A stretch of 64,000 nt of DNA from Oscillospiraceae bacterium (GTDB lineage: Bacteria; Bacillota; Clostridia; Oscillospirales; Ruminococcaceae). Below the pieces are notes generated by a model that searched no databases, was not told the origin of the DNA, and saw nothing but the letters and a program-made list of their open reading frames with translations. Position 1 is the first letter of the stretch, and each line of letters opens with the position of its first letter. Positions 1 through 64,000 of this stretch are shown here, one piece after another. The stretch is from contig JAITEB010000015.1 in assembly GCA_031282245.1 (NCBI GenBank), positions 1 to 64,000 on the forward strand, written 5' to 3'. The translations under genes and the position numbers were made by a program.

Positions 1-2
1 AA

Positions 3-794
3 ATGGAAATGTTTTCTCTAAAAAATAAAATTGCCCTTGTGACGGGCGCAAGCTACGGCATAGGTTTTGCGATAGCTTCCGCGTTAGCCAGGGCCGGGGC
101 AGCAATAGTATTTAACGACTTAAAGCAGGAATTTGTTGACAGAGGTCTTGCCGCATATAAAAAAGCGGGAATTGAGGCGCACGGCTATGTCTGCGACGTG
201 ACCAGCGAAGCGCAGGTCGCCGCAATGGCGGCGCGGATTGAGAAAGAAGTCGGCGCGATTGACATTCTTGTCAACAACGCCGGCATAATCAAGCGCATTC
301 CCATGACGGAAATGACCGCGGAGGAATTCCGCCAGGTCGTCGATGTGGATTTAAACGCGCCTTTTATTGTCTCGAAGGCGTTTATCCCTTCTATGATAAA
401 AAAGGGCGGCGGCAAGATTATCAACATATGCTCCATGATGAGCGAGCTTGGCCGCGAGACGGTCAGCGCATACGCCGCCGCGAAAGGCGGGCTTAAAATG
501 CTGACGAAAAATATTGCCAGCGAATACGGCGGGTTTAATATACAGTGCAATGGCATAGGCCCCGGCTATATCGAAACGCCCCAGACCGCCCCCCTGCGCG
601 AACGTCAGGCCGACGGCTCCCGTCATCCCTTTGACCAGTTCATCATTGCAAAGACCCCCGCCGCCCGCTGGGGCAAAACTTCCGATTTGGAAGGCCCGGC
701 GGTGTTTTTGGCTTCGCCGGCTTCGGATTTTGTAAACGGGCATATTCTCTATGTTGACGGCGGGATTCTGGCTTATATCGGCAAGCAGCCGTGA
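3..794 (+). CDS. SDR-family oxidoreductase, gluconate 5-dehydrogenase-like
   Basis: Classical short-chain dehydrogenase of 263 residues. Visible motifs: the nucleotide-binding TGASYGIG near residues 15-22, NNAG near 92-95, and a catalytic Ser-Tyr-Lys set (ICSMMS, then YAAAKGG near residues 159-165). The sequence around IVFNDL and IIKRIPM matches gluconate 5-dehydrogenase / 2-deoxy-D-gluconate 3-dehydrogenase members, which interconvert keto-sugar acids with NAD(P). This is cytosolic. An ATG at position 3 and another at 9 are both possible, and the true start could lie left of the window because upstream sequence is missing. A strong terminator follows, so it ends a transcription unit whose other genes are off the edge. 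The exact substrate is inferred from family resemblance only. Confidence 0.85.
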   Translation: MEMFSLKNKIALVTGASYGIGFAIASALARAGAAIVFNDLKQEFVDRGLAAYKKAGIEAHGYVCDVTSEAQVAAMAARIEKEVGAIDILVNNAGIIKRIPMTEMTAEEFRQVVDVDLNAPFIVSKAFIPSMIKKGGGKIINICSMMSELGRETVSAYAAAKGGLKMLTKNIASEYGGFNIQCNGIGPGYIETPQTAPLRERQADGSRHPFDQFIIAKTPAARWGKTSDLEGPAVFLASPASDFVNGHILYVDGGILAYIGKQP

Positions 795-820
795 AATCGC
801 GCAGATTTATCACAAATATG

Positions 821-861
821 AAATAAAAATATCCCCGGTAAAACCGGGGATATTTTTATTT
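821..861 (+). terminator. Rho-independent terminator after the SDR gene
   Basis: Long perfect stem: CCCCGGT (833-839), loop AAA, ACCGGGG (843-849). The stem is extended by an A-rich left flank pairing with the T-rich right flank, so it can work on both strands. Confidence 0.9.
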
Positions 862-953
862 CATCATGGAGTTTTGTCATATTTGTCATAGCTTTTTCGG
901 GACTCTACTATATTGGACTGCCTTTGAATTTATATGACTATAAAACTATTCTC

Positions 954-982
954 TTTACATTTTATTAAAAATGTGCTAATAT
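954..982 (+). promoter_or_regulatory. Sigma-A promoter for the sugar transferase
   Basis: TTTACA (954-959), 17-nt spacer, TAATAT (977-982). It lies about 65 nt upstream of the TTG start at 1046. Confidence 0.6.
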
Positions 983-1045
983 ATACATGTAGCGGGGTTT
1001 TTCTAAGCTATTATAAATAAAATCCAAAAAGGAAGGTGCGGATTT

Positions 1046-2467
1046 TTGAGAAATTCCTTAAGAAAATTTCGGAAATCTCTCTTGCTCGCCTGCAAAGGAC
1101 TGCTTATGGCTCTGCTTACTTTAAGCTTTGTCTATATATGGCGCACTGATTATGTCGAATATGTAAATTACTGGAGAAGCATCGCAAACTATGCGGTAAT
1201 TTTTCTGTATGTGGTTTTGCTTGCGATTTTCACGGTTATTTACAACTCAAATAAGATAGGCATTCTGCGGCTTGCGGAAATTATTTACTCGTTTTTTCTG
1301 ACGCTTTTGCTGACGGATTTTGTGACTTATATTCAGTTCTGGCTGATAGCAAGGGAAGTTTTAAGCCCTCTGCCAATGCTGGAGCTGCTGTTTATTCAGA
1401 TGGCGACCGCCTCAGCAGGAGCATTTTTGATTAACAAGCTGTATTTTTACCTGTATCCGGCGCGGAGAGTCCTGATGATCTGCGCCGACAATGACTCTTC
1501 GGCGGAGCTTATACGCAAAATCAAGCTTAAGAGGGACCGCTATAAAATCTCGGAGCTTATAAACGAGAATCAGGGTTTTGATAAAATCAAAGAATCAATA
1601 GATAAATACGAGTCGGTCATGATTTCTTCCGTCAGCCACAAGCTGCGCAGGAAGATTTTCAGCTATTGCAGTTTTAGCGGCAAAAGGCTGTATATCACGC
1701 CGGATATACAGGATGTTATGATAAAATCCTCCCATAAGACGCAGATTTTTGACACGCCCATGTTCTACTGCAAAAACACTTCGCTTTCAGCGGAGAACGC
1801 TATTATGAAAAGGCTGATTGATATAATTTTCAGTTTGATAGGGCTTGTGTTTTTTGCGCCTTTTATGCTGATTGCGGCAATTTGTATAAAAATCGAAGAC
1901 AAAGGACCGGTTTTTTTCCGGCAGGAAAGGCTGACCCAGAACGGCAAAAAGTTTAAAGTCTACAAGCTGCGCAGTATGTATGTGAACGCGGAAAAGCACA
2001 GCGGCGCAGTGCTTGCCTCCAAAAGAGATCCGCGGATCACAAAAGTCGGCCATATTATAAGAATGCTCCGGCTGGATGAAGTCCCGCAGATTTTCAACAT
2101 ACTTAAAGGGGAAATGTCCATTGTTGGGCCAAGGCCGGAAAGACCGGAAATATCCGCGCTTTATGAGCGGACTATCCCGGAATTCTGTCTGCGGCTGAAC
2201 GTCAAAGCCGGGCTTACCGGCTATGCGCAGATTTACGGCCGGTACAGCACCTCGCCCAAAGACAAGCTTCTGTTGGACTTGATGTATATAGAAAATTACT
2301 CTGTATTGCTGGATTTGCAGCTTATGTTCATGACCATAAAAATCCTGTTCATGCCGGAGAGCAGCGAGGGCATAGACGAGGACGAGAACGCGCAGGACGA
2401 GGAGAAAGAGCCTCCGGCGGGAAATAATCGTAAAAATCCCCGAACCGTCATGAAGAAGCGGATATAA
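1046..2467 (+). CDS. Polyprenyl-phosphate sugar-1-phosphate transferase (exopolysaccharide initiating transferase)
   Basis: 473 residues. Three or four hydrophobic segments fill residues about 12-130. A linker follows, then from about residue 254 the bacterial sugar transferase domain: one more membrane segment after MKRLIDII, the basic KVYKLRSMY stretch, RLDEVPQ, and SIVGPRPERP. These proteins move a sugar phosphate from UDP-sugar to undecaprenyl phosphate at the membrane to start capsule or exopolysaccharide units (WcaJ/WbaP-like). The start is TTG because GGAAGG (1031-1036) sits 9 nt upstream. The C-terminus ends in a charged acidic/basic tail. It stands alone between terminators, with no glycosyltransferase cluster beside it, so the polymer is unknown. 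Confidence 0.88.
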   Translation: MRNSLRKFRKSLLLACKGLLMALLTLSFVYIWRTDYVEYVNYWRSIANYAVIFLYVVLLAIFTVIYNSNKIGILRLAEIIYSFFLTLLLTDFVTYIQFWLIAREVLSPLPMLELLFIQMATASAGAFLINKLYFYLYPARRVLMICADNDSSAELIRKIKLKRDRYKISELINENQGFDKIKESIDKYESVMISSVSHKLRRKIFSYCSFSGKRLYITPDIQDVMIKSSHKTQIFDTPMFYCKNTSLSAENAIMKRLIDIIFSLIGLVFFAPFMLIAAICIKIEDKGPVFFRQERLTQNGKKFKVYKLRSMYVNAEKHSGAVLASKRDPRITKVGHIIRMLRLDEVPQIFNILKGEMSIVGPRPERPEISALYERTIPEFCLRLNVKAGLTGYAQIYGRYSTSPKDKLLLDLMYIENYSVLLDLQLMFMTIKILFMPESSEGIDEDENAQDEEKEPPAGNNRKNPRTVMKKRI

Positions 2468-2492
2468 AGCCGCAGGTTTAGCAAATCTGTAT

Positions 2493-2519
2493 ATATACGG
2501 CTGAAAAAAAGCCGTATAT
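2493..2519 (+). terminator. Hairpin after the sugar transferase
   Basis: ATATACGGC (2493-2501), 9-nt A-rich loop, GCCGTATAT (2511-2519), then a weak T-rich tail. Confidence 0.6.
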
Positions 2520-2571
2520 CTGTTTATACAGCCAAAAAGATTTTTTTGCGAGCGAAAGCCTTAATATTTGT

Positions 2572-2600
2572 TTGACAGTTTAATGATAATTTATTAATAT
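2572..2600 (+). promoter_or_regulatory. Sigma-A promoter for tig-clpP-clpX
   Basis: Perfect TTGACA (2572-2577), 17-nt spacer, TAATAT (2595-2600). A second TATAAT (2609-2614) preceded by TGG may give an alternative extended -10 start. No CIRCE or CtsR heptad repeat was seen here. Confidence 0.7.
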
Positions 2601-2689
2601 AGTTCTGGTATAATTATCATGGATTTTTATGAACAAACGCGAATCGTTTTGATTTGCGTTAACAAATTGTAATTGGAGGAAACGGGTTT

Positions 2690-4045
2690 ATGTCTTTAAC
2701 TTCGGCCAAAAAGGTCGATACTAACAAGTATGAGCTGGAAATCTCAATAGAAGCAAAGGATTTTCAGGAGGCGGTCTTAAAAGAATTCCGCAAACAGTCC
2801 AAAAATATACAGGTCCCCGGATTCAGAAAGGGCAAAGCGCCCCGCCCGATAATCGAAAAAGTATATGGCAGGGAAGTTTTCTGGGATGACGCGGTGAATT
2901 CCCTTTTTCCGAAGGTCTATGAATCCGCAGTGGAAGAAGCGGGGATAAATCCGGTGGACAAGCCCAGCGCGGAAGTAAAAGAAATCGGCGAAGACGGCGC
3001 GAAGCTTCTGGTTTCTGTTGTGGTCACGCCGGAAATCTCCCTGGGCGTATATAAAGGCATTAAGGCCGAGAAAATTGTTCGCGCCGCGGCCGGGAGCGAT
3101 GTTGACGAAGAAATAGCTCGCGTTCAGGAGCGCAACGCAAGGCTTGTTCCAATTGACGATCGACCCGCGGAAGCGGGAGACACGCTGAATATAGATTATC
3201 AGGAGTATGACGGTTCCGACGGGAAGCTTGAGGAGACAGAGCAGGGCGGCGAGCGGGGGCGCGAACTTGTCCTTGACGGCGCGGATGATAACTATAAAAA
3301 AATTAAAGAAAAGCTGACAGGTCATGGCGTCGGCGATGAGTTCGAGTTTGCCGGCACAAAAGACAGGGACGAAGATTTTGAAAAGGCCAAATTCGTCACA
3401 AGAGTTAAAATAAACTCGATCAGCCGGAAAGAACTCCCGGAGCTTGACGACGATTTTGCGAAAGACGTCAGCGAGTTTGATACTTTTGAAGAATACAAAG
3501 AAAGCGTCCGCAAGGAAATTCAGGAACGTTACGACCGCGAAAGCCGGAACAGGTTCGAGCAGGAACTTGACAGATTGCTTGCGGAGCAGGTGGGCGGCGA
3601 AATTCCGGAAGTCATGTACGAAACCGAGGTTGACGGCATAGTTGAGCGCTTCGCCGAGAATGTCAAACAGAGATTTAAAATAGATTTTGAAACCTATATG
3701 AGCTATCTGGGGCTGGAAAAAGAAAAACTCCGCCAGGATTACCGCCCGCAGGCCGAGATAAACGTCAAAACAAGGCTTGCGCTTGACAAAATAGCCGAGA
3801 TTGAACAGATTGAGGCCAGCGAGGACGAGATTGAGGAAGAGTATAAAAATGCGGCGGAGGGATATAATGTAAAAGTCGAAGCTGTAAAGAATGCGATCCC
3901 CGTCAAAGATATTGAGAAAGGCATCAAAAGAAATAAGGCAATAAAAATCATTGTGGACAGCGCGGAACCCGTGGAAATTTCATATGATGATTATATGGAA
4001 AGGCTTGCCAGGGCTGAAACCGTGAATTCGGACGAGGAGCTGTAG
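2690..4045 (+). CDS. tig: Trigger factor, ribosome-associated chaperone and prolyl isomerase
   Basis: 451 residues, the normal length. The N-terminal ribosome-docking region contains the signature VPGFRKGKAPR near residues 43-53. A PPIase (FKBP-like) middle domain follows, then the long helical C-terminal chaperone arms. It binds nascent chains at the ribosome exit. The start is ATG with GGAGG (2675-2679) upstream. It heads the conserved tig-clpP-clpX order, here about 100 nt ahead of clpP. The PPIase region looks divergent (VVIDYQEYD-like tract replaced by LNIDYQEYDGSDG), which is common in clostridial trigger factors. Confidence 0.95.
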   Translation: MSLTSAKKVDTNKYELEISIEAKDFQEAVLKEFRKQSKNIQVPGFRKGKAPRPIIEKVYGREVFWDDAVNSLFPKVYESAVEEAGINPVDKPSAEVKEIGEDGAKLLVSVVVTPEISLGVYKGIKAEKIVRAAAGSDVDEEIARVQERNARLVPIDDRPAEAGDTLNIDYQEYDGSDGKLEETEQGGERGRELVLDGADDNYKKIKEKLTGHGVGDEFEFAGTKDRDEDFEKAKFVTRVKINSISRKELPELDDDFAKDVSEFDTFEEYKESVRKEIQERYDRESRNRFEQELDRLLAEQVGGEIPEVMYETEVDGIVERFAENVKQRFKIDFETYMSYLGLEKEKLRQDYRPQAEINVKTRLALDKIAEIEQIEASEDEIEEEYKNAAEGYNVKVEAVKNAIPVKDIEKGIKRNKAIKIIVDSAEPVEISYDDYMERLARAETVNSDEEL

Positions 4046-4143
4046 GGCGCGAACGCTTATACAAATTTTCCCGGCTTTGAAGAGGCGTTTTCCAGATAAA
4101 AAAACAGATAAAAATTAAAAAATTAAATACTGGAGGTGTTTTT

Positions 4144-4725
4144 ATGGCGCTGGTGCCAACCGTAATAGAACAAACAAACAGGGGAGAGCGCGCTTATGAT
4201 ATTTTTTCGCGCTTGCTCAACGACAGGATTATCATGCTTTCGGACGAAGTGAACGATGTGACGGCCAGCCTGGTTGTGGCGCAGCTGCTCTTTCTGGAAG
4301 GCCAGGACAGCGAAAAAGATATAAATCTTTATATAAACAGTCCCGGCGGTTCCATTTCGGCCGGTTTTGCCATCTATGACACGATGAACTACGTAAAATG
4401 CGACGTTTCCACCATCGGTATGGGAATCTGCGCTTCTATGGGCGCTTTCCTGCTTGCGGCGGGAGAAAAAGGCAAACGTTTTGCTCTGCCGAACTGCGAA
4501 ATCATGATCCACCAGCCCCTCGGCGGGGCGCAGGGGCAGGCGACTGACGTTCAGATTCACGCCGAGCACTTATTGAAAACCAGGGCCAAGCTGAACGCGA
4601 TTTTGGCCGGCGTTACCGGCCAGCCCCTTGAGATTATCCAGAAAGATACAGACAGGGACAATTTTATGACTGCGGAAGACGCTCTTAAATACGGTCTGAT
4701 CGACAGTATTATAAACAAATGCTAG
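4144..4725 (+). CDS. clpP: ATP-dependent Clp protease proteolytic subunit
   Basis: 193 residues, full length. The catalytic triad is intact: Ser98 in CASMG, His123 in MIHQP, Asp172 in TDRD. The oxyanion/strand region NSPGGS lies near 65-70. It forms the tetradecameric protease barrel that works with ClpX. The start is ATG with GGAGGTG about 5 nt upstream. The clpX gene begins about 12 nt after the stop, so the two are co-transcribed. Confidence 0.97.
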
Positions 4726-4737
4726 GTTGGTGCTCCT

Positions 4738-6042
4738 GTGATGAAAGATATTGATGTCAGAAATATATTCTGCTCGTTCTGCGGAAAAAAGCAGGAAGAA
4801 GTCAAATGCATGATCCAGGGCACTGGCGCGTTTATCTGCGATGAATGCGTGGATTTGTGCAGGGCTATTGTAAACGAGGACGCAATGTACTCGCGCAAGG
4901 CCGGCGCAAAAGAAGGCCTGAACGCGGAAATCATGAAGCCCCAGGAAATCAAAGAAATCCTTGATGATTATGTTATAGGCCAGGACGAAGCGAAGACCGT
5001 CCTCTCCGTCGCCGTATATAATCACTACAAGCGGATTTATTTTTCCCGGTACAGATCCAATATAGATATACAAAAATCAAACGTGCTTCTGCTTGGCCCA
5101 ACGGGTGTGGGCAAGACTATGCTTGCATCCACTTTGGCGAAGTGTCTTAACGTGCCCTTTGCAATTGCCGACGCGACCACACTGACAGAAGCCGGCTACG
5201 TAGGCGAGGATGTTGAAAATATTCTGCTGCGACTGATACAGGCGGCGGACTTTGATATCGAGAAGGCGGAGCGCGGGATTATTTATATAGACGAGATTGA
5301 CAAAATTGCCCGCAAGAGCGAAAATACGTCTATTACCAGGGACGTCAGCGGCGAAGGCGTTCAGCAGGCTTTGCTGAAAATTCTGGAGGGCACTCTTTCC
5401 AATGTCCCCCCGCAGGGCGGCAGAAAGCACCCGCAGCAGGAATTTATACAGATAGACACGTCTAATATATTATTTATCTGCGGGGGCGCTTTCGACGGTA
5501 TGGAAAAAATTATCGAAAGCCGCGTGAGCAAGTCTTCCCTTGGATTTAACTCCAGCCTTAAAAAAACCGGCAGAGAAAAAGATGATTTGATGTCGCAGAT
5601 TATCCCGCATGATTTAGTAAAATACGGCATTATCCCTGAGCTTGTGGGCAGAATCCCGGTTATCACGACACTGCATTCGCTGGACAGAAACACGCTTATG
5701 CGAATTCTGACCGAACCGCGCAATTCAATTATACAGCAATACGTTGCGCTTTTTGAGATGGACAATGTCAAGCTGGAATTCAGCGAAGACGCGCTTGACG
5801 CGGTTATAGAAAAAGCGTTTGCGAGAAAGATCGGCGCAAGAGGGTTGCGGTCAATTCTTGAGGACGCGCTGGCGGACATTATGTTCAAAACGCCAAGCGA
5901 CTACACGATCGAGTCGATAATAGTCAACCGCGAAACGATAGAGCGCAAAGGCTCGCCCATAATAATACGCAACAACGAGCGCAAGCCGCACAAAATTTCC
6001 CCCAGCCGCGCAGTTATCGGCAGAAAAAATGGCACAATTTAA
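4738..6042 (+). CDS. clpX: ClpX AAA+ unfoldase
   Basis: 434 residues. The N-terminal zinc-binding domain has four cysteines (FCSFCGKK and ICDECVDLC). The AAA+ module has Walker A GPTGVGKT, Walker B IIYIDEID, the GYVGEDVE pore region, and the sensor-2 GARGLR near the C-terminus. It recognises tagged substrates and threads them into ClpP. Two starts abut, GTG at 4738 and ATG at 4741. The only Shine-Dalgarno-like bases (AGGTTGG, 4724-4730) overlap the clpP stop, so the choice is open by one codon. A two-part terminator follows. Confidence 0.96.
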
Positions 6043-6075
6043 AATTGCTTTTTTGAAGAAAATTACAGATCCAGA

Positions 6076-6130
6076 GCGATAGTTTTCGGCTCTTTTTTGA
6101 GCATACTAAAACTGTCGCTTTTTATTTTTA
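6076..6130 (+). terminator. Terminator after clpX
   Basis: Outer stem GCGATAGTTTT (6076-6086) pairs with AAAACTGTCGC (6108-6118). An inner stem GCTC/GAGC lies within. A T-rich tail runs 6119-6130. Confidence 0.85.
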
Positions 6131-6185
6131 TTAACAGCGGCTTATAAAAGGCATATAAACTATGATAATATCAGGAGAAAAACAA

Positions 6186-6419
6186 ATGAAGAGAAAAATA
6201 TATTCTATTATATTGGGCGCGCTGCTGTTGTTTTCACTTACCGCCTGCAATAACTTTGGAAACGACAATCTAAACGAAAGCAGCTCCAGGAGCAATATTA
6301 GCAGTTCCGTCCCAAGCGCCGTAAGCAGCTCTGTAAGCAGCTCTGTAAGCTCTGAGGAGTCGGCTGTCTCAACGCCCCAGCAGTCGTCGTCAAGCCAGCA
6401 AAGCGTATCAATACAATAA
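6186..6419 (+). CDS. Small serine-rich lipoprotein
   Basis: 77 residues from the ATG at 6186, chosen because AGGAG (6173-6177) is 8 nt upstream. The signal peptide ends in the lipobox LTAC, so the mature protein would be diacylglyceryl-anchored outside the membrane. The rest is almost only Ser, Val, Asn, Gln and Glu, low-complexity and probably disordered. Part of it is encoded by a 12-bp tandem repeat (6321-6353). I recognise no domain. It may be a surface tether or a decaying remnant. The lipobox and ribosome site make it a credible gene. Confidence 0.6.
   Translation: MKRKIYSIILGALLLFSLTACNNFGNDNLNESSSRSNISSSVPSAVSSSVSSSVSSEESAVSTPQQSSSSQQSVSIQ
6321..6353 (+). repeat. 12-bp tandem repeat inside the small lipoprotein gene
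   Basis: GTAAGCAGCTCT occurs at 6321-6332 and 6333-6344, followed by a partial copy at 6345-6353. It encodes Val-Ser-Ser-Ser units. The unit keeps the reading frame, so copy-number change would lengthen or shorten the linker without a frameshift. Confidence 0.8.
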
Positions 6420-6474
6420 GCGTTTTTATAAAAGCCGAATCGACCGACAAGATCGGAGAGCTTTATCAACGCGG

Positions 6475-6536
6475 CTGACCAATAGATTTGGTCAGAGAAT
6501 TAAGCGCAGAATTAAAATTATTTTTAATTCTGCGCT
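6475..6536. terminator. Two hairpins between convergent genes
   Basis: CTGACCAA (6475-6482) pairs with TTGGTCAG (6488-6495). Next, AGCGCAGAATTAAAA (6503-6517) pairs with TTTTAATTCTGCGCT (6522-6536), a 15-bp perfect stem. The second serves the lipoprotein gene on the plus strand and the transporter on the minus strand. Confidence 0.8.
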
Positions 6537-6560
6537 TTGTTTTCCCGTAAAAATTCAGCT

Positions 6561-7964
6561 TCAGTACGGCCTTGAAAGAGCTTTCTCCGCTTCTTCCCGG
6601 GAGATTTCCCCCGCGTTGCAGCGCATCATAACAGCCACATCTTTGCTGTAAAGCTTGTAGCCGAAAATAAGCATCAGCAGCGAAACGGCGCCGGAGATCA
6701 GCGGTATAAGCGTGTACATGATCCATATCCATTCGAGCGTCCGCGGGGTCTGAACGGCGTTTTGCCCCTCTGCAAAGCCGACCATGCCAAGCATGAACAT
6801 GCCCGCCGCGCCGGAAATCGCGGCTGTAAGCTTTGCGGTGAAAGTCTGGATGGAGAACGCCACGCCCTGCGCGCGTTCGCCGGTTTTATAGTTGCCGTAT
6901 TCGGCGCAGTCGGCGGTGAACATGACCAGAAGCACGCCGGCAGTGCCGACAAAACCGGCTCTGATTATGCATATTGTCATAAACAGCGCTTTGTTTTCGT
7001 ATCCCGCAAAATAAGCGACGACGCCAAGCGCAAGGTTAACGGCGCCGCAGAAAATATAAATAGTCCGCTTGTCAATCTTCTTGACAAGCTGCTGGGCAAT
7101 AATAATAGAAACAAACAGGGGCAGAGCTGAAATGATTCCTATAATGCTGATCCATTCCTGCCCGCCAAGGCAATAGATCGCCAGATAGTTTGACACAGCC
7201 CCCGACGTGCTGGTAATTGAAGAAACTATACAAGCCGCGCTGAATATAAGCAGGGGCTTATTTTTAAAAAGATAATTGACAAGATCGCGAAGTTTTGGGG
7301 ATTTTTGCTCTTCTTCCGCCACAAAGTAGCGTTCCTTTGCCTTGTAGCCGATTGGAAGCATGGTGATTATCCCAAAAACCGACATGATAATAACAGTGGC
7401 GGTCCAGCCGATTGACGGGTACATCAAAGGCAAAATAATAATGACAATAAGGCCGCCAACAAACGAGAAAAAATTTTTTAGCATATAAAGCCAGTCGCGT
7501 TCACGTATGTTGTCTGTCATGGAAGTGGCCACAGCGAAAATCGGCACATCGCATATAGTATAGCTTGTGTCCCACAGTGCGTAACCTACCGTGATCCAGA
7601 TGGCTTTTATCTGAATGCTGACATTTATAGGGACGGCAAAAAGAAAGATACTTGCGGCGGGGATCAGGAAAGTTGACAGGCGAAGCCAGGGGAGGTATTT
7701 GCCTTTTTTAAGTTTCGCTTTATCGACTATTACTCCAAAAATAGGGTCATTGATAGCGTCCCAGACTTTGGCGACCATGAATATTGCCCCAACCACAGCC
7801 GCCGGTATTCCCATGTCGGTCATATACAATTGCAGGAAGCTGGTGATCAGTATATAAAATATCAGCTGTCCAAAAAAATAAAGGCCATAAGAAAAGCGTT
7901 CGCCGAAACCGGTTCTGTAATTTATTTTTTGTTTATTTTTTGGCGCCTCCTGTTGCGTTTCCAT
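6561..7964 (-). CDS. GPH-family sugar:cation symporter (MelB-like)
   Basis: 467 residues with about 12 membrane segments. The N-terminus (GFGERFSYGLYFFGQ) and the loop with VWDAINDPIFGVIVDK match glycoside-pentoside-hexuronide:cation symporters, which import glycosides with Na+ or H+. I set the start at the second ATG (7964). The first ATG, 15 nt earlier, is itself part of the GGAGGAG ribosome site, which sits 6 nt before the second. It lies downstream of the beta-mannosidase on the same strand, so its cargo is probably a beta-mannoside or manno-oligosaccharide. The specificity is inferred from that neighbour only. Confidence 0.88.
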   Translation of the reverse strand: METQQEAPKNKQKINYRTGFGERFSYGLYFFGQLIFYILITSFLQLYMTDMGIPAAVVGAIFMVAKVWDAINDPIFGVIVDKAKLKKGKYLPWLRLSTFLIPAASIFLFAVPINVSIQIKAIWITVGYALWDTSYTICDVPIFAVATSMTDNIRERDWLYMLKNFFSFVGGLIVIIILPLMYPSIGWTATVIIMSVFGIITMLPIGYKAKERYFVAEEEQKSPKLRDLVNYLFKNKPLLIFSAACIVSSITSTSGAVSNYLAIYCLGGQEWISIIGIISALPLFVSIIIAQQLVKKIDKRTIYIFCGAVNLALGVVAYFAGYENKALFMTICIIRAGFVGTAGVLLVMFTADCAEYGNYKTGERAQGVAFSIQTFTAKLTAAISGAAGMFMLGMVGFAEGQNAVQTPRTLEWIWIMYTLIPLISGAVSLLMLIFGYKLYSKDVAVMMRCNAGEISREEAEKALSRPY

Positions 7965-8058
7965 GAGATTCTCCTCCATGTGAATTTAATAATTAAAAAA
8001 ACTGTTTATGCCCCGCAATTTTTATCATAGCAAAAGGCATAAAAATAATATATTAAAA

Positions 8059-8084
8059 TTATAATATTTATATAAATATTATAA
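8059..8084. repeat. 26-bp perfect AT palindrome between beta-mannosidase and symporter
   Basis: Perfect palindrome centred at 8071/8072 with half-sites ATATTTA and TAAATAT separated by TA. The same half-sites occur at 10738-10760 in front of the divergent AraC regulator. It may be an operator or only an AT-rich coincidence. Confidence 0.4.
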
Positions 8085-8123
8085 AACAAAAAGTGATATC
8101 AGAATTTTGACATTGCGCATGAT

Positions 8124-10658
8124 TTATATAAATTTAAAAGCAAGCCAGGTCAGATAATTTTTTTTGCGCAGAACCATTTCAAAGCGCAGCAGCTTATCTT
8201 TTGCCAGACTGTTTTTCGGCTCGACGTCGGCCAGTGTTTTGATTTTCAAGTTTTTTTGAAGCTGTTCGAGACTCATGCCCTCTGGCAGTTTAACTGTGAC
8301 GGAAACGCTTCTCCCTGCGGGTATGTCGAAAAAGTTGTCCGACCAGGGCGCCGTTACGCCTTTGGCCTCCAGATAGACGTAGCGCGCGTAATTTTTGCTG
8401 TTCAGCGTCACAGCTGCAAGTCCGTCTTTCTCCGCAAAATCCGCCTTGACGTCCGCTTTGGGAAGGGCGGCATTTTTGTCCGGCACAAGCAGCCAGTATT
8501 TCTCGTCCTTTACTTCGCCTTCCTGAAGAAGCCGGACAAGTAATGCGCTTTCTTCTTTTCTGAGCTTTCCGCGGATTTCGTCAAATTTGAGAACCTCCGC
8601 CCGGACAGAACTTACTCCCCCGACAGAAACTGGCTTGCTCCCGCGGTTTATCAGCCTGCCGCCAAAATCCCGCAGCTCCCACTCAAGCGTGCCGGCGAAT
8701 TTGCCGGGGTATTCGTTGACAATATAGATTTCCGCGCGGTCGTCAAAATAATCGTTGGACAGGCAGAGCATTTTATTAAAGTGCCGCGCCTGATACGTCA
8801 CGGCCTTCAGCTGTTTGCCGTAGTCTATTCCCGCCCAGGAAGCCACCGGCCAGCAGTCGTTGTACTGCCAGAATATCGCGCCGTTCTGCCGGCCGATATT
8901 CCTGCGCCAGCAGTCCGTGGCAAAGCGCACAGTGTTGGCCTGCACAAGCTGGGAAAGATAGACAAAATCCTCGAATTTGGCGGGATTACGGTATTTTGCC
9001 AAAAGATAAAAAAGCATTTTTTCGTTGCCGCCGCCGGATTTCTGATGGAGCTGCATAATCGGGTCAAACAGGCTGGGGTCGGGCGCGTCCGTATAAGTCC
9101 GGACGGTGTGCATAGAGGGCATGGATTCCATGCCGAATTCCGAGCAGAAGCGCGTCGGATAACCCCGGAAAGCCTCTATCGGCATCATGCCGTGCCATAT
9201 CTGCCAAAGATGGGTGTCGCCCCGGATTGAGCCTTCTTTAAGGCTGTGCACTCTGTGCTCAAGCGAGCCGGAGGAGGGCGAGCCGGGCCAGTAGGGTGTT
9301 GCGCCGTCCAGTTCTTCCACCCATTCCCGCAGCGTGTTGTGATAAAAAGGCATGTTGGACTTTTCTATAGGACTGCCTTTTTTCCAGAAATACCTGAAGA
9401 CTTCGCACTCGTTGTTGCCGCTCCACACAGCAAGGCTTGCCCTGTGGCGAAGGCGGCGGACGTTATCTATGACTTCGGCGCGGACGTTGTTCAAAAATTC
9501 CTGTTTATAAAAGGGATAGGGGCTGCAGGCAAAGATAAAGTCCTGCCAGACCAGAATCCCGTTGCGGTCGCAGGCGTCGTAAAAATCTTCGCTTTCGTAC
9601 ATTCCGCCGCCCCAGACGCGCAGCATGTTCATATTCGCGCGTTTTGCGCTCTTTATATAAAAATCCGCGTCCTCGCGCGTGAAGCGCGTGATAAAAGAAT
9701 CCGCGGGAATCCAGTCCGCGCCTTTGGCGAAAATGGGCACGCCATTGATAACAAACCTGAACTGATTGCCGTGCCTGTCAGGTGAAGTGTCCAGTTCAAC
9801 AGTGCGCAGGCCGATTTTCCGGCTCTGGCTGTCGGCGGTTTTTCCGTTTTGTTTGAGCAAAAGCTCCAGAGTATACAGCGGCTGGCCGCCGAGACCATTG
9901 CACCACCATAGCTGCGGGTTTTTAATATCAATCGTGCAGCGCAGTTTGCCGCCTTCACGCCGCATTTCACAGCTGGAAATTCCCCCTTCCGGATCCGTAA
10001 GGCTTAACACAGCCGAAACGCCTTCTATAGAAGAAGCTTCGGCGCTTATCTCCAGGGAGACTTTGCCGTCGGAATGCTTTTGCTTTATGCGCAGATCTTC
10101 TATGCGGGTCTCGTAGGCTTGCAGCTCAATGCCGCCGATTAAGCCGGCCGGCGGCAGGGAAGGCCCCCAGTCCCAGCCGAAATGGCAGGGCGTTTTGCGC
10201 AGATGGGCAATACTTTTTGTGCCCATGGACATCCCGCCCATAGGCTCTTTTTTGTGCAGCTTCGCCAGATAATCAAACGGGGCTTCGATTTGTATAGCTA
10301 TGCTGTTTTTTCCCGGACGAAGAAAAGGCTTGGCGTCAAAGCGCCATGTCCGGTTGATGTTGTTGGTTTTGGCAAGCTCTTTGCCGTTGAGGACAAGCGC
10401 GCAAAGGGTGTCCAGCCCCCACGCAAGCAAGTCGACGTGCCCCACGCTTAGAAATTCTTCCGGCAGATCGAATTCCCGCGCGTATGTGTAGTCGTGTTCC
10501 GCAAGCTTTTTCGCCTCAAGCTCGTTCATACCCCAGAACGGATCAGGCATGCCGTTTGAGATATAATCAAGATAAGCGCTGCCCGGAAGATGTCCGGGGA
10601 TGGGTTTGCCGCCGTCCTGACTCAGTTCCCAGTCTCCCGCAAGGTTCAGATGCTCCAT
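8124..10658 (-). CDS. Beta-mannosidase, glycoside hydrolase family 2
   Basis: 844 residues. Layout: N-terminal sugar-binding jelly-roll, immunoglobulin-like domain, TIM barrel, then C-terminal beta domains. The acid/base Glu is in WSGNNE (about residue 416) and the nucleophile Glu in FCSEFGMES (about 505). The overall match is to cytosolic GH2 beta-mannosidases that release mannose from the non-reducing end of beta-manno-oligosaccharides. No signal peptide is present. I set the start at 10658 because GAGGTGA lies 6-12 nt upstream; a longer reading frame runs into the AraC promoter and is not used. It is divergent from the AraC gene and upstream of the GPH symporter. Confidence 0.92.
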   Translation of the reverse strand: MEHLNLAGDWELSQDGGKPIPGHLPGSAYLDYISNGMPDPFWGMNELEAKKLAEHDYTYAREFDLPEEFLSVGHVDLLAWGLDTLCALVLNGKELAKTNNINRTWRFDAKPFLRPGKNSIAIQIEAPFDYLAKLHKKEPMGGMSMGTKSIAHLRKTPCHFGWDWGPSLPPAGLIGGIELQAYETRIEDLRIKQKHSDGKVSLEISAEASSIEGVSAVLSLTDPEGGISSCEMRREGGKLRCTIDIKNPQLWWCNGLGGQPLYTLELLLKQNGKTADSQSRKIGLRTVELDTSPDRHGNQFRFVINGVPIFAKGADWIPADSFITRFTREDADFYIKSAKRANMNMLRVWGGGMYESEDFYDACDRNGILVWQDFIFACSPYPFYKQEFLNNVRAEVIDNVRRLRHRASLAVWSGNNECEVFRYFWKKGSPIEKSNMPFYHNTLREWVEELDGATPYWPGSPSSGSLEHRVHSLKEGSIRGDTHLWQIWHGMMPIEAFRGYPTRFCSEFGMESMPSMHTVRTYTDAPDPSLFDPIMQLHQKSGGGNEKMLFYLLAKYRNPAKFEDFVYLSQLVQANTVRFATDCWRRNIGRQNGAIFWQYNDCWPVASWAGIDYGKQLKAVTYQARHFNKMLCLSNDYFDDRAEIYIVNEYPGKFAGTLEWELRDFGGRLINRGSKPVSVGGVSSVRAEVLKFDEIRGKLRKEESALLVRLLQEGEVKDEKYWLLVPDKNAALPKADVKADFAEKDGLAAVTLNSKNYARYVYLEAKGVTAPWSDNFFDIPAGRSVSVTVKLPEGMSLEQLQKNLKIKTLADVEPKNSLAKDKLLRFEMVLRKKNYLTWLAFKFI

Positions 10659-10715
10659 GAAGTTCACCTCTCTAAAAATTTTATAAAATTTTTTCACAAA
10701 AAGTTTTATTAATAG

Positions 10716-10744
10716 TTGAATTCTATCAAAAAATAAGATATATT
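10716..10744 (+). promoter_or_regulatory. Promoter for the AraC-family gene
   Basis: TTGAAT (10716-10721), 17-nt spacer, TATATT (10739-10744). Confidence 0.5.
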
Positions 10745-10760
10745 TATTGTATAAATATAT
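10738..10760. promoter_or_regulatory. Inverted repeat overlapping the -10 box of the AraC gene
   Basis: ATATATTTA (10738-10746), 5-nt spacer, TAAATATAT (10752-10760). It overlaps the -10 box, so it would suit autoregulation or control of the divergent beta-mannosidase. Confidence 0.4.
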
Positions 10761-10787
10761 TATTATTTGAACAGAGGTAAGGCGATT

Positions 10788-11528
10788 ATGTCCCGTTTCC
10801 AAGCGGAAAAAGCCGCCCGGCGGATGATCATCAGCGGCTATCGGCACCATAGTTATGAAGACGAACGTATGGTATACGAGTCGCTGTTTCAAGTAGAGCG
10901 CGATGAGTTTATCAGGATAATCAATTCAAGAACCGCATACGAAAATTTGTTCAGATATGCCGAAATTATGGCGCCGACGCGGCTGCGCGCTTTGCAGAAC
11001 GGTTTGATTTGCCTGCTTACGTCGGTGAGCCGCACGGCGATTAATTACGGCATGGATGTGGAGTTCAGCTTTGCGCTGAGCGATTATTATATCAACCAGC
11101 TTGAGCTGGCCCAGGACGAAGAGAATATAGTGACGCTGACGCGGGAAATAATGCTGCACTACTATGACCTGGTGCAAAACGAAAAAAGGCAGAGTTATAC
11201 AAAACCCATTGCCCGCGCTGTGAGATATATAGGGATAAATTTATACGGCCGCTGTCCTGTTGCCGCCGTTGCGGAGCACGTGGGGCTGGAACGGCACTAT
11301 TTTTCGTCGCTGTTCCGCCAGCAGGTTGGGGTGCCGCCCAGCTGTTATATCCTCCGGCGCAAACTGGACGAAGCCCGGAAAATGCTTAAACATATGAACT
11401 CAAGCGTGACCGAAACCGCGGAGTCGCTCGGCTTTTGCGACACGGCGCATTTCTCCCGGCGCTTCAAAAAAGAATACGGGATATCTCCCTCTGACTTTGC
11501 CCGGCGGGACATTCCGCGCGCGCAGTGA
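10788..11528 (+). CDS. AraC-family transcriptional regulator of the mannoside unit
   Basis: 246 residues from ATG 10788, which has AGAGGTAAGG just upstream; a TTG at 10767 is less suitable. The C-terminal ~100 residues form the double helix-turn-helix of AraC/XylS proteins (VAAVAEHVGLERHYFSSLFRQ, then the second helix pair ETAESLGFCDTAHFSRRFKKEYGISP, quoted in pieces). The N-terminal 140 residues resemble no AraC cupin that I can name and may sense the inducer. It is divergent from the beta-mannosidase with about 130 nt between, which strongly suggests it controls that gene and the symporter. Confidence 0.85.
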   Translation: MSRFQAEKAARRMIISGYRHHSYEDERMVYESLFQVERDEFIRIINSRTAYENLFRYAEIMAPTRLRALQNGLICLLTSVSRTAINYGMDVEFSFALSDYYINQLELAQDEENIVTLTREIMLHYYDLVQNEKRQSYTKPIARAVRYIGINLYGRCPVAAVAEHVGLERHYFSSLFRQQVGVPPSCYILRRKLDEARKMLKHMNSSVTETAESLGFCDTAHFSRRFKKEYGISPSDFARRDIPRAQ

Positions 11529-11542
11529 GGCTCCGAACGCAA

Positions 11543-11562
11543 AAAAGCCAGACACGGCTTTT
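11543..11562 (+). terminator. Short hairpin after the AraC gene
   Basis: AAAAGCC (11543-11549), loop, GGCTTTT (11556-11562). A weak terminator. Confidence 0.45.
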
Positions 11563-11601
11563 GAAATCTCCGATAATTTTCTCTTCAAAATCTAAAACTT
11601 C

Positions 11602-11631
11602 TTGACAGCGATTCAAATTTTATTGTATAAT
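11602..11631 (+). promoter_or_regulatory. Sigma-A promoter for rpsU
   Basis: Perfect TTGACA (11602-11607), 18-nt spacer, perfect TATAAT (11626-11631). Confidence 0.85.
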
Positions 11632-11686
11632 ATATCAGTTACCAGAGTTAACAATCCCTGCAAGCGCGGAGGGAGGGAATTTATAA

Positions 11687-11863
11687 ATGGCAGAAGTCAA
11701 GATTAAAGAAAACGAATCCATAGACAGCGCGTTGAAACGCTTTAAAAGATCGTGCGCAAAGTCCGGCGTGATGAGTGAGGTTAGGAAAAGAGAACACTAT
11801 GAGAAACCCTCTGTAAAAAGAAAGAAAAAGTCCGAAGCCGCTCGCAAAAGAAAGTTTAAATAA
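11687..11863 (+). CDS. rpsU: Small ribosomal subunit protein bS21
   Basis: 58 residues. The sequence has the S21 pattern: [19 protein letters not shown] at the start, a [17 protein letters not shown] middle, and a Lys/Arg-rich tail. S21 sits near the anti-Shine-Dalgarno end of 16S rRNA and helps initiation. The start is ATG behind a very strong GGAGGGAGGG site. It has its own consensus promoter and terminator, so it is a single-gene unit. In many Firmicutes rpsU is followed by yqeY; here it is not. Confidence 0.96.
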
Positions 11864-11882
11864 GCTTGCGTAATATTCAGAA

Positions 11883-11914
11883 GAAGGCGGGTGCGGGATA
11901 CCTGCCTTTTGTTT
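11883..11914 (+). terminator. Terminator of rpsU
   Basis: AAGGCGGGT (11883-11891) pairs with ACCTGCCTT (11899-11907) with one G-T pair, followed by TTGTTTT. Confidence 0.85.
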
Positions 11915-11967
11915 TATGCGCGCGGTGCGCTTTTATAAATATATAAAAGGAGTTGGCAAAAATAAAT

Positions 11968-12828
11968 ATGTACGAAAAAAAAATAACGCTGAAAAAAAAC
12001 TCCGGTTTTCTGGCAGGCGCCGCGTTTCTGGCCGCGACGGCCTATCTGTATATACAAAATAATTCAATAGGAGTGACGACGAAATATATATCCGTTACAA
12101 ACCTGCCGAAAGCGCTGGAGGGAATGAAAATCGCGCATGTGTCCGATATCCATCTGCCTGTGCGGGAGAGCCGTATGAACGCGATTGTCCGAAGCGTTCT
12201 TAAAGAAAGACCGGATTTTATTTTCCTCACGGGGGATTTGGTGGAGACGTCGGAGCATATCGAAAACAGCGGACTTGAAACGCTTATGAAAAGGCTGGCC
12301 ATAATTGCGCCTTCTTATGCCGTTCCCGGCAATCATGAGTACGAGCCATTCGCAAGTATTCAGGAATGGAAGGAAATTCTGGAAAGAGCGGGCGTTCACG
12401 TTCTTGTAAATCAGTCCGCCGAGGCGGAATATGGCGGCGAAAGCTTTGTTATTGCCGGGCTGGATGACAACACGGAATACAAAACGGGACGTATAGCCGG
12501 GCTGGATCCAGGAGAAAAAAGGCTGATTTTTCTTTTGACGCACAGGCCGAACCATTGGGATACGCTTTGCGAAAGCGACGCACAGCCGAAGCCGGACGCG
12601 GTTTTTTGCGGCCATGCCCATGGCGGGCTTTGGCGCGTTCCGGGAATCGGCGGCCTTGCTTCCCCCCAGCAGGGTCTTTTCCCAAAATACAGCGAAGGGG
12701 TTCATTTATTTGAAGACGCTGACAAAAGAATCAGCCTGATAGTGAGCCGCGGCTTGGGCAACACTGGGCTTACGTTCAGGGTGAACAACAGGCCGGAGAT
12801 TATTTCCGCCGTTTTTAACGCGCTTTAA
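11968..12828 (+). CDS. Membrane-anchored metallophosphoesterase (YkuE/YaeI-like)
   Basis: 286 residues. One hydrophobic segment lies near residues 12-32. The calcineurin-like metallophosphatase fold follows with all metal motifs: HVSDIHLP, GDLVE, GNHEYE, THRPNHW and GHAHGG. Relatives hydrolyse phosphoesters on the outer face of the membrane, some acting on UDP-diacylglucosamine-type lipids. I chose ATG 11968; a TTG at 11953 touches the AAAGGAG site directly and cannot be used with it. It is a single gene between terminators. The substrate is unknown. Confidence 0.88.
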   Translation: MYEKKITLKKNSGFLAGAAFLAATAYLYIQNNSIGVTTKYISVTNLPKALEGMKIAHVSDIHLPVRESRMNAIVRSVLKERPDFIFLTGDLVETSEHIENSGLETLMKRLAIIAPSYAVPGNHEYEPFASIQEWKEILERAGVHVLVNQSAEAEYGGESFVIAGLDDNTEYKTGRIAGLDPGEKRLIFLLTHRPNHWDTLCESDAQPKPDAVFCGHAHGGLWRVPGIGGLASPQQGLFPKYSEGVHLFEDADKRISLIVSRGLGNTGLTFRVNNRPEIISAVFNAL

Positions 12829-12830
12829 TA

Positions 12831-12872
12831 AAAGCAGGGTTTTCCTCGTTAGAGAGAAACCCTGCTTTTTTT
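12831..12872 (+). terminator. Terminator after the phosphoesterase, shared with metQ
   Basis: AAAGCAGGGTTT (12831-12842) pairs with AAACCCTGCTTT (12857-12868), then more T. It lies between convergent genes. Confidence 0.88.
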
Positions 12873-12891
12873 GCGCTTTATTTATAATTAA

Positions 12892-13800
12892 TCAGAATTT
12901 GGGAATGACGGCTTTGCCGTAGGTGCTTTCGATAAATGAGCGGATTTCGTCGCTCTGGAGCGCGGCGACAAGCGCGGCAAGCTCCGGCCTGCCTTCGCTG
13001 CCTTCTTTGACGACGACGACATTAGCGAAAGTGTCGGCCGCAAGGGAATCCGCTGCTTCAACATACAGAGCGTCCTTGCTTGCGTCAAGCCCGGCTTCAA
13101 GGGCGTAGTTGCCGTTGATTGCCGCAAGCTCGACATCCTGAAGGCTTCTGGGGATCTGGGCGGCCTCAAGCTCGACTATTTTGAGATTTTTTGGATTTTC
13201 AGTGATGTCGTTTACAGTCGCTTCCAGACCCTTGCCGGGGTCAACTTTGATAAGGCCAGTCGATTCAAGCAGGAGCAGTGCGCGGGCCTCGTTGGTCGTG
13301 TCGTTGGGGACGGCTATCTGTGCGCCGTCGGCAAGTTCTTCAAGGCTTGCGGCCTTGCCGGGATAAATGCCGAAAGGCTCGTAGTGAATGTCGCCGATAT
13401 CTACAAGATGTGTGCTGTGCTCAGTATTAAAGCTTTCAAGATACGGCCTGTGCTGGAAGTAATTTGCGTCAAGCTCGCCCTCTTCAACAGCCGTATTGGG
13501 GAGGACATAATCCTGAAATTCCACAATCTCAAGGGTAATTCCCTGCTCGGCGAGTATGGGCTTGACGGCCTCAAGAATTTCCGCGTGCGGCACCGGTGTT
13601 GCGCCGACTTTGATGGTGACGGCAGGCGCGGCTTCTTCTTCGGAGCTTGCTTCTTCGGCGGGCGGGGCCTCTTCGGAACTTGTTTCTTCAACGGAGGGGG
13701 TTTCTGTGGAGCTTGTTTCCGGGGCGCTGCCGCAGGCGGCAAACAGCGCCAGGGACAGCGCAAGCGCCAGGATCAGAACTAACAGTTTCTTTGTTTTCAT
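12892..13800 (-). CDS. metQ: MetQ/NlpA-family substrate-binding lipoprotein
   Basis: 302 residues. The lipobox is LFAAC, followed by an unusually long Glu/Ser/Pro-rich tether (about residues 25-58). The NlpA fold then begins at IKVGATPVPHAEIL. Characteristic pieces: YFQHRPYLE, IPNDTTNEARALLLLE (as VPNDTTNE), and INGNYALEAGL. The family binds methionine, and some members bind other amino acids, outside the cell and hands it to MetNI. Neither the MetN ATPase nor the MetI permease is nearby, so it must partner with a transporter elsewhere. The start is ATG with GAGGTAG about 9 nt upstream. The promoter carries an operator shared with cysK. Confidence 0.93.
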   Translation of the reverse strand: MKTKKLLVLILALALSLALFAACGSAPETSSTETPSVEETSSEEAPPAEEASSEEEAAPAVTIKVGATPVPHAEILEAVKPILAEQGITLEIVEFQDYVLPNTAVEEGELDANYFQHRPYLESFNTEHSTHLVDIGDIHYEPFGIYPGKAASLEELADGAQIAVPNDTTNEARALLLLESTGLIKVDPGKGLEATVNDITENPKNLKIVELEAAQIPRSLQDVELAAINGNYALEAGLDASKDALYVEAADSLAADTFANVVVVKEGSEGRPELAALVAALQSDEIRSFIESTYGKAVIPKF

Positions 13801-13848
13801 AAATAAATTCTACCTCTTTCTTTCTTCATATATTTTTGTTTTTTATAT

Positions 13849-13869
13849 AACATATATATAATATATGTT
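13849..13869 (-). promoter_or_regulatory. Candidate sulfur operator at metQ
   Basis: Perfect inverted repeat AACATAT-N7-ATATGTT, 21 bp, lying 4 bp downstream of the metQ -10 box and so over the start of transcription. The identical half-sites with the identical 7-bp spacing occur at cysK (55697-55717). Confidence 0.65.
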
Positions 13870-13873
13870 TACC

Positions 13874-13902
13874 ATGATAACATTTACGCCCTGTTATGTC
13901 AA
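13874..13902 (-). promoter_or_regulatory. Sigma-A promoter of metQ
   Basis: On the minus strand: TTGACA (13897-13902), 17-nt spacer, TATCAT (13874-13879). Confidence 0.75.
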
Positions 13903-13987
13903 GCTGCTGTCTTGTAAAATATGCACTGCGCGCGGCCATAAAAACTGGCGCTATTGACGAAAGCCGCTAATACAGGGGCAAACAAAA

Positions 13988-14020
13988 AAGGCACAGCCCG
14001 GAAATTTCGGGCTGTGCCTT
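13988..14020 (-). terminator. Terminator of a short minus-strand transcript
   Basis: 13-bp perfect stem: AAGGCACAGCCCG (13988-14000) pairs with CGGGCTGTGCCTT (14008-14020). Read on the minus strand it is followed by TTTTTTG, a textbook terminator. It lies upstream of metQ and cannot serve any larger annotated gene. Confidence 0.8.
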
Positions 14021-14036
14021 CTCACAGACTAAAATT

Positions 14037-14144
14037 TCACAAGGGGTTATTTTTGGCGCGCGAAAAAACGCGCATCATGCCCATGGCAGATACGCCGCAC
14101 ATCATCATAGCTTTATTTTCCGTCGCCGCAAAAATAGCGCTCAT
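14037..14144 (-). CDS. Candidate 35-residue methionine-rich small protein
   Basis: A short frame inside a well-bounded ~200-nt transcript. AAGGGG lies 7 nt before the ATG at 14144, and the stop is TGA at 14037-14039. The peptide begins MSAIFAATENK and has a central Met/Cys run (AMMMCGVSAMGMM) and a basic end. I do not recognise it. Promoter, ribosome site, frame and terminator together make a real gene plausible. The transcript could instead be a regulatory RNA with an incidental frame. Confidence 0.4.
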   Translation of the reverse strand: MSAIFAATENKAMMMCGVSAMGMMRVFSRAKNNPL

Positions 14145-14191
14145 GGGAATTCCCCTTCTGATTAATTTAATAGCATGTTAGTATGTTTTGC

Positions 14192-14220
14192 ATATTATCA
14201 CACCCGGCGCAATCTGTCAA
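14192..14220 (-). promoter_or_regulatory. Consensus promoter of the short minus-strand transcript
   Basis: On the minus strand: perfect TTGACA (14215-14220), 17-nt spacer, TAATAT (14192-14197). Confidence 0.75.
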
Positions 14221-14343
14221 GAGAGTTTTATAAAAAATTTTTTATCGGCGTATTAAATCTGCAGCGAACGAACTCAGTTTGCCCCTGCAAGGCGAGATAA
14301 ATCCGCCTGCAGAAAAATTTTGAAAATTTAATTTAAAAGCCAC

Positions 14344-14371
14344 TTGACTTAGAGTTAACTCTATATAATAT
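14344..14371 (+). promoter_or_regulatory. Promoter with embedded palindrome before the ECF S-component
   Basis: TTGACT (14344-14349). The spacer is the perfect 14-bp palindrome TAGAGTTAACTCTA (14350-14363), followed at once by TATAAT (14364-14369) or TAATAT (14366-14371, spacer 16). The palindrome fills the space between the two boxes and looks like an operator. Confidence 0.6.
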
Positions 14372-14426
14372 AATAAAAAACATGATTTATGGCTTTAGTA
14401 AAACCGAAAAAAAGGAGTAATGTCAA

Positions 14427-14957
14427 GTGATTGAAAACAAAACTATGCGCCTTACAGTGGGAGGGCTTATGCTCGCCCTTGGCGTGCTTTTGCCATATGT
14501 AACGTCGCACGCGTTCGGCTTACAGGGAACAACGTTTTTGCCCATGCATTTCCCAGTACTGCTTGCCGGGCTGACCTGCGGCGCTTTGTACGGCGGCGTG
14601 TGCGGGGTTCTCGCGCCGCTGTTGTCCTGCCTGATAACGGGAATGCCCCCCGTCTATCCGATGCTGCCGATTATGCTGTGCGAGCTTGCGGTTTATGGCG
14701 TGTTAAGCGGGCTTCTCAGAAGCAAAACAAAGCTTAACATATATCTGGTGCTGCTGATTGCCATGCTCGGCGGCCGGTTTGCTTATGCGGCGGCTTTTGA
14801 CGTGCTGTTCTATCTCAGCGGTTCCGCGCTGAAAGCTTTAACGGCGGCCGGAGCCGTTGTCGCTGGCCTGCCGGGGATAGTATTGCAGATTCTTGTCGTC
14901 CCGGCGCTGGCTGTCGCCATCGGCAGGATAGTTCCGCGAAAGGGCGCCGCCGCATGA
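14427..14957 (+). CDS. ECF-type vitamin/micronutrient transporter S-component
   Basis: 176 residues with about six membrane segments. FLPMHFPVLLAGLTCG, then GVCGVLAPLLSCLITGMPP, is typical of the PF12822 group of ECF substrate-binding subunits. These work with a shared EcfT/EcfA module, which is not in this window. The substrate cannot be told from sequence here. The start is GTG at 14427, 9 nt after GGAG; the ATG at 14420 opens only a four-codon frame. Its stop overlaps the next start by 4 nt (ATGA), so the downstream DUF1893 gene is translationally coupled. Confidence 0.82.
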   Translation: MIENKTMRLTVGGLMLALGVLLPYVTSHAFGLQGTTFLPMHFPVLLAGLTCGALYGGVCGVLAPLLSCLITGMPPVYPMLPIMLCELAVYGVLSGLLRSKTKLNIYLVLLIAMLGGRFAYAAAFDVLFYLSGSALKALTAAGAVVAGLPGIVLQILVVPALAVAIGRIVPRKGAAA

Positions 14958-15388
14958 CTGTGGAAGAATTAAGGGCGGTCGGGCTTCTTGAAAGCGGCAA
15001 AGCGAGCTGCGCCGTTATCACTGCCGGAGGTTTTCTTGAAAGCGCAGGCGGCAAAGGCGTCGCCCCGCTGCTCGGCTTTTATGAAAATAATCCGCAAAGT
15101 CTGAAAGGCGCGTTTGTCGCCGACAAAATTATCGGCAGGGCGGCTTCGGTTATCCTTGTGCTGGGCGGGGTGAAAAAGGCTTACGGCGAAATCATGAGCG
15201 AAGCGGCGTTTTGCTATTTGAAACAGAACGGCGTTTGCGCAGAGTACAAAACAAAAATTTCTAGAATACTAAACCGTAGCGGAAATGGAATTTGCCCGCT
15301 TGAGGAAAGCGTCCTTGACGAGCCGGACGCGGACAAGGCTCTGAAAAAGCTGAAGGACAGAATTCAATCGCTGAAAGCGCAAAGATAG
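14954..15388 (+). CDS. DUF1893 protein (TM1506-like fold)
   Basis: 144 residues. The pattern of a short strand with SCAVI, then a G-G-K-G-V-A-P-L-L turn, IIGRAAS, and GEIMSEAA matches DUF1893 (PF08973), whose known structure has a cytidine-deaminase-like fold but no settled activity. It overlaps the ECF gene by ATGA, so the two are made together. A link to handling of the imported nutrient is an inference from that coupling. The last ~25 residues are a charged helix. Confidence 0.75.
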   Translation: MTVEELRAVGLLESGKASCAVITAGGFLESAGGKGVAPLLGFYENNPQSLKGAFVADKIIGRAASVILVLGGVKKAYGEIMSEAAFCYLKQNGVCAEYKTKISRILNRSGNGICPLEESVLDEPDADKALKKLKDRIQSLKAQR

Positions 15389-15458
15389 CTTTGGCAAATT
15401 CTCACGCATTTTTGAAAAAAGCGTGTATCAGCTGTATATTTTTTATAAACATTCCCGC

Positions 15459-15487
15459 TTGACAAAGGCTCTTTAATTAGATAAAAT
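15459..15487 (+). promoter_or_regulatory. Promoter of the PF04392-type ABC operon
   Basis: TTGACA (15459-15464), 17-nt spacer, TAAAAT (15482-15487). Confidence 0.75.
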
Positions 15488-15587
15488 GTATTAATATATT
15501 CCGATAAGCCGAAGCGCTGGCTGTATAAACAAAGGCCGACGGAATTTTAAGCTTATTTATATTTTATTTATGATGGAGGACAATAGT

Positions 15588-16556
15588 ATGGCAAAGAAAA
15601 TTCTCGCCGCGCTTTTGATTGCAGCTATGGTTTTAAGCCTTACTTCCTGTGGCGGCGGCAGTAAGGGCAAACTGGTCGGCATCGCGCAGTACGCTCCGCA
15701 CCCCGCGCTGGACGCGTCCGCGCAGGGCTTTAAAGACGCGCTGAAAGACGCGGGTTTTGTCGAGGGGACAAACATCACCTATGAAGAGCAAAACGCCCAG
15801 GGCGACCAGGCGAACTGCGTCACTATCGCGAACACCATGCAGAGCAAGAATCCGGATCTCGTGCTTACAATCGCAACTCCTATCGCCCAGGCCGTCGCAA
15901 AAGTCATCACGGACAAGCCCGTGCTGATTACGGCTGTCACGGATCCCGTTGACGCGAAGCTTGTAGCCAGTATTGAACAGCCCGGCGGCAACGTCACCGG
16001 CACAAGCGACCTGACCCCCGTCGCGGCTCAGGTTGCGCTTATCAAAGAAGCTATCCCGGGAATTAAAACAGTCGGCGTTATGTATTGCTCCAGTGAGCCG
16101 AACTCAAAAATTCAGGCTGATATGGCAATCGAAGCCTGTGAATCCACTGGGCTGGCTTATCAGGAATTTACCGTTTCAGCCGCAAATGAGATCAATCTGG
16201 TTGCGCAGTCCATGATCGGCAAGGTTGAAGCCGTTTATATCCCGACGGACAACCTGCTTGCCGAAAACATGAAAGTCGTTTCCGGCGTGACAAACCCGGA
16301 AGGGCTTCCGATAATTGTCGGCGAGAGCGGCATGGTCGCAAACGGCGGGATTTTCACACTGGGTATTGATTACTACAAGCTTGGCTATCAAACCGGCGAA
16401 ATGGCCGCGAAAATCCTTAAAGGCGAGGCCGACCCGGCGACTATGCCCATTGAATATCAGAGCCAGTATGACATTTCTTATAACAGCAAGGTTGCGGCGG
16501 AGGTCGGCATAACGCTTCCGGACAGCATTCTTGCCGGAACGGATCTTGCGGAATAA
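15588..16556 (+). CDS. ABC transporter substrate-binding lipoprotein, PF04392 (TrpX-like)
   Basis: 322 residues from ATG 15588, which has GGAGG (15575-15579) 8 nt upstream; the two earlier ATGs overlap that site. The lipobox is LTSCGGG. The fold resembles periplasmic-binding-protein type I: VGIAQYAPHPALD, ITAVTDPVDAKLV, and VGVMYCSSEPNS. The family includes TrpX/TyrX-type aromatic amino-acid binders of Firmicutes. The substrate here is not proven. The next two genes supply permease and ATPase. Confidence 0.87.
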   Translation: MAKKILAALLIAAMVLSLTSCGGGSKGKLVGIAQYAPHPALDASAQGFKDALKDAGFVEGTNITYEEQNAQGDQANCVTIANTMQSKNPDLVLTIATPIAQAVAKVITDKPVLITAVTDPVDAKLVASIEQPGGNVTGTSDLTPVAAQVALIKEAIPGIKTVGVMYCSSEPNSKIQADMAIEACESTGLAYQEFTVSAANEINLVAQSMIGKVEAVYIPTDNLLAENMKVVSGVTNPEGLPIIVGESGMVANGGIFTLGIDYYKLGYQTGEMAAKILKGEADPATMPIEYQSQYDISYNSKVAAEVGITLPDSILAGTDLAE

Positions 16557-16582
16557 CCCTGAAATTTGTCAAAAAAATCAGC

Positions 16583-16653
16583 AAGCGCAATTTTTTGTAG
16601 GGGCGAATAGTCATTCGCCCCTATTGGAGCGTGTGCCCTGACGAGTTGCGCTT
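16583..16653 (+). repeat. Nested inverted repeat between binding protein and permease
   Basis: Outer arms AAGCGCAA (16583-16590) and TTGCGCTT (16646-16653). Inside is an 11-bp hairpin TAGGGGCGAAT (16598-16608) / ATTCGCCCCTA (16613-16623). No T-run follows. Such hairpins after a binding-protein gene often protect its mRNA or partly stop transcription, giving more binder than permease. The inner part also looks like a REP-type element. Confidence 0.55.
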
Positions 16654-16703
16654 TATTTTACATATCATAATATATATCATATTGAGAGAGGCGGAGTTTT
16701 TCT

Positions 16704-17717
16704 ATGGGAGATTTTTTTAATCTTATAAGAGCTTGGCATGGAGCCGTCGCCGAAGGGATAATCTGGAGCGTTATGACGCTGGGAGTTTATATTACGTTCC
16801 GTATTCTTGATTTTCCCGATCTGTCGGTTGACGGAAGCTTTGTGACGGGCGGGGCTGTGGCCGCTATGTTTGTCGCCTATCTCAACGTTAACCCGTTTTT
16901 GGCGCTTTTGGCCTCGCTTGCCGCAGGGATGCTCTGCGGGCTTATAACGGGTTTTATTAATACAAAAATGAAAATTCCGGGGATTTTGTCGGGTATTATC
17001 ACCATGACCGCGCTATATTCGATTAATTTCCGGATTATGAATAACTCCAGTACAGTTGCGCTTATCGGGACAAATACGGTTGATGTTGTGGTCAGGGATT
17101 TCTTCAGGGGAATTTCGGCTGTCAATGCCCAGCTTATTATAGGCGGGGTTCTTGCGCTTGCGCTGATTGCTTTTTTATATTGGTTTTTCGGGACGGAGCT
17201 TGGCAGTTCTATCCGCGCGACGGGCAATAACCCGCATATGGCGCGTTCGCTTGGCATAAATACAGACTCGACGGTTATGGTTGCGCTTATGCTGTCGAAC
17301 GGCCTTGTGGCGCTTTCGGGCGGGGTTTTCGCGCATGTGCAGGGTTCGTCCTCGCTCAGCAGCGGCCCGGGAACTATCGCGATAGGGCTTGCTTCTGTTA
17401 TTATCGGCGAGGTGGTTCTCGGCAAAAAACTGGGATTTATTCTGCGGCTTTCGGCCATGGTTGTCGGCACGGTGATTTACAGGCTTATTTTTGCGACGGT
17501 TTTGTTCGCAGGGCTTAAGGCAACCGACATGAAGTTAATAAGCGCGCTGGTTGTGTGCTTTGCGCTTTATTTGCCGACCGCAAGAAAACGATTTGTCTCG
17601 TGGCAGACGCGAAAGCGCGGAAGGGTTCCCCAGCTCGGGCTTGTGCCGGACGCCGTTATGGAAGACATTATTGACGGCAGCGACAAAGACCCCGACGAGC
17701 CGAATCTTCACGACTAA
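16704..17717 (+). CDS. ABC transporter permease (TrpY-like)
   Basis: 337 residues with about nine membrane segments. LDFPDLSVDGSF near residues 36-47 and ATGNNPHMARSLGI are typical of the single permease paired with PF04392 binding proteins, related to the LivH group. It forms a homodimeric channel with the ATPase encoded next. A hydrophilic tail of about 40 residues is cytosolic. The ribosome site AGAGAGGCGG precedes the ATG. Confidence 0.87.
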   Translation: MGDFFNLIRAWHGAVAEGIIWSVMTLGVYITFRILDFPDLSVDGSFVTGGAVAAMFVAYLNVNPFLALLASLAAGMLCGLITGFINTKMKIPGILSGIITMTALYSINFRIMNNSSTVALIGTNTVDVVVRDFFRGISAVNAQLIIGGVLALALIAFLYWFFGTELGSSIRATGNNPHMARSLGINTDSTVMVALMLSNGLVALSGGVFAHVQGSSSLSSGPGTIAIGLASVIIGEVVLGKKLGFILRLSAMVVGTVIYRLIFATVLFAGLKATDMKLISALVVCFALYLPTARKRFVSWQTRKRGRVPQLGLVPDAVMEDIIDGSDKDPDEPNLHD

Positions 17718-17736
17718 AGGGAAGGAGAAAACCGCA

Positions 17737-18531
17737 ATGCTTATTCTTTCAAATATAGACAGAACTTTCAACAAAGCGACGGTAAACGAAAAAAAAGCCC
17801 TGGTTGATATAAGCCTGCGCCTTGATCCCGGGGATTTTGTAACGGTGATAGGCGGCAACGGCGCGGGAAAAAGCACGCTTCTGAATCTGATTGCCGGCGT
17901 TCACCGCTGCGACAGGGGTTCTGTCGCGCTGGACGGCGAGGACATAACCCATCTCCCGGAATACAGGCGCGCAAAATATCTGGGCAGGGTTTTTCAGGAC
18001 CCCATGCGCGGTACGGCCGGTGACATGAACATTGACGAGAATTTGGCTATGGCCAAAAGACGCGGGAGCGTCCGCACTTTGCGCTGGGGAATTTCCAGGG
18101 CGGAGCGCGAGGAATACCGCGAAAAGCTGGGAACGCTGGGACTGGGGCTGGAGGACAGGCTTGGAACAAAAGTCGGGCTGCTTTCCGGCGGGCAGAGACA
18201 GGCGCTTACGCTTATTATGGCTACGCTGAAAAAGCCGAAGCTGCTTCTGCTGGACGAGCACACAGCCGCTCTTGACCCGAAAACCGCCGAAATAGTTCTG
18301 CGGCAGACAAACGAGATTGTTTCCGGCAAAGGGCTGACTACGCTTATGGTTACGCACAACATGAGCCACGCCATTAAATACGGCAACCGGATTATCATGA
18401 TGAACGGCGGAAAAATTTTATTTGACATTTCCGGCGGAGAAAAGAAAAACCTGAAGGTCGAGGATCTGCTGGAGCGCTTTAAAGTTTCTCAGGGACAGGA
18501 GCTGGACAATGACAGGATGCTTTTGGCGTGA
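17737..18531 (+). CDS. ABC transporter ATP-binding protein (TrpZ-like)
   Basis: 264 residues. Walker A GGNGAGKS, signature LSGGQRQ, Walker B LLLLDEHTAAL, and the switch His in MVTHNMSHA. I set the start at ATG 17737 after GGAAGGAG; longer in-frame starts run back into the permease. It energises the importer. The following terminator closes the operon. Confidence 0.9.
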   Translation: MLILSNIDRTFNKATVNEKKALVDISLRLDPGDFVTVIGGNGAGKSTLLNLIAGVHRCDRGSVALDGEDITHLPEYRRAKYLGRVFQDPMRGTAGDMNIDENLAMAKRRGSVRTLRWGISRAEREEYREKLGTLGLGLEDRLGTKVGLLSGGQRQALTLIMATLKKPKLLLLDEHTAALDPKTAEIVLRQTNEIVSGKGLTTLMVTHNMSHAIKYGNRIIMMNGGKILFDISGGEKKNLKVEDLLERFKVSQGQELDNDRMLLA

Positions 18532-18543
18532 GAGATAAATTAA

Positions 18544-18579
18544 AAAACCCCTCTGTTTTGAAAAAGACAGGGGGGTTTT
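18544..18579 (+). terminator. Terminator of the PF04392-type operon
   Basis: AAAACCCCTCTGT (from 18544) pairs with ACAGGGGGGTTTT (to 18579), with one G-T pair. Confidence 0.85.
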
Positions 18580-18644
18580 GCAGAGCGCGGCCGCATATAC
18601 GCTAATTTTTCAACAAATTTTTTATAAAACCCTTTTTCTAGCAG

Positions 18645-18673
18645 TTTACAATTGCTGTTTGGATTGCTATAAT
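18645..18673 (+). promoter_or_regulatory. Promoter of the alpha/beta-hydrolase-fold gene
   Basis: TTTACA (18645-18650), 17-nt spacer, perfect TATAAT (18668-18673). Confidence 0.7.
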
Positions 18674-18772
18674 AATCTTGTATGTTTTTTCTGCGACAGT
18701 AATGCGTGAATATAAATTTCAGCCCCAAATCTTAATCAAACGGTCTTAATCTAAAAGGAGTCAGGGAAAATT

Positions 18773-19633
18773 ATGAGTTTTCAGGACGATATAAAAAGGT
18801 TTTCACAGGACAACCCAAAAACCAGCCTGCCAGTCAGCGGCGGCTTTTTTGAATACTATATCGAAGGGGACGCGAAAAAAAGTCTTGTTCTTCTGCCCGG
18901 GCATTTCGGCGAGCCGGAAACGCTTTTCAAGCATATTGATTCTCTTAAAAGGCAGTTTAAAGTACTGGCGATAAGCTATCCGCCAGAGATAAAAACCAAC
19001 GACGCGCTGGGCGACGCAATCGCAAAGCTGATCAGTTTCTACAGGCTCACCAACGTTTATGTTTACGGCCAGGGCTATGGCGGGCTTCTTGCAATGAACG
19101 TCGCAAAGAGACATCCGGAGCTGATTTCCGGCCTTATCCTTGAGGATGTGGAGCTGCTGACAAACGCTCTGCCGGAGGACGCAAAGAAAAAGTTTGTAAA
19201 AGACGCGGATTTAAAGGCCAGGCTTGCGAAAGTCCAGCCGCCCTCAATGTACCAGAACGGGGAGCTTAAAGCTTTTTTGAAGCCGCTTCCGGAGGATTCC
19301 CGCGACGTTACTTATCTGACGGATTTGGCAAGTTATACTTTGGGGCGCTCCTCAAAAGAAAAAAGCCTTGCCCAAAACGAGCGCTTTGTCGATTTGCTGA
19401 ACAACCAGAGCTATGACCTCAAAGATTTTGAAAACCTGAAAAGCCGAGTGTTAATTATGCATCTGGAGAAAAGCGCCGTCGCGCCGGAAAAACGCAAGGA
19501 GCTTGAAAGCCTTTTCATGTATCCTATTGTAAACAGGCTTGACGGGAATTCTTATGCTTCGCTGGTAAATCCTTCGCAGTCAATTACTTTTATAAGAGGT
19601 TTTTTGAACGCTATGCCCCTGCTTGAATCATAG
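18773..19633 (+). CDS. Alpha/beta-hydrolase fold protein lacking the catalytic serine
   Basis: 286 residues with the sequence flow of a small alpha/beta-hydrolase: LVLLPGHFGEPE (oxyanion loop region), VLAISYPPE, VYVYGQGYGGLLAMNVAKRHPE at the nucleophile elbow, and ILEDVELL. The usual G-x-S-x-G is here G-Q-G-Y-G, so residue 101 is Gly instead of the nucleophile Ser. Near the C-terminus, where G-H is expected before the final helix, the sequence reads DGNSYASLVNP, so the catalytic His also seems lost. It is probably a pseudoenzyme or binding protein. There is no signal peptide. It has its own promoter and AAAGGAG ribosome site. Confidence 0.8.
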   Translation: MSFQDDIKRFSQDNPKTSLPVSGGFFEYYIEGDAKKSLVLLPGHFGEPETLFKHIDSLKRQFKVLAISYPPEIKTNDALGDAIAKLISFYRLTNVYVYGQGYGGLLAMNVAKRHPELISGLILEDVELLTNALPEDAKKKFVKDADLKARLAKVQPPSMYQNGELKAFLKPLPEDSRDVTYLTDLASYTLGRSSKEKSLAQNERFVDLLNNQSYDLKDFENLKSRVLIMHLEKSAVAPEKRKELESLFMYPIVNRLDGNSYASLVNPSQSITFIRGFLNAMPLLES

Positions 19634-19684
19634 TCTGTATATTTTTTATGCGGGAAATCGTCATTTTTTTAATCCTTTTTTGGG

Positions 19685-19714
19685 TTGACAGGCTTTACAA
19701 ATTAAGGTTATAAT
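19685..19714 (+). promoter_or_regulatory. Promoter of purL
   Basis: TTGACA (19685-19690), 18-nt spacer, TATAAT (19709-19714). Confidence 0.75.
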
Positions 19715-19727
19715 AAAAACAGAGACA

Positions 19728-19757
19728 GGTTTATTTGATGATTGCTTCAAATAAACC
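19728..19757 (+). other. Hairpin in the purL leader
   Basis: GGTTTATTTGA (19728-19738) pairs perfectly with TCAAATAAACC (19747-19757), 11 bp with an 8-nt loop. It lies at the 5' end of a ~180-nt untranslated leader. No guanine or PRPP riboswitch core could be matched. Confidence 0.5.
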
Positions 19758-19899
19758 GCTTTGATTTTCTGGAAGATAAAAAAACGAACGACAGGCAGTC
19801 TTTTAATTCCGCGCAGGAAGGCCGGCGCTTTAAAATATCATGAAGCAAAGAGATATAAAAGCATAAAAAAACACAAAAATTCGGGAGGGCATTATTATC

Positions 19900-22800
19900 A
19901 TGTACACTTTTTTTGTAGCAAAAAAAGACGAGTTTGACAACGAGTCCAAAAAGCTCTTTTTTGATTTGAAGGACAATCTGGGGATTGCCGGAATAGAAAG
20001 CGTCCGCCAGCTGAACCGCTATGATATTAAAGGCGTTTCGCCGGAGGATTGCGGAAAGGCCGCCGGCCTGATTTTGGCCGAAGCGCAGACGGATGAGATT
20101 TACACTCGGGTTGTGCCCGGACAGTTTGGCAAATACTGTTTTGGTGTGCGCTATTTGCCTGTGCAGTTCGACCAAAGGGCGGATTCCGCAATAGCATGTA
20201 TAAAACTTTTGACAGGCAGCGACCAGGTGGAAGTTGTCTCGTCGAAAGTTATTTTTTTGGACGGGGATATTTCTGAAGAAGATTTTAAACGCATAAAAAG
20301 CTATTGCATAAATCCGGTTGATTCCTGCGAAATTTCTCTGGAAACCGCGCCCGCTTTCGGCGTTGGGGGCGGCGGACCCGGCGCGCCGGAAGTTTTGGCG
20401 GGCTTTATCTCAAAAAGCCGCGGGGAACTGGAAACGCTTGTTTCAGAAATGGGGCTTGCCATGGCTGTTGAGGATTTGGAGTTCTGCCAGGCTTATTTTA
20501 AGCGCGACGAAAACAGAAACCCCACTGTTACAGAGATCCGCGTTATAGACACTTACTGGTCCGACCATTGCCGCCATACCACTTTTGCGGCAAACCTGAA
20601 ACTCCTCAAAATAGAAAAAGGTCTGTTCAGCGAAAAAATTCAGGCGGCTTATGACGATTATATAAAAACCCGGAGGGATGTCTATGGTGAAGCCGCCGAA
20701 AGCCGCCCCCTGTGCCTGATGGACATCGCCACAATCGGCATGAAATATCTCAGGCGGGAGGGTTATCTGGAGGATTTGGACGAATCCGAAGAAGTTAACG
20801 CCTGCGGTATAAAAATTGACGTGGAAACTGACGGCATGATTGAACCCTGGGTTCTTATGTTCAAAAACGAAACCCACAACCACCCGACCGAAATAGAACC
20901 CTTCGGCGGCGCGGCCACCTGTATCGGCGGGGCAATCAGAGATCCGCTTGCGGGCAGGGGCTATGTTTTCGGGGCAATGCGCATAACGGGGAGCGCCGAT
21001 CCCCGAGTAAGCGTTGGCAAAACCCCGAAAGGCAAGCTTCCCCAGAGAAAAATCACGCGCGGCGCTTTGGACGGCTTTTCCAGCTACGGCAACCAGATTG
21101 GTCTTGCCACCGGCAAGGTGAAAGAATTCTATCATCCCGGTTTTGCCGCAAAGCGCCTTGAGTGCGGCGCGGTTCTTGGGGCCGCCCCCCTGCGCTATAT
21201 ACGCCGGGAAACCCCCGAAGAAGGCGACGTCGTCGTGCTTGTCGGCGGAAGAACGGGCAAGGACGGGATCGGCGGCGCGACGGGTTCCTCTAAAAACCAC
21301 GACGAAAAAAGCCTTGAAAGCGGCGGTTCGGAAGTTCAGAAGGGCAACGCCGTAACCGAGCGCAAAATCCAGCGTTTTTTCCGCTCCGGCGGGGTCACAA
21401 GGCTGATCAAGCGCTGCAACGACTTCGGCGCGGGCGGCGTCGCCGTCGCCGTTGGGGAGCTTTGCCCCGGTCTTGATATAGACCTGGATAAAGTCCCTTT
21501 GAAATATCAGGGGCTGGACGCAACGGAAATCGCGATTTCGGAATCCCAGGAAAGAATGGCCGTTGTGGTTGAAGAACAGGACTTGAACCTGTTTTTAGAG
21601 CTTGCGCGCGCGGAGAATCTGGAAGCGGCCAAAATAGCGGATGTCACATCTTCAAACCGGCTGAGGATATTTTTCCGGGGACAGCTCGCCGTGGATTTAT
21701 CCAGAAGCTTTCTTGACACAAGCGGCGTTCGCCAGGATGCCGATGTTATAATAACGGCCGAAAAAGAAGCGCCCTATTTTGAGCAAAAAGAATATACAAG
21801 CCTTGAACAGCTTTTTATAAATACTATGACGGATTTGAACAACTGCTCCAGCCGGGGCATGACCGAACAGTTCGACGCTACTATAGGCGCGGGTACAGTC
21901 ATCCATCCTCTGGGCGGGAAATATCAGGCCAGCGAAAATGACGCGCTTGTGATAAAGCTTCCCATAAAGCACGGCAACAGCACTGATACGGCCGCGTATA
22001 TGGCCTGTGGCTGCAACCCGGATCTGATGGAATACAGCCCCTATCTGGGCGCGCAGTACGCCGTTATAGAAAGCCTTGCAAAAATCGCCGCAAGCGGGGC
22101 GAACAGCAAAATGGCGCGGCTTTCTTTTCAGGAATATTTCGAGAAAATGGGAAAAGCGCCCGAGCGCTGGGGAAAGCCCGCGGCGGCGCTTCTGGGCGCG
22201 CTGGAAGCGCAGAAAAAACTGCGCTGCGCCGCAATCGGCGGCAAGGACAGCATGAGCGGCAGCTTCAACGAGCTGGATGTGCCGCCAACGCTGATAAGCT
22301 TTGCAGTTGCTCCGGGGAAGGCTTCGCTCGCGCTTTCGCAGGACATTAAGCCAAAAGAAGATACTAAGCTTGTTTTAGTCAGCCATGTCCCCAGTAAGGA
22401 CGGCGCCCCGGATTATGCCAATATAAGAGAAAATCTGGAGCTTATCTACCGGCTTGCGCGCGACAGGCGCCTGTATGCCGCCGCAAGCGTAGGATCAGGC
22501 GGTCTTGTGAAAGCTCTTGCAAATATGTGCTACGGCAATCATATGGGGGTAAAGATTAATCATAAAGTTAAGAAAAACGCGCTGACGCAGGAGACATATG
22601 GCTCTTTCGTCGTTCAGATTGACAAGAACATCAGCATTCAGGGAAGCAGGGTTTACACTCTCGGAGAAGTTATCCCGGAGTTTGAAATAAGGCTTGACAA
22701 AGAAAGAGTTAATCTTGAAACTGTCCAGAAGGCGGATTACGCCGCGCTTGAGTCCGTTTTTCCGACAAAGGCGGAACTTCCCGAAAGCGCAAAGCCTGAG

Positions 22801-23655
22801 ATAAAAGACATAATCTACAGGAGAGGCCCGCTGTATACCCCTGGATATATTTCCGGCCATCCGCGGGTGCTGATCCCGGCTTTTCCCGGCACAAACTGCG
22901 AATACGACATGCGCAGACGCTTTAAAATGGCGGGCGGCGACCCGGATGTTTTCGTTTTCAGGAACATTACGCCGAAGGATATTGACGAGTCTATTTACGC
23001 GCTGGAAAAAATGATCCGCTCCTGCAAGATTCTTGCCCTGCCGGGCGGGTTCAGCCTTGGGGACGAGCCGGACGGAAGCGCGAAGTTTATCGCTGCCGTT
23101 TTCAGAAACGAGCGTGTGAACGACGCGGTGAATGATCTTCTGCAAAACCGCGACGGGCTTGTCATCGGGATCTGCAACGGTTTCCAGGCGCTGATCAAAC
23201 TGGGGCTTGTGCCTTATGGGACTGTCGTTGAGCCTTCGGAAAGCGGCCCCACGCTCACTTTTAACGCTATTGGCAGACACTTGGCCAGGTATGTAAGTAC
23301 CAAAATAGTCTCTAACCTTTCGCCTTGGCTGGCCAGTGCGGAATGCGAAAAGGTCTACTCCGTCCCTGTTTCGCACGGCGAGGGGCGCCTGGTTATTAGT
23401 CCCGAAGATTACAGGCTGCTGCTCAAGAACGGGCAGGTGGCTACGGTTTACACTGATTTTGAGGGAAATCCCTCTTATGATATCGGGTTCAACCCTAACG
23501 GCTCGTATTACGCCATTGAGGGGATTACAAGCCCCGACGGGCGAGTCTTTGGGAAAATGGCGCACAGCGAGCGCATTGGGGAAAACGTCTGCAAGAACAT
23601 CCCCGGCTTGAAAGATCAGAAAATTTTTGAGGCGGGGATTGCTTATTTTAGATAG
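19900..23655 (+). CDS. purL: Phosphoribosylformylglycinamidine synthase, single-chain
   Basis: 1251 residues. It combines the linker/N-terminal domain, two AIRS-like ATP-binding halves (TYWSDHCRHTTF, KNETHNHPTEIEPFGGAATCIGG), and a C-terminal glutamine amidotransferase from about residue 985. The amidotransferase Cys is in IGICNGFQ (about 1090), with ALPGGFSLGDE before it. It makes FGAM from FGAR, glutamine and ATP in de novo purine synthesis. The spacing and motifs fit the clostridial long form and not the three-subunit PurLQS of Bacillus. It stands alone without other pur genes. GGGAGGG lies before the ATG. Confidence 0.96.
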   Translation: MYTFFVAKKDEFDNESKKLFFDLKDNLGIAGIESVRQLNRYDIKGVSPEDCGKAAGLILAEAQTDEIYTRVVPGQFGKYCFGVRYLPVQFDQRADSAIACIKLLTGSDQVEVVSSKVIFLDGDISEEDFKRIKSYCINPVDSCEISLETAPAFGVGGGGPGAPEVLAGFISKSRGELETLVSEMGLAMAVEDLEFCQAYFKRDENRNPTVTEIRVIDTYWSDHCRHTTFAANLKLLKIEKGLFSEKIQAAYDDYIKTRRDVYGEAAESRPLCLMDIATIGMKYLRREGYLEDLDESEEVNACGIKIDVETDGMIEPWVLMFKNETHNHPTEIEPFGGAATCIGGAIRDPLAGRGYVFGAMRITGSADPRVSVGKTPKGKLPQRKITRGALDGFSSYGNQIGLATGKVKEFYHPGFAAKRLECGAVLGAAPLRYIRRETPEEGDVVVLVGGRTGKDGIGGATGSSKNHDEKSLESGGSEVQKGNAVTERKIQRFFRSGGVTRLIKRCNDFGAGGVAVAVGELCPGLDIDLDKVPLKYQGLDATEIAISESQERMAVVVEEQDLNLFLELARAENLEAAKIADVTSSNRLRIFFRGQLAVDLSRSFLDTSGVRQDADVIITAEKEAPYFEQKEYTSLEQLFINTMTDLNNCSSRGMTEQFDATIGAGTVIHPLGGKYQASENDALVIKLPIKHGNSTDTAAYMACGCNPDLMEYSPYLGAQYAVIESLAKIAASGANSKMARLSFQEYFEKMGKAPERWGKPAAALLGALEAQKKLRCAAIGGKDSMSGSFNELDVPPTLISFAVAPGKASLALSQDIKPKEDTKLVLVSHVPSKDGAPDYANIRENLELIYRLARDRRLYAAASVGSGGLVKALANMCYGNHMGVKINHKVKKNALTQETYGSFVVQIDKNISIQGSRVYTLGEVIPEFEIRLDKERVNLETVQKADYAALESVFPTKAELPESAKPEIKDIIYRRGPLYTPGYISGHPRVLIPAFPGTNCEYDMRRRFKMAGGDPDVFVFRNITPKDIDESIYALEKMIRSCKILALPGGFSLGDEPDGSAKFIAAVFRNERVNDAVNDLLQNRDGLVIGICNGFQALIKLGLVPYGTVVEPSESGPTLTFNAIGRHLARYVSTKIVSNLSPWLASAECEKVYSVPVSHGEGRLVISPEDYRLLLKNGQVATVYTDFEGNPSYDIGFNPNGSYYAIEGITSPDGRVFGKMAHSERIGENVCKNIPGLKDQKIFEAGIAYFR

Positions 23656-23656
23656 C

Positions 23657-23671
23657 AGGAGGAAGTTTATA
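23657..23671 (+). promoter_or_regulatory. Ribosome site pointing at an ATA codon (DUF559 gene)
   Basis: AGGAGG (23657-23662), 6-nt spacer, then in-frame ATA (23669-23671). The nearby ATG at 23676 is out of frame and opens only nine codons. Confidence 0.55.
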
Positions 23672-24046
23672 AATTATGCTGCGCTGCCCTTTAACCCAAA
23701 TCTAAAAGAACGCGCAAGGGAATTGCGGAAAGCTGGAAATCTTTGTGAAATTATAATGTGGAGACAGTTTCACAAGGGAAACTTTAAGGCTTATGATTTC
23801 GACAGGCAGAAAATTATCGGAAATTATATCGTCGATTTCTTTTGTGTCAATTGCCTGTGTGTGATTGAAATAGACGGAAGTTCGCACAACGGCAAAGAAG
23901 AATATGACGAAGAAAGAGACGCTTTCTTTAAAAGTCTGGGGCTGAATGTTATTCATATCAAAGCTGCTGATGTATTGCATAACTTAAGCGGCGTTATGAA
24001 AATGCTGCGCGAGCATCACGATTTGTCTGAACTGCGTTTTGCATAG
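23669..24046 (+). CDS. DUF559 (Vsr-like) endonuclease-fold protein
   Basis: About 125 residues. The family hallmarks are present: LPFNPNLKERARELRK near the N-terminus, EIIMWRQF, the basic DRQKIIGNYIVDFFC strand, then VIEIDGSSHN and YDEERDAFFKSLGLNVI. The fold is PD-(D/E)XK-like and resembles the mismatch endonuclease Vsr; biological roles of most members are unknown. No ATG, GTG or TTG stands at the position set by the ribosome site; an ATA does. In-frame TTG codons at 23627 and 23639 overlap purL without a ribosome site. It lies directly before a 220-bp palindromic element. Confidence 0.75.
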   Translation: MNYAALPFNPNLKERARELRKAGNLCEIIMWRQFHKGNFKAYDFDRQKIIGNYIVDFFCVNCLCVIEIDGSSHNGKEEYDEERDAFFKSLGLNVIHIKAADVLHNLSGVMKMLREHHDLSELRFA

Positions 24047-24083
24047 ATTGCGGTTGCGGTTGGGGTTGGGGAGCTGTTTTAAA

Positions 24084-24303
24084 GGGGGAAACCACCCCGC
24101 CCTTTGGGCACCCCTCCACAGGAGGGGAATTGCAGCCCGGAATGCTATGCAAAGCTTGTACCCCACGCAAAGAATTTTGTTCTTTGCGGATTTGGGGCAC
24201 AGCGCAAAAGCCAATAATTGCATGGGGAACGCTCTTTAAAAAATGTGCCAGACTGCAATTCCCCTCCTGTGGAGGGGTGCCCAAAGGGCGGGGTGGTTCC
24301 CCC
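24084..24303. mobile_element. 220-bp element with 52-bp inverted arms (MITE/REP-like)
   Basis: The left arm 24084-24135 and the right arm 24253-24303 are reverse complements over their whole length apart from one extra A. Each arm contains two smaller hairpins: GCCC-TTT-GGGC and CCCCTCC-ACA-GGAGGGG. The 117-bp centre has its own hairpin CGCAAAGAA (from 24166) / TTCTTTGCG. I see no transposase frame and no clear target duplication. Together with the flanks, it fills the gap between the DUF559 gene and der. Confidence 0.8.
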
Positions 24304-24345
24304 TGCGCAGAATTCAAACAATAATTCACAATTAACACCCTTTAC

Positions 24346-24361
24346 GGAGGCGATAAAGATT
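24346..24361 (+). promoter_or_regulatory. Ribosome site pointing at an ATT codon (der)
   Basis: GGAGG (24346-24350), 8-nt spacer, in-frame ATT (24359-24361). Confidence 0.6.
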
Positions 24362-25690
24362 TCAAAAGCAATTGTAGCGATAATAGGCCGTCCAAACGTC
24401 GGGAAATCGGCCTTATTTAACAGAATAGCCGGCCGGCGCCTCTCTATTGTGGAGGACAGCCCCGGCGTGACCCGCGACCGCCTTTATGCGGAGTTCGAAT
24501 GGCGCGGCCGGAGCTGTATGCTTGTGGATACCGGCGGGATTGAGCCGCATTCGGATGACGTTATTCTGTCGCAAATGCGGCGGCAGGCGCAGCTTGCAAT
24601 AGAAGCCGCCGATGCGGTGATTCTTGTGACGGACGTCCGCGCCGGGCTTACAGCCGACGACGAGGACGTTGCGCGGATGCTGCGCAGGAGCGGGCGGCCC
24701 GTTGTGCTCTGTGTCAACAAGTGCGACAGTCTGGGAGATCCTCCGCCGGAATTTTATGAATTTTATAATCTTGGCCTTGGCGAGCCGATTCCGGCTTCGT
24801 CGCTGCACGGACAGGGTACGGGCGATTTGCTGGACGCGGTTTTTGAATCCCTGCCCCCGGAAGAGGGCGAGAGCGAAGACGGCGGGAGAATCCGCGTGGC
24901 TGTGACGGGCAAACCGAACGTAGGCAAGTCTTCGCTGGTGAACAAAATCTGCGGCGAGGAGCGGACTATCGTTTCGGATATTCCCGGCACCACCCGCGAC
25001 GCTGTTGACCAAGACATAGACAACGATTTCGGGAATTATACTTTTATAGACACGGCGGGGATCCGCCGCAAAAGCAAAGTCGATGATAAAATAGAAAAAT
25101 ACAGCGTTCTGCGCGCGTTTATGGCCGTCGAGCGCGCGGATGTGTGCCTGATTCTGATAGACGCGGAGGAGGGTTTCACCGAGCAGGACAGCAAAGTCGC
25201 CGGATATGCCCACAACGCGGGCAAGCCCAGCGTCATCGCCGTGAACAAGTGGGATTTGATAGAAAAAGAAACTAACACAATGCGGGACTTTCAGTCCATT
25301 CTTGAGTTTAGTTTCAGTTTTATGAGCTATGCGCCGATTGTTTTTATATCGGCAAAAACCGGCCAGCGAATAGACAGACTGTTTGAGACCATCAATCGCG
25401 TGCACGAGCAGAACAAGCGCAGAATAGCCACCGGTAAGCTCAACGAAGTTTTGGCCGACGCAAGCGCGCGGGTTCAGCCGCCTTCCGATAAAGGACGCAG
25501 GCTGAAATTATATTATATGACGCAAATTTCGGCGGCGCCGCCCACTTTTGTGATTTTTGTGAATAATAAAGAGCTGTTTCACTTTTCTTACAGGCGCTAT
25601 ATAGAAAAGCAAATACGAGAAGCCTTCGGGCTTAAAGAAGTTCCCGTGCGGATGCTTGTCCGGGAACGCGGGGAAAGCTCGGCAAACTGA
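24359..25690 (+). CDS. der: Ribosome-assembly GTPase Der (EngA)
   Basis: 443 residues from the ATT at 24359. Two tandem GTPase domains: the first has GRPNVGKS, DTGGIE and NKCD; the second has GKPNVGKS, DTAGI and NKWD. A C-terminal KH-like domain ends with the FVIFVNN strand. Der acts in 50S subunit maturation and is essential. Relatives begin M-x-K-x-IVAI-x-GRPNVGKS, and the ATT codon falls exactly at that Met, with GGAGG 8 nt upstream. The only standard in-frame start further up is a GTG inside the repeat arm, which has no ribosome site. plsY follows 69 nt downstream. Confidence 0.93.
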   Translation: MSKAIVAIIGRPNVGKSALFNRIAGRRLSIVEDSPGVTRDRLYAEFEWRGRSCMLVDTGGIEPHSDDVILSQMRRQAQLAIEAADAVILVTDVRAGLTADDEDVARMLRRSGRPVVLCVNKCDSLGDPPPEFYEFYNLGLGEPIPASSLHGQGTGDLLDAVFESLPPEEGESEDGGRIRVAVTGKPNVGKSSLVNKICGEERTIVSDIPGTTRDAVDQDIDNDFGNYTFIDTAGIRRKSKVDDKIEKYSVLRAFMAVERADVCLILIDAEEGFTEQDSKVAGYAHNAGKPSVIAVNKWDLIEKETNTMRDFQSILEFSFSFMSYAPIVFISAKTGQRIDRLFETINRVHEQNKRRIATGKLNEVLADASARVQPPSDKGRRLKLYYMTQISAAPPTFVIFVNNKELFHFSYRRYIEKQIREAFGLKEVPVRMLVRERGESSAN

Positions 25691-25759
25691 CGCGCCGCTC
25701 CGCCTTCCGGCAGGAGGCATGCCGCCGACCCTTAAATCATCGAAAAACGGAGAAATGCT

Positions 25760-26383
25760 ATGATAATTATCGCTGTGTTAATAACGCTTTGTACAGGCTA
25801 TCTTATTGGCAGCGTAAGCTTTGCCGTAATTTTTTCCAGGGCCTTCGCCGGAAAGGACGTGCGCGCTCTTGGCAGCGGAAGCGCCGGAACCACAAACGTC
25901 TTCCGGAGCTTCGGCCCGGTTCCCGCTGTTCTGACGGCTGCCGGAGATTTTGGCAAAGGCGTTCTCTCGGCCTTTCTGGGCATTGTAATCTGCAGGGCGC
26001 TGGGGCAGGGCGGCTTGCCAGGCGCGTATATAGCGGGTTTCGGCGCGGTCGTTGGGCATATGGCGCCGGTCTTTTTCGGCTTCAAAGGAGGCAAATCCGT
26101 CATGACCACAGCCGGAATTATTTTGATGACGGACCCGCTCTGCCTGCTGATATTATTCGCTCTGTTTGCATTGGTTTTTTTATGCGGCAAAATTGTTTCT
26201 CTTTCGTCCATAAGCGTCGCCTTTGCCTATTTTATAATAACGCTTATTCTGCGGCGGCTTTTCTGGCCGGAGACGTGTTTTGCAATCGTTTCCGGCGGGC
26301 TTGTTATTTTTTTGCACAGGGCGAATATCGGGCGGCTTTTGCGCGGTGAGGAAGCTAAAATTACAAATAAGCGGCGGCTGTAA
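25760..26383 (+). CDS. plsY: Acyl-phosphate:glycerol-3-phosphate acyltransferase
   Basis: 207 residues with five to six membrane segments. The three PlsY motifs are visible: GSVSFAVIFSR, the GSGSAGTTNVFRSFG loop, and GHMAPVFFGFKGGKSV. It adds the first acyl chain to glycerol-3-phosphate in membrane lipid synthesis. It follows der as in many Firmicutes, presumably in one transcript. The ATG has an AACGGAG site. Confidence 0.94.
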   Translation: MIIIAVLITLCTGYLIGSVSFAVIFSRAFAGKDVRALGSGSAGTTNVFRSFGPVPAVLTAAGDFGKGVLSAFLGIVICRALGQGGLPGAYIAGFGAVVGHMAPVFFGFKGGKSVMTTAGIILMTDPLCLLILFALFALVFLCGKIVSLSSISVAFAYFIITLILRRLFWPETCFAIVSGGLVIFLHRANIGRLLRGEEAKITNKRRL

Positions 26384-26395
26384 ACAGCCGCCGCT
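26370..26395. terminator. GC-rich hairpin between convergent plsY and hexokinase
   Basis: AGCGGCGGCTG (26370-26380), loop TAAA, CAGCCGCCGCT (26385-26395). The T-run is poor on either side. Confidence 0.65.
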
Positions 26396-26412
26396 GAACA
26401 AACAAGATAAAT

Positions 26413-27735
26413 TTAATTGAGCAAAGCCGCCGCCGCCGTTCCGATAAGCGTCGCGTTGTCAAGCTTCTGAAACTCGAACCACAGGCCAAGCCGGTCGTTG
26501 ATATATATTTTTGAGTAATAATCCAGTTTTGGCCGCAGAAGCTTGGATTTGTAGAATGTCGTCCCCTCGGCGACGACGCAGACAGGCCGCGTCGGGTCGC
26601 TTCCGCTGCCTGTTTTAAGCATTACAGAAGCGATGTTTACCGCGACGAGCTTTGCCGTGCGCTCGAAAACCGCATCCAGCAAATAATAAAGCGTCAGCCG
26701 GTCGTCTTCGTTTCCTTCGACAAAAGCGGCAAGAAGGTTGTCGCCGTCGGGGTAAGTGCAGAACTCGTCCACACTGCGCATCGTAATGTCCCTGATGTGG
26801 GAGAACTTGTCCGCAAAATCGGCGGAGAACAGACCTTCGCGTATCGCAAAATTAATCACATGATAAATCAGCGTCCCCAGATACGCCCCTGAAATCATTT
26901 TTTCGTAAATACTTTGGCCGGGGGTGACGGTAGCCGCGTCAAAGAATTTGTCAATATCCCCGCTGGGCACTTTGAGAAAGCCTCCCGCTTCTATGTTTAT
27001 GCCCATTTTTTCCGGAAGCCCCGCGCTGTCTATTTTGGAGATTTTTTCGCTCTTTTCGATATAGCTTGTGTTGGTGCCAGTGCCCAGAATAAAACCGATA
27101 TAATCGCTGAAGGTACGCCTGGAGCTTGCGGAAATTCCCGCAATCATAGAAGCGACCGTGTCGTTGAGAAGTACAAAACGCTTGTCTTTCTCAACGCCTT
27201 TTTTGCGCAGCGCGGCGTTTATTCCCGCTCCTATTTCAAGGCCGGGCAGACCTTTTATATCTATTTCTTTTGTAAAGCGGATCAGCTTGCCGTCTTTGTT
27301 TGGCAGGATCTCCGTCGGGTAGGAGAAACAAAAGCCGATAGAATCCGTGTTGCTCTTGCCGATAAGGGGCAGAAGCTCGTCCGCGATCGTATTAAAAAAC
27401 TCGTCCGCGCTCACTTCTTCGTTGGGCTTCAGGTTTGTCCCCAGCATGGGAAAGACTTTAAAATCGTTTATCACGGCCTTTTTGCGCTCGTCGAAAGTGA
27501 CGGTGGCGATGCGGAAATTCGTCCCGCCCGCGTCCATCACAATGACCGTTTTATAAGCGGGGATATTTTCGCTCACTGTAAGATACGTCGGCAGCATAAG
27601 CAGCGACGACGGCTTGCCTTCCAGACCATTTTCCATTTCGCTGACAAAATCCTTGCAGCGCCTGTCAAAATCCAAATCCTCATAGTGCATCCCATATTTT
27701 TTCATGAAAGCTTCGGCTTTAATTTTATGTTCCAC
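26413..27735 (-). CDS. Eukaryotic-type hexokinase family protein
   Basis: 440 residues. The hexokinase pattern is clear: VIVMDAGGTNFRIATV (phosphate-1), SIGFCFSYPTEI, the sugar-binding RFTKEIDIKGLPG, LLNDTVASMIAG with the catalytic Asp, IGFILGTGTNTSYIE, and NIEAGGF. This is the long hexokinase type best known from eukaryotes, not the ROK or GlcK type usual in Firmicutes. It should phosphorylate a hexose with ATP in the cytosol. GGAGGA lies upstream of the ATG. The gene follows 27 nt after another ASKHA-fold gene, so the two form an operon. Confidence 0.88.
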   Translation of the reverse strand: MEHKIKAEAFMKKYGMHYEDLDFDRRCKDFVSEMENGLEGKPSSLLMLPTYLTVSENIPAYKTVIVMDAGGTNFRIATVTFDERKKAVINDFKVFPMLGTNLKPNEEVSADEFFNTIADELLPLIGKSNTDSIGFCFSYPTEILPNKDGKLIRFTKEIDIKGLPGLEIGAGINAALRKKGVEKDKRFVLLNDTVASMIAGISASSRRTFSDYIGFILGTGTNTSYIEKSEKISKIDSAGLPEKMGINIEAGGFLKVPSGDIDKFFDAATVTPGQSIYEKMISGAYLGTLIYHVINFAIREGLFSADFADKFSHIRDITMRSVDEFCTYPDGDNLLAAFVEGNEDDRLTLYYLLDAVFERTAKLVAVNIASVMLKTGSGSDPTRPVCVVAEGTTFYKSKLLRPKLDYYSKIYINDRLGLWFEFQKLDNATLIGTAAAALLN

Positions 27736-27762
27736 AAAAATCCTCCTCTTTTCTGCTTGTTC

Positions 27763-29139
27763 CTACAAGCTTGCCGCCACGACCGACTGTCCCAGCCTGC
27801 GGAATTTCTCATCCGGCAGCGCCAGCTTGACGGATTTTGCGGTTTCCGGATATTCTTCGTCAAGAATGCGCTGAGCGGTTTCGACTATAATATCGCCTCC
27901 TTTGCCCGACATGACGCGCCCAAGCAGCAGTATGTGCTTAAGTCTGTAGAACTTGGCGTAGTACGGGATTGTGTGCGCCAGATATGCCCCTATAGTCTCA
28001 AAAACCGGGCGGGCGCGTTTGTCGCCGCTTTCCATCAGTTCCTGAACATATTTCAGCTTTTTGGCGAGCGTCAATCCGCCGTCAATTTCTATCCCCGCCT
28101 TTTCCGCAAGCCGGATTACTGCGTCCTGGGAAAAATATTTGCAGCCCACGCCGTCGTCGCCCGACCATTCGTCGCGCGCGCGCCCCGCGCCGACGTCCAC
28201 CGGAGCAAAAGCAAGCTCGTTCAGCCAGCCGGTGACATAGCCGTCCCTGTTGACATAGCCGACCGCCTCGGACGTGCCCATGGCAAGACCGATAACTTCG
28301 TTTTCGCCGATGGCGGAAGCCCCCGCAAGCGCCGACACATCCCCGTCGTTCACCACGGTAAGGGGCACGTCTCCGATAGCTTTTGCGGCGTTGATATAAA
28401 TATCTTTGACTTTCGCCTCAAACAAATCTTTGGGGACTTTGAGGAAGAGAGAAGCCACCATTGCGCGGTTCGCCACATAAATCCCCGCCGAAGAGACGCC
28501 GATTGCGTCAACCCTGGGCATTTTGGAAGCGGCGGTTTTAAAAGCCGTCAAAATCTCGTTATAGTGATAATCCGGATCCTCGGTCAGCTTGGGCAGCCAA
28601 AGCACTTCTTCGGAATAAACCGGCTCGCCGTCAATCACTGCCGAAACTTTCCGGTCGGAGCCGCCAGCGTCAAAACCTATGCGGCAGCCTTTGATATTCC
28701 CGCCGATAGGTTTCGGGCTTTCGTTTTCTTCTGGAAGCCCGTCTTCCGGGACAGCCAGAACCTCAAAATTTTTTTCATAGACGCCGGACATAAAATCAAA
28801 ATCAAAGGCGCGTTCGCCTTCCGGGGAATAAATCCGCTTTATTTTTTCCGCCAGAGCGTCGTCCCCGGAAATATAAACCCGCCAGCCGCCAGCCGCCCAA
28901 AGCAGCATTTTGAGCGTGCGCTCCGCGTAAAGCAAATCCGCCTGCGCAAACTCGGGAGTTCCGTGGATTTTCAGTTCCCGCCGGGACACAAGGCCGTTTT
29001 CCCTTTCAAGGGCTATCGTAATTGCTTTGCCGTTTTCCGCGGATTTTTCAAACGCCTCCGAAAATCCGTAAAGCGGGATATACTCGCTGTCAAGCGCAGG
29101 CTGATTGCTTATTGACGTTTTGATTCCTTTCAGTTCCAC
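27763..29139 (-). CDS. ASKHA-fold sugar kinase-like protein with a long N-terminal extension
   Basis: 458 residues. From about residue 150 it has an actin-like ATPase core: CRIGFDAGGSDRKVSAV (phosphate-1), GVSSAGIYVAN, LTVVNDGDVSALAG (phosphate-2 with Asp), and GLAMGTSEAVGYV. This is closest in look to ROK/BadF-type kinases. The first ~150 residues resemble nothing I can name. Being first in an operon with a hexokinase suggests sugar or amino-sugar phosphorylation or sensing. The substrate is unknown. GGAGG is present before the ATG. Confidence 0.7.
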   Translation of the reverse strand: MELKGIKTSISNQPALDSEYIPLYGFSEAFEKSAENGKAITIALERENGLVSRRELKIHGTPEFAQADLLYAERTLKMLLWAAGGWRVYISGDDALAEKIKRIYSPEGERAFDFDFMSGVYEKNFEVLAVPEDGLPEENESPKPIGGNIKGCRIGFDAGGSDRKVSAVIDGEPVYSEEVLWLPKLTEDPDYHYNEILTAFKTAASKMPRVDAIGVSSAGIYVANRAMVASLFLKVPKDLFEAKVKDIYINAAKAIGDVPLTVVNDGDVSALAGASAIGENEVIGLAMGTSEAVGYVNRDGYVTGWLNELAFAPVDVGAGRARDEWSGDDGVGCKYFSQDAVIRLAEKAGIEIDGGLTLAKKLKYVQELMESGDKRARPVFETIGAYLAHTIPYYAKFYRLKHILLLGRVMSGKGGDIIVETAQRILDEEYPETAKSVKLALPDEKFRRLGQSVVAASL

Positions 29140-29200
29140 AGTGCTTTGCCTCCTGAGTATTTATTATTTACGCGAATGGCGAGTTCGCATTTATATTTTT

Positions 29201-29228
29201 ATTATATAATTTGAGGAAACAAAGTCAA
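29201..29228 (-). promoter_or_regulatory. Promoter of the ASKHA-hexokinase operon
   Basis: On the minus strand: TTGACT (29223-29228), 16-nt spacer, TATAAT (29201-29206). Confidence 0.6.
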
Positions 29229-29304
29229 TAAACAAAACAAAAAGCTTTTTTATAATTGTGTTAAATAATTGCTCTGACTGTTTTGCGTCAAATTGCGCTG
29301 TGCA

Positions 29305-29352
29305 AAATAAAAAGTGGGGAGCGGCGAAAACGCCGCTCCCCACTTTTTATTT
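29305..29352 (-). terminator. Terminator of gpr
   Basis: 22-bp perfect stem: 29305-29326 pairs with 29331-29352, core GTGGGGAGCGGCG, loop AAAA, T-rich 3' arm. It lies just past the gpr stop codon. Confidence 0.92.
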
Positions 29353-29355
29353 CGT

Positions 29356-30240
29356 TCACGAGACAAGATATTCTATATCCTTTGCGGCCACTTCCGGCTG
29401 AAGCGCGCGGTTTATGGCCATTGCCACAACGCGGGAAGCGCGGCTGATTATCAGGTCTATTTCCTTGGGGGTGAGCATCATGGGCTCGCCCCTTGGCTCA
29501 ATCTTGTCTTTATAGGCCGAAAGATCGTCTGTCTGGGCTATTTCTTTTATCAGGCTTATCAGGTCTACGACCGTGGGAGTGCCGATGGAGATAACAGGGC
29601 AGCCAAGGCTCTGCGCCGAAATTTCTTTGCGTTTGTTCAAAACCCCGGAGCCGGGGGATATTCCCGTATTGCTTATCTGTATTGTAGTTCCCAGACGGCT
29701 TGCCGAGCGCGAAGCCAGCGCGTCTATCACTATCACCACTCCGGGGGAAATCTCGCTGACGACAGAGTGTATTATTTCCGCCGTTTCAACGCCCGTCTGC
29801 CCCAGCACTCCCGGGGAAATGGCCGCGACGGGGCGAAGCATTTCCAGCCCTGTGGAACGCTTTACATCGTCTGATATATGTCGCGTGGCAAGAATGCGTT
29901 CTATCACGCTGGGGCCAAGCGCGTCCGGGGTGATATTCCTGTTGCCCAGCCCGACTACAAGGGCCAAATCTTTGTTTTTTGGCAGCAGACAGGCGATTTT
30001 CCCCGCAATAATTTCTATTTCCTCACTGGCCATTTCTATATTGTCCGAAAATGGCGGGCAGCTTATTGTGATATACTCGCCCATCGGCTTGTTCATGCGG
30101 AGGGCGCCCATCGGGCTTGTAATATTAATCATAGAGACGGTCATTTTCCCGTGTTTTTCAGAGCTGGTATAAACGCCTTTCCCGTCACCGGCTTTCAGCA
30201 TTTCATGTATTTCAAGCGCAAGATCCGTGCGAGATTCCAT
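29356..30240 (-). CDS. gpr: Germination protease
   Basis: 294 residues. The GPR family is recognised by MINITSPMGALRMNKPMGEYITI (quoted in parts), VVGLGNRNITPDALGP, SPGVLGQTGVET, VIVIDALASRS, and NTGISPGSGVLN. This is the aspartic-type endopeptidase that degrades small acid-soluble DNA-binding proteins when spores germinate. It starts MESRTDLALE, so a short propeptide is likely, as in the zymogen. It is divergent from spoVAC. Its presence shows that the organism or its recent ancestors form endospores. Confidence 0.94.
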   Translation of the reverse strand: MESRTDLALEIHEMLKAGDGKGVYTSSEKHGKMTVSMINITSPMGALRMNKPMGEYITISCPPFSDNIEMASEEIEIIAGKIACLLPKNKDLALVVGLGNRNITPDALGPSVIERILATRHISDDVKRSTGLEMLRPVAAISPGVLGQTGVETAEIIHSVVSEISPGVVIVIDALASRSASRLGTTIQISNTGISPGSGVLNKRKEISAQSLGCPVISIGTPTVVDLISLIKEIAQTDDLSAYKDKIEPRGEPMMLTPKEIDLIISRASRVVAMAINRALQPEVAAKDIEYLVS

Positions 30241-30326
30241 TTTTTATACAGTCCTTCCGAGTTTATAATACAAGCCGTTTTTGCTTTATAAAATAAATTT
30301 TCTCCATGGCTGTTAAATATATACTT

Positions 30327-30356
30327 GTATGATCGCGCGAATTCTGACAAATTATA
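30327..30356 (+). promoter_or_regulatory. Candidate sigma-G promoter of the spoVA operon
   Basis: GTATG (30327-30331), 18-nt spacer, AATTATA (30350-30356). Compared with the known forespore consensus (GHATR-N18-CATWHTA) only the first base of the -10 differs. Confidence 0.5.
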
Positions 30357-30436
30357 TTAACGTGTATTTTGTCTGCTTTATATATATCACAGGCGGCGGA
30401 ATCTAAAAATAAAATTAAAAGGGGCTTAATTTATAT

Positions 30437-30883
30437 ATGAGCGTCACAGTAAACGACTATGCGGAACTTGTCAAAGAGCGCAGCCCGAAATCGGCGGTCT
30501 GGAAAAACTGCGTCTCGGCCTATATATGGGGCGGCGGAATTTGCCTTTTTGGGGAGTTTATCGCGAATTTAATAATACGTTTCTTCAAGATAGAAAAAAA
30601 AGAAGCGCTTGGATTTGCGTCCATCGCGCTGATATTTATCGCAATAGCCCTGACGGGGCTCAATGTTTTTGACAGCATCGCCAAAAAAGCAAAAGCGGGA
30701 ACGCTTGTCCCGATCACAGGCTTTGCGAACTCCATGGCCTCACCCGCGCTGGAATTCCGCAGCGAAGGCTTTGTCGCGGGGCTTGGGGCAAAAATTTTCG
30801 TCATCGCAGGCCCCGTGATAGTCTACGGTCTTTCGGCTTCCGTTTTGTATGGGCTTATTATATATATTTTCAAATTGTTCTAA
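30437..30883 (+). CDS. spoVAC: Stage V sporulation protein AC, spore-membrane channel subunit
   Basis: 148 residues with four membrane segments. GGGICLFGEFIANL and the ITGFANSMASPALEFRSEGF motif are typical of SpoVAC, part of the channel in the spore inner membrane that moves dipicolinic acid in during sporulation and out during germination. It is first of three genes (AC-AD-AE). AAAAGGGG lies before the ATG. Confidence 0.94.
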   Translation: MSVTVNDYAELVKERSPKSAVWKNCVSAYIWGGGICLFGEFIANLIIRFFKIEKKEALGFASIALIFIAIALTGLNVFDSIAKKAKAGTLVPITGFANSMASPALEFRSEGFVAGLGAKIFVIAGPVIVYGLSASVLYGLIIYIFKLF

Positions 30884-30906
30884 AAAAATTAAACTGGAGA
30901 TAAAAA

Positions 30907-31920
30907 ATGCCAAAACGCACAGGAAAAAAGACTATTTTATTTGAAAAGCCTCCCTCGATCATATCTTCCGGTTCCGTAGCGGGAAAAAAAGAGGGCGAAG
31001 GCCCCCTTGCCCCTTATTTTGACACAATCATGAAAGAAAGCCGCATGGGTCAGCCCTCCTGGGAAAAAGCCGAAAGACTTATGCAGAAAAACAGCGCCCA
31101 AAAAGCCCTTGAGAAAGCCGGGCTTGCCTTCTCCGATATAGACTATATTTTCGCGGGGGATTTGCTGAACCAGTGCGTAAGCTCGTCCTACGCCTTCCGG
31201 GAGTATGATGTCTCGTTTTTCGGGCTGTACGGGGCCTGCTCCACAATAGCGGAATCGCTATGCCTTGCGGCGGTCTTTGCGGAAAGCGGCGCGGCGAAAA
31301 ACTGTCTGTGCGCCACATCGTCGCACTTTTGTTCGGCGGAAAGGCAATTCAGATTCCCGCTTGAATACGGCGGCCAGCTCACCCCGACTTCGCAGTGGAC
31401 GGCCACAGCCGCAGGAGCGTTTATAGTTTCTTCCAGCGGGGCCGCGCCGTTTGTCCGGGCGGCCACTGTCGGCGCAATAGAAGATCTGGGCATAAAAGAT
31501 ATAAACAACATGGGCGCGGCGATGGCTCCCGCCGCCGCCAAAACTATCGGGAACTTCCTGGCCGACACAAAGACCAAACCGTCGGACTATGACCTGATAT
31601 TAAGCGGGGATTTGGGGAAAGTGGGTTCCGACATGCTTCTTCAGCTTCTGAAGCGCGAAGGCGTCGACATTTCACAAAACCACAACGACTGCGGCCTGAT
31701 TTTGTTCGACGAATCGCAGGAAGTGAACGCGGGGGCCTCCGGAGCGGGCTGTTCGGCGGCGGTTCTGGCCTCTTATATAATGCCAAAGCTGAAAAGCGGC
31801 GAACTGGGCGACATCCTGTTTGTCGCGACGGGGGCGCTTATGAGCACCCTGACCGTACAGCAGGGGGAAAGCATCCCCTGCATAGCGCATCTTGTCCGTC
31901 TCAGCCACGGATTGCTTTAA
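30907..31920 (+). CDS. spoVAD: Stage V sporulation protein AD, dipicolinate-binding subunit
   Basis: 337 residues, thiolase-like fold. Family pieces: PSIISSGSVAGKKEGEGPL, FDTIMKESRMGQPSWEKAE, GLYGACSTIAESL, and ATSSHFCSAERQFRFPLEYG. SpoVAD binds dipicolinic acid on the outer face of the spore inner membrane. It sits 23 nt after spoVAC. Confidence 0.96.
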   Translation: MPKRTGKKTILFEKPPSIISSGSVAGKKEGEGPLAPYFDTIMKESRMGQPSWEKAERLMQKNSAQKALEKAGLAFSDIDYIFAGDLLNQCVSSSYAFREYDVSFFGLYGACSTIAESLCLAAVFAESGAAKNCLCATSSHFCSAERQFRFPLEYGGQLTPTSQWTATAAGAFIVSSSGAAPFVRAATVGAIEDLGIKDINNMGAAMAPAAAKTIGNFLADTKTKPSDYDLILSGDLGKVGSDMLLQLLKREGVDISQNHNDCGLILFDESQEVNAGASGAGCSAAVLASYIMPKLKSGELGDILFVATGALMSTLTVQQGESIPCIAHLVRLSHGLL

Positions 31921-31951
31921 TTTATCCCAACCAGAAAGGGCAAATTTTTTA

Positions 31952-32311
31952 ATGAATTATCTGTTTGCGTTTTTAACAGGCGGGGCGCTGTGCGCCATCG
32001 GCCAGCTGTTGATAGACAAAACAAAACTTACCCCAGCCAGAATACTGGTCGCATATGTAGCTGCGGGCGTTGTCTTCAGCGGACTGGGACTTTATCAGCC
32101 GCTTGTAGATTTAGCGGGCGCGGGCGCGACGGTGCCGCTGACCGGTTTTGGCCATGTTCTTGCGGACGGCGTGCGGGAGGCCGTTGCGGAAGAAGGCTTA
32201 TTTGGCGTTCTTACGGGCGGTTTCACCGCGACAGCCGGGGGAATTGCGGCGGCGGTTTTCTTTTCGTTCATTGCCGCGGTGATATTCAAACCCAAAGATA
32301 AATCAGAATAG
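31952..32311 (+). CDS. spoVAE: Stage V sporulation protein AE, channel subunit
   Basis: 119 residues with three to four membrane segments. FAFLTGGALCAIGQLLIDKTKLTPARILV and VPLTGFGHVLADGVREAV (quoted in parts) match SpoVAEb. I chose ATG 31952 with AGAAAGGG upstream, after the spoVAD stop. It completes the AC-AD-AEb trio found in most Clostridia. Confidence 0.94.
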   Translation: MNYLFAFLTGGALCAIGQLLIDKTKLTPARILVAYVAAGVVFSGLGLYQPLVDLAGAGATVPLTGFGHVLADGVREAVAEEGLFGVLTGGFTATAGGIAAAVFFSFIAAVIFKPKDKSE

Positions 32312-32331
32312 CCGAAAATTACGATTTATTT

Positions 32332-33273
32332 TTATTTACCCATTTGAACCGCATTTCCCTGCCAGTTTTTAGCGATATACTCCGCCGCGGCGACGCCCGC
32401 CACGGCCCCGTCCGCCGCCGCCGTGACAAGCTGGCGCAGAGGTTTTGTTCTTGCGTCTCCGGCGGCAAAAACCCCTTTTATAGAAGTCTTGCAATCCTCC
32501 CCGGCCTGAATATATCCATGCGCGTCAAGCGCCACCAAACCCGCGAGAAATCCCGTTTCGGGCGCCTGTCCCACAGCCGCAAAGACCCCGCTGAGATTTA
32601 GTTCGCGCGCTTCGCCGTTTTGGTTTATCAAAATTTTTTCGACGCTTTCTCCGCCGCGGATTTCTGTCACAGCGCTGTTCATAAGAAAAGTCACGTTTGG
32701 CGTTTTTTCCAGGGCGGCGACGGTTTTGCCGTCTCCACGGAAGCTGTTCCGGCGGTGGATAATATAAACTTGCGAACATATATTCGCCAGAAACAGCGCG
32801 TCGTCCAGCGCGGTATTGCCGCCGCCGACAACGCAGGTATTTTTATTTTTAAAAAAATTCCCGTCGCAGCTTGCGCAGTAAGAAACCCCGCGCCCGATAA
32901 ACTTTTCTTCGCCGGGGCAGCCAAGTTTTCGGGGGACGCCGCCATTGGCAAGTATGACGGTCTTCGCTTCGTATTCGCCGCGGCGGGTTTTGATTATTTT
33001 ATTCTGCCCGGAGAGCGAGAGCGAGAGTACAGCCTGAGTTTTGATTTCCGCGCCGAAAGACGCCGCTTGATTTTTCAGCGCCATGGAATAATCAAAGCCG
33101 CTGATATGCGGCAGGGCGGGATAATTTTCTATCTCCGGGCTGTTAAGTATTTGGCCGCCGGGGGCGCTTTTTTCAAGAACCAGTGTGCGAAGGCCGTTTC
33201 TTGCGCAATAAATCGCCGCAGTAAGCCCCGCTGTGCCGCCTCCTGTAATTATGCTGTCATACAGTTCTGTCAT
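32332..33273 (-). CDS. trxB: Thioredoxin reductase
   Basis: 313 residues. FAD site [17 protein letters not shown] at the N-terminus, redox pair CASC ([10 protein letters not shown]), NADPH site [12 protein letters not shown], and C-terminal FAD contact GVFAAGDAR. It reduces thioredoxin or a related disulfide carrier. The length is normal. GGAGG lies before the ATG. It is convergent with the spoVA operon and has no thioredoxin gene nearby. Confidence 0.92.
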
Positions 33274-33375
33274 ACTGTTTTTTCCTCCGGTTATTTTTTA
33301 ATTTTACATATTGCGTTCCCCTGCGGCCAGGGCTTATTTTTATTATACCCGTATACCCGGCTTTTACTGCTTCGC

Positions 33376-34293
33376 TTATTCAATCGGAGTATAATTCAAA
33401 GAAACGCGGATGTCCTGATCATAGTTGCCGAAAGACTTGCCAAAGACGGTCAGACCGCCGACATGAGCCGCATTTTCGTCGACGCCCATGCGAAAGCGTA
33501 TGCTGGAGCGGTAGTCCAAACGCAGGTCGTCCGCCGTCACGTCGGAAATCCGCAGGCCGTCAATATGCGTCCCGTTCTTGTTGACGACCAGAAGTTTTAA
33601 CAGGCCGTATTGATTCCAGTTCGGCGGCCACCAGTCGGGCGTGAGGAGTCCCTGTATATCGCCGAAATCGCCGGGAGACGTCCAAATTCCCAGCAGCTTT
33701 TCGTTTATTGAGAAGCTGATGTCTGACGGCCAGTTGTTGCTTACTCCGGGCGCTTCGGAGGACAGCTCGCAGGAAATTGTAATCTGCGTAATTTTCTGCC
33801 CGCTCGGAATTATATTCGGGATAGCATATTCAACATAGCCTTTTGTGAACCAGAGTATATCGGCCTTGTAATGATCCGGGTGATCAAAATAGCGCGCGTC
33901 GTCAACCTGCCCTATAAGCGCGGAGCCGGTCGCAAGGCCGCAGGTTGGGAGGATTTTCTTGCCGGTGTACTGCCCGACTTTCAGCTCCGTATTGAATACA
34001 TGAGCATAATCCGCTTCGCGGTCAATGTCGATTAAAATTTTGTCCATGCGTATTGAACAGATTTTCTGGTTGCCGTGGCCGGAGGACTCGCTGGATGTTG
34101 CAATCAGGCCGCAGGTCTCAAGTTTCCTGATGTGCCCGGTCAAAGCTCCGTTTGTGATGTTAAGTCTGGAGGCAAGCTGGTTCATGCTGATTTGAGGGTT
34201 TTCCTGCAAAATTTCGAGAATGCGGACACGAACGTCCGACCCCAATGTTTTAAATATTTCCAGGCCATCGTTCAAAGAAGTTATATGCAGCAT
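33376..34293 (-). CDS. ArsR-like winged-helix regulator with a large C-terminal sensor domain
   Basis: 305 residues. The first ~85 are an ArsR-type winged helix (LGSDVRVRILEILQENPQISMNQLASRLN, quoted in part; then ITNGALTGHIRKLE). The remaining ~220 residues are rich in beta strands and aromatics (LLTPDWWPPNWNQYG, LRLDYRSSIRFRMGVDENAAHVGG), like a carbohydrate-binding beta sandwich, and would be the sensor. It is divergent from the ABC ATPase that opens the arabinan locus, so it is the obvious candidate regulator of that locus. The ribosome site is weak. The ligand is unknown. Confidence 0.78.
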   Translation of the reverse strand: MLHITSLNDGLEIFKTLGSDVRVRILEILQENPQISMNQLASRLNITNGALTGHIRKLETCGLIATSSESSGHGNQKICSIRMDKILIDIDREADYAHVFNTELKVGQYTGKKILPTCGLATGSALIGQVDDARYFDHPDHYKADILWFTKGYVEYAIPNIIPSGQKITQITISCELSSEAPGVSNNWPSDISFSINEKLLGIWTSPGDFGDIQGLLTPDWWPPNWNQYGLLKLLVVNKNGTHIDGLRISDVTADDLRLDYRSSIRFRMGVDENAAHVGGLTVFGKSFGNYDQDIRVSLNYTPIE

Positions 34294-34436
34294 ATTGCTC
34301 TTTTCTACGTAATTCGGCCGCTGACGGCAGTCGATTCGTGTGGATATTATTTTAGTTTATTATAAAAAATTTTTTGCATTCCGTCAATATACATTTCCTA
34401 CAGAAATTTTTTTTGTGGAAAATTTGTTTTTGGGGC

Positions 34437-34464
34437 TTTACAAACTCAAAAAATATGATATAAT
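34437..34464 (+). promoter_or_regulatory. Promoter opening the arabinan locus
   Basis: TTTACA (34437-34442), 16-nt spacer, TATAAT (34459-34464). Confidence 0.65.
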
Positions 34465-34484
34465 TTTAATTAAAAGTAAATTGA

Positions 34485-34500
34485 TTTAGAATAACCTAAA
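34485..34500 (+). promoter_or_regulatory. Candidate operator of the ArsR-like regulator
   Basis: Inverted repeat TTTAG-N6-CTAAA about 20 bp downstream of the -10 box. An imperfect copy (TTTAG-N6-CAAAA, from 48809) lies ahead of the second binding-protein promoter. Confidence 0.4.
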
Positions 34501-34534
34501 CTATATAATTCAAAAACGTGCAGGAGGCGGGCAC

Positions 34535-35704
34535 ATGGCAAGTCTATCGCTAAAGCGCATTGATAAAGTCTATCCAAACGGCTTCGAGGCGGTCAAAGAC
34601 TTCAGTCTGGAAGTGGAGGATAAAGAGTTTATTATTTTTGTCGGGCCTTCCGGCTGTGGAAAGTCTACGACGCTCCGAATGATCGCGGGACTGGAGGATA
34701 TTACTAGCGGAGAGCTTCTTATAGACGGCAAAATAATGAACGATGTTGAGCCAAAGGATCGCGACATCGCAATGGTTTTCCAGAACTATGCGCTGTATCC
34801 GCATATGAGCGTGTATGACAACATGGCGTTCGGCCTGAGACTTCGCAAGGTGCCGAAACACGAGACGAACAAGAAAGTCTCCGGCGCGGCGCGCATTCTC
34901 GACCTTGAAGAACTGCTTGACAGAAAGCCGAAGGCGCTTTCCGGAGGGCAGCGTCAGCGCGTCGCGATGGGCCGCGCCATAGTGAGGGAGCCGAAAGTGT
35001 TCCTGATGGACGAGCCGCTGTCCAATCTGGACGCAAAGCTGCGCGTGCAGATGCGTTCGGAGATTGCCGCGCTGCATCACCGCCTGGGCGCGACTATTAT
35101 CTATGTCACACACGACCAGACGGAGGCGATGACGCTTGGGACGCGCATAGTCGTTATGAAAGACGGCATTATACAGCAGGTGGATTCGCCGAAGAAACTC
35201 TATAACGAACCGGATAATTTATTTGTGGCCGGCTTTATCGGTTCGCCGCAGATGAATTTTGTCAACGCGGAAGTCGAGGAAGAGGGCGGCGCTGTAAATC
35301 TTGCGTTTGACGCGTTCAAAGTCCCGCTGAACGCGGAGAAAAGCGCTAAGCTGATTGACGGCGCTTATGTTGGAAAGCAGGTCGTCATGGGAATTCGTCC
35401 CGAGGCTATAGAGGATTCGCAGACGGAGCTTGACGCGCACCCGGACAGCCAGATAGAAGTTATGATCAACGGCTATGAATTGCTCGGTTCAGAAGCGCTG
35501 CTGTACTTTAACCTGTTGAACGAGAAGCCGGACGACAATATGAAGCGCTTTGACGACGAGTTTTCCAGCCTTAAAAAAGCCAAGTTCACCGCGAAGGTTG
35601 ACGCAAAGACAAATGCCCGCTATGGCATGCGCGTCAGGCTGGCGCTTGACCCCGACCGCATTCATGTCTTCGACAAAGAGACCGAGCAGGCCGTGCTGCA
35701 TTAA
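34535..35704 (+). CDS. msmK: ABC transporter ATP-binding protein, MsmK/UgpC type
   Basis: 389 residues. Walker A GPSGCGKS, signature LSGGQRQR, Walker B VFLMDEPLSNLDAKL, switch His in YVTHDQTEAM, then the C-terminal OB-fold regulatory region (MGIRPEAIED). In Gram-positives one MsmK-type ATPase often drives several sugar importers. Here it is the only ATPase in a locus with two pairs of permeases. AGGAGG precedes the ATG at 34535. A hairpin separates it from the arabinanase gene. Confidence 0.9.
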   Translation: MASLSLKRIDKVYPNGFEAVKDFSLEVEDKEFIIFVGPSGCGKSTTLRMIAGLEDITSGELLIDGKIMNDVEPKDRDIAMVFQNYALYPHMSVYDNMAFGLRLRKVPKHETNKKVSGAARILDLEELLDRKPKALSGGQRQRVAMGRAIVREPKVFLMDEPLSNLDAKLRVQMRSEIAALHHRLGATIIYVTHDQTEAMTLGTRIVVMKDGIIQQVDSPKKLYNEPDNLFVAGFIGSPQMNFVNAEVEEEGGAVNLAFDAFKVPLNAEKSAKLIDGAYVGKQVVMGIRPEAIEDSQTELDAHPDSQIEVMINGYELLGSEALLYFNLLNEKPDDNMKRFDDEFSSLKKAKFTAKVDAKTNARYGMRVRLALDPDRIHVFDKETEQAVLH

Positions 35705-35716
35705 GAGTGACCCTGT

Positions 35717-35749
35717 GCGCAAGAGGGGGTGAAATCCCCGCGCTTTTTT
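35717..35749 (+). terminator. Possible attenuator between msmK and the arabinanase
   Basis: GCGC-AAGA-GGGG, 7-nt loop, CCCC-GCGC, then TTTTTT. The left side has a 4-nt bulge. It would let some transcripts end after msmK. Confidence 0.55.
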
Positions 35750-35761
35750 GGAGATATATTT

Positions 35762-37321
35762 ATGATTATTTTAAAGCGGGTTTGTATTTTCGGGCTTTTT
35801 GGCATTATGGCCGCCTCAATGTGTTCCTGCGCGCTCTGGAAAACAGCCGATTACGATTTCAGCGTAAGCTATGACGGCATAAAAAAAGGCTCGGTGTCTT
35901 CCGGGACAGCGGTGCATGACCCGTCTGTTCTGTCAGCGGACGGCATGTATTATATCTACGGCTCGCACATGACCGCGGCAAAAAGCCCCGATCTTGTGAG
36001 CTGGTCGTGGCTGGCGGAAGGTTATGCCCCTGAAAACCCGGTCTATGGGCAGATCTATTCGGTCAGGGAGCGGGCTTTCGCTTATGCTGGCGACAGAATC
36101 AGCGCCATCCCTACGGACGACGGCGGCACGCATGTCTGGGCGCCGGACGTTATATACAACAAAACCGACGGATTATATTATATGTATTACTGCACAACTT
36201 CCACATGGAACGCGTCCAATATCTGCTGCGGCGTGTCAAGTTCCCCCGAAGGGCCTTTTGTCTGGCAGGGCGCGCTTATCTATTCCGGTTTTGACATGAG
36301 CAATATAACAAAAACCGATGTGCTTGATTATGTTTCGGAAGATTACGCCGAGTCGCATTACATCCGCCGCCGCGAGTACAATTTCAACGATTGCCCGAAC
36401 GCCATAGATCCGACAGTCTTTTATGACAAAGACGGCAGGATGTGGATGGTCTACGGCTCATGGAGCGGCGGCATTTTTCTGATTGAGATTGACCCGCATA
36501 CGGGCGGATGCATACGCCTTCCGGCGGACGAAAAAAACGATATTGATCCGTATTTTGGAAAACGTCTGCTGGGCGGCGGCCACAAATCTATCGAAGGGCC
36601 TTATATTATTTGGGATGAATCGGCGGGATATTATTATCTGTTTGTATCATATGGCGGGCTGACAAGCTCCGGCGGATATCAAATCCGCGTGTTCAGAAGC
36701 AAAACAGTTGACGGGGATTACGAGGACATGAACGGCAGGCGCCCGGCAAAAGGCCTGAACCACGCCTATTACGGGCTGAAGCTTTCGGGCAACTACCGGC
36801 TGCCGGGGAATATGCGCGCGTATATGGCGACCGGGCATAATTCTGCGCTTATTGATAAAGACGGAAAAAAATATATTGTCTACCATACGCGCTTTGAGAA
36901 AGCGGGCGAGACGCATTCGCCGCGGGCGCATCAATTTATAATAAACGAAGAAGGCTGGCCGTGCATGCTGCCGTATCAGACGCAGGGAGAAACTGTCAGC
37001 GAAACCGGCTATCCGGAAGGCGAAGTTGCGGGCCGGTACTATGTTATAAATCAGGGCACGGAAATAAACAAAGAAATTGCCGAGCCGGTGATTCTGTATC
37101 TTGAGAAAAACGGCAGGGTCATCGGCGAGAAAATCAGCGGCACATGGAAGCTGGCGAAGAACAGTTGCTATGTGGCTATAACGCTGGACGGGCAGGAATA
37201 CAGCGGCGTTTTTTGCAGAATGCCGGATGAGGCGGGCACGGATGTTATGACTTTTTCCGCCGTCGGCGGCAACGCAAGCCTTTGGGGTGTTATGTATGGA
37301 ACAAGCGAACCGCAGGCGTAA
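35762..37321 (+). CDS. Exported GH43 endo-arabinanase, lipoprotein
   Basis: 519 residues from ATG 35762 (TTGGAGA upstream). The N-terminal signal peptide ends near MCSC, giving a lipid anchor. GH43 five-blade residues: Asp in VHDPSVL, Asp in AIDPTVF, Glu in KSIEGPYII, and the calcium-linked His in ATGHNSAL. The last ~90 residues (GRYYVINQGTEIN to LWGVMYG) resemble the C-terminal domain of extracellular endo-alpha-1,5-L-arabinanases. It would cut arabinan on the cell surface to oligosaccharides taken up by the ABC importers that follow. Confidence 0.87.
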   Translation: MIILKRVCIFGLFGIMAASMCSCALWKTADYDFSVSYDGIKKGSVSSGTAVHDPSVLSADGMYYIYGSHMTAAKSPDLVSWSWLAEGYAPENPVYGQIYSVRERAFAYAGDRISAIPTDDGGTHVWAPDVIYNKTDGLYYMYYCTTSTWNASNICCGVSSSPEGPFVWQGALIYSGFDMSNITKTDVLDYVSEDYAESHYIRRREYNFNDCPNAIDPTVFYDKDGRMWMVYGSWSGGIFLIEIDPHTGGCIRLPADEKNDIDPYFGKRLLGGGHKSIEGPYIIWDESAGYYYLFVSYGGLTSSGGYQIRVFRSKTVDGDYEDMNGRRPAKGLNHAYYGLKLSGNYRLPGNMRAYMATGHNSALIDKDGKKYIVYHTRFEKAGETHSPRAHQFIINEEGWPCMLPYQTQGETVSETGYPEGEVAGRYYVINQGTEINKEIAEPVILYLEKNGRVIGEKISGTWKLAKNSCYVAITLDGQEYSGVFCRMPDEAGTDVMTFSAVGGNASLWGVMYGTSEPQA

Positions 37322-37604
37322 ACGAGCCGCGCGCGTCGGCTTCCGCCGCAGGCTGAATCCATGGCATTACGGCATGAGCAAAAAAGAACGCGCCGCCGCG
37401 AGCGCCAGGACGGCGCTGCGCTGGCTGGTTTTCTCCGTATGCGCTTATGTCTATTGGCTTGCACTGCTTCTGCTGCTTTCGCTTTTTTTATTAAATATCG
37501 TTCATGTAAAGATAGAGCGGCTCCTGCTGCTGTCTCTGGCGCTTACTGTTGTCGCGTCTGCCGTCTGTGCCTGTATGCTGATCCACAGAAAGCTGTTCTA
37601 CTGA
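37296..37604 (+). CDS. Small two-helix membrane protein of the arabinan locus
   Basis: 102 residues from ATG 37296, overlapping the arabinanase end by 26 nt, with GGGGTG just upstream. A very basic N-terminus (NRRRKRAARVGFRRR) is followed by two membrane helices (about residues 46-68 and 76-95). I recognise no family. It lies directly before a giant binding protein that has no lipid anchor, so it might help hold or export that protein. This is inference from position. Confidence 0.6.
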   Translation: MEQANRRRKRAARVGFRRRLNPWHYGMSKKERAAASARTALRWLVFSVCAYVYWLALLLLLSLFLLNIVHVKIERLLLLSLALTVVASAVCACMLIHRKLFY

Positions 37605-37660
37605 ATATTATTACCAGAGCTTTAGTTTCTTCAAAATGATTACGGTGAGGAGAGTACAGT

Positions 37661-40639
37661 ATGGGGCGTAAGATATTCGGCAAATGCGCCAGGAACGTTC
37701 TTGTCATGGCGGCCTCCGTATGCGTTTTTCTGGCGGCGTTCCCGCCCGCGGCTTCCGCGGAGGAAAGCGGACAGGCGCAAACCGGCGAGCCAGTTTATGA
37801 CGCAGAGTATGTCAGCGAGCGGATTTCCAGCAATTATACAAAGGTCAGCGGCGCCTACGTCCAAAGCGCTTATGCCGGCGAAACGGTGACGGCCTTTATG
37901 AAATCGGCGCAGGCGGAGGCCGGAGACGCGGCCCTGACGGATGAGACAATGAACTACCCGCTTGCGGATACGGCGCTTGATTTGACGGTCGGAGACGCCG
38001 TGCGTTTAGATATCGACGTGCCGGAGGACGGGCAGTATTTCCTTGCTTTTGACTATCTTTCTTATGACAATTCTGTCCTGCCCATAGAGTTTTCGCTCAG
38101 GATTGACGGAGTTTATCTTTTTTATGAATGCAGAAGCGTCACACTGAACTCCATGTGGATTCCCGGCGAAAATCCCGCCTATGACCGTTACGGCGACCAG
38201 ACAGTAACTGTTCCGGACAAGGCGATACGCTGGGAGCGCGATTATTTCTTTGACAGCAGTTACCGCCATTCCGCGCCGCTTGCCGTTGAGTTAAGCGCCG
38301 GCAAACACAGGTTTCTGCTCAGCGTAAACAGCGGCGCATTCCTGCTCGGCGCCGTTCTGCTCTGCGCGCCGTTTGAAACGCCGGAATATACGGGTTCAGA
38401 GACGGCGAAGGGCGGCTCTATTATAGAAATTCAGGGCGAGGCTTACAGTTCGGCCAATGATTCTTCTATACACGCCGCTCTTGAATATGACTCGAGTATT
38501 CAGCCCTATGAAGTCAAAAATACCGTTTTGAACACCCTTGATTCCGATTCGTTTAACAAAGCGGGGCAGACTGTTACATACAGTTTTGCGGTTGAAGAGG
38601 CGGGTTATTATTATATTGCAATGAATTACCGTCAGTCCGACAAGACAGACTTCCCGGTCTTTGTGGATATACGCGTGGACGGCGGGATTCCCGGAGCTGC
38701 GTTTGAGTCTTACGCGATGAACTATACGTCTGATTATAAGACCGAAACTTTGGGGGACGATGAGGGAAACTGCCTGTCCGTATATCTGGAGAGGGGTGAG
38801 CATACCGTTTCCTGCACAATTTCGATTAATGCCATTCGCTATGTTCTGGAAAGCCTGGACGAGATTATATCGGCGGTCAACGACACGGCGCTTGAGATTA
38901 CAAAAGTTGCCGGAACGAATTCCGATAAATACAGGGATTTGAAGCTGTCGCGATATATCCCGAATCTGGAAAAAACGCTTTATATTTACGCGGACAAACT
39001 CCGCAGTTTGGAAAAAAGCGCGCTGGTTTATAGCGGCCGCGATAAAAACGTCGCAGTCATGTCGTCCATGCTTATCGCCGCCGAACAGCTTGTTTCGCTC
39101 GCCGACAATCCGGACGAGATTTTATATCGAGTGGCGGAGCTTTCCAGCAGCATGAACTCAGTGAACCATCATTTGGCCAATACTGTAGACAATCTTTTGG
39201 AAAACGGGCTTGCCATCGACCGTATCTGGATTTATCAGGAGGACGCAAAACTCCCGAAAAGGCCGAATTTTTTTAAGTCGCTTTGGATGAGCGTCTCACG
39301 CTTTTTAACTTCTTTTACAGAGCGGTCCTATTCCACAAGCAACACTGATCCGGAGCATTTGCAGGTCTGGGTCAACCGCTCCAACCAGTATGTGCGGCTC
39401 ATGCAGAAGATGATTGACGAGCGCTTCACCCCGGAGACGGGCATTGAAGTTGATATAAGCATCATGCCGGATCAGTACAAGCTGGTGCTGGCCAATTCTT
39501 CCGGCAGCGCGCCCGATGTGGCGACCGGAATTAACTACACAATCCCGTACGAACTGGCTGTGCGCGGCGCGTTGTCGGACATGACGCAGTTTGAGGGCTT
39601 CCGGGAGACGGCTTCGGTTTACGAGCCGGGGTTCTTCCTGACAGGCACGATAAACGACTCAATATATTCCATGCCGGAAACCATGAATTTCTGGGTGCTG
39701 TTCTGCCGCACGGACGTGCTGGAAAAACTCGGTCTGCAAATACCGGACACTATGGACGATGTGATTGCCATGCTGCCGGAGCTGCAAATGCGCGGGCTGA
39801 ACTTTTATTACCCTACGGCGGGAATGCTTGCCATGCGGAACTTCCATGGCACAACGCCTCTTATTGTGCAGAACGGCGGATCGCTGTATTTTGGGACCGC
39901 CCAGGAGGGAACGGCGCTTGGCGGAGAGAACAGCGTCAAGGGCTTTAACGCCCTGACCGATCTGTTTACTATATATGATCTTCCTGTTAATATAGACAGT
40001 TTTTATCAGCATTTCCGAAACGGCGACCTTCCGCTCGGCATTGCCGATTATACCACATATAACCTTGTGAGGAACGCCGCGCCGGAGTTGTCCAGCTCGT
40101 GGAAAATATCGCTGGCTCCCGGCACGGCGCAGGAAGACGGCTCGGTAAACCGCAGCACTTGCGGCTGCATGGAAAGCACGGTCATATTTAAGAGCGGCCG
40201 GGAGCGGGAGCAAAAGGCGTGGCGCTTTATTCAGTGGTGGTCCTCAACAGAGGCGCAGGCGGAATTCGGCCAGACTATACAAATAATCTACGGCGACGAA
40301 TATTTGTGGCCGACGGCGAACGTCGAAGCGCTGGCGCAGCTTCCCATTGACAGCGGCGATAAACAGATCCTGCTCGAATACGCAAAGAACGTCGTGGACG
40401 TCGCGCGCGTGCCGGGCACGTATATGCTGGAGCGTGAAATGAGCAACGCGTTCAATTCAATCGTTGTCGGCGGCGAGAACGAACAGAGCCGGATTGACAA
40501 GGCTGTGAAAAATATCAACCGCGAAATTGACCGCAAAATGGAAGAATTCGGATTTACGGACGCTTCGGGGAACGTGATTGAAGCGTACCGCATTCCGACT
40601 GTCGAAAGCGTGAAAGCGCTCCTTGGCAGAGAGGATTGA
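37661..40639 (+). CDS. Giant carbohydrate-binding protein with an ABC binding domain (992 residues)
   Basis: The signal peptide ends ASA-EE with no lipobox. Residues about 60-235 and 245-400 are two related beta-sandwich modules (compare [14 protein letters not shown] with [14 protein letters not shown]), like galactose-binding or CBM domains. A helical linker follows to about 560. The rest is an ABC family-1 binding protein: [41 protein letters not shown]. It would capture arabino-oligosaccharides for the permeases encoded next. Its length is about twice that of usual binders. How it stays at the cell is unclear, as neither a lipid anchor nor a C-terminal membrane helix is seen. Confidence 0.82.
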
Positions 40640-40662
40640 CGGGGAAGGGGAGTGAGCGCGCG

Positions 40663-41628
40663 TTGAAACAAAAGCATGCAAAAAACAAGATAAGCAGGCG
40701 TAATAACGATTACCGCGCCTGGTTCTTTGTGGGGCCGTATGCGGCCGTATTCACCGCTTTTATCCTGGTTCCGGTCATTCTTGCGGCTGTACTTTCGTTT
40801 ATGAACTACAACGCCATAGAATGGCCGGAATGGGTCGGCTTTCTTAATTATATCACTCTGCTGACCAGCGATGAGATCTTCATGCAATATGTTTTGCCCA
40901 ATACGGTACTTTACGCCGTTATAGTCGGCGTCGGCGGCTATCTGCTGTCGTTTGTTCTGGCCTGGGCGCTCTGCAATTTATCCAAACTGCCGCGAACGAT
41001 TTGCGCGCTTATACTCTACGCGCCGAGCATGACCACGGGCGTTGCAATGACGGTTCTTTGGAAGGTTATTTTCTCCGGCGACCAGACCGGGCTTTTGAAC
41101 AGCTGGCTGATGGAGCTTGGCATTATCACCGACCCGATAATCTGGCTGATTAATAAGACTTATCTTTTACCGATTGTTATTATAATCGGGCTCTGGTCAA
41201 GCATGGGTATAGGCTTCCTGTCCATGATAGCCGGCATCCTGAACACAGACGAAACGCTCTACGAAGCCGCGTCGATAGACGGCGTTCATACCCGCTTTCA
41301 GGAGATGATTTACATCACTATCCCGCAGATGAAGCCTCAGATGCTTTTTGCGGCGGTCATGGCTATAGTCGGCGCGTTCCAGAACGGCCTGGTTTCCACT
41401 ATGCTGACCGGCAACCCGTCGCCGGAATACGCGGCGCAGCTTATTGTCAATCATATAGAGGATTACGGCTTTTTGCGCTATGAAATGGGTTACGCGGCGG
41501 CCGTGTCGGTCGCGCTGCTCCTGATTGTGCAGTTGTTCTCAAAAATGGCGAACAGGCTTCTGACGGACAAAGACGAAACAACAGTCAAAGGAGGAAAGCG
41601 CTATGGCATACAAAGGCAGAAGAATTAA
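40663..41628 (+). CDS. Carbohydrate ABC permease A (first importer)
   Basis: 321 residues from TTG 40663, preceded by GGGGAG; an earlier TTG at 40636 overlaps the stop of the binding protein. Six membrane segments. The EAA loop reads [25 protein letters not shown]. It belongs to the MalF/UgpA/LplB group. It pairs with the next gene and uses the MsmK-type ATPase. Confidence 0.88.
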
Positions 41629-42472
41629 CCCGCAGCGGTTTTCAAAAGGGCAGCTCAAAATCCTTGCCGCCATCCTTCCGCTGCTTATTTTTATGGCTAT
41701 GCCTATTATTTTTATTATTAACCACGCGTTTAAACCCATGGAAGAACTGTTCGCTTTCCCGCCGACGTTTTTCGTCAAGAATCCGACTTTGGAGAACTTT
41801 ACTAAACTTGCGAAATTTTTCCGCACTAACGGCGTGCCGCTGAGCCGCTATGTTTTTAACAGCTTTATAGTAACTATCGTGACGGTTGCCCTGTCGCTGT
41901 TTCTGACGACGCTTGCGGCGTTCGCGCTTTCCAAAATCAGGTTCCGCGGGCGCAATATGCTTGTGCATATTAACCAGATCGCCATCATGTTCGTCGCCAC
42001 GGCGGTGCTTATACCCCGCTATCTTGTTATCTGCCAGCTGAGGCTTATAGACACGATCTGGGCGCACATACTGCCGCTGATAGCCGTGCCGGTGGCGCTG
42101 TTCCTGGTCAAACAGTTTGTGGAACAGGTGCCGGATTCTCTGATTGACGCCGCGTATATCGACGGCGCCACAAATTTTCAAGTATATTATAAGCTTATCA
42201 TGCCCATGATTATGCCCGCCGTTGCGACCGCCGCGATTCTGGTGTTCCAGCAGGTGTGGACAAATCTGGAAACCTCAAATTATTTTATCAATGACGACAG
42301 TCTGAAAACGCTGACCTTTCACATGAACGCCCTGGTCAACGTGAACAATACTGTCTCCGGGCAGGGTATGTCCGCGGCGGCGGCGCTTATACTGTTTGTG
42401 CCCAATATTGTTTTGTTCATCATTTTGCAGAACTCCGTTATGAATACGATGGCCAATTCCGGCATTAAGTGA
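41603..42472 (+). CDS. Carbohydrate ABC permease B (first importer)
   Basis: 289 residues, six membrane segments. EAA loop [21 protein letters not shown]. It belongs to the MalG/UgpE group. It overlaps the previous gene by 26 nt, with AAAGGAGG inside that overlap, so translation is coupled. Confidence 0.9.
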
Positions 42473-42487
42473 GGGGTGTGTGAGCGC

Positions 42488-44548
42488 ATGAGAACAGGGA
42501 TAAAACGAATGCGCGCCATTGCGCCGCTGATTGTTTTAATGCTTATAGCGCCGCTTTCCGGACTTGCCTACGCGGATTCTGAAACGCCCTACAAGACTTT
42601 TACTGTGGACGGATATGGCAGAATGCGCGAAACTCAGACCGCGTACCTGCCCCTGTATACTTTTACCAGGATTGGCGGAGAAACTCTGAATCTGCCTGCG
42701 GATCTGACCGTGACCGACGACGGTTACCTGTATGTGGCCGACGCCGGCAACAGCCGCATTGTCATAGGCACGACGGAAGGCGAATTTGTCGGCACTATGG
42801 GGGAGGGGCACCTTGTGAATCCGCGCGGCGTATTTGTCGCGGACAATAAGCATGTCTATGTCGCCGACCGCGACGCGGAAGCAGTTTTTGAATTCGACGA
42901 AAACGGCGCGCTGCTGAACAGATATACAAAGCCCGCCAGCCCTTTGTACGGCGATACATTGAGCTTTCTGCCCATTAAAGTCGTCGTCAACAAAGCGGGA
43001 ATAATGTTTATTATATGCGAATCCAACACAAACGGCATTGTTGAAATTTCCCCGACCGCAGGCGGCACGTTTCTCGGCTATTTCGGAACAAACTTCGCGG
43101 CGACTGATTTGCGGACGATAATTTACCGCGCCATCCTCACGGACGCGCAGCGCGCCAAGATGGTCGGCAATATTCCCGCGACGCCGACAAATCTGGCTAT
43201 AGACGAGGACGGCTTGATCTATACTGTCACGCGGGGCGACGGGGCAAAAACGCTTAAACGCCTGAATATCGCCGGCACAAATCTTTTTCGCGACGGCGCG
43301 GAGTGGTACGCAGGTTCCCCAACGGCGGTCGCCGCCGGAAACCATGACAACGTTTATGTCGTTGAACAGCCGGGCTTTATCTGGGAGTACAACAATGAAG
43401 GCGCCACGCTTTTCGTTTTCGGCGCTTCGGATGACGGCACTCAGCGCGTCGGCTTGTCCTCCATGATAGCCAGCATAACAGTGGACAGCAATGACTGCCT
43501 TTATATTCTCGACGGTGACCAGGGCCGCATTCAGGTCTACGAACCGACCGAGTTCACAAAACTTTTGCACAATGCGCTGTGTCTCTATTCCAAGGGCCGT
43601 TACACCGAAAGCAAAGAGCCTTTAACAAAAATTCTGGAAATGAACAGTATGTTCGATTATGCGAACAGGGCTATGGGGCGCGCGTACTATCAGGAAGAAA
43701 ATTATGAAACGGCCCTGCGCTACGCGCGGCTTGCAAAGGACTACGACGGTTATTCCGACGCGTTCTGGGAAATTCGCAATATCTGGCTCAAAAAAAATAT
43801 CGTATTGCTTATTTTTGTGATTGCTGGTCTCTGGCTGGCGTTCAGGCTGATTAGATTCTGGGACAGAAAGAAAAATATTCTGGAAAAGCCGCGGGCGGTT
43901 TTAGGCAAACTCCGGGAAAAGCCGCTGATTTCCAATATTTTATATGCAAATTATTATATGCGCCACCCGATAGACGGCTCGTACGGCATAGCCGCGGAAG
44001 GCCGCGGGGGCTGGGCCGCGCCTTCTGTCATACTCGGCGCGTTCATGCTGGAGTATGTCGTATTCAAATACCTCTGCGGTTTCCTGCAAAAAACTGTCGC
44101 GGAAGGCAGTTATGATTTTTTCAGCGACTTCGGGGGCATACTTGCGGCCATGTTTGCGCTGACCGTCTGCAATTATCTGGTCTGCACAATAAACAACGGC
44201 GAAGCGAATATAAAAAAGATATACACATATTTCTGCTACTCGCTTATGCCGTATATACTTCTGGTTCCGGTTCTCTTTGCGCTTTCCCACGTGCTTGCTG
44301 CAAACGAATTGTTTGTCAGCTTGCTGCTGCGCATAGTAATTTATGCCTGGGCGCTTTTGCTTGCGGTGATTGGAATCAAAGAAGTCAATAATTTCACTGC
44401 GGGCGAAACCGCAAAGACAATCTTTCTCACATTTTTTACTATGCTTATTATGGCTTTACTTTGCTTTATTATATACGTGCTTTGGGCGCAGGTGTTTGAG
44501 TTTGTAAGTTCGCTTGTCGGAGAGGCGGTGTATCGGCTTGGTATGTAA
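42488..44548 (+). CDS. NHL-repeat, TPR and Yip1-domain membrane protein
   Basis: 686 residues from ATG 42488 (GAGGGGTG upstream). A signal peptide (LIAPLSGLAYA) is followed by an NHL-type beta-propeller outside the cell over about residues 40-360; the repeats show as DDGYLYVADAGNSRIV, DNKHVYVADRDAEAV and SNDCLYILDGDQGRI. A TPR-like helical pair follows (about 366-430), then one membrane helix (about 437-457) and a Yip1-type four- to five-helix domain to the end. Such proteins recur next to DUF5696 and sugar ABC genes in Clostridia and Paenibacillaceae. The function is unknown. It could sense or dock sugar at the importer. Confidence 0.8.
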   Translation: MRTGIKRMRAIAPLIVLMLIAPLSGLAYADSETPYKTFTVDGYGRMRETQTAYLPLYTFTRIGGETLNLPADLTVTDDGYLYVADAGNSRIVIGTTEGEFVGTMGEGHLVNPRGVFVADNKHVYVADRDAEAVFEFDENGALLNRYTKPASPLYGDTLSFLPIKVVVNKAGIMFIICESNTNGIVEISPTAGGTFLGYFGTNFAATDLRTIIYRAILTDAQRAKMVGNIPATPTNLAIDEDGLIYTVTRGDGAKTLKRLNIAGTNLFRDGAEWYAGSPTAVAAGNHDNVYVVEQPGFIWEYNNEGATLFVFGASDDGTQRVGLSSMIASITVDSNDCLYILDGDQGRIQVYEPTEFTKLLHNALCLYSKGRYTESKEPLTKILEMNSMFDYANRAMGRAYYQEENYETALRYARLAKDYDGYSDAFWEIRNIWLKKNIVLLIFVIAGLWLAFRLIRFWDRKKNILEKPRAVLGKLREKPLISNILYANYYMRHPIDGSYGIAAEGRGGWAAPSVILGAFMLEYVVFKYLCGFLQKTVAEGSYDFFSDFGGILAAMFALTVCNYLVCTINNGEANIKKIYTYFCYSLMPYILLVPVLFALSHVLAANELFVSLLLRIVIYAWALLLAVIGIKEVNNFTAGETAKTIFLTFFTMLIMALLCFIIYVLWAQVFEFVSSLVGEAVYRLGM

Positions 44549-44552
44549 GCTT

Positions 44553-46739
44553 ATGAAAAAATATATCGCGCTTGGAGCGGTTCTGCTGTTTGTTTTTTTA
44601 TTGATTCCGCCCGCTGCGTCCGCGCAGGAGCGTGAAGGAGCTTCCTCCGGTTTTGAAGGATATACCCTTGTCGCGGAGAGCGGCGACTATCGGCTGTATT
44701 ACTGTGAGCCGCGCTTTTCTATATTGCTGCAAAACAAAGAGACGGGCACCTGCCTTGAATCCGCCGTCAGCGATGAGAAAGACGACGGCGCGAATAACAA
44801 GAGCTGGACAGGATACATGAAGAGCGGCATAGTTCTGTACGCGATAATTGGAACAACGAACACATATCAGGTGGATATGCTGACCTGCAAAAACAACATA
44901 AAAACTTCGTATACAAAAAACGGGCTGTCAGCGGCGATAGAATTCCCCGAGTACGGCTTTGCGCTGACTGTCGAAGTCGCGCTGGAGGGCGGCGATTTGA
45001 TTGTGCGCGTGCCGGACAGCTCTATCAAAGAAGAAAAAAAAGATAATTATATCAGCACTGTAAGTCTCTTCCCGTTTTTTGGCTACAGCTATCTGGACGA
45101 TAAAGAAGGCTATATGCTGATTCCGGACGGAAACGGCGCGCTTATCCGTTTGAATGACAAAGAAGGCAAGTACAGCACCGGCTTTTCGCGTCTGATCTAT
45201 GGCAAAGATTATGGCTTTGAGCAAACTGTTGCTGTTGCGACAAGCGAGCTGGGCAAGAGCTTTAACTTTCTTGTTGAGCCGAACGAAGTAATAGCCCCGG
45301 TTTTCGGCCTTGCGCATACGGACGACCGCCAGGGCTATCTTGCGGTGGTAGAAAGCGGCGACGAGCGCTGCAGCATTGAAGCGCATCCGAACGGCGCAAT
45401 GATTGCGTATAACCGCTGCTTTGCTAAATTTCTTCTGCGCGACATTTTCACTCAGCCGCTCAACAATTCCAACTCCGGCACTGTGCAGAGCGTGGAAGCG
45501 GAGCGTACCCATATGGATTTGCAGCTGCGGTACCGCCTGCTGTCCGGCGACGACGCAAACTACTCCGGCATGGCGGCGTCCTACCGGGATTACCTGCTGG
45601 GAAATGGCGAGGTTGCTCTCAAAGATACGGGATATAATACGCGCGTAGACTTTCTTGGAACGGACCGGGAAGAGTTTATTCTTGGAACGGCGGCCGTCAC
45701 TATGACGACTGTCGAAAACATCAGAGAGATGTACGGCAGGCTTCGGTCCGCGGGCGTCGGGCATGTGCTGACGGTCTATAAGGGCTGGCAGAGCGGCGGC
45801 TTCTACAGTCTGCCGATAAGCGGATACAGAGCCGACCGTCACATTGGAGGAACCGCCGCGCTTACAAATCTCATCAAAGAAGCGGGCGCGGAGGGCTATA
45901 AGATTTATCTTTATGACCAGACGCTGCGGGCAAATTCCGCAACGAACGCCACAACTTTCAACGCTATGAAGATGGTCAATAAGCGCACTTATAAATACGA
46001 GAGCAGGGACGAAGTATACCGGCTTTTCTATATGCTTATGCCGGCGGCCGCCGGAAACACGCTTAGAAAATTCACTGAGTCCTATATAAATAAGGGCGTA
46101 AATACTCTGGCGATTGACGGCATGTCCAACCAGCTCTTTTCTTATAGTTCAAGGGGCGGATACTACACGCGCACGGACACGCGGAACGCTTTTGTCAATG
46201 CGGTCGCGTCAATCAGCGAGAAATGCAATCTTGTTCTTGAAGAACCCTTTGCCTATATGTGGAAATACGCCGACGCGTTTCTTGATATGCCTCTGGCTTC
46301 TTCCGGCTATCTGTATGCGGACGAAGACGTTCCCTTCCTGTCAATGGTTCTGAAGGGCGTGATTCCAATATATTCTGAGTATATTAATTTTAAGGCGAAC
46401 AAAACAGAGAGCTTTCTAAAAATGGTAGAGTCCGGCATATATCCGTCCTTCTATCTGACTTACGAGAATTCTTCCAAGCTGATTTATACGAATTCCAATT
46501 ATCTGTACAGCACAGAATTTGCAAGCTACGAGAAAACTGTCAGCCAGTACGACGCTGAATTCTCCGCTCTGGCGAAAAAAACAGAGGGCGCGTTCATCAG
46601 GCGCCACGAGAAGCTGGAGAACGGCTTAGTAAAAGTCAGCTACAGCAACGGCGTTAAAATTTACGTCAATTATTCCGGTGCCGCGCTGAAAGCGGACGGG
46701 ATTATTGTCAAAGCATTGTCCTATGAGGCAGGTGAATAA
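44553..46739 (+). CDS. DUF5696 exported protein, possible glycosidase-like
   Basis: 728 residues from ATG 44553, fixed by a clean signal peptide (MKKYIALGAVLLFVFLLIPP, AASA cut). The N-terminal half is beta-rich (LLQNKETGTCLES, YMLIPDGNGALIRLND). From about residue 360 it alternates like a TIM barrel: HVLTVYKGWQSGGF, EGYKIYLYDQTLRAN, INKGVNTLAIDGMSNQLF, CNLVLEEPFAYMW. Acidic residues at strand ends (Asp in LAIDGMS, Glu pair in LVLEEP) could be catalytic. I infer a glycosidase-like fold; no activity is known to me for DUF5696. The ribosome site is weak and it follows the Yip1 gene by 4 nt. Confidence 0.78.
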   Translation: MKKYIALGAVLLFVFLLIPPAASAQEREGASSGFEGYTLVAESGDYRLYYCEPRFSILLQNKETGTCLESAVSDEKDDGANNKSWTGYMKSGIVLYAIIGTTNTYQVDMLTCKNNIKTSYTKNGLSAAIEFPEYGFALTVEVALEGGDLIVRVPDSSIKEEKKDNYISTVSLFPFFGYSYLDDKEGYMLIPDGNGALIRLNDKEGKYSTGFSRLIYGKDYGFEQTVAVATSELGKSFNFLVEPNEVIAPVFGLAHTDDRQGYLAVVESGDERCSIEAHPNGAMIAYNRCFAKFLLRDIFTQPLNNSNSGTVQSVEAERTHMDLQLRYRLLSGDDANYSGMAASYRDYLLGNGEVALKDTGYNTRVDFLGTDREEFILGTAAVTMTTVENIREMYGRLRSAGVGHVLTVYKGWQSGGFYSLPISGYRADRHIGGTAALTNLIKEAGAEGYKIYLYDQTLRANSATNATTFNAMKMVNKRTYKYESRDEVYRLFYMLMPAAAGNTLRKFTESYINKGVNTLAIDGMSNQLFSYSSRGGYYTRTDTRNAFVNAVASISEKCNLVLEEPFAYMWKYADAFLDMPLASSGYLYADEDVPFLSMVLKGVIPIYSEYINFKANKTESFLKMVESGIYPSFYLTYENSSKLIYTNSNYLYSTEFASYEKTVSQYDAEFSALAKKTEGAFIRRHEKLENGLVKVSYSNGVKIYVNYSGAALKADGIIVKALSYEAGE

Positions 46740-46742
46740 AGT

Positions 46743-47834
46743 TTGGAGCAGCCAATATTAGAACCGGAAATGACAAAAGAATATAAAAAACGCCTGCGTG
46801 AAAGCAGAAAGCGCCTTCGCTCGGGGCGGCTTGCGAAAAAAGAAGCTTACTGGGGCCTGGTGTTTATTGTGCCCTGGATAGTCGGCGCGCTGATATTTCT
46901 TGCCTATCCGCTGCTCACATCCTTCTGGTACGCTCTCAATAATATCCGCATTACCCCGGTCGGAAAGAACTTCACGCTTGTCGGCTACGGCAATTTCACG
47001 CAGATTCTGCTGTCCGACGCGGAATTCCCGGTGCAGCTCGTCGACTATATCCTGTCCACTGTGATTTCGGTTCCCATAATCGTCGTTTTTGCAATGCTCA
47101 TCGCGATGATGCTCAACCAGAATATCAGGGGCAGGGGCTTCTTCCGGCTGATTTTTTTCCTCCCTGTTATAATAGTCAGCGGCCCGATACTGGGAATGCT
47201 GACCGAACAGGGCGCGGGCAGCGTTTCCGCAGTCGACACGCAGGCGATAGCTTCGGCAATCTCAAGCGTGCTTCCGTCTATTATTGCCGAACCGATTTCG
47301 GACATCTTCGCAAATCTTGTAACTATTCTCTGGTATTCCGGCGTGCAGATTCTGATTTTTTTGTCGGGACTTCAAAAAATCGACAAATCCATGTATGAAG
47401 CGGCAAAAATAGACGGCGGCTCCGGCTGGGAGTGCTTCTGGAAAATCACGCTCCCAAACCTCAAATCAATGACACTGCTGAACACGGTTTATACGATTGT
47501 ACTCATCTCTACCAACAGCCAGAATCCTATTATTGAGCTGATTAAATCGTCGATGTTTTCCGGCACAAAAGAAAAAGGCTATGGATACGCTTCCGCTATG
47601 GCCTGGCTTTATTCTGTGGTCGCGCTGCTCATCGTCGGGCTGTTCGCGCTTATCCTGACCAACCGCAAAGACGCGTATGACCGGCAGGCGCAGAAGAACA
47701 GGAAACTGCGCAGGAAAGAACAGAAAATCAAACTTAAGCTTGAAAGGAGGAGCGAGCGCAATGCCGCAATTATCGCCAAAAAGAGGGCGCAGGGCAAAAT
47801 CACAAGCCACCGCACCGACAGCGGCGGCTATTAA
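46743..47834 (+). CDS. Carbohydrate ABC permease A (second importer)
   Basis: 363 residues from TTG 46743 with AGGTGA upstream, only 3 nt after the DUF5696 stop. Membrane segments begin near residue 40. EAA loop EAAKIDGGSGWECFWKITLPN. A 40-residue very basic tail (KNRKLRRKEQKIKLKLERR) is cytosolic and not usual for the family. It pairs with the next gene. Confidence 0.87.
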   Translation: MEQPILEPEMTKEYKKRLRESRKRLRSGRLAKKEAYWGLVFIVPWIVGALIFLAYPLLTSFWYALNNIRITPVGKNFTLVGYGNFTQILLSDAEFPVQLVDYILSTVISVPIIVVFAMLIAMMLNQNIRGRGFFRLIFFLPVIIVSGPILGMLTEQGAGSVSAVDTQAIASAISSVLPSIIAEPISDIFANLVTILWYSGVQILIFLSGLQKIDKSMYEAAKIDGGSGWECFWKITLPNLKSMTLLNTVYTIVLISTNSQNPIIELIKSSMFSGTKEKGYGYASAMAWLYSVVALLIVGLFALILTNRKDAYDRQAQKNRKLRRKEQKIKLKLERRSERNAAIIAKKRAQGKITSHRTDSGGY

Positions 47835-48786
47835 AAAACCGTGGCGTCAGCGCATAACGAAAGAAAAAGTAAAGCGCTTTTTTATGGGTTCAAAAGACCG
47901 CAACGGCTTCGCGAAAAATTTTGCGATATACGCGCTTGTAATATGCATAGGCTTTATTTATATATACCCGCTGCTCTACATGATAAGCAGCAGTTTTATG
48001 ACGCTGGACGACCTGCTGGATTCTTCTATTAAGTGGCTCCCCAGCAGCGTGACGTTTGCGAATTACGCGCAGGCGGCGAAGAGCATGGATTTCTGGAAAT
48101 CTTTTTTCCAGAGCATTATTATCGCGGGTGTTCCAACTGTATGCAATCTGGTCTCCTGCGCGCTTATAGGCTACGGTCTTGCCCGCTTCGAGTTCCCCGG
48201 AAAGAAAATCGTGTTCGGCGTAATAATATTAACTTTTGTTCTGCCAAGCCAGATTACGATGATCCCGACTTATGTGTTATATTCCAATTTGGGCATTCTC
48301 GGCACAATCTGGTCGTTTATTCTGCCGTCGATGTTCGGCATGGGTATCAACGCGCCTATATTTATATTAATATTCTATCAGTTTTTCAGGCAGGTGCCAA
48401 GAGCGCTTATAGAAGCCGCGCATATCGACGGCGCGGGCTACTTTGCGTCCTTTCTGCGCATCGCTCTTCCAAGCGCTGTCCCCGCGTTCATCACAGTCGC
48501 GCTGTTTTCTTTTGTATGGTACTGGAACGAATCCTATCTGACCGAAATGTATGTACACGGCGTTCTGACCGATTCCGGCTGGACGACGCTGATTATACAG
48601 CTCGACAACTTCGCTTCTAACTATTCTTCTTATGCGACCACGGCGGCAAGCGCGGCGACAAGCCTGAACGAAGCCATTAAAATGTCCGGCACTCTCTTGA
48701 GCGTGCTGCCGCTGCTGCTTATGTACTTCTTCCTCCAGCGCCATTTTGTCGAGAGCATAGACAAAGCCGGCATCACGGGAGAATAA
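47761..48786 (+). CDS. Carbohydrate ABC permease B (second importer)
   Basis: 341 residues from ATG 47761, 8 nt after AAAGGAGGAG, overlapping the previous gene by 74 nt. A basic N-terminal tail of about 45 residues is followed by six membrane segments. EAA loop EAAHIDGAGYFASFLRIALPS. It completes a second full permease pair in the locus. Confidence 0.87.
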   Translation: MPQLSPKRGRRAKSQATAPTAAAIKKPWRQRITKEKVKRFFMGSKDRNGFAKNFAIYALVICIGFIYIYPLLYMISSSFMTLDDLLDSSIKWLPSSVTFANYAQAAKSMDFWKSFFQSIIIAGVPTVCNLVSCALIGYGLARFEFPGKKIVFGVIILTFVLPSQITMIPTYVLYSNLGILGTIWSFILPSMFGMGINAPIFILIFYQFFRQVPRALIEAAHIDGAGYFASFLRIALPSAVPAFITVALFSFVWYWNESYLTEMYVHGVLTDSGWTTLIIQLDNFASNYSSYATTAASAATSLNEAIKMSGTLLSVLPLLLMYFFLQRHFVESIDKAGITGE

Positions 48787-48840
48787 TTCTGTTCAGGGGA
48801 AAATTTATTTTAGAAAACACAAAAATATTTTATAAAAATC

Positions 48841-48869
48841 TGTACAAGTTAATGGCGATATGCTACAAT
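48841..48869 (+). promoter_or_regulatory. Internal promoter before the second binding protein
   Basis: TGTACA (48841-48846), 17-nt spacer, TACAAT (48864-48869). It would raise expression of the binding protein above that of the permeases. Confidence 0.5.
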
Positions 48870-48928
48870 AGATTTGCACATTAATATTTAAAAATATATA
48901 AAATCAATAAAAACTGGAGGGAACACAA

Positions 48929-50500
48929 ATGAAGAAAATTCTTGCTGTTCTGCTGATTGCCGCTATGGTTTCGGGCATAATGTCCGGCTGCGGAGCCGGG
49001 AATTCCGGCAAAAGCGGGGGCAGCGCGACCGAAGTGACCGATGATTATGACCTTGTCGAAATCAACGGCTATCAGTACAAAAAGTACAAAGATATGACCG
49101 GAGATAAAATCACTCTGACATACTTTAACTTTGACCAGAACGAAATCACCCAGTATCTCGCAAAGCGTTTCATGGAGATCTATCCGAATATCACGGTCAA
49201 CACTGTGTATGAAAACGTCGCGACCTACGACGACACGCTGCTGACCCTGGTTTCCAACGGGGATACGCCGGACGTCATCATGTACTCCGATGCGGACTTC
49301 GCGCTTTCAAACATGCTGCTGACGGACATTTCTTCCTATTGGGATACCGACCCCGAGACGAAAAAGCTTGCCTCCACTGTAAATGACGCGGGCATGGGCA
49401 CGTTCAGCACCAAAGCGCGATATGCGGCTCCTGTCAAGTTCTTTCCGGGCGTTATGTATGTTGACCGCAAAGTCCTTGAGACGCTGAACGTCAAGGCTCC
49501 GACCCAGAACTGGACCTGGAACGAGATGATCCAGCTCATCAAAGACGCCACTGTTCTGGATTCTCCCGACGGCATGGCTTATTACGGACTTGGCTATTAC
49601 AACCGTCTGGATTCTTACTATGGCATTGCCGCCAGCCAGGATATCATCGGCGAGTTCGGCTTTGACGGCATTGATTTTGATTTGAGCGCATGGGCGGTCG
49701 GCGAACAGGAGTTCTCCAACCTGCAGCTGAGCGGCTATGTTGCGCCGCAGACTGAAACGCAGGAAATGGAAGACTGGTACGGCGACTGGGAAGGCTGGTG
49801 CGGCGCTTCCGGCCATGTCGCGATGTTCTCCGAGGCGTTCTGGACTTTCCAGGGCACATGGAATACCGCCGCCTACAAAGAAGCTTATGATCTTGATATA
49901 GTTCCCTATGTCGTTCCCGCAGTGTCCGAAGCGGACGCGAGCGCGGACCATCACTCTATCGCGACTATTGATTTCGGCGGCGTCACCTCCGGCAGCAAAT
50001 ACCCGCGCGAAGCGTACGAACTGCTGAAATTCATGAGCTACGGCATAGACGGCTGGATGACCCGCATTGAGGCCTACAACGACGAGTCCATTGTGAACAG
50101 CTCCGGCCTGGCTCTCAAATATGACGTTATGCCCGCGCCGATCACTGCGGACGAGGCGGTCTGGAGCGCATATATCAATATGTACTGCGCGGGCATGGAC
50201 GACGAACATGTAAAGCATTGGGAGACTTATTTCAAGAGCTGTATGCAGCCGATCTGTTTCGGCTGGGAAAACATTGCCGGTTACTGGAACTTCTGCGACG
50301 AGTATTTCAACGACATTGGCATTCACGACCTGGTGGACAAGGGCAAAGCGCAGGCGGCTGACTATGTTGACGAAGGCACGCGCAAGGCGAATTATTACCA
50401 CGCGCAGGCTATGCTTGACTATTTTGGAGCCTCCGGATACAACGTATTGAGCGGCGAGGAGACCGCCCTGTATGAGAAAATGGCGGCGGATAACCAATAA
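48929..50500 (+). CDS. Carbohydrate-binding lipoprotein of the second importer
   Basis: 523 residues. Lipobox MSGCGAG. Family-1 binding protein: ITLTYFNFDQNEITQYLAKRF, LVSNGDTPDVIMYSDAD, FPGVMYVDRKVLE, and SGSKYPREAYELLKFMSYG. It is of normal size and lipid-anchored, unlike the 992-residue protein of the first importer. Very regular codon use suggests high expression. CTGGAGGG lies before the ATG. Confidence 0.88.
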   Translation: MKKILAVLLIAAMVSGIMSGCGAGNSGKSGGSATEVTDDYDLVEINGYQYKKYKDMTGDKITLTYFNFDQNEITQYLAKRFMEIYPNITVNTVYENVATYDDTLLTLVSNGDTPDVIMYSDADFALSNMLLTDISSYWDTDPETKKLASTVNDAGMGTFSTKARYAAPVKFFPGVMYVDRKVLETLNVKAPTQNWTWNEMIQLIKDATVLDSPDGMAYYGLGYYNRLDSYYGIAASQDIIGEFGFDGIDFDLSAWAVGEQEFSNLQLSGYVAPQTETQEMEDWYGDWEGWCGASGHVAMFSEAFWTFQGTWNTAAYKEAYDLDIVPYVVPAVSEADASADHHSIATIDFGGVTSGSKYPREAYELLKFMSYGIDGWMTRIEAYNDESIVNSSGLALKYDVMPAPITADEAVWSAYINMYCAGMDDEHVKHWETYFKSCMQPICFGWENIAGYWNFCDEYFNDIGIHDLVDKGKAQAADYVDEGTRKANYYHAQAMLDYFGASGYNVLSGEETALYEKMAADNQ

Positions 50501-50502
50501 GA

Positions 50503-50533
50503 ATGTTTGCCGGGCATGTCCCGGCTTAAACAT
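50503..50533 (+). other. Hairpin after the second binding protein
   Basis: GCCGGG (50509-50514) pairs with CCCGGC (50520-50525), extended by ATGTTT/AAACAT with a 2-nt bulge. No T-run, so it more likely stabilises the upstream mRNA. Confidence 0.5.
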
Positions 50534-50572
50534 AACGAAAAAAATATAATATTTTTAAGGAGAGTATTGCTC

Positions 50573-52024
50573 ATGAAAAAATTATTGCTTATTTTAATGT
50601 GCGCGCTTATTGCGGCAACTCTGTTCGCCAGCTGCGCAGCGCAGCAGCCGGCGGAGGTTTCACAGGAGCCTGCCCCCGCAGCAAAATATCACTACAGCTT
50701 TGACGACGCAAGCGGCCTGGCGGCGGTCACACAGGTTGAAAAAGCGGCGGATTCCGTCAACACCGGCGCGACTTATGACATTGCCGGGTCCGACCATGAA
50801 ATTCTTTTCTCCAACGGCCCCGTCGGTTCCTGCCTCTATTTGGACGGTCAATACGGCGTAAAGCTGACGGACATTGCTGCGCTTGGCACAGACGCATACA
50901 CAGTTTCTTTTTGGCTCAACGCGGATCGTTTGTCCATTTTTGGCCCGACGCTTCAGCTTGGCCGCAACATGGGCTATGCCGACGACGGCGACGAGACCGT
51001 AACCTGGCTGAACTTCACCAAATCCGACTGGGACGGCGACATCTTCCCGGTCGTCTGGAACCGCAACTCATCCACCGGCGCATGGCCCTGGGTATACGCG
51101 GCCGACCAGGCGGAGCACGGCAAGCGCGAGTGGCTGCTCATTACGCTTGTGGCTTCCGGCGACAAATACACCTATTCGGAAGACAATCTGGAACGCGTTG
51201 GCTGTAAGTTCTATCTGAACGGCGAAGTGGCTTTCGACGCTTCCGCGGATCTCAACCTGTATGGCGGCCTTGCCACAGAGATCCTTACAGGCGACGGCGT
51301 GGAAGGCTATATCGGCGTAAATTACTGGGACACGATTTATAAGGGCTTTATCGACGAGCTGTATATCTTCGACAGCGCTTTGACGGACAGCCAGGTTGCG
51401 GCGCTGTACGCGGAGGGCGACCCCGCTGTTGAATCCGTGGCTCCCGTAGAGACGGAAGAAGAGCCTGAGCCTCCCGCGGCTCCGCCGGCCGAACCCGCCC
51501 CTGTTGATGAAAGCGCTGTCGACGTGGTAGGCCGTCCCGAGCGCGATTTGGCGTTCTGGTCCGACTGGAGCGACGCTTATGAACTTGCGGACGGAGCGAC
51601 CGTGACCGTGAAGATGAACAACTATTCCGACGGAATTAACAACTGGGACAACTTCCTTGCGGCGTTCGTCAATGTTAAAACAGTCGGTCATACCGCTCCC
51701 GCGGACCAGTTTGCCGACTATGCGGAATACGCGGTTGTCCGCGCAGACGCTTACGGCTGGGGAGACGCTTCCTATGAGGGCACGTTTGAGACCTCCTGGG
51801 GTGACGACTGGGCGGCATGGCTGGAACTCATGAAGGACGCGGAAGTCACTGCCGCATTTACAAGAAACGGCGGCGACATCACTATTACTGTGGCCTTCAC
51901 CGGCGCGGATGGCGCCGAAATGACCGAAACCGCGCTTGTCAAGTCTACGCTGACGGCCGACGCTCCCTGCTACTTCTTCATTCTGGGCGAAGCCTGCTAT
52001 ATCGAAATTCTCTCAGTGGAATAA
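50573..52024 (+). CDS. LamG/concanavalin-type surface lipoprotein
   Basis: 483 residues from ATG 50573 (AAGGAGAG upstream). Lipobox LFASCAAQ. Residues about 40-285 look like a LamG lectin fold (YHYSFDDASGLAAV, YTVSFWLNADRLS, CKFYLNGEVAFDASADLNLYGG, GFIDELYIFDSALTDSQVAALYAEGD quoted in parts). A Pro/Glu linker follows (EEEPEPPAAPPAEPAP), then a ~150-residue aromatic, acidic beta domain (DNFLAAFVNVKT, EYAVVRADAYGWGD). No catalytic motif is seen. It probably holds polysaccharide at the surface beside the binding protein. Confidence 0.75.
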   Translation: MKKLLLILMCALIAATLFASCAAQQPAEVSQEPAPAAKYHYSFDDASGLAAVTQVEKAADSVNTGATYDIAGSDHEILFSNGPVGSCLYLDGQYGVKLTDIAALGTDAYTVSFWLNADRLSIFGPTLQLGRNMGYADDGDETVTWLNFTKSDWDGDIFPVVWNRNSSTGAWPWVYAADQAEHGKREWLLITLVASGDKYTYSEDNLERVGCKFYLNGEVAFDASADLNLYGGLATEILTGDGVEGYIGVNYWDTIYKGFIDELYIFDSALTDSQVAALYAEGDPAVESVAPVETEEEPEPPAAPPAEPAPVDESAVDVVGRPERDLAFWSDWSDAYELADGATVTVKMNNYSDGINNWDNFLAAFVNVKTVGHTAPADQFADYAEYAVVRADAYGWGDASYEGTFETSWGDDWAAWLELMKDAEVTAAFTRNGGDITITVAFTGADGAEMTETALVKSTLTADAPCYFFILGEACYIEILSVE

Positions 52025-52037
52025 TTTTTAAATGCGG

Positions 52038-52082
52038 AAAGCGGGGACTTCCTCCTTTCTCGGATGGAAGCCCCCGCTTTTC
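52038..52082 (+). terminator. Terminator after the LamG lipoprotein
   Basis: AAAGCGGGG (52038-52046) and CTTCC pair with GGAAG and CCCCGCTTT (52072-52080), followed by TT. Confidence 0.8.
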
Positions 52083-52128
52083 AAAACAGGCGGCTATATT
52101 TATTCATAACAAACAGGAAGGAAAGTGA

Positions 52129-53094
52129 ATGCTCATAATACAGCGCTTGATATACAACAAACCCTGGATACTGCAGCGCGCGGATCCTTATGTGTATCGC
52201 CATACGGACGGCGTGTATTATTTTACCGCGTCCGTTCCTTCCTATGACCGTATCATACTGCGCAGGAGCGACAGTCTTTCAGGGCTTGCCGAAGCGAGGG
52301 AACATACGATTTGGAAAGCGCACGAAAGCGGCCCGGTAAGTAAGCATATCTGGGCCCCGGAGCTGCACTTCCTGTTCGGCAGATGGTATATCTATTTTGC
52401 CGGCGGCGAAAAGGAGGATGTCTGGAAAATTCGCCCGCATGTGCTCGAATGCGCCGGCCGCAACCCTGTCTGCGACGCTTGGATTGAAAAAGGGAAGATG
52501 AGGCCGGCCGAGGGCGACGATTTTTCTTTTCAGGCGTTTTCTTTAGACGCGACCGTGTTTTCGGTACACGGCGCATGGTATTGCGTCTGGGCGGAGAAAG
52601 TCGGCGTCGGCAAGCAGATTTCCAATCTTTACATTGCCCGAATGAAAAACGCTTATACGCTTGACACAGTACAAGTTCTGCTGACGACGCCCGATTACGA
52701 CTGGGAACGCCGCGGCTTCTGGGTCAACGAAGGCCCGGCCGTTATCATACGAAACAAGAGAGTTTTTCTGACCTATTCCGCCAGCGATACGGGCGTGCAC
52801 TACTGCATGGGTATGCTGACCGCGGACATCGACGCGGATTTGCTTGACCGCGCTTATTGGAAAAAAGAACGCTTCTCCGTGCTGAAAAGCAGCGCGGAGA
52901 AGCATGTCTACGGCCCGGGCCACAACTCGTTCACAAAGGATGAGGACGGGAACGACATACTTGTTTTTCACGCGAGGACGGAAACTGAAATTACAGGGAA
53001 CCCGCTCTACAACCCCAACCGCCACACCATGCTGATGCCGGTCGTGTGGAAAGACGGGGTGCCAACGTTCAATTTCGGGGAATACACTGTTTAA
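52129..53094 (+). CDS. Cytosolic GH43 alpha-L-arabinofuranosidase-like enzyme
   Basis: 321 residues, no signal peptide. GH43 residues: Asp in QRADPYVY, Asp in SLDATVF, Glu in VNEGPAVI. YYFTASVPSYDRI, HIWAPELHFL and YGPGHNSF match the subgroup of arabinofuranosidases that act on short arabino-oligosaccharides. Being cytosolic it would trim imported oligosaccharides. AGGAAGG lies before the ATG. A GH51 gene follows 17 nt later. Confidence 0.87.
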   Translation: MLIIQRLIYNKPWILQRADPYVYRHTDGVYYFTASVPSYDRIILRRSDSLSGLAEAREHTIWKAHESGPVSKHIWAPELHFLFGRWYIYFAGGEKEDVWKIRPHVLECAGRNPVCDAWIEKGKMRPAEGDDFSFQAFSLDATVFSVHGAWYCVWAEKVGVGKQISNLYIARMKNAYTLDTVQVLLTTPDYDWERRGFWVNEGPAVIIRNKRVFLTYSASDTGVHYCMGMLTADIDADLLDRAYWKKERFSVLKSSAEKHVYGPGHNSFTKDEDGNDILVFHARTETEITGNPLYNPNRHTMLMPVVWKDGVPTFNFGEYTV

Positions 53095-53111
53095 AGGAGT
53101 CTTTTATAATT

Positions 53112-54623
53112 ATGACAAAACTTATTATTTCAGAAAAGACAAAGCAAAGCCGCATAGCGCCTGAAATTTACGGGCATTTTTCAGAGCATCTGGGCCGATG
53201 TATCTACGAGGGCGTATACGTCGGCGAAAACAGTGAAATTCCAAACGTCAACGGTATGCGCGCCGATGTTGTCAATGCTCTCCGGGAATTGAAAATCCCT
53301 GTGCTCCGCTGGCCCGGCGGCTGCTTTGCGGACGAGTACCACTGGAAAGACGGCATAGGCCCCGCGGGGCTTCGCAAAAAGATGATCAACACGCACTGGG
53401 GCGGCGTTATCGAAGACAACAGCTTCGGAACGCACGAATTTTTTGAATTTTGCCGTCAGCTTGGCTGCAAGACCTATGTTAACGGCAACATGGGCAGCGG
53501 CGCCGTGCGGGAGATGAGCGAATGGATTGAATACATCACGTTTGGCGGCGTTTCGCCGATGGCGGATCTCCGCAGAAAAAACGGGCGGGAAGAGCCGTGG
53601 CAGCTGGATTATTTTGGGGTTGGAAACGAGAACTGGGGCTGCGGAGGGAATATGCTGCCTCAATACTACGGGAACAAATACAGACAGTATCAGACCTATC
53701 TAAGACACTATGGACAAAAAGAGCCTTTCCAGAAAGTGTGCTGCGGCGCGAACGCGGATGACGCTGACTGGACGCGCGGCGTTCTGGAAACGACGTTCAA
53801 GCGCTGCCCGGACTTTTTGCATGGATTTATGGACGGCCTTTCCCTGCACTATTACGTCCATCCCGGAGGCTGGGAAAACAAAGGTTCCGCAACGGAATTT
53901 GATAAAAACATCTGGTATCAGTCGCTCCGAAAAGCGCTCTATATGGACGCGCTTATAAACATGCACGCCGCCATAATGGACGAATTTGACCCGGAAAAAC
54001 GGATCGCCATGGTTGTGGACGAATGGGGCGCATGGTATGACGCTGAGCCGGGCACAAATCCGGGCTTCCTGTATCAGCAGAACACTGTGCGCGACGCGCT
54101 GATTGCGGCGGTTACGCTCAATATATTTAACAAGCGTTCCGACCGGGTGCGGATGGCCTGCCTTGCGCAGATGGTTAACGTGCTTCAGTCAGTGCTGCTT
54201 ACAGAAGGTTCCAAAATGCTTAAAACGCCGACCTATCATGTCATGCGCATGTACAGGCATCATCAGGGCGCCAGGCTTCTCGCAAGCCGTCTTGAAGGCA
54301 ATCCCGAAGCTGGCGGCGGGGAAAACACAGTGCCGAAATTAAGCGAATCCGTTTCGATGGACGCGGAAGGCGTCATAACTGTGACGCTTGGCAATCTTTC
54401 CTGCGAAAGCGGCGAGACAGTGGAAATTTTGACTGACGAACCGGGCTGGTCTGTCTCGGAAGCAAAGATTGTCGCCGCGGCGGATTTCCATAGCTATAAC
54501 GATTTTGCCAACAGCGACCGTGTGTCCGAGCTTGATTTTTCGGGCTGCGAATATTCCGCAAAAGGGCTTGCCGCAAATTTAGCTAAATCCTCCGTCGTCA
54601 TGCTGAGGCTGCAAAAGAAATAA
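53112..54623 (+). CDS. abfA: GH51 alpha-N-arabinofuranosidase
   Basis: 503 residues from ATG 53112 (AAAGGAGTC upstream). GH51 landmarks: PEIYGHFSEHLGRCIYEGVYVG (quoted in part), VLRWPGGCFADEYHW, acid/base Glu in VGNENWGCGG, and nucleophile Glu in VVDEWGAWYD. No signal peptide. It releases L-arabinose from the non-reducing end of arabino-oligosaccharides inside the cell. It is the last gene of the locus; araA/B/D genes to process arabinose are not in this window. Confidence 0.95.
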   Translation: MTKLIISEKTKQSRIAPEIYGHFSEHLGRCIYEGVYVGENSEIPNVNGMRADVVNALRELKIPVLRWPGGCFADEYHWKDGIGPAGLRKKMINTHWGGVIEDNSFGTHEFFEFCRQLGCKTYVNGNMGSGAVREMSEWIEYITFGGVSPMADLRRKNGREEPWQLDYFGVGNENWGCGGNMLPQYYGNKYRQYQTYLRHYGQKEPFQKVCCGANADDADWTRGVLETTFKRCPDFLHGFMDGLSLHYYVHPGGWENKGSATEFDKNIWYQSLRKALYMDALINMHAAIMDEFDPEKRIAMVVDEWGAWYDAEPGTNPGFLYQQNTVRDALIAAVTLNIFNKRSDRVRMACLAQMVNVLQSVLLTEGSKMLKTPTYHVMRMYRHHQGARLLASRLEGNPEAGGGENTVPKLSESVSMDAEGVITVTLGNLSCESGETVEILTDEPGWSVSEAKIVAAADFHSYNDFANSDRVSELDFSGCEYSAKGLAANLAKSSVVMLRLQKK

Positions 54624-54643
54624 CAGCTTTGCTGCAGAGACTA

Positions 54644-54700
54644 ATAAAGCCAAATCTTAAAAAATCCTTTTTGCCGCGGATTTTTAAGATTTGGCTTTAT
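54644..54700. terminator. Terminator closing the arabinan locus, shared with cysK
   Basis: Stem 54644-54667 pairs with 54678-54700 (AGCCAAATCTTAA against TTAAGATTTGGCT), with one extra A on the left. Confidence 0.88.
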
Positions 54701-54725
54701 ATAAGCTTTAAAAAAACACCGTTAT

Positions 54726-55661
54726 TTAGTCTTCTTTAAATAGGGCAGTAGAAAGATAACGCTCGCCGGTATCCGGAAGCAGGACTATTATCGTTTTGCC
54801 GTTGTTTTCCGGGCGCTTTGCAAGCTCGGTTGCGGCATACAGCGCGGCTCCGGAAGAAATTCCCACCAGAAGCCCTTCCGTTTTGGCCAGATCCTTTGCG
54901 GCGGCAAAAGACTGCTCGTTTTCAACCTGCAAAATCTCGTCAACCACATCGCTATCATAAGTTTTGGGAACAAACCCTGCGCCTATGCCCTGAATTTTGT
55001 GCGGGCCGGGCTTTCCGCCGGAAAGAACAGGCGAATCCTTCGGTTCGACGGCCACTATTTTGACAGAAGGCTTATTCTCTTTAAGATAGCCTCCAACGCC
55101 GCTGATAGTGCCGCCGGTGCCCACGCCGCCCACAAAAATGTCAACCTCGCCCTCTGAATCTTCCCAGATTTCCGGGCCGGTGGTGGCTCTGTGTATAGCC
55201 GGATTCGCGGGGTTTTCAAACTGCTGGAGTATAATTGCGTTCGGAGTTTCGGCGGCAAGGGCGACGGCTTTTGCGATAGCCCCCTTCATTCCCTCAGCTC
55301 CGGGGGTGAGGACAATCTCGCTTCCCAAAGCTTTCAAGAGATTACGGCGCTCAATGCTCATGGTTTCCGGCATGGTAAGTATCAGCCGGTAACCTTTTGC
55401 GGCCGCCACAGAAGCAAGCGCTATGCCCGTGTTTCCGCTTGTCGGTTCAATAATAACCGAATCGCCGTTGAGCAGTCCCTTTTCCTCAGCGTCCTTTATC
55501 ATGGCATAGCCAATGCGGTCTTTGACGCTTCCGGCGGGGTTGAAGGCTTCTATTTTCGCTATAATTTTAGCGTTCAAGCCTTTTGATTTATTATAATTGC
55601 CTATTTCCAGAAGCGGTGTTTTGCCTATTAAATCCGTAAAACTTTTTGCTATTTTTGACAT
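54726..55661 (-). CDS. cysK: Cysteine synthase A (O-acetylserine sulfhydrylase)
   Basis: 311 residues, PLP enzyme. The cofactor Lys is K47 in [20 protein letters not shown] binds the amino-acid substrate, and [11 protein letters not shown] holds the phosphate. It makes cysteine from O-acetylserine and sulfide. No cysE is beside it. AAGGAGG lies before the ATG. The promoter is near consensus and carries the 21-bp repeat also found at metQ. Confidence 0.95.
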
Positions 55662-55696
55662 GATATAAGTCCTCCTTAAAAATTTATAACATATAA

Positions 55697-55717
55697 AACA
55701 TATTGTTATTATATGTT
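55697..55717 (-). promoter_or_regulatory. Candidate sulfur operator at cysK
   Basis: Inverted repeat AACATAT-N7-ATATGTT, 1 bp downstream of the cysK -10 box. A third AACATAT half-site at 55688-55694 extends it. Half-sites and spacing are the same as at metQ (13849-13869). Confidence 0.65.
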
Positions 55718-55718
55718 T

Positions 55719-55747
55719 ATTATATTCAGTTCAGACTATTTTGTCAA
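55719..55747 (-). promoter_or_regulatory. Consensus promoter of cysK
   Basis: On the minus strand: TTGACA (55742-55747), 17-nt spacer, TATAAT (55719-55724). Confidence 0.88.
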
Positions 55748-55801
55748 TAGCTTTTGCGCGAAAAAATAAAACAAGTTTTTCCCGCTGTTTACGCACAAAA
55801 A

Positions 55802-55826
55802 AACTGGCAGCTTTATACTGCCAGTT
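55802..55826 (-). terminator. Terminator of rex
   Basis: AACTGGCAG (55802-55810), loop, CTGCCAGTT (55818-55826). On the minus strand a run of T follows. Confidence 0.85.
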
Positions 55827-55838
55827 CTAAATATTAAA

Positions 55839-56477
55839 TTATTTTGCCGCTTCTTTAAGCTGATACGAAAGCGTCATAAGACTGTCGGAAAGATAGACGT
55901 TCTCAACAGCAACCCCCGGATGCGAAAGCCCAAAATCATAGTGCGAAAAGTTCCAAAAAGCTTTCACTCCGTAGCGTATAAGATCCTCCGCAAGCTTCCC
56001 CGCGCTCTCTTTTGGTATGCACAAAAACGCGGCTTCCGGTCTTTTCTCCCCGCAGAAAGCTTTAAGGCCGTCCATGCTCTTCACTTCCAGGTTCAGAAGC
56101 TGCCTGCCTATGACATTCTCATTTCGGTCGAAAACGCCAATAAGCCGGAAGCCGCTGTTCTCGAAGTCCATATGAAAAGCTATCGCCTTTCCAAGGTTTC
56201 CCGCCCCTATGAGTATCGCCCTGCTTTTGCGCGAAAGATCAAGTATTCGGCAAATCTCGCTGTAGAGATAGTCGACGTTGTAACCGTAACCCTGCTGGCC
56301 AAACTCTCCAAAGCAATTTAAATCCTGCCTGATCTGCGAGGCGGTCAGCCCCATTTGCTGGGAAAGCTCGCTTGAAGAAGTGCGGGAGATGCCGTTTTCT
56401 TTAAGATCCCTCAAGAACCTGTAATATCTTGGCAAACGCCGTATGACTGAATTTGAAATATTTTCTTTTTTGTTCAC
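55839..56477 (-). CDS. rex: Redox-sensing transcriptional repressor Rex
   Basis: 212 residues. Winged helix with VIRRLPRYYRFLRDL and SSELSQQMGLTASQIRQDLNCFG (in part), FGQQGYGYNV, then the Rossmann NADH-sensing site AILIGAGNLGKAI and the ENVYLSD end region. Rex represses fermentation and other redox genes and lets go when NADH rises. It is preceded 26 nt upstream by a small membrane-protein gene on the same strand. Confidence 0.94.
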   Translation of the reverse strand: MNKKENISNSVIRRLPRYYRFLRDLKENGISRTSSSELSQQMGLTASQIRQDLNCFGEFGQQGYGYNVDYLYSEICRILDLSRKSRAILIGAGNLGKAIAFHMDFENSGFRLIGVFDRNENVIGRQLLNLEVKSMDGLKAFCGEKRPEAAFLCIPKESAGKLAEDLIRYGVKAFWNFSHYDFGLSHPGVAVENVYLSDSLMTLSYQLKEAAK

Positions 56478-56503
56478 ACAAGGGCCACCCGCTGTAGTTA
56501 TTT

Positions 56504-56764
56504 TTAAACATTCAAAATCTTGATTACAATTTTGACTATAATTCTAATCAATAATCCAGTGACGGCGCCGATTATGGCGCCGATTTTCCAAGCGTTATCA
56601 TAATCGGATAACCAGCCAATAATAAGTCCGACAATAAAGCCCAAGATTCCGCCCCACATTTCCAAAAAAGGATAAACATAGGAAAGAAAAGACAAAATCA
56701 ATCTGCGACTAAGGGGATTTTTATTTCTACGACGGGGACGATAGGGCGTATTATTTATACTCAT
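56504..56764 (-). CDS. Small membrane protein upstream of rex
   Basis: 86 residues from ATG 56764 (TGAGG upstream). A basic N-terminus (PYRPRRRNKNPLSRR) is followed by two hydrophobic helices with Gly-rich packing (GGILGFIVGLIIGWL and KIGAIIGAVTGLLI). I recognise no family. A longer in-frame reading runs back into the transposase-like gene and is not used. It may share a transcript with rex, 26 nt downstream. Confidence 0.6.
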   Translation of the reverse strand: MSINNTPYRPRRRNKNPLSRRLILSFLSYVYPFLEMWGGILGFIVGLIIGWLSDYDNAWKIGAIIGAVTGLLIRIIVKIVIKILNV

Positions 56765-56852
56765 ATTTTTTGAAACCTCACTTTGCAAAGTAAATATGCC
56801 GAATGATTTGAAAGACAAACACAATGCGGCAACGCGCTCCCAAACAGGCGGC

Positions 56853-57878
56853 TCAAGCGTCCATAGAAAGCGAAATGTTTTCGCCCCTGTTAAAGCGGCC
56901 CGCGGGCGTTTCTCCAAAATTGGGAAAGCCGTTGTTTGGCCTCTCATAGTTATACCCGCTTAGCCAGGTTTCAAAGTCGTAGCACAAAGCCTCCAAAGTT
57001 TGGTGCTTGCCGGATTTAATAGCCTTTTTTAAAAACTCGTCAAGAAAAATATGCTTAAATTTCTCAACGAAGCCGTTTGTGGCAGGTTTTTTATTTCTGC
57101 TTTCGATATGTTCCACCCGGTTTAATCTAAGATAGGTCTTGACCGGGCTGCTGTGGGAGACAAACTTCGGGCCCGAACCGCTGACGAGAGCGCCCACCCT
57201 TATGCGCTTTGAATTAAAAAAAGGGAAAACTCTTACATGCAGAAGATAGGCAAGCTCTTCCGCGCTTTCGCTTTGAGAGATATCCGCAAATGCAAAAGAA
57301 GAATACGCGTCAACGACCGCGCTTAAATAAAGCCGCCCCAAAACCGGGTGAGTCCCCGCATAATAAACATCCGCGCTGAGGGTTTGCCCCGGCCGAACAA
57401 GCCGGAAATTCCGCTCTTTAAAAGCCGGGTTCAGCTTTTCGCAGCGCCGGATCTTTTCTTTGCCAAGCTGGAAACCCTGTTTTATATTCATAAATTCCAG
57501 TCTGTTCCAGCGGTCTTTAATAGTCGCAATGCCGTTTTTGATCAGGATCTTCTGCACGGTCGGGGATGAGATAGTGATTCCCTGCCTTTCCAGTTCTTCG
57601 GCAATGTGGATACAGCCCCAGGCAGGGTTTTCTATGCTGACGTCCACAATTTTTTTCACAACGCTTTCAGGCGTCGTGCGCGGGTTATGTTTCGGGGTCG
57701 AGGGCAGGTCGAAAAGCCCGTCAACGCCAAAACGTTCGTATCTTTTTTTCCAGCCGTAAAAGCTGCTGCGGTTCATACCGCTGTTGCGGCAGGCTTCGCT
57801 GATATTGCCCAGTTTTTCAGCCAGGTCTAGTACTTGGAGCCTCCGCTCCACGATTGGTGAATAATTTTGTTCTTTCAT
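56853..57878 (-). CDS. IS481-like transposase-related protein with a broken catalytic triad
   Basis: 341 residues from ATG 57878 (GAGG upstream). The N-terminal helix-turn-helix reads LAEKLGNISEACRNSGMNRSSFYGWKKRYE (quoted in part), followed by an rve-type integrase core. The first acidic residue (SADVYYAG) and the final Glu (TNGFVEKFKH) are present. The second motif, normally T-D-N-G-x-E/A-F/Y, reads V-S-G-S-G-P-K-F, so its Asp is gone. I see no terminal inverted repeats, and the gene has a good host-type promoter. It may be a dead IS or a domesticated DNA-binding protein. Confidence 0.75.
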   Translation of the reverse strand: MKEQNYSPIVERRLQVLDLAEKLGNISEACRNSGMNRSSFYGWKKRYERFGVDGLFDLPSTPKHNPRTTPESVVKKIVDVSIENPAWGCIHIAEELERQGITISSPTVQKILIKNGIATIKDRWNRLEFMNIKQGFQLGKEKIRRCEKLNPAFKERNFRLVRPGQTLSADVYYAGTHPVLGRLYLSAVVDAYSSFAFADISQSESAEELAYLLHVRVFPFFNSKRIRVGALVSGSGPKFVSHSSPVKTYLRLNRVEHIESRNKKPATNGFVEKFKHIFLDEFLKKAIKSGKHQTLEALCYDFETWLSGYNYERPNNGFPNFGETPAGRFNRGENISLSMDA

Positions 57879-57901
57879 CTTCAGTGTCCTCACTTAAAAT
57901 G

Positions 57902-57913
57902 TCATAATTATGA
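57902..57913. promoter_or_regulatory. Palindrome in the leader of the transposase-like gene
   Basis: Perfect TCATAATTATGA. It could be a binding site for the gene's own helix-turn-helix. Confidence 0.35.
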
Positions 57914-57959
57914 TAGTTTTTTGGAACAGGTATAATATAGCTTGCGTGTACCTTTTTTT

Positions 57960-57988
57960 ATTTTACAGTATTTGGACAAATTTATCAA
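57960..57988 (-). promoter_or_regulatory. Promoter of the transposase-like gene
   Basis: On the minus strand: TTGATA (57983-57988), 17-nt spacer, TAAAAT (57960-57965). The rest of 57879-58185 is AT-rich and I see no gene in it. Confidence 0.55.
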
Positions 57989-58185
57989 TAGTATTGCAGA
58001 GCCTTTTATACAACAGTCACAGAAACTCAGATAATATTATTCAGCATTTGTTTTGTTTATAGTCCAAGTTTAGCGTTTGCGCTCTGAAAAACAGGGAAAA
58101 GTTCCAGAGATAATTATAGTTTGCCAAGCGTTTTTGTAAGTTTAAATAATAAATTAAATTAAATTTTGTGGAATTTGCCAGATTA

Positions 58186-58368
58186 CTATTTCTCGTTTTC
58201 TTCGACAAATTCTTTTGAAAATTCCACATCCTGGTCTGACAACACAGGCGTCCCGCGCCTGTCGCGCTTTGTATAATCCGTTGCGGCCGGGGCGGCGCCG
58301 CGTGTGAAAATACGTTTATCCAGCGAGTTTATCCTGTTAATATTGTTTTTCTTATTTTTTCGCGTCAT
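58186..58368 (-). CDS. Small DUF3787-like protein
   Basis: 60 residues from ATG 58368, with AAGGAG about 9 nt upstream. The N-terminus is basic (MTRKNKKNNINRINSLDKR). The end pattern T-P-V-L-S-D-x-x-V-E-F-S-K-E-F-V-E-E-N-E-K resembles the ~55-residue clostridial DUF3787 proteins, which end in V-x-x-A-K-x-W-V-x-x-N-x-K. The match is by eye and weak. No function is known. Confidence 0.5.
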   Translation of the reverse strand: MTRKNKKNNINRINSLDKRIFTRGAAPAATDYTKRDRRGTPVLSDQDVEFSKEFVEENEK

Positions 58369-58473
58369 TTCCGGGCGCTCCTTTTTAATATAAGATTTAA
58401 TTATATTTTTTGAAAAAACCCGGAATTTATTCAGCCGCAGATCAATTCTCAAAAAGCGCCTTGAATAAACAAG

Positions 58474-58509
58474 AAATCCGCGCCAGCTTTATTGGGCTGG
58501 CGCGGATTT
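58474..58509 (-). terminator. Terminator of livK
   Basis: AAATCCGCGCCAGC (58474-58487) pairs with GCTGGCGCGGATTT (58496-58509), 14 bp. Confidence 0.88.
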
Positions 58510-58526
58510 TAATTTAGCCCGAAATC

Positions 58527-59846
58527 TTACTGCTTGAGCAGGTCGTCAATGCTGGCCAGTTCGGTCAGAGCTTCCCAGCCGGTTACGAAAGTTTCGTCAG
58601 TGGGAACAACCCTGGACAGAAGCATTTCCTGTGTGCCAAGGCGTTTGCCGCCAGCATAGTCGATAACGCCGCCGAAGGGGTTCTTAATCGGAGCTTCTTC
58701 AAGGGCTTTCATGTAGCTCTCCCAAGTGACCTCTTTGCCCTCAAGCCTGCGGAGACCTTCGCAGAAGAAGTGCGCGGCAATCCAGCCAGTCTGGGCATAG
58801 GCGTTCATGGCGTATTCTTCCGGCGCCCATTGCTGATAAAGCGCGAGACCGTCTGCGTCGTCATAAGCGACCCAGCCAAGGCCGTATACTTCAAACTTGC
58901 CCTGAATGTCGGCGACAACAGCCTCGGACATTGCGGAAGACACGTTAACATAAGTGGTGATGCAGTCTTTGTTGACGCTCTGTGCGGCAAGTTCTTTCAC
59001 GATTGTGGGCATCGTGCCCTGAATAGAGGCGACGACAATAAAGTCTACGCCAGCGTTCTTGATAGAAGTGACGGCCGCGGAAACGTCAGCCGCGCCGGCT
59101 GTAACTTCCTGCTCGACATATTCAATGCCAAGCTCGTCAAGCTGGGCGACAGCGCCTCTGCGAATATCCGTGCCCGCGTCGTCGTTGGTGTAAATAATGC
59201 CGACTTTTGCGGCGTCGAACTTACCGACGGCATAAGCGACCATGATTCTGCCCTCTGTAACATAAATGGGCTGAACCGGGAAGATATTATAGCCTTCTTC
59301 GTTGGTGGTCGCTTGCTCGGCGTAAAGCTGACCGATGCCGGTTGCGAAATAAACGGCGGGAATGCCGTATTCTTTCAGATCTTCAATAGTAGCGCCGACA
59401 ACGGGCGTTCCGAAATGTCCGACAATGGCGAAAGCCTCTTCGTCCTCAACAAGATTAGCCAGAGCGGCCTTGCCTTTTGCGGGGTCGAACTCGTCGTCCG
59501 TGATGTGATTAAAATTGATTGTGCGGCCGTCAATGCCGCCCGCGTCGTTTACCATTGCGACATAAGCCTCAAGACCGGCCAGGAACGGCGTGCCGACAGC
59601 GGCATACGCGCCGGACGTACAAGCGGAGTTGCCAATCAGGACTTCCGTGTCCGTAATGCCCTGAACAAAGCTTGTCGGCTCAGCAGGGGCGGGAGTTTCC
59701 TCACTTGGGGCGGCGGGGGCTTCCTCAGAAGGGGTGGTGTCAGCCGTTGACGCGGGCGGCGCTGTGGACGTTGTGTCTCCGGCGGCACACGACGTAATCG
59801 ACAGGATCATTACTACTGAAAACAGTATAGCGAACAGCTTTTTCAT
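58527..59846 (-). CDS. livK: Branched-chain amino-acid type ABC binding lipoprotein
   Basis: 439 residues from ATG 59846; GGAGG lies upstream and a longer start would include that site. Lipobox SITSCAAG, then a Thr/Pro/Glu-rich tether to about residue 55. Type I binding fold: VLIGNSACTSGAYAAVG, GRTINFNHITDDEFDPAKG, AIVGHFGTPV, and VGIIYTNDDAGTDI. It is the last gene after livHMGF on the same strand, with 139 nt between, so it may also have its own start. Leu/Ile/Val is the family's usual cargo, but other amides are possible. Confidence 0.88.
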   Translation of the reverse strand: MKKLFAILFSVVMILSITSCAAGDTTSTAPPASTADTTPSEEAPAAPSEETPAPAEPTSFVQGITDTEVLIGNSACTSGAYAAVGTPFLAGLEAYVAMVNDAGGIDGRTINFNHITDDEFDPAKGKAALANLVEDEEAFAIVGHFGTPVVGATIEDLKEYGIPAVYFATGIGQLYAEQATTNEEGYNIFPVQPIYVTEGRIMVAYAVGKFDAAKVGIIYTNDDAGTDIRRGAVAQLDELGIEYVEQEVTAGAADVSAAVTSIKNAGVDFIVVASIQGTMPTIVKELAAQSVNKDCITTYVNVSSAMSEAVVADIQGKFEVYGLGWVAYDDADGLALYQQWAPEEYAMNAYAQTGWIAAHFFCEGLRRLEGKEVTWESYMKALEEAPIKNPFGGVIDYAGGKRLGTQEMLLSRVVPTDETFVTGWEALTELASIDDLLKQ

Positions 59847-59985
59847 TAATTTTTTTCCTCCGTTCAAAATTAAAGAATAAAATAATTATATATGACACAC
59901 GCGCAAAGACGTGCAATCACCGTTATTGGCGGACGCGCGGCGCGCATCCGTATGGGGACAAACTCAGCTTGAGAATGCGTCCCTG

Positions 59986-60708
59986 TCAGGACGCGTCTCC
60001 CAAATAAGCCTTAATCAGGCGGGGATCTCTGGCAAGTTCGACCGCAGGGCCGTGAACATGAATTTCCCCCACTTCCAGCACATAGCCATAGTCCGCGATC
60101 TTCAGCGTCTGAAGCGCGTTCTGTTCGACAATCACAACAGTTGTGCCCTCGTTCTTGATTTCTTTTATGATTGCAAAAATGTCCCGCACCACCAGCGGCG
60201 CAAGCCCCAATGAAGGCTCGTCAAGCAGAAGTATCTTCGGGTTCGCCATCAGCGCGCGGGCGATCGCCAGCATTTGCAGCTCGCCCCCGGAAAGCGTGTA
60301 ACTCATCTGCTTTTTACGTTCCATCAGGCGCGGGAAATATTTATAGCACCGCTCAAAGCCTTTTTGTATGATATTTTTATCTTTCAGAACAAAAGTTCCA
60401 ACTTTCAAATTTTCCTCCACGGTTAGATCGCCGAAAATCTGTCGCCCTTCCGGGGACTGCGAAATGCCCAGCTTCGCGATTTTCTCCGCGTCCATGTTCG
60501 TGATATTCCTGCCATAGTAGCTGATTGCGCCCTCCGCCGCGCGGACAAGACCGGAAATGGTTCGCAAAGTACTGGTTTTCCCCGCGCCGTTTGCGCCCAG
60601 CAGGGCGACGACGCTGCCCTCCGGCACTTCTATGTCAATGCCCTTGACAGCCTCAATAGCGCCATAGCGTATTTTAAGTCCCTCTATTCGGAGCGCCGCT
60701 TCGCTCAT
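59986..60708 (-). CDS. livF: Branched-chain amino-acid ABC ATPase LivF
   Basis: 240 residues from ATG 60708. Walker A LGANGAGKT, signature LSGGELQM, Walker B ILLLDEPSLGL, switch region VIVEQNALQTL. The LivF mark GISQSPEGRQIFGDLTVEENL (in part) is present. Its ATG overlaps the livG stop by 4 nt (ATGA), so translation is coupled. Confidence 0.93.
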   Translation of the reverse strand: MSEAALRIEGLKIRYGAIEAVKGIDIEVPEGSVVALLGANGAGKTSTLRTISGLVRAAEGAISYYGRNITNMDAEKIAKLGISQSPEGRQIFGDLTVEENLKVGTFVLKDKNIIQKGFERCYKYFPRLMERKKQMSYTLSGGELQMLAIARALMANPKILLLDEPSLGLAPLVVRDIFAIIKEIKNEGTTVVIVEQNALQTLKIADYGYVLEVGEIHVHGPAVELARDPRLIKAYLGDAS

Positions 60709-61526
60709 ATCTCGTCTTCCTCCTCGCCAAGGTAAGCTTCCTGCACAAGCTTGTTCTGGTGGATCCCCTCCGGGCTGTCGCAGGCCAGGAATTTGCCGAA
60801 AGATATGGCGCAAATCCTGTCGCAGACGCCCATAACAAGGCGCATATCGTGCTCCACCAGCAGAATCGTACAGTTATATTCATCGCGGATGTTGCGAATA
60901 ATATCGGCAAGACCGCCGGTTTCGCTGTCGTTCAGACCCGCCGCCGGCTCGTCCAGAATAATCAAGCTCGGGTTGGAAATAAGCGTTCGGGCCAGCTCGA
61001 CTTTTTTGAGCACTCCATAAGGCTGACCGCCCGCAAGCATATCTTTTCTGTCGTCGATTTCCAGGAATTTCAGCACATCCTCGGCCTTTTTCCGGAACTC
61101 TTTTTCTTCGCGCCGCGCGCGGGGAAGCTTGAACGCCTGCTCGAAAACGCTCGCTTTAAAATTCGTGTGCGCGCCGATCATTACGTTTTCCAGCAGGGAA
61201 AGCTCTTTTATGACCTCGACGTTCTGGAAAGTCCTGACAAGGCCGTGTTTAATTATTTCATGCACAGGGCGGCCTACCAAATTTATAACTTCGCCCTTCT
61301 GGTCGCGGAACCAGACGCTTCCGGAATTGGGCTTGTAAAACTGCGTAACGCAATTGAAAACAGTGGTTTTTCCCGCGCCGTTTGGCCCTATCAGTCCGAA
61401 GATCTCTTTTTCGTTCACTGTGAAAGAAAGATCGTCGACGGCTTTCAGCCCGCCAAAACTGATTGAAAGGTGATCAATACTCAGCGCTTCTCCCTGATTA
61501 AGGGCAGCGGAAGAAATATCAGGCAC
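60705..61526 (-). CDS. livG: Branched-chain amino-acid ABC ATPase LivG
   Basis: About 273 residues. Walker A IGPNGAGKT, LVRTFQNVEVIKELSLLENVMIG (in part), signature region QPYGVLKKVELART, Walker B LIILDEPAAGL, switch His in VEHDMRLV. I chose GTG 61526, which follows AAAGGGGGTG by 8 nt; an ATG at 61550 further inside livM is the alternative. It pairs with LivF as a heterodimer. Confidence 0.92.
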   Translation of the reverse strand: MPDISSAALNQGEALSIDHLSISFGGLKAVDDLSFTVNEKEIFGLIGPNGAGKTTVFNCVTQFYKPNSGSVWFRDQKGEVINLVGRPVHEIIKHGLVRTFQNVEVIKELSLLENVMIGAHTNFKASVFEQAFKLPRARREEKEFRKKAEDVLKFLEIDDRKDMLAGGQPYGVLKKVELARTLISNPSLIILDEPAAGLNDSETGGLADIIRNIRDEYNCTILLVEHDMRLVMGVCDRICAISFGKFLACDSPEGIHQNKLVQEAYLGEEEDEI

Positions 61527-62589
61527 TTTGCGCACCCCCTTTTGCCGCATTCTTTTCTTTTATTCTCTTGATAAACAGCTTTATTCTTGTGGGAATTCCA
61601 GCAAGACCTTCCGGGAAGAACATAATAACCAGAATAATCAACACACCGTTGAAAATATACGGCAGACCGTTTATTTTCCCGATTACGGGCAGATTCTTCA
61701 AAACCAGATCCGGCACGGCCCAAACCAGAAACGCGCCTACTACCGTGCCATAAATCGAGCGCATTCCTCCAATAACTACAGCCGCAAGGACATAAAGCGA
61801 AAGGTTGATGTTCCAGACCGTCGGATATGTGTACTTAATAAAGAAAACATAAAGCGCGCCCGCAAAACCCGCATAAGCCGTGGCCAGCGCAAAAGAAATC
61901 AGCCGGTATTTCAAAAGGTTCACGCCCATGGCCTGCGCCGCGACTTCGCTGCCGCGCATTGCGTGCATCGCGCGCCCCATCTGGCCGTTAACCAGGTTAT
62001 AAGTCAGCATCATGGTCAGAATCAGCGCAATCACAAGCAGAAGATAAGTCCCGCTCCTGTCAAGCTTTGAACCGAAGATCACAGGATAATTAGCCTTTTT
62101 TCCCTGCATTCCGCCGGTGATTTCTTCCACCTGCTCGAATGTCTTAAGCAGGATTTCCGAAACGCACAGCGTCGCGATCGCCAGATAAATGCCCTCTATC
62201 CGGAGGGAAACAAAGCCGATTGCCACGCCGAAAAGCGTCGGAACCGCCACCGCCACAAGCAGCGCTACCCAAAAGCTGAGCTGCAGGTTTTCCGTGAAGA
62301 TCGCCGCCAGGTAAGAGCCAAAACCCATAAAACCCGCCGTGCCCAGAGAAATCAGCCCCGAATAGCCCAAAAGCAGGTTAAGCCCAAGCGCCACAACCGC
62401 ATATATCAGCACGTTGCCCAAATAGCTGAGAGTGCTTGCTTTCATCAGCCCTGCGGACTGAAGAACCGGGAGCAGCGCCAGCACAGCGCCGAACGCAATA
62501 AAACGCAGGTATGTGTTTTTATAAACCGAAAGCGCGAGCGCGCCGCCCTCCTTCAAAAGAGAAGGTGATTTGTTGTTTAATCCGTTCAT
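61519..62589 (-). CDS. livM: Branched-chain amino-acid ABC permease LivM
   Basis: 356 residues with about nine membrane segments. LGLNLLLGYSGLISLGTAGFMGFGSY (in part) and GRAMHAMRGSEVAAQAMGVNLLKYR (in part) are standard LivM marks. GGAGGG lies before the ATG at 62589. Its end overlaps livG. Confidence 0.93.
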   Translation of the reverse strand: MNGLNNKSPSLLKEGGALALSVYKNTYLRFIAFGAVLALLPVLQSAGLMKASTLSYLGNVLIYAVVALGLNLLLGYSGLISLGTAGFMGFGSYLAAIFTENLQLSFWVALLVAVAVPTLFGVAIGFVSLRIEGIYLAIATLCVSEILLKTFEQVEEITGGMQGKKANYPVIFGSKLDRSGTYLLLVIALILTMMLTYNLVNGQMGRAMHAMRGSEVAAQAMGVNLLKYRLISFALATAYAGFAGALYVFFIKYTYPTVWNINLSLYVLAAVVIGGMRSIYGTVVGAFLVWAVPDLVLKNLPVIGKINGLPYIFNGVLIILVIMFFPEGLAGIPTRIKLFIKRIKEKNAAKGGAQSA

Positions 62590-62607
62590 GTTTGCGTATC
62601 CCTCCTT

Positions 62608-63495
62608 TTAGACTTTCTTGACAAGCTTTTTGCCGATAAGCCCGTTTGGTCTTATTATCAAAAAGATCAGTATCAGCAAATACAGAATCTGTTCGCCCCA
62701 AACGGAACTTACATAGTATCTGAGGAAATTGTTGGCCACGCCCATTATATACGCGCCCAAAACCGGCCCGTAAAAAGTCTGGAAACCGCCAAGCACACAG
62801 GCGAACAGCGCGTTCACCTGCACCGCGTTCATAAGAGTCGTCGTAACCGTAGTCGTCGGCGCAATCATCACGCCGGAAAGCAGCCCCAAAACGCCCGCCA
62901 ACGCCCACGCAACCATTGTGACGGTTCTGGTGGGAACGCCCATCAGCCGCGCCGTGCTCTCGTTGGAGGCCGTCGTGCGCACGGCAAGCCCCATCTTTGT
63001 CTTTTGCAGAACATAAAACAGCACTATTGTTATAACTATTCCCGTGCAGATATTCAGCAGGGAATTATAGGAAATCGCCACGGAACCGAAAGTCAAATCG
63101 CCGCTTGTGATAAATCGGGGAAGCTGCAGGGGGTCGACGCCGAAAACCATCGGCGCAAAGCCCAGGAAAATCATAATCAGCCCCAGCGTGATGATCTCTT
63201 TTGCGACATGGGAAGCGTTTTTTATCCGCCTTACTATAAAAAAGTCCACCAGAAAACCAAAAGCGATCGCCACGCCGATCCCGGCAAGAGTGCTTGCCCA
63301 AAGCGGCAGAGAATATGAGGTCAGCAGATATGTAACCGCAAATGTGGAAAACATACCCATGGAGCCTTGCGCGAAGTGCATGATAAAGCTGGTCCGGAAA
63401 ACTATAACAATACCCAGCGCGGCAAGCGCATATACGCTTCCGGTTTCAAGGCTTCGCACAAAAAGCTGCAATATAGTTGCCAGTTCGTTGCCCAT
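62608..63495 (-). CDS. livH: Branched-chain amino-acid ABC permease LivH
   Basis: 295 residues with eight membrane segments. YALAALGIVIVFRTSFIMHFAQGSMGM (in part), VRTTASNESTARLMGV and LGGFQTFYGPVLGAYIMG match LivH. It is first in the livHMGF order on the minus strand. GGAGGT lies about 12 nt before the ATG. Confidence 0.93.
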   Translation of the reverse strand: MGNELATILQLFVRSLETGSVYALAALGIVIVFRTSFIMHFAQGSMGMFSTFAVTYLLTSYSLPLWASTLAGIGVAIAFGFLVDFFIVRRIKNASHVAKEIITLGLIMIFLGFAPMVFGVDPLQLPRFITSGDLTFGSVAISYNSLLNICTGIVITIVLFYVLQKTKMGLAVRTTASNESTARLMGVPTRTVTMVAWALAGVLGLLSGVMIAPTTTVTTTLMNAVQVNALFACVLGGFQTFYGPVLGAYIMGVANNFLRYYVSSVWGEQILYLLILIFLIIRPNGLIGKKLVKKV

Positions 63496-63573
63496 AGTGT
63501 AACAAATACCTCCAATTCAGAAATTTTGAGAGGGTTCCGGGGCGGAAAGCGCTTAAAGGCTTTTAACGCTCCA

Positions 63574-63611
63574 TGACAAAGCTGTCACTGCTCAATATGA
63601 CATTAACGTCA
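63574..63611. promoter_or_regulatory. Pair of TGACA-N4-TGTCA sites upstream of livH
   Basis: Site 1 is TGACA-AAGC-TGTCA (63574-63587). Site 2 is TGACA-TTAA-CGTCA (63598-63611), one mismatch, set in a wider perfect repeat TATGAC-N6-GTCATA. They lie 24 bp apart in the livH leader. Confidence 0.5.
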
Positions 63612-63670
63612 TAGTAACTTACGTTCGTTGCCCCATGCCCCGGAATAGCGGTCAGACTTTGAATACACAT

Positions 63671-63699
63671 ATTATATTCGATAATTTATAAAAACGCAA
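63671..63699 (-). promoter_or_regulatory. Promoter of the liv operon
   Basis: On the minus strand: TTGCGT (63694-63699), 17-nt spacer, TATAAT (63671-63676). Confidence 0.55.
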
Positions 63700-63770
63700 T
63701 AGCAAATTTAAAATTTATCTAAAAATATATTTTGTAAAATCTTTTTTTTAGATTTTTTTTCAAAAACCTA

Positions 63771-63799
63771 TTGAATTAAAATTTTATATTTGATATAAT
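63771..63799 (+). promoter_or_regulatory. Promoter of the gene at the right edge
   Basis: TTGAAT (63771-63776), 17-nt spacer, TATAAT (63794-63799). Confidence 0.65.
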
Positions 63800-63811
63800 T
63801 TTAATTGGATG

Positions 63812-63825
63812 TGACAATAGTGTCA
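63812..63825 (+). promoter_or_regulatory. Third TGACA-N4-TGTCA site, downstream of the right-edge promoter
   Basis: TGACA-ATAG-TGTCA, about 12 bp after the -10 box and so near the start of transcription. Same design as the two sites at 63574-63611. Confidence 0.5.
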
Positions 63826-63986
63826 TGTTGCTAAATGACTTATTTATCATACAACCCGTGACTTCTATGCATTAATTTTTTGTTGAAAGCTCAAGCGCAA
63901 GTCTTGTCTTATTCACCAAATATTCAATCTTAAGCCACAAATTACCGCAAAGAATATGCGATTGTAAAGAAAGGAGCTTTTTCACT

Positions 63987-64000
63987 ATGGGTGAGACCAA
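63987..64000 (+). CDS. Start of a further gene, cut by the window edge
   Basis: AAAGGAG at about 63969-63976, then ATG at 63987 and the codons for Met-Gly-Glu-Thr. A promoter lies at 63771-63799 with a ~180-nt leader. The product cannot be told. Confidence 0.5.

Follow-up and report, generated by a model that had tools for sequence, protein, structure and literature searches.

A 21-bp palindrome shared by the metQ and cysK promoters of an Oscillospiraceae bacterium as a probable CymR/IscR-type operator

The window considered here, a 64-kb stretch of DNA from a draft Oscillospiraceae assembly (1.91 Mb, 49 contigs, 95.5% complete), carries one 21-bp palindrome, AACATAT-N7-ATATGTT, upstream of both metQ and cysK. 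Its presence at two sulfur amino-acid genes raises the question of whether the two copies form one operator and, if so, what protein would read it. An earlier note on this DNA had described perfect half-sites at these two genes, each 1-4 bp downstream of a -10 box; both copies are indeed exact, the window has no other exact site, and the spacing is confirmed by a consensus promoter scan (Table 1). Both palindromes sit behind TTGACA-17-TATnAT promoters. Because transcription is expected to start 6-8 bp after the -10, the start would fall inside both operators.

Table 1 Features of the metQ and cysK loci in the window
Feature	Position	Strand	Remarks
metQ, methionine-binding lipoprotein of the MetNIQ transporter	12892..13800	-	Pfam Lipoprotein_9
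metQ operator, AACATATATTATATATATGTT (minus strand)	13849..13869	-	4 bp after the -10, over the expected start site
metQ promoter P2, TTGACA-17-TATCAT, TG before the -10	13874..13902	-	Consensus promoter scan
Region resembling a leader-peptide attenuator, upstream of metQ	13984..14220	-	Fold z -4.87
Met-rich ORF of 35 codons, MSAIFAATENKAMMMCGVSAMGMMRVFSRAKNNPL	14037..14144	-	Upstream of metQ
cysK, cysteine synthase A	54726..55661	-	TIGR01139, 458 bits
Weaker second dyad, TAACAATATGTTTTATATGTT	55688..55708	-	Shifted 9 bp; PWM 9.5 bits; half-site ATATGTT repeated
cysK operator, AACATATAATAACAATATGTT (minus strand)	55697..55717	-	1 bp after the -10
cysK promoter, TTGACA-17-TATAAT	55719..55747	-	12/12; consensus promoter scan
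Hairpin AACTGGCAG..CTGCCAGTT and T run, between rex and cysK	55795..55826	-	Read directly in the sequence
rex, redox regulator gene	55839..56477		Directly upstream of cysK

The two sites and their loci

Pattern matching over the whole assembly (1,909,521 bp) found the exact palindrome twice and its reversed-pattern control not at all; the genome scan that the earlier note had called for thus returned metQ and cysK rather than scattered matches. Allowing one mismatch adds a single site, C29:4436, which was ruled out as a further target as it lies within an 81-codon ORF, and with two mismatches the count is at control level (23 matches versus 24 in the control). From the rate of exact matches in 397 genomes of the family, about 0.05 would be expected per genome, which gives a probability of about 0.001 for two or more, the shared promoter position not yet counted. 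Most exact matches in the other family genomes are intragenic and were therefore set aside as shared operators, promoter placement being common only to metY of G219 and, more weakly, to a site in G235. The relatives and the family genomes searched included none of the same genus.

At cysK, the hairpin and T run that separate the gene from rex, which were seen by direct reading and were not reported by the consensus scan, make it probable that cysK is transcribed from a promoter of its own. The weaker dyad overlapping the cysK operator may hold a second dimer. MetQ, a lipoprotein of the NlpA/MetQ type, also matches TIGR00363 and PRK11063, in both cases below the cut-offs. The partner transporter genes metNI lie apart from metQ, on another contig (C36:36846-38050; L185), and their promoter has no copy of the operator; metNI was rejected as a third target, as its promoter contains only an AT-rich two-mismatch match that overlaps the -10 and scores 5.6 with the matrix described below.

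Upstream of metQ lies a further region of note, on the minus strand, with a second promoter (TTGACA-17-TAATAT), a Met-rich ORF and a strong hairpin of the terminator type, an arrangement that resembles a methionine leader-peptide attenuator. The ORF has no Pfam match, and a half-operator, AACATAC, follows the -10 of this second promoter.

The same promoter-operator unit in other genomes

The motif was also learnt independently of this genome. Upstream regions of cysK were taken from relatives, of which the named ones suggest a Clostridia-like lineage for the present genome. The 22 regions that had a good promoter, none of them from this genome, entered an EM search for a palindromic motif downstream of the -10; an initial run on regions that still contained the -10 was dropped, since that box had contaminated the result. 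The search yielded aaCaTATaaaatttATAtGtt at width 21 and CcTATtaaattaATAgG at width 17, with a log-likelihood of 102.9 compared with 32.0 +/- 4.3 (maximum 49.5) for 30 dinucleotide-shuffled sets. The resulting consensus, aaCaTAT-N7-ATAtGtt, is the same as that of the metQ and cysK sites, and the C at -8 is strongly conserved (80%). Across the 64-kb window, which the matrix scan covered, the width-21 matrix ranks the metQ operator first (13.9 bits) and the cysK operator second (13.2 bits). Among held-out cysK promoters, that of a Gracilibacteraceae genome scores 15.7, and those of Bacteroidota are mostly below about 9.

Searches for promoter and operator as one unit gave a concordant picture. 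The strict composite (a promoter followed by AACnTA-N9-TAnGTT) matches 12 of 394 genomes of the order and the control none; in addition to those of the present genome, its sites lie at cysK (G581, G428, G480 and G369), at metY (G607, G740 and G429) and at transporter genes (G427, G445 and G037), and one match is probably due to chance. A looser composite, run over 61 genomes with one control match overall, adds cysK, metY, one cystathionine synthase/lyase gene, adenylylsulfate reductase and a single SufC-like gene (G035) that was recognized by eye only, together with several sites that we judge to be chance. With the promoter required, this looser form yields only metQ and cysK in the present genome. 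Elsewhere in the family and order, then, the unit precedes cysK, metY, metB and aprA, and the operator recurs at sulfur genes in the same promoter position, so that the earlier proposal of a shared operator over both starts is now strongly supported.

The earlier note had also suggested aligning the metQ and cysK promoters of relatives. The operator class is kept at cysK of the relatives, but metQ offers no comparable set; in most of them it follows metI within an operon, and an operator at metQ is thus known to date from this genome alone. Some operators combine different half-sites, as in AACATATTAATCATATAGGTT (G037) and AACATATCTGATAGGTAGGTT (G429). This mixing of AACATA and AACCTA halves within single operators indicates one operator class, of which the form found here would be one end of the range.

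In relatives, metY, metQ or transporter genes can be separated from the operator or promoter by short leader ORFs, which mostly contain Cys and often have the motif FRNGRM(C) (L168, 1560-1646; L163, from 1552); others stand upstream of the match in L113, L114, L120, L223, L228, L229 and L289. NCBIfam and Pfam searches with the leader peptides gave no match. The leaders of the relatives are probably cysteine attenuators stacked on the operator.

These results bear on two explanations that dispense with a DNA-binding protein. Palindromes might arise by chance in AT-rich promoter regions, since the sites are AT-only except for one C or G per half-site and the exact matches of other family genomes fall mostly in coding sequence; we consider this extremely improbable, as two exact sites occupy the same place in two sulfur promoters where a twentieth of a site was expected, and as the motif from other genomes has the same consensus. 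Alternatively, the palindromes, which are located at or just past the expected start, could fold as hairpins at the 5' end of the RNA instead of acting as DNA operators. This is very unlikely too: related operators tolerate mixed halves, such as AACATA with TAGGTT, that would break the pairing, as would suit a protein-bound site better than a stem, and the window contains no Rfam family.

The regulator

The geometry of the operator is that of Rrf2 regulators such as CymR and IscR, namely a 5-7-5 dyad with a 7-bp centre and a C at +/-8. Glu43 of DNA-bound IscR contacts the C at -8, and no base-specific contacts are made to the 7-bp centre of the IscR, NsrR and RsrR operators (PMC9338935). Among 20 genomes examined, nearly all of which had been chosen for such an operator, 15 have an Rrf2 protein of the Glu43 type, and these proteins nearly always carry three IscR-like cysteines. 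The Glu43-type gene is linked to the operator in several genomes, being beside or within about 2 kb of an operator gene in G429 (where it is divergent from metY), G011, G369, G427, G581 and G607. One such regulator, that of G219, was scored against NCBIfam and falls between IscR and CymR, below both cut-offs (115.6 bits against the CymR equivalog NF047409, cut-off 195); among solved structures, a BadM/Rrf2-family regulator is its best match and B. subtilis CymR comes next. The earlier note had doubted that the sequence is a CymR site, a reservation that loses its force given the Rrf2 geometry of the motif and the CymR/IscR-type genes adjoining regulated genes elsewhere.

In the present genome, a PF02082 search of the draft assembly recovered no Glu43-type Rrf2 gene. 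It returned two Rrf2 proteins above the cut-off, encoded next to rpoD (C6:13582-13989) and at C26:7732, with Leu and Val at position 43 and scores of 37.5 and 23.1 bits against the CymR model NF047409 (cut-off 195). Neither gene has the operator, and a cymR gene beside iscS was looked for and is absent there. Members of the rpoD-linked protein's distinct subfamily (VTLRF.LKILRKL, C-terminal half rich in Cys) are encoded after rpoD in many family genomes (relatives L194-L210), with 49-59% identity. The promoter of the second Rrf2 gene has a different palindrome, GTTAAAC-N19-GTTTAAC, around the -10 (L017, about 1937-1969; G000, C26), possibly for autoregulation.

We propose that the 21-bp palindrome is probably a CymR/IscR-type operator over the cysK and metQ start sites, presumably bound by a dimeric Rrf2-family winged-helix repressor. 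Its membership in the operator class is supported by the sequence comparisons. Each subunit would read AAC(A/C)TA and leave the central 7 bp unread, and a dimer bound just 3' of the -10 would lie over the start site and keep RNA polymerase out, the simplest model from the placement. From this we infer repression at metQ and cysK: both genes would be shut off by an ample supply of sulfur amino acids and switched on when the supply runs low. The signal would be cysteine in excess or, provided that the regulator's cysteines bind a cluster, Fe-S cluster status. An Rrf2 protein presumably reads the site in this genome as well, and the reader would either be encoded outside the assembled sequence or have been replaced.

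Each of these two possibilities forms a rival account of its own, although both are sub-cases of the regulator question within the proposed explanation. It is possible, if doubtful, that the operator is real and that the rpoD-linked Rrf2 protein, the second one or a non-Rrf2 protein has replaced a lost CymR/IscR-type protein. The 95.5%-complete genome has no Glu43-type protein, nor have G026, G036 and G009, which all keep a cysK operator of this kind, and the rpoD-linked paralogue is conserved in the family. However, both resident proteins lack the residue with which IscR reads the conserved C, neither gene carries the operator, the rpoD-linked paralogue was not found in the operator-bearing genomes G740, G037, G235 and G581, and G036 is without any Rrf2 protein. 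That the gene is simply missing from the draft, the regulon being an ordinary CymR/IscR-type one, is rather unlikely; the frequency of Glu43-type proteins in the comparable genomes (15 of 20) speaks for it, but the a priori chance of missing one given gene at this completeness is only about 5%, and G036, which is 90% complete, shows the same absence. A wider proposal, which we regard as unlikely, is that operators of this class persist here after the loss of their CymR/IscR-type regulator and have come under an unrelated or strongly altered protein, while the sulfur amino-acid regulon of the wider group is governed by IscR-like Rrf2 proteins with cluster-binding cysteines. If this is true, such regulators would tie cysteine synthesis to Fe-S status.

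The proposed CymR/IscR-type operator can be written at the level of letters, as AAC(A/C)TA-N9-TA(T/G)GTT just after the -10, and in this form it predicts sulfur amino-acid regulons in a large, little-studied group of Firmicutes. It also prompts us to ask if Fe-S clusters are sensed by the group's cysteine regulators, and what reads the operator where these regulators are absent.

Comparison with CymR and IscR

CymR, a member of the Rrf2 family, is the master repressor of cysteine metabolism in Bacillus and Staphylococcus; in its regulon proper, repression depends on cysteine and acts through the CysK complex. The system described here resembles it in having cysK as a target, in its association with sulfur amino-acid genes and in the Rrf2 regulators found in relatives; moreover, the cysK promoter of Paenibacillus agri (L041), which was outside the training set, scores 12.8 bits with our motif. 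It differs in that the G219 regulator lies below the CymR equivalog cut-off and in that metQ is an added target here. Furthermore, B. subtilis CymR binds no Fe-S cluster (PMC9338935), whereas the operator-linked regulators keep three IscR-like cysteines.

There is also a likeness to IscR at the level of the site. The type 2 motif of E. coli IscR is CCxYA-N7-TRxGG (PMC4055776), and the present operator, C(A/C)TAT-N7-ATA(T/G)G, has equal half-site spacing and the C at +/-8; the operator-linked regulators of relatives also have the Glu43 reader and the three-cysteine set. Unlike those of IscR, however, the targets are mainly sulfur amino-acid genes, and only the SufC-like target links the two. 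A further related system is that of C. acetobutylicum, for which the CymR and IscR motifs are predicted to be alike (PMC3828012). Its CAC2236/CAC2235 pair (CymR/cysK) is matched by relatives in which an Rrf2 gene adjoins cysK; in contrast, its predicted CymR regulon belongs to another lineage, and its site is given as a logo only.
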